Assembly: GCA_903926695.1 (NCBI GenBank)
Contig: CAIYKK010000455.1
Span: forward strand, 1 to 12,657
From: an uncultured Burkholderiales bacterium
GTDB taxonomy: Bacteria; Pseudomonadota; Gammaproteobacteria; Burkholderiales; Burkholderiaceae_C
Direction: 5' to 3'
DNA: 12,657 nucleotides
The position numbers and the translations under genes were made by a program. The notes beneath the pieces were generated by a model. It did not search any database and was not told the origin of the DNA. It saw nothing but the letters and a program-made list of their open reading frames with translations. This document shows, piece after piece, positions 1 through 12,657 of the stretch. Each line of letters opens with the position of its first letter. Positions within the stretch are counted from its first letter, which is position 1.

Positions 1-981
1 CTCCTGTGTCTGATGCGCTTCGTAGGCTTCATGCGCTTGGTCAGCCTCGTTCGCTTCGCGGTTCAGGCTGGCGTCGCCGCCATCGCCGCCATCGCCGGGC
101 GCTCCAGCGGCGGCAGGCAACAGGCGAAAGGTCAGCAGCGTCGGCTTGAACGAGGGACTGAGTTCAAAATAATCCGCGTGCTGGCGCAAAAACTCCGTCG
201 ATCTTGTGACGCGCTTGTCAAAAAGTCCGTGCCGCTCCAGCACCGGCACAACGTGGCACAGGTGCTGCGGGCGCTGACGCAGACCGGGCACAACGTTCAA
301 AATACGCACCACCTCGTCGGGCAAATCGGCATCGGACACCAGAGGCGCTTGCGGCGGCGCGGCAGGCGGGCGGTACGCGGGCCGTACAGCGGAGACAAAA
401 CTGGCACCAGCACCAGCACCAGCACCAGCACCGACACCGGCACCAGAGCCAGCACCACCGCCAGCCCCAATATCAGCACTACCGCCCCAGGCGGACGGCA
501 TCACCGGCCGCAGTGGCACGGGCGCAGGCGCAAACACCGGCGCCGGAAAGCACTTCACGCGGTCGTAATAGGTTTCAGCGTCCCGAAACACAATGTTTTC
601 AATCGAAAAACACCACACTTCGCAGCCCCACTCGCGCAGGCGCGCGGCCAACGGGGCAAAGTCGGCATCGCCCGAGGCAATCGCAAACAGCCGAATCCCC
701 TGCTGAAAATGCAGCGCGACCGCATCGACGATCAGGGCGGCGTCGGTGGTGTTTTTCTCCAGCGACAAATTGGGAAAGGTGCGCGTGCCTAAATAACGCC
801 ACACTGACCATAGCGACTGCAGGCGCGGCGCGGCGCCGTAGGCGTTGCACACGCTGATTCGGCCCGCATAGGCTTGAAACTCCTTCCACGCCGTGTCGAT
901 GGCATAAGGGTCGGCAAAATTGTCCGCGTCAATCAGCAGGGCCGCCTGCTGCAGGCCGTGTACTCTGGGTAAGGCGTTCAT
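1..981 (-). CDS. NYN-domain (LabA/DUF88-like) putative RNase with LOTUS-like C-terminus, 3'-truncated by window edge
   Basis: The frame is open for 327 codons from the ATG at 981 to the window edge without a stop, so the C-terminus is missing. Residues about 12-145 look like a NYN/PIN-like nuclease domain: LLIDADNF (15-22) supplies the first acidic residues, TDAALIVDA (79-87) the middle aspartates, and [11 protein letters not shown] (101-111) the SGDxDF motif. A Gly/Ala-rich linker (about 166-194) follows. Residues about 217-278 resemble an OST-HTH/LOTUS RNA-binding module ending in [13 protein letters not shown]. The tail is rich in Glu, Ala and His. NYN proteins are known or predicted metal-dependent RNases, and the substrate here is unknown. 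The ATG overlaps the pyrC stop as ATGA, so translation is probably coupled to pyrC. The family call is confident; the function is inferred. Confidence 0.85.
404..433. repeat. Hexanucleotide tandem repeat in the NYN gene linker
   Basis: The plus strand reads as repeated AGCACC units, four perfect and flanked by degenerate GGCACC/GACACC units. They encode alternating Gly-Ala in the linker between the NYN and LOTUS-like domains. Because the unit is 6 bp, slippage would change linker length without shifting the frame. Confidence 0.7.
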
Positions 982-2033
982 GCCGTTTGCAGTTTCCATG
1001 AGAGTGCCTCGCCGCTGCGCAGGGGTTTGAGTTCAGCGCCGCCAAAAGCAAAACTTTCGGGCGGCGTCCAGCTTTCTTTGTTCAAAGTGATGCTGCCGCT
1101 GTTGCGCGGCAGGCCGTAGAAATCAGCGCCGTTGAAGCTGGCAAAGGCCTCCAATTTATCGAGTGCGCCCGCGTTGTCAAATGCTTCGGCGTACAGCTCC
1201 ATCGCCGCATGTGCGGTGTAGCAGCCGGCGCAGCCGCTGGCGTGTTCTTTCAGATGCGCCGGATGCGGGGCGCTGTCAGTGCCGAGGAAAAAGCGCGCAT
1301 TGCCGGAAATCGCCGCCTGCACCAGCGCAAGGCGGTGGGTTTCGCGCTTCAAGACCGGCAGGCAGTAAAAATGCGGGCGGATGCCGCCGGTGAAGATGGC
1401 GTTGCGGTTGTAGAGCAGATGGTGCGCGGTCAGCGTCGCGCCGAGAAAACGGTCGGCTTCGGCGACGTACTGCGCGGCTTCTTGGGTCGTGATGTGCTCA
1501 AAGACGATTTTCAGCTCGGGAAAATCGCGCCGCAGCGGGATCAGTTGCGTGTCGATGAACACCGCTTCGCGGTCGAACAGGTCGATGTCGGGCGCGGTGA
1601 CTTCGCCATGCACCAAGAGCAGCAGGCCTTCGCGCTGCATCGCCTCTAACGTAGCGTAGGTTTTGCGAATGTCGGTCACGCCCGCGTCGCTGTTGGTGGT
1701 CGCGCCAGCGGGGTACAGCTTGACGGCGACCACGCCCGCGTCCTTGGCGCGCTTGATTTCGTCGGCGGCGAGGTTGTCGGTTAAATACAGCGTCATCAGC
1801 GGCTCGAACGCCACGCCTTGGGGCACGGCGGCCTGGATGCGCGTTTTATAAGCCAGCGCCTGCGCGGCGGTGGTCACGGGCGGGCGCAGGTTCGGCATGA
1901 TGATGGCGCGGCCAAACTGCGCCGCCGTGTGCGGCACGACGGTTTGCAGCGCGTCGCCGTCGCGCACATGCAGGTGCCAGTCGTCCGGGCGGGTGAGGGT
2001 GAGGGAAACAGGATTCAAGGTGGCTGAAGTCAT
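978..2033 (-). CDS. pyrC: Dihydroorotase (class II, PyrC)
   Basis: Catalyses the reversible cyclisation of N-carbamoyl-L-aspartate to dihydroorotate, the third step of de novo pyrimidine synthesis, in the cytosol. From the ATG at 2033 it has 351 residues, close to E. coli PyrC. The zinc-site residues are visible: HLHVRD (20-25, the HxH pair), the lysine to be carboxylated in [12 protein letters not shown], the histidines in LVHGEVT and FEHITT, and the aspartate in LGTDSAPH. The substrate-binding [11 protein letters not shown] segment is also present. A GTG at 2066 would add 11 residues, but conserved homology begins with RPDDWHLH just after the ATG, so I prefer 2033. There is no convincing Shine-Dalgarno before it. 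Its TGA overlaps the start of the NYN gene by 4 nt. The upstream gap to the PPTase gene is 135 bp and holds no recognisable gene. Confidence 0.97.
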
Positions 2034-2041
2034 GGGGCTGA

Positions 2042-2047
2042 ATTGTC
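2042..2047 (-). promoter_or_regulatory. Possible extended -10 element of pyrC (leaderless or very short leader)
   Basis: On the minus strand TGCGACAAT occurs 8 nt before the chosen pyrC ATG. GACAAT matches 4 of 6 bases of TATAAT and carries the TG of an extended -10. No good -35 is present at 17 bp. If it is used, transcription would start at or within a base or two of the ATG, fitting the absence of a ribosome binding site. This is weak evidence. Confidence 0.3.
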
Positions 2048-2168
2048 GCACCGGTAGCCGCGCCACTGCAGGGCGCAGGGCGAGCTGGCACGCATCACCC
2101 TGGCGGTGCGACTCTGGCGCAAGCGCGAGCGGGGCTTGGCCAATGACGCGGCGCTGGCCCGGCCACCG

Positions 2169-2892
2169 TCACGCGGGCCACGGCGCGCACAGGTTCAGCC
2201 AGACCTGCGCGTCGCGGCGCGACACGGCCAGCGCCGCCCGCACGCCGGGCGTGAGCATCAAATCCAGAAACGTCCAGCCCGCCAGCGGCAAACCGTTGCG
2301 CGAAGCGCGCCAGCGGCTCTCGCGCTGGCGGTCATCTTGCGTGGTGTAGCTGCTCGCCTGAAGCGACAGCCCGGTGCCGACGGCTTTCAACAGCGCTTCC
2401 TTGCGCGTCCAGGTGCTGAAAAACGCCGCCGCCGAGGCGGGCCGGGCGGCGTGCAGCGCCCGTTCTTCGGCCAACGAAAACACCTCCCGGCCCACGCTGG
2501 TGATGTCCACGCCGTCCATCAGCTGCTCAACATCGACGCCAACGCTGCAATCCCAGGCAAAAGCCAGCAAGGCCATGCTCTGCGTCTGCGACACGCTGAA
2601 AGCCAGCTCCGACTTCGGTGCCGCCGCCCGCTGCAGGCCCGGCTTGCCAAAGCCGTCAAAATGAAAACACAGCGATTCGGGCGCGCAGCCCAGATAACCC
2701 GCACTCAGCCAGCGCAGCATGCCGCGCCGGGCGATAAAACGGTCGCGGTGCGGCTCGCGCTGGTAGCGGCGGGCGCGCTCGTGCTCGTCCGGCGAGAGGG
2801 TATGAGCCAGCGCCGAACAGGCCGCCTGAACATCCGCGTCGGGCAGCACCCAGACCTGAACGGTGCCGGGCAGAAGCGGCAGGCAGGGCGGA

Positions 2893-2912
<20 letters not shown>
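2169..2912 (-). CDS. Sfp/Gsp-type 4'-phosphopantetheinyl transferase
   Basis: Transfers the phosphopantetheine arm of CoA to a serine of carrier domains. The 247-residue length is typical of Sfp-type enzymes. Visible motifs are GFGKPGL (87-93), FSVSQTQ (105-111), the metal-binding GVDVE (125-129, Asp127 and Glu129) and FSTWTRKEALLKAVGTGL (165-182, with the catalytic Lys-Glu pair). In most relatives the second motif reads SH; here Gln109 replaces the histidine that contacts CoA in Sfp. The gene starts inside the last codons of the ligase-carrier-thioesterase gene (20 nt overlap) and lacks a clear ribosome binding site, so it is probably translationally coupled. The obvious substrate is the carrier domain of that neighbour (Ser751), an inference from context. 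Fatty-acid ACP is normally served by AcpS. Confidence 0.92.
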
Positions 2913-6102
<3,190 letters not shown>

Positions 6103-6126
6103 GGATCGAGACCTTTCAAGGCATTT

Positions 6127-6176
6127 TCAAAAGAAGCTGTGTTCATTCGCACGGGAATGAGGAGGACTTCTTTTGA
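6127..6176 (-). promoter_or_regulatory. Nested inverted repeat in the leader of the ligase-carrier-thioesterase gene
   Basis: TCAAAAGAAG (6127-6136) and its exact reverse complement CTTCTTTTGA (6167-6176) are 30 bp apart. Inside lies a second perfect pair, TCATTC (6143-6148) and GAATGA (6155-6160). The structure ends 24 nt before the ATG at 6102 and sits downstream of the promoter candidate, so it could be an mRNA stem-loop or a DNA operator. No known riboswitch is recognised. Confidence 0.5.
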
Positions 6177-6186
6177 GAAAGCTCAA

Positions 6187-6214
6187 TCATTAGCTCAGCC
6201 ATGTTCACGGTCAA
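6187..6214 (-). promoter_or_regulatory. Sigma70-type promoter candidate for the ligase-carrier-thioesterase operon
   Basis: On the minus strand TTGACC (plus positions 6209-6214) and TAATGA (6187-6192) are separated by 16 bp. They match 5/6 and 3/6 of the consensus. The predicted start near 6180 would give a leader of about 75-80 nt containing the nested inverted repeat. The position is sensible, but the -10 is poor. Confidence 0.4.
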
Positions 6215-6262
6215 TCGCCAACCGGACTATTGACACGGCCTGAAACAGCGGCTACGCACAGC

Positions 6263-6298
6263 CCAGCTTGGCAAAAGCTGGCCCGCCCGTGCGGCGGG
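6263..6298 (-). terminator. Two adjacent GC-rich hairpins downstream of gltL, possible terminator
   Basis: CCAGCTT (6263-6269) pairs with AAGCTGG (6275-6281) across a 5-nt loop. Immediately next to it CCCGCC (6282-6287) pairs with GGCGGG (6293-6298) across 5 nt. They lie 77-112 nt beyond the gltL stop. No U-run follows on the minus strand, so a Rho-independent role is uncertain; they may only block read-through or stabilise the mRNA end. Confidence 0.35.
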
Positions 6299-6314
6299 TT
6301 TGGCGGCGGATGCA

Positions 6315-6366
6315 CCGGCGGGTTCGCCGGGCAGGCGGGTTCGCCGGGCGGGCGGGTTTTGCCCGC
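6315..6366. repeat. GC-rich direct and inverted repeats just after gltL
   Basis: A 16-bp unit GGCGGGTTCGCCGGGC occurs at 6317-6332 and again at 6334-6349, then degenerates. The first copy lies in a perfect hairpin (CCGGCG 6315-6320, loop GGTT, CGCCGG 6325-6330). GCGGGC (6348-6353) can pair with GCCCGC (6361-6366), 9 nt after the gltL stop. This may be part of transcription termination or a small extragenic palindromic repeat. Confidence 0.5.
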
Positions 6367-6374
6367 AACGCGCC

Positions 6375-7118
<744 letters not shown>

Positions 7119-7145
7119 TTCGTTCGCTCCAGTGGCAAAAAGGAC

Positions 7146-7814
7146 TCAGCGGATGATGGCGATGCGGCTGTTGAGCCGCTTGACCAGCCAGGACAGGCTG
7201 TAGCACAGCACAAAATACACCACGGCGACCAGCAGATAAGCCTCTTCGGGGCGGCCGTAAATTTTGCCCGCCGTGGTGAAGCCCTTGAGCAGGTCGTAAG
7301 CGCCAATCGCATACACCAGCGAGGTGTCCTGAAACAGGATGATGGTCTGCGTCAGCAGCACCGGCACCATGTTGCGAAACGCCTGCGGCAGGATGATGAA
7401 GCGCATGTTCTGCGCGTAAGTCATGCCCAGAGCGCGCCCGGCGTTGACCTGACCGCGCGAGATGGACTGAATGCCAGCGCGCACAATCTCGCTGAAATAA
7501 GCCGCCTCAAACGCGATAAACGTGATGGTCGCCGACAGCTCCGCGCCGATGGGCCGCCCGATGATCGTCGGCACCAGCAGGAAAAACCACAAGATCACCA
7601 TCACCAGCGGCACCGAGCGCATGCCGTTGACGTAAATGGTGGCGGGCAGCGCCAGCGCCTTTTTGCCCGACAGGCGCATCAACGCCAGCAGCGTGCCCAA
7701 CACAATGCCGCCCAGCGTGGCCACCAGCGTGAGCTGCAGGCTGAACAGAAACCCGTTCTTCACGAAGCGCGAAAGCATCTCCCAGTCCAGAAAACTCCAG
7801 TCGAGTCCGAGCAT
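7146..7814 (-). CDS. gltK: Glutamate/aspartate ABC transporter permease
   Basis: A 222-residue inner-membrane protein of the HisM/GlnP family. Hydrophobic spans are visible around residues 20-45, 55-83, 88-110 and 185-212. The cytoplasmic EAA loop that docks on the ATPase reads GRALGMTYAQNMRFIILPQAFRNMVP in outline, with the conserved Gly and the ILPQA core. The start is the ATG at 7814, one base after the gltJ stop, with GGAGG in the end of gltJ as ribosome binding site. It forms the translocation pore with GltJ. Length and position match E. coli GltK (224 residues). Confidence 0.95.
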   Translation of the reverse strand: MLGLDWSFLDWEMLSRFVKNGFLFSLQLTLVATLGGIVLGTLLALMRLSGKKALALPATIYVNGMRSVPLVMVILWFFLLVPTIIGRPIGAELSATITFIAFEAAYFSEIVRAGIQSISRGQVNAGRALGMTYAQNMRFIILPQAFRNMVPVLLTQTIILFQDTSLVYAIGAYDLLKGFTTAGKIYGRPEEAYLLVAVVYFVLCYSLSWLVKRLNSRIAIIR

Positions 7815-7815
7815 G

Positions 7816-8538
7816 TCAGTGTCCTCCGCCAGCCATACCGGCCATCACCATGCCGGGAATCTGGAGTTTTTTCTCCACCAGCGCCATCAGCCGGTTCACT
7901 GCAAAGGCGGACACCGCATACAGCGCCGTCACGGCGAGGTAAATTTCCACGCCGCGTGAGGTTTCCTCCTGCGCCTGCATGGCAAACATGGTGAGTTCGG
8001 CAATCGACACGGCAAACGCGACTGAGGAGTTTTTCAGCAGGTTCATGGACTCGCTGGTCAGCGGCGGCAGGATCATGCGAAAAGCCATCGGCAAAATCAC
8101 ATAACGGTAAGTCTGCGCCGTGGTGAAACCCAGCGCCATGCCCGCGTAACGCTGGCCTTTGGGCAGCGCCTCAATGCCTGCGCGCACCTGCTCGGCAATG
8201 CGCGCCGAAGTGAAAAACCCCAGCGCGAGCACGACCAGCACAAAGCCGGGCACGCGCTGCATCGCCGGGAACATCTTGGGCACGACAAAGTACCAGATAA
8301 AAATCTGCACCAGCAGCGGAATGTTGCGAAACAGCTCCACCCAGACATTGCCGAGGCGCACCAGCCACGGGTGGTTGGGCAGCGTGCGCAGCGTGCCCAT
8401 GAGCGCGCCCAGCACCATCGCCACCAGCCAGGCCGATCCGGCCACCGCCAGCGTCCAGCCCCAGGCGTCGAACATCCATTCGAGGTAGGTGCGCCCGCCC
8501 CCGTCGTCATTTAAAAAAACTTTCCAGTCCCAGTTCAT
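7816..8538 (-). CDS. gltJ: Glutamate/aspartate ABC transporter permease
   Basis: A 240-residue inner-membrane permease. The frame is open further upstream to 8646, but the ATG at 8538 is chosen because AGGAG lies 6 nt before it. From there the protein begins MNWDWKVFL, like known GltJ proteins, while the upstream extension runs through the gltI terminator. Hydrophobic spans are around residues 26-48, 70-88, 97-115 and 200-220. The EAA loop (about 117-155) contains MALGFTTAQTYRYVILPMAF, and the MNLLKNSS segment follows at 165-172. It pairs with GltK. It lies 108 nt after gltI, from which it is separated by an intrinsic terminator, so part of its expression probably depends on read-through. Confidence 0.95.
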   Translation of the reverse strand: MNWDWKVFLNDDGGGRTYLEWMFDAWGWTLAVAGSAWLVAMVLGALMGTLRTLPNHPWLVRLGNVWVELFRNIPLLVQIFIWYFVVPKMFPAMQRVPGFVLVVLALGFFTSARIAEQVRAGIEALPKGQRYAGMALGFTTAQTYRYVILPMAFRMILPPLTSESMNLLKNSSVAFAVSIAELTMFAMQAQEETSRGVEIYLAVTALYAVSAFAVNRLMALVEKKLQIPGMVMAGMAGGGH

Positions 8539-8584
8539 GTTCGCTCCTGCCGGTTGTGTTTCAGAGCCACGCCATGCGCTCTTC

Positions 8585-8622
8585 AAAAAAAGAAACCCCG
8601 CCAGCACACACAGACGGGGTTT
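8585..8622 (-). terminator. Intrinsic terminator (attenuator) between gltI and gltJ
   Basis: On the minus strand AAACCCCG (plus 8615-8622) pairs perfectly with CGGGGTTT (8593-8600) across a 14-nt loop. One C and seven Ts follow (8585-8591). It begins 24 nt after the gltI stop. This is a classic Rho-independent terminator inside an operon, expected to make the binding-protein mRNA more abundant than that of the membrane subunits. Confidence 0.9.
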
Positions 8623-8646
8623 ATTGATTGGCGCCGAGGGCGGCAA

Positions 8647-9546
8647 TTATTTCTTGGCGTAGTCTTCCATTGGCTTGTCGTTCGGCGTGGCCCAGGCGGC
8701 TTTGGTGCTTTCGCTCACGGCCAGGCCGACGCGGGTGTTTTTAGGCGGAATTGGCTGCAGGAACCACTTGTCCCACAGCTTGGCGAGTTCGCCGCTCTTG
8801 ATCATCGCCTTGATGGTGTCGTCGCCGATTTTTTTCAGCGCGGCATCGTCCTTGCGCACCATGATGGCAATCGGCTCGACGCTGAGCACTTCGCCCGCAA
8901 TCTTGAAATCCGCCGGATTCTTGGACGAGGCGATGTTGCCCGCCAGAATCGAGCCGTCCATCACAAACGCGTCGGCGCGGCCCGACTCCAGCAGCAAAAA
9001 GCTGTCCGAGTGATCTTTGCCGTAAACCTCCTTGAAGTCGATGCCGTTGGCGCGCTCGTTTTTGCGCAGCGTCTGCACCGAGGTCGTGCCCGTCGTGGTG
9101 GCGACGTTTTTGCCATCGAGCTGCTTGATTGAGGTGATGCCCGAATTGGCCTTGACCGCCATGCGCACTTCTTCGACAAACGTGGTCACGAGGAAAGACA
9201 CGTCTTTGGCGCGGGTGGCGTTGTTGGTGGTCGAGCCGCATTCGATATCGACGGTGCCGTTTTGCACCAGCGGAATGCGGTTTTGCGAGGTCACGGGCTG
9301 GTACTTGACTTCGAGCTTTTTGCCCACGGCTTTTTCCAGATTGGCGATGACGCGCTGGCAGATTTCAACGTGGTAGCCGACGTATTTGCCGTCACCCAGC
9401 GTGTAAGACAGCGCGCCCGACGAATCGCGCACGCCCATCGTCACCATGCCGGAGGCCTTGGCCTTGGCGACGGTGTCGGTGGCCTGCGCAAAAGCCGCGC
9501 CCGAAGCGAGCAGCGCGGCAGACAAGGCGATGAGCTTGAGTTTCAT
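8647..9546 (-). CDS. gltI: Periplasmic glutamate/aspartate-binding protein
   Basis: The solute-binding protein (SBP_bac_3 family) that captures acidic amino acids in the periplasm and delivers them to GltJK. 299 residues from the ATG at 9546, with AGGAG 8 nt upstream; the frame stays open to 9585, but those 13 residues lack signal-peptide features. Residues 1-20 form a signal peptide with the cleavage motif AFA before Gln21. Signature stretches strongly recall E. coli GltI: TSQNRIPLVQNG, ECGSTTNN, GKDHSDSFLLLESGRADAF, MDGSILAG and DKWFLQPIPPKNT. It is the first gene of the transporter operon and is followed by a strong terminator. Confidence 0.96.
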   Translation of the reverse strand: MKLKLIALSAALLASGAAFAQATDTVAKAKASGMVTMGVRDSSGALSYTLGDGKYVGYHVEICQRVIANLEKAVGKKLEVKYQPVTSQNRIPLVQNGTVDIECGSTTNNATRAKDVSFLVTTFVEEVRMAVKANSGITSIKQLDGKNVATTTGTTSVQTLRKNERANGIDFKEVYGKDHSDSFLLLESGRADAFVMDGSILAGNIASSKNPADFKIAGEVLSVEPIAIMVRKDDAALKKIGDDTIKAMIKSGELAKLWDKWFLQPIPPKNTRVGLAVSESTKAAWATPNDKPMEDYAKK

Positions 9547-9597
9547 GAAAAATCTCCTGAAAGTGGGAAGTGAAACGGTCGTCAAAGGGTTGAAATC

Positions 9598-9603
9598 ATT
9601 TTA
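9598..9603 (-). promoter_or_regulatory. Possible -10 element of the gltI promoter
   Basis: TAAAAT on the minus strand matches 5 of 6 bases of the -10 consensus. It lies about 50 nt before the gltI ATG, inside an AT-richer patch of an otherwise GC-rich gap (9547-9798). No good -35 is found 16-18 bp upstream, so an activator such as the neighbouring LysR protein may be needed. I see no gene in this gap. Confidence 0.35.
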
Positions 9604-9771
9604 GGGACTTGGCTGGCGGGGTGCGCCTATGTTTACCCGGCCCTGGGCCTTATCCACAATGGTGCATTCCTGATGCGCCAGACTATGAGGCAGTTGTTAG
9701 CACGATTCACGCCACACTCGCATTGGACCGGCGTGGTTGGCATGCTTTTGCGCTCCGGCGGAGGCTCGTGC

Positions 9772-9788
9772 GCCAGCAACTCGCTGGC
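9772..9788 (-). terminator. Short hairpin after the lysR stop
   Basis: GCCAGC (9772-9777) and GCTGGC (9783-9788) form a perfect 6-bp stem with a 5-nt loop, 11 nt beyond the TAG of the LysR gene. No T-run follows, so a terminator role is only possible. Confidence 0.25.
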
Positions 9789-9798
9789 CGTGCAACCA

Positions 9799-10743
9799 CT
9801 AGCGCACGGCGGGCGCGCGGGCCGCGCTGGCCCCAGCCTGGGCTTGCAAATACATCCACAGCGCTTGCGCCGGGGTTTTGGCGGCGTCGCGCCCGGTGGG
9901 GCGTTCGCGGTACAGGCGCACGTCCAGCGTCATTTCCAAGCCCGCTCCGGCGCGGACCAGTTTTTTCGAGCGCAGCTCTTTTTTCACCGCGCTGAGGGGC
10001 AAAAACGCCACGCCGTGGCCTTCGAGCGCCATTGCTTTCAGTCCCTCGGCCATGTCGGTTTCGTACACCCGGTCGAGGTGAATGGCGGTGGCCGACTGCT
10101 TGAGAATCAGCTCGACCACGCGCCCAAGGTAAGCGCCCGGCGCGTAGCCCAGATACGGCAGCGGCTGGCCGATGCGCCCCGGCAGGGCAAATTCAGGCTT
10201 TCCGGCGGCGTTGGCGCGGCACAGCGGCGCGAGCACCTCGCGCCCGAGCGAAACCATTTCGTAGCGCCCCGGATCGAGCTGAAACGGCTGGGAATCGTGG
10301 TGATACGACAGCAGCAGGTCGCAGCTGCCCTCGACCAGACGCAGCACGGCGTCATGCACATTGAGCGCGATCAGGCGGCTTTTGACCGGGCCGAACTTTT
10401 CGCGCAGGCTGCTGATCCAGGCCGGAAAAAACGTGAACGCCAGCGTGTGCGGCACGGCAAACTCGATGAAATCCTGCCCCGCCGCCGTGTGGCTGCGCAG
10501 CATGGCGCGGGTCGATTGCAGGCTCTGAAGCGTGTCCAGCGACTGGCTGTACAGCGTCTGGCCCGCTGGCGTCAGGCGCGTGGGGTACGAACTGCGGTCC
10601 ACCAGATCGGTGCCCGCCCAGGCTTCAAGCGCCTGAATGCGCCGCGAAAACGCAGGCTGCGTGACGTGGCGAAGCTGGGCCGAACGGCTGAAACTGCGCG
10701 TTTCAGCGAGCGAGACAAAATCTTCCAGCCATTTGGTTTCCAT
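9799..10743 (-). CDS. LysR-family transcriptional regulator, HypT/YjiE-like
   Basis: 314 residues. An N-terminal winged helix-turn-helix spans about residues 4-62, including SFSRSAQLRHVTQPAFSRRI, followed by a linker helix and a periplasmic-binding-like effector domain (about 92-295). The opening METKWLEDF and the QPAFSRRIQALE segment closely recall E. coli YjiE/HypT, a regulator activated by hypochlorite through methionine oxidation. Similarity in the effector half (GYAPGAYLGRVV, LEGHGVAFLPLSAV) supports the same subfamily. Whether it senses oxidants here or regulates gltIJKL is inferred only from adjacency; it is transcribed in the same direction as gltI, unlike most divergent LysR pairs. 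Start at 10743 has no good ribosome binding site. In the ancestral arrangement it probably followed hypE directly (about 35 nt gap). Confidence 0.88.
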   Translation of the reverse strand: METKWLEDFVSLAETRSFSRSAQLRHVTQPAFSRRIQALEAWAGTDLVDRSSYPTRLTPAGQTLYSQSLDTLQSLQSTRAMLRSHTAAGQDFIEFAVPHTLAFTFFPAWISSLREKFGPVKSRLIALNVHDAVLRLVEGSCDLLLSYHHDSQPFQLDPGRYEMVSLGREVLAPLCRANAAGKPEFALPGRIGQPLPYLGYAPGAYLGRVVELILKQSATAIHLDRVYETDMAEGLKAMALEGHGVAFLPLSAVKKELRSKKLVRAGAGLEMTLDVRLYRERPTGRDAAKTPAQALWMYLQAQAGASAARAPAVR

Positions 10744-10777
10744 CGGCTGATTATCGGGTCAGCCGTGGAGCGCGCGC

Positions 10778-10889
10778 CTCAGCAAATACGCGGCAATTGC
10801 TCGCCGCTGAGCCAGTCCACCACGCGCCGCCCACCAAAGCGCGTCGTCATCTGCACGAAATGATGCGCGTCCTCGGTCACGGTGCCGAT
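10778..10889 (-). repeat. Direct repeat copy A (duplicated hypE 3' end)
   Basis: Aligns without gaps to 11628-11739, offset 850 bp, with 105 of 112 identical bases. The seven differences (10794, 10824, 10833, 10851, 10857, 10863, 10872) all fall on third codon positions in the hypE frame. Similarity begins one base beyond the hypE stop and ends abruptly at 10889. Confidence 0.97.
10779..10889 (-). pseudogene. Truncated second hypE 3' end (last 36 codons)
   Basis: This fragment still encodes the final 36 residues of HypE, including VVDWLSGEQLPRIC and the TGA stop, with protein sequence identical to the intact gene at 11629. It has no start codon and no upstream hypE sequence; the match breaks off at 10889, after which unrelated sequence leads into the orphan gene. 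Because all nucleotide differences are synonymous, it diverged while part of a working gene. It is best read as the remnant of the 3' end of a former resident hypE that directly preceded lysR. It is not expected to be translated. Confidence 0.95.
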
Positions 10890-10908
10890 AGCGCGGTGAC
10901 TTTGATTT

Positions 10909-11565
10909 TTAGTGTCTGGCATAAGTCACAGGAGGTAAGCAGTCCGAAAACTCTTGCTGGAGCTTTGTCAGTTCACCTTTAGCTCCCCCGAAAGGCATAA
11001 AAATGACGTTTAAAGCCATGATGAGGAAACCATTGCTGTTGAGCATCAGGTTGACTTGTTGTTGCTCAGGAATGTCCACCAGCGCATGGGTAACAGAGTA
11101 AATTCCGCCGTGGACAAAGGAGTGCATTGCCTTGATAGTGGCATCGTTGAACTCCTGCAGCATTTTGTAGATATGGGCGGGGTGATGCTTTTTGATGTCT
11201 TCCAAGAGCTCTTTGATCGAAAGCTGATGTGCCGTTTCTTTGACCTCTGCCGTTGGAGGCGGTGTAAGAAAACGCTCTACCCATGCATCACTGGCTCCTT
11301 GGACCGCCCAGATAGCTTTGAGCAGGTTTTCAAAAGCTGGACGAATCAAGGTCATGGCTGCAAGCGAATGCCCAGTCACCAACAGCATGCACTGGCCGTG
11401 AACTAATTCCCGGACCCCGCGACAAAAGCCTGCTATGGCTATTTCTCGCTTCCCTTCAGGAGGTGGAAGTACATCCCAAATTTCGTCGAGAACAGCATGG
11501 AATTCCATGCATCTCAGGAGCTTTTTTTCTAAGGGGGTCTGTTCTTCGCTGTCGTTTAGGTACAT
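10909..11565 (-). CDS. Orphan protein of unknown function, probably all-helical
   Basis: 218 residues from the ATG at 11565 to a TAA at 10909. I do not recognise it with certainty. The central part, GHSLAAMTLIRPAFENLLKA (about 65-84), and the later MHSFVHGGIYSVTHAL recall a group of poorly characterised helical proteins with an Arg-Pro-rich helix and a (T/V)HGG motif (DUF5677/DUF6988-like); this is from memory and tentative. There are no signal peptide or transmembrane segments. There is no Shine-Dalgarno before the ATG. The frame stays open upstream to the hypE stop, in the same frame as hypE, but without another ATG or GTG. Lower GC and looser codon use than the neighbours fit recent acquisition. 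A TACAAT at 11609-11614 (minus strand) could be a -10 with no good -35. Confidence 0.75.
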   Translation of the reverse strand: MYLNDSEEQTPLEKKLLRCMEFHAVLDEIWDVLPPPEGKREIAIAGFCRGVRELVHGQCMLLVTGHSLAAMTLIRPAFENLLKAIWAVQGASDAWVERFLTPPPTAEVKETAHQLSIKELLEDIKKHHPAHIYKMLQEFNDATIKAMHSFVHGGIYSVTHALVDIPEQQQVNLMLNSNGFLIMALNVIFMPFGGAKGELTKLQQEFSDCLPPVTYARH

Positions 11566-11608
11566 GGCCGAGATGCTGATGGAATTTGACTGTTTGAACG
11601 ATGAATCA

Positions 11609-11614
11609 ATTGTA
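11609..11614 (-). promoter_or_regulatory. Possible -10 element of the orphan gene
   Basis: TACAAT on the minus strand matches 5 of 6 consensus bases and lies about 43 nt before the orphan-gene ATG. Any -35 would fall in the end of hypE and is poor (3 of 6). The gene may instead rely on read-through from hypE. Confidence 0.25.
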
Positions 11615-11627
11615 GGAATGGGCCAGT

Positions 11628-11739
11628 CTCAGCAAATACGCGGTAATTGCTCGCCGCTGAGCCAGTCCACCACTCGCCGCCCGCCAAAGCGCGTCGTCAT
11701 TTGCACAAAATGGTGCGCGTCTTCGGTCACGGTGCCGAT
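11628..11739 (-). repeat. Direct repeat copy B (3' end of the intact hypE)
   Basis: Partner of the repeat at 10778-10889. It covers the last 36 codons and stop of the intact gene plus one base. Beyond 11739 the two sequences cease to match. Confidence 0.97.
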
Positions 11740-12657
11740 GCGGGCGGCGGCTTGTCCCAGCGGGTGATTTCGCATCGCGGCCAGCACCGCGTCGGCGGCT
11801 TCGGGCGCGCAAATAGCAATCAGCTTGCCCTCATTGGCAATGTAAAGCGGGTCCAGCCCCAGCAGTTCGCAGGCGGCTTCCACCTGCGGCAACACCGGAA
11901 TCGCCGCCTCGTCGAGCAGCATGCCCGCGCCGGACTGGCGGGCGATTTCGTTCAGCGTGGTGGCCAGGCCGCCGCGTGTCGGGTCGCGCAGCACGCGCAC
12001 GCCGCCGGGCGCGGCTTGCAGCATGGCAGCCACCAGCGTGTGCAGCGCGGCGGTGTCCGATTCAATCGTGGTTTCAAACTCCAGCGATTCGCGCTGCGAC
12101 AGCACGGCCACGCCGTGTTCGCCGATGGTGCCCGACAGCAGCACCACGTCGCCGGACCGCGCATTACTGCCCGCAATATCGACGCCGGGCGCGACCACGC
12201 CCAGGCCCGTCGTGCTGATAAACACGCCATCGCCCTTGCCGCGCTCGACGACTTTGGTGTCGCCGGTGATGACCGGCACGCCCGCCTCACGCGCCGCCCG
12301 CGCCATCGAGTCCACGATGCGTTTCAAATCCGCCAGCGGGAAGCCTTCTTCCAGAATAAAACTGGCCGTCAAATACAGCGGCTGCGCGCCGGACATGGCT
12401 ACGTCGTTCACCGTGCCATGCACGCTCAGGCAGCCCACATCGCCGCCGGGGAAAAACAGCGGCGACACCACATGGCCGTCAGTCGCCATCACCAGCCGGG
12501 CGCCGGGCGGCAGCGGCGGCGGCGCGAACACCGCGCCGTCATTGCCCTGGCGCAGGTAGTCGTTGTCAAAGGCGGCCAGAAACAGCTCTTCAATTAGTTG
12601 CGCGGCAGCGCGCCCGCCCGCGCCGTGGCCCATGTCGATGCAGCCGTGGCGAATGTC
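11629..12657 (-). CDS. hypE: HypE, [NiFe]-hydrogenase maturation carbamoyl dehydratase, 5'-truncated by window edge
   Basis: HypE accepts a carbamoyl group from HypF on its C-terminal cysteine, dehydrates it with ATP to a thiocyanate, and passes the cyanide to iron on the HypC-HypD complex. 342 residues are visible, and the frame continues past the right edge, so only a short N-terminus is missing. Features in order: MGHGAGGRAAAQLIEELFL near the N-terminus, ATDGHVVSPLFFPGGDVG with VHGTVNDVAMSGAQP (ATP and Mg site of the PurM/SelD fold), TGDTKVVERGKGDG, LRDPTRGGLATTLNE, ANEGKL and the terminal PRIC with the acceptor cysteine. SelD is a homologue, but the PRIC tail and FPGGD segment identify HypE. 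Its last 36 codons are duplicated at 10779-10889, and the gene itself may be a recombinant of donor and resident sequence. Confidence 0.96.
   Translation of the reverse strand, partial: DIRHGCIDMGHGAGGRAAAQLIEELFLAAFDNDYLRQGNDGAVFAPPPLPPGARLVMATDGHVVSPLFFPGGDVGCLSVHGTVNDVAMSGAQPLYLTASFILEEGFPLADLKRIVDSMARAAREAGVPVITGDTKVVERGKGDGVFISTTGLGVVAPGVDIAGSNARSGDVVLLSGTIGEHGVAVLSQRESLEFETTIESDTAALHTLVAAMLQAAPGGVRVLRDPTRGGLATTLNEIARQSGAGMLLDEAAIPVLPQVEAACELLGLDPLYIANEGKLIAICAPEAADAVLAAMRNHPLGQAAARIGTVTEDAHHFVQMTTRFGGRRVVDWLSGEQLPRIC

Follow-up and report, generated by a model that had tools for sequence, protein, structure and literature searches.

The 3′ end of hypE in an uncultured Burkholderiales bacterium occurs twice, on either side of a foreign gene, and we consider it probable (roughly 60%) that the structure is the scar of an allele displacement in which incoming DNA was joined by homologous recombination at one end and by illegitimate recombination at the other. 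The route by which a small gene insertion reached its bacterial host has often left no trace. When an orphan gene end differs from the intact gene at synonymous sites alone, this suggests a recent joining of two alleles that both worked.

In the ancestor the hyp operon would have ended in one hypE allele (N), with lysR beside it. DNA arriving from a close relative would have brought a second allele (F), followed by a foreign DUF6988 gene. A homologous crossover within hypE or upstream of it would have taken in one end of this DNA; the other end, just past DUF6988, would have been joined without homology to codon 299 (visible frame) of the resident hypE, where the repeat begins. The outcome would be an intact hypE ending in F, a same-direction passenger possibly read through from the operon, and the orphan end of N. 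We infer the donor, the point of the homologous crossover and the single event.

Results

The window, by which we mean the whole stretch of 12,657 bp analyzed, is contig C455 of a 3.25-Mb genome and contains two direct repeats of 112 bp that are 94% identical and spaced 850 bp start to start (Table 1). The pair scores 171 bits; when the window was randomly resampled 40 times (first order), no direct repeat scored above 33.7 bits. Each copy consists of the last 36 codons of hypE (299–334 of the visible frame), TGA and one further base; both translate to IGTVTEDAHHFVQMTTRFGGRRVVDWLSGEQLPRIC followed by the stop, and their homology ends after TGAG on one side and at ATCGGC on the other. Along the minus strand the order is hypE (from the contig end), 62 bp, a 218-aa gene, 19 bp, the orphan hypE end, lysR, an ABC transporter block and further genes. 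The intact gene encodes HypE (TIGR02124 equivalog, 445 bits, cut-off 251.6) with the C-terminus PRIC, the role of which in HypE is treated in the available text of PMC12130793. Because the frame runs off the contig and most homologues are listed at about 350 aa, its start probably lies off the contig; the open frame of hypE in a sister genome, G042, goes on upstream.

Table 1 Features of the hypE region in the window and of the second scar in G042
Feature	Position	Strand	Basis and remarks
hypE, functional copy	11629..12633	-	334 aa visible, ending in the PRIC cysteine; TIGR02124, homologue lengths, G042 frame
Repeat copy F, 3′ end of functional hypE	11628..11739	-	Repeat search, alignment
62-bp spacer, repeat to DUF6988 start codon	11566..11627	-	Unlike the post-hypE sequence in 7 relatives compared
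DUF6988/PDC-S52 solo candidate anti-phage gene, 218 aa	10909..11565	-	Pfam PF22491, PADLOC PDLC05034, GC
19-bp spacer, DUF6988 stop to orphan hypE end	10890..10908	-	Non-homologous joint at 10889/10890
Repeat copy N, orphan hypE end (36 codons and stop), apparently of another allele	10778..10889	-	Repeat search, alignment, synonymous pattern
6 bases past repeat N	10772..10777	-	Carry on homology to G042 downstream of hypE, TGAGGCGCGC in both
lysR	9799..10743	-	Syntenic in relatives together with the ABC transporter block, at a site away from hypE; homology to 9 relatives stops at 10743-10758
Decayed hypC and hypD start	L063 (G042:C54) 2485-2765		30-bp deletion and frameshift

The copies differ at seven sites (GAA/GAG, CAC/CAT, TTT/TTC, CAA/CAG, GGC/GGT, CGA/CGC and TTA/TTG), all of them synonymous third positions, and the orphan has neither a nonsynonymous change nor an indel. 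Repeat search and alignment thus bear out what the preliminary description of this DNA reported. It also put the chance of such a pattern at about 1 in 3^7 (2187), a figure that rests on the wrong null, since it treats both copies as free to change and the intact copy, being under selection, is expected to change synonymously. Under a model of duplication followed by neutral evolution of the orphan, the probability that all seven changes are synonymous is 0.0011–0.0034 for kappa of 1–5, or 0.013–0.023, and thus weaker evidence, if only the three orphan-specific changes are counted. Duplication followed by decay of a useless copy, already argued against in that description, is disfavored on either count. 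The improbability of an all-synonymous pattern under neutral drift since duplication indicates that orphan N belonged to a working hypE until recently.

The hypE end of G042 splits the seven differences, with three sites special to F, three special to N and one at which all three sequences differ, and eight sites unite F and N against it. Among 47 hypE tails, F and N are nearest each other with seven differences and the next nearest is G042, 12 from each; in the tree of these tails the three sequences form an unresolved fork. Being 12 differences from both copies, the G042 end is a poor yardstick between them. As F and N are mutual nearest relatives, both would come from one close lineage. The earlier proposal that both copies derive from working hypE genes of different lineages therefore keeps its first half, on the synonymous pattern, but the lineages can only have been close ones. 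Grouping of the two copies had been named beforehand as pointing to local duplication, and on that test the result went against the exchange. Duplication of the hypE end in place, with insertion of DUF6988 and subsequent independent change of both copies, would indeed account for the closeness of F and N and for the eight sites that group them, but it would have to have spared the orphan any nonsynonymous change or indel, at the probabilities just given, and we regard it as very improbable. GC3 is 0.70 in F, 0.78 in N and 0.82 in the hypE body, and the last two hypE windows are also low (0.70 and 0.73), values based on too few codons to use.

The flanks suggest which end is the resident one. 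A 118-bp match joins G042 6606–6723 to window 10889–10772, and downstream of hypE the bases TGAGGCGCGC are common to N and G042 and absent after F. Since N keeps these six further downstream bases and F does not, N looks like the resident hypE end and F like the end that came in with the gene. Homology of N to hypE ends at 10889 and the bases beyond are unlike the hypE body, as at a joint made without homology; F runs on into the full hypE.

Such a joint could also be produced by a metagenome assembly that fused two strains, and the genome is in 751 contigs, 86% complete and 4.5% contaminated, with a contig end inside hypE. However, apart from the repeat itself nothing else in the assembly matches the joint at 10889/10890, a protein listing gives three member sequences on six contigs for the DUF6988 protein, and another assembly, G042, contains a scar of the same kind. 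A chimera is therefore highly unlikely in our judgment.

On the far side of the orphan, lysR is present in all 10 genomes searched, including that of the window. In the nine others, the stretch displayed upstream of lysR is something other than hypE, and their homology to the window stops no more than 15 bp from the lysR start. An ancestor with hypE next to lysR was not found, lysR lying away from hypE in every one of the nine relatives where it was located. A donor with hypE followed by DUF6988 was likewise not found among family and order genomes, plasmids, phages, viral contigs and proteins, a search in which the neighbors of hypE were not checked at every match. Neither of the two kinds of relative that the preliminary description proposed to look for was found. 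Within the genus, hypE matches with E <1e-160 occur in 8 of 87 genomes, including that of the window, and nearly all others are weak.

A scan of the intact hypE for a recombination breakpoint, proposed at the same time, did not place the crossover. The maximum chi-square break between hypE of the window genome and of G042 has p = 0.047 over all sites but 0.36 at third positions. Breaks against G019 (p <0.001) do not single out F because a comparison of G042 with G019 shows them too; the break against G003 has p = 0.004 for the window genome and 0.13 for G042. Changes derived in the window genome amount to 25/1010 in hypE versus 25/1765 in hypF and hypD together (Fisher p = 0.053), which points weakly to donor sequence in the part of hypE before the repeat.

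Comparison with G042 argues for exchange of the operon as a whole. Identity to G042 is 96.3% for hypF, 91.2% for hypC (gaps counted), 96.5% for the hypD part and 93.5% for hypE, compared with 82–83% for lysR, the binding protein and both permeases, 92% for the ATPase and 87.5% for pyrC. The same hyp genes are 78–86% identical to those of G005, G003 and G019, which is similar to core. Given hyp genes at 91–96% against 82–83% in four of the six flanking genes, these identities indicate that the hyp operon has moved between species and that the operons of the window genome and G042 share a more recent exchange. The remaining hyp genes of the window genome are on contig C82, which ends in hypD, and we infer that C82 and C455 are adjacent. 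The ATPase gene of the ABC transporter (window 6375–7118), with its higher identity than its neighbors, looks like a separate recombination tract.

A second scar is found in the operon of G042 itself (L063), where the order is hypF, a small AT-rich gene, a copy of hypC with the first hypD codons, a DMP19 gene, a small gene and the working hypC–hypD–hypE. Over 247 gap-free columns the broken hypC is 87.9% identical to the working hypC of G042, 87.4% to that of the window genome and 88.7% to that of G005, and the two working genes are 96.8% identical to each other. At 26 sites both working genes agree against the broken copy, which has the state of G005, G003 and G019 at 12 of them; eight sites show the reverse and six are undecided. 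Because it is without the 12 derived states that both working alleles share, the broken hypC is most likely an older resident allele and not a local duplicate of the present gene. An earlier comparison, in which the remnant appeared nearer to G005 than the working copy of G042 is, with the copy of the window genome about equally near, is superseded by that over 247 columns. When 87 hyp loci from relatives were scanned, G042 alone had a hyp gene in a close partial copy; 15 further second matches to hypC are distant (27–39%) and were taken as paralogues. The homologous and illegitimate joining first proposed for the window is still the best reading, strengthened by the exchange of the operon and by the G042 scar, but neither its donor nor its hypE–lysR relative has come to light.

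Interrupted spacing, with a gap of >600 bp, is seen in relatives at 3 of 81 hypF–hypC, none of 79 hypC–hypD and 6 of 81 hypD–hypE junctions. In the window genome, about 2.8 kb of other sequence separates hypF from hypC (L233, G000:C82, ~930–3790). That insert includes 151 bp matching the 3′ end of the G042 DMP19 gene at 91% identity, and five frames scanned gave no Pfam match above cut-off. The foreign frames picked at hypF–hypC run in the direction of the operon, having been chosen by eye from lists with frames on both strands, and the DMP19 gene is the only one of them above its Pfam cut-off.

The gene between the repeats in the window matches DUF6988 (PF22491, 125.1 bits, cut-off 27, residues 52–212) and PADLOC PDC-S52 (PDLC05034, 141 bits, residues 12–213). 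It has the same orientation as hypE and a GC content of 49%, compared with 59–67% for five other genes of the window. The available text of PMC13092281 names DUF6988 as newly implicated in defense, and the gene looks like a candidate anti-phage gene. In common with PDC-S52 single-gene defense candidates, the protein matches the profile over most of its length, but it stands apart from other DUF6988/PDC-S52 proteins, the closest of which is 46% identical, and defense is a candidate function for it. A search of 5.8 billion proteins gave three DUF6988 matches, its own included. Relatives are present in 32 of 299 family genomes (own included; best other 36%), in 9 of 399 order genomes (own included) and on 21 plasmid records (best 32%), with none in phages and viral contigs.

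Plasmids offer another route to the same final map. A circular DNA carrying hypE(F) and DUF6988 could have integrated in the manner of Campbell through one homologous crossover in hypE, followed by loss of everything between the end of DUF6988 and codon 299 of the second copy. Plasmid-borne hypE exists, with matches in 92 of 72,556 plasmid records, as do the plasmid-borne relatives of DUF6988 just mentioned. However, this route requires two events and has left no plasmid gene, and identity did not exceed 80.3% for any hypE-bearing plasmid found, so that we consider it unlikely.

Integrative elements that use the 3′ end of a gene restore that gene, leaving its end duplicated around the cargo and the frame kept. 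The window has the look of such an element, since the end of a gene is directly repeated on both sides of a cargo gene and the intact gene is in frame, and an element that brought its own hypE 3′ end and then lost all but one cargo gene had been offered as the alternative reading. Unlike such elements, the insert has no match to an integrase: of the three frames of at least 80 aa lying mostly between the repeats, one is DUF6988, and the other two run on the opposite strand and match nothing in Pfam. There is also no recurrence at hypE in the loci examined. Second hypE ends were sought in 80 named hyp loci, 87 genus genomes and 399 family genomes. All 80 named loci have exactly one hypE end over the stretch of up to 10 kb examined, and a clean orphan end occurs in the window genome only among the 399 (90 with a hypE-end match). 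The G042 scar, moreover, lies elsewhere, at hypC and the start of hypD, and is not a gene 3′ end. The element reading finds no support in these results and is, we think, highly unlikely.

With a single hypE end in every named locus, the hypE end is not a general insertion site. Two decayed orphan hypE ends lie away from an intact hypE, at L070 (G015:C36) 2762–2914, where the piece is 67% identical over 51 codons and has a stop inside the matched stretch, and at L180 (G276:C67) 8749–8928, where it is 42% identical. These remains suggest that the loss or exchange of a cluster can leave its hypE end in place. Two frames of G449, of 414 and 405 aa, match the hypE end and were taken as two full genes. 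As a general defense hotspot the region downstream of hypE was rejected, because the hsdR-like frame of G015 is not flush with hypE and was not counted. Long frames resembling a type I restriction system do begin ~2.5 kb downstream of hypE in L068 (G015:C68) and are absent there in G016, as judged by eye. Other self-repeats were listed, and four loci were inspected.

Flanking repeats of at least 54 bp are found at 7 of 29 other DUF6988 loci, six of them direct and one (L059) an inverted repeat of 160 bp. In six other family genomes (L039, L040, L044, L047, L049 and L050), DUF6988 lies between direct repeats ~2.2 kb apart that look by eye like parts of a single structured repeat. The idea that DUF6988 is an integron cassette was considered and set aside, with no obvious attC core by eye in the repeat copies inspected (10 of 12) and no Rfam match at the gathering score (six loci).

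Discussion

The mechanism that we favor for the window, displacement of a resident allele with one homologous and one illegitimate joint, has a precedent in homology-facilitated illegitimate recombination (HFIR; PMC3240628). In the available text of that source, HFIR likewise places foreign DNA beside a homologous segment with one joint made without homology, but its products have typically lost resident DNA and carry 3–10 bp of microhomology, and the event proposed here is read from sequence and not observed. HFIR has also been proposed for the T6SS immunity arrays of Vibrio cholerae (PMC5361080), in which, according to the part of that paper available, a module anchored by homology similarly pushes back the old 3′ end and leaves an orphan behind the new cargo. 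There the cargo consists of cognate immunity genes under obvious selection, whereas here a metabolic maturation operon is combined with an unrelated candidate defense gene. This kind of scar is thus already known, and with a candidate defense gene as passenger the window is a neat worked example rather than a surprise.

With two scars in one operon of two related species, a defense-type gene could have spread on a metabolic operon rather than on an integrase-bearing element. We suggest, tentatively and as a possibility that we would not yet favor, that exchanged operons act as integrase-free carriers, in which passengers including solo phage-defense genes ride between same-direction genes and leave readable scars of the alleles replaced, and that the hyp operon is such a carrier in this genus, with scars at hypE in one species and at hypC–hypD in a related one. 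Among the literature matches listed, in the parts of the sources available, nothing relevant appeared on hypE as an insertion site, which does not prove its absence from print, or on hydrogenase transfer in Polaromonas.

Elsewhere in the window, positions 2893–6102 encode a 1069-aa acetoacetate-CoA-ligase-like protein whose C-terminal part matches NRPS profiles (EntF), and a phosphopantetheinyl transferase gene (2169–2912) adjoins it.
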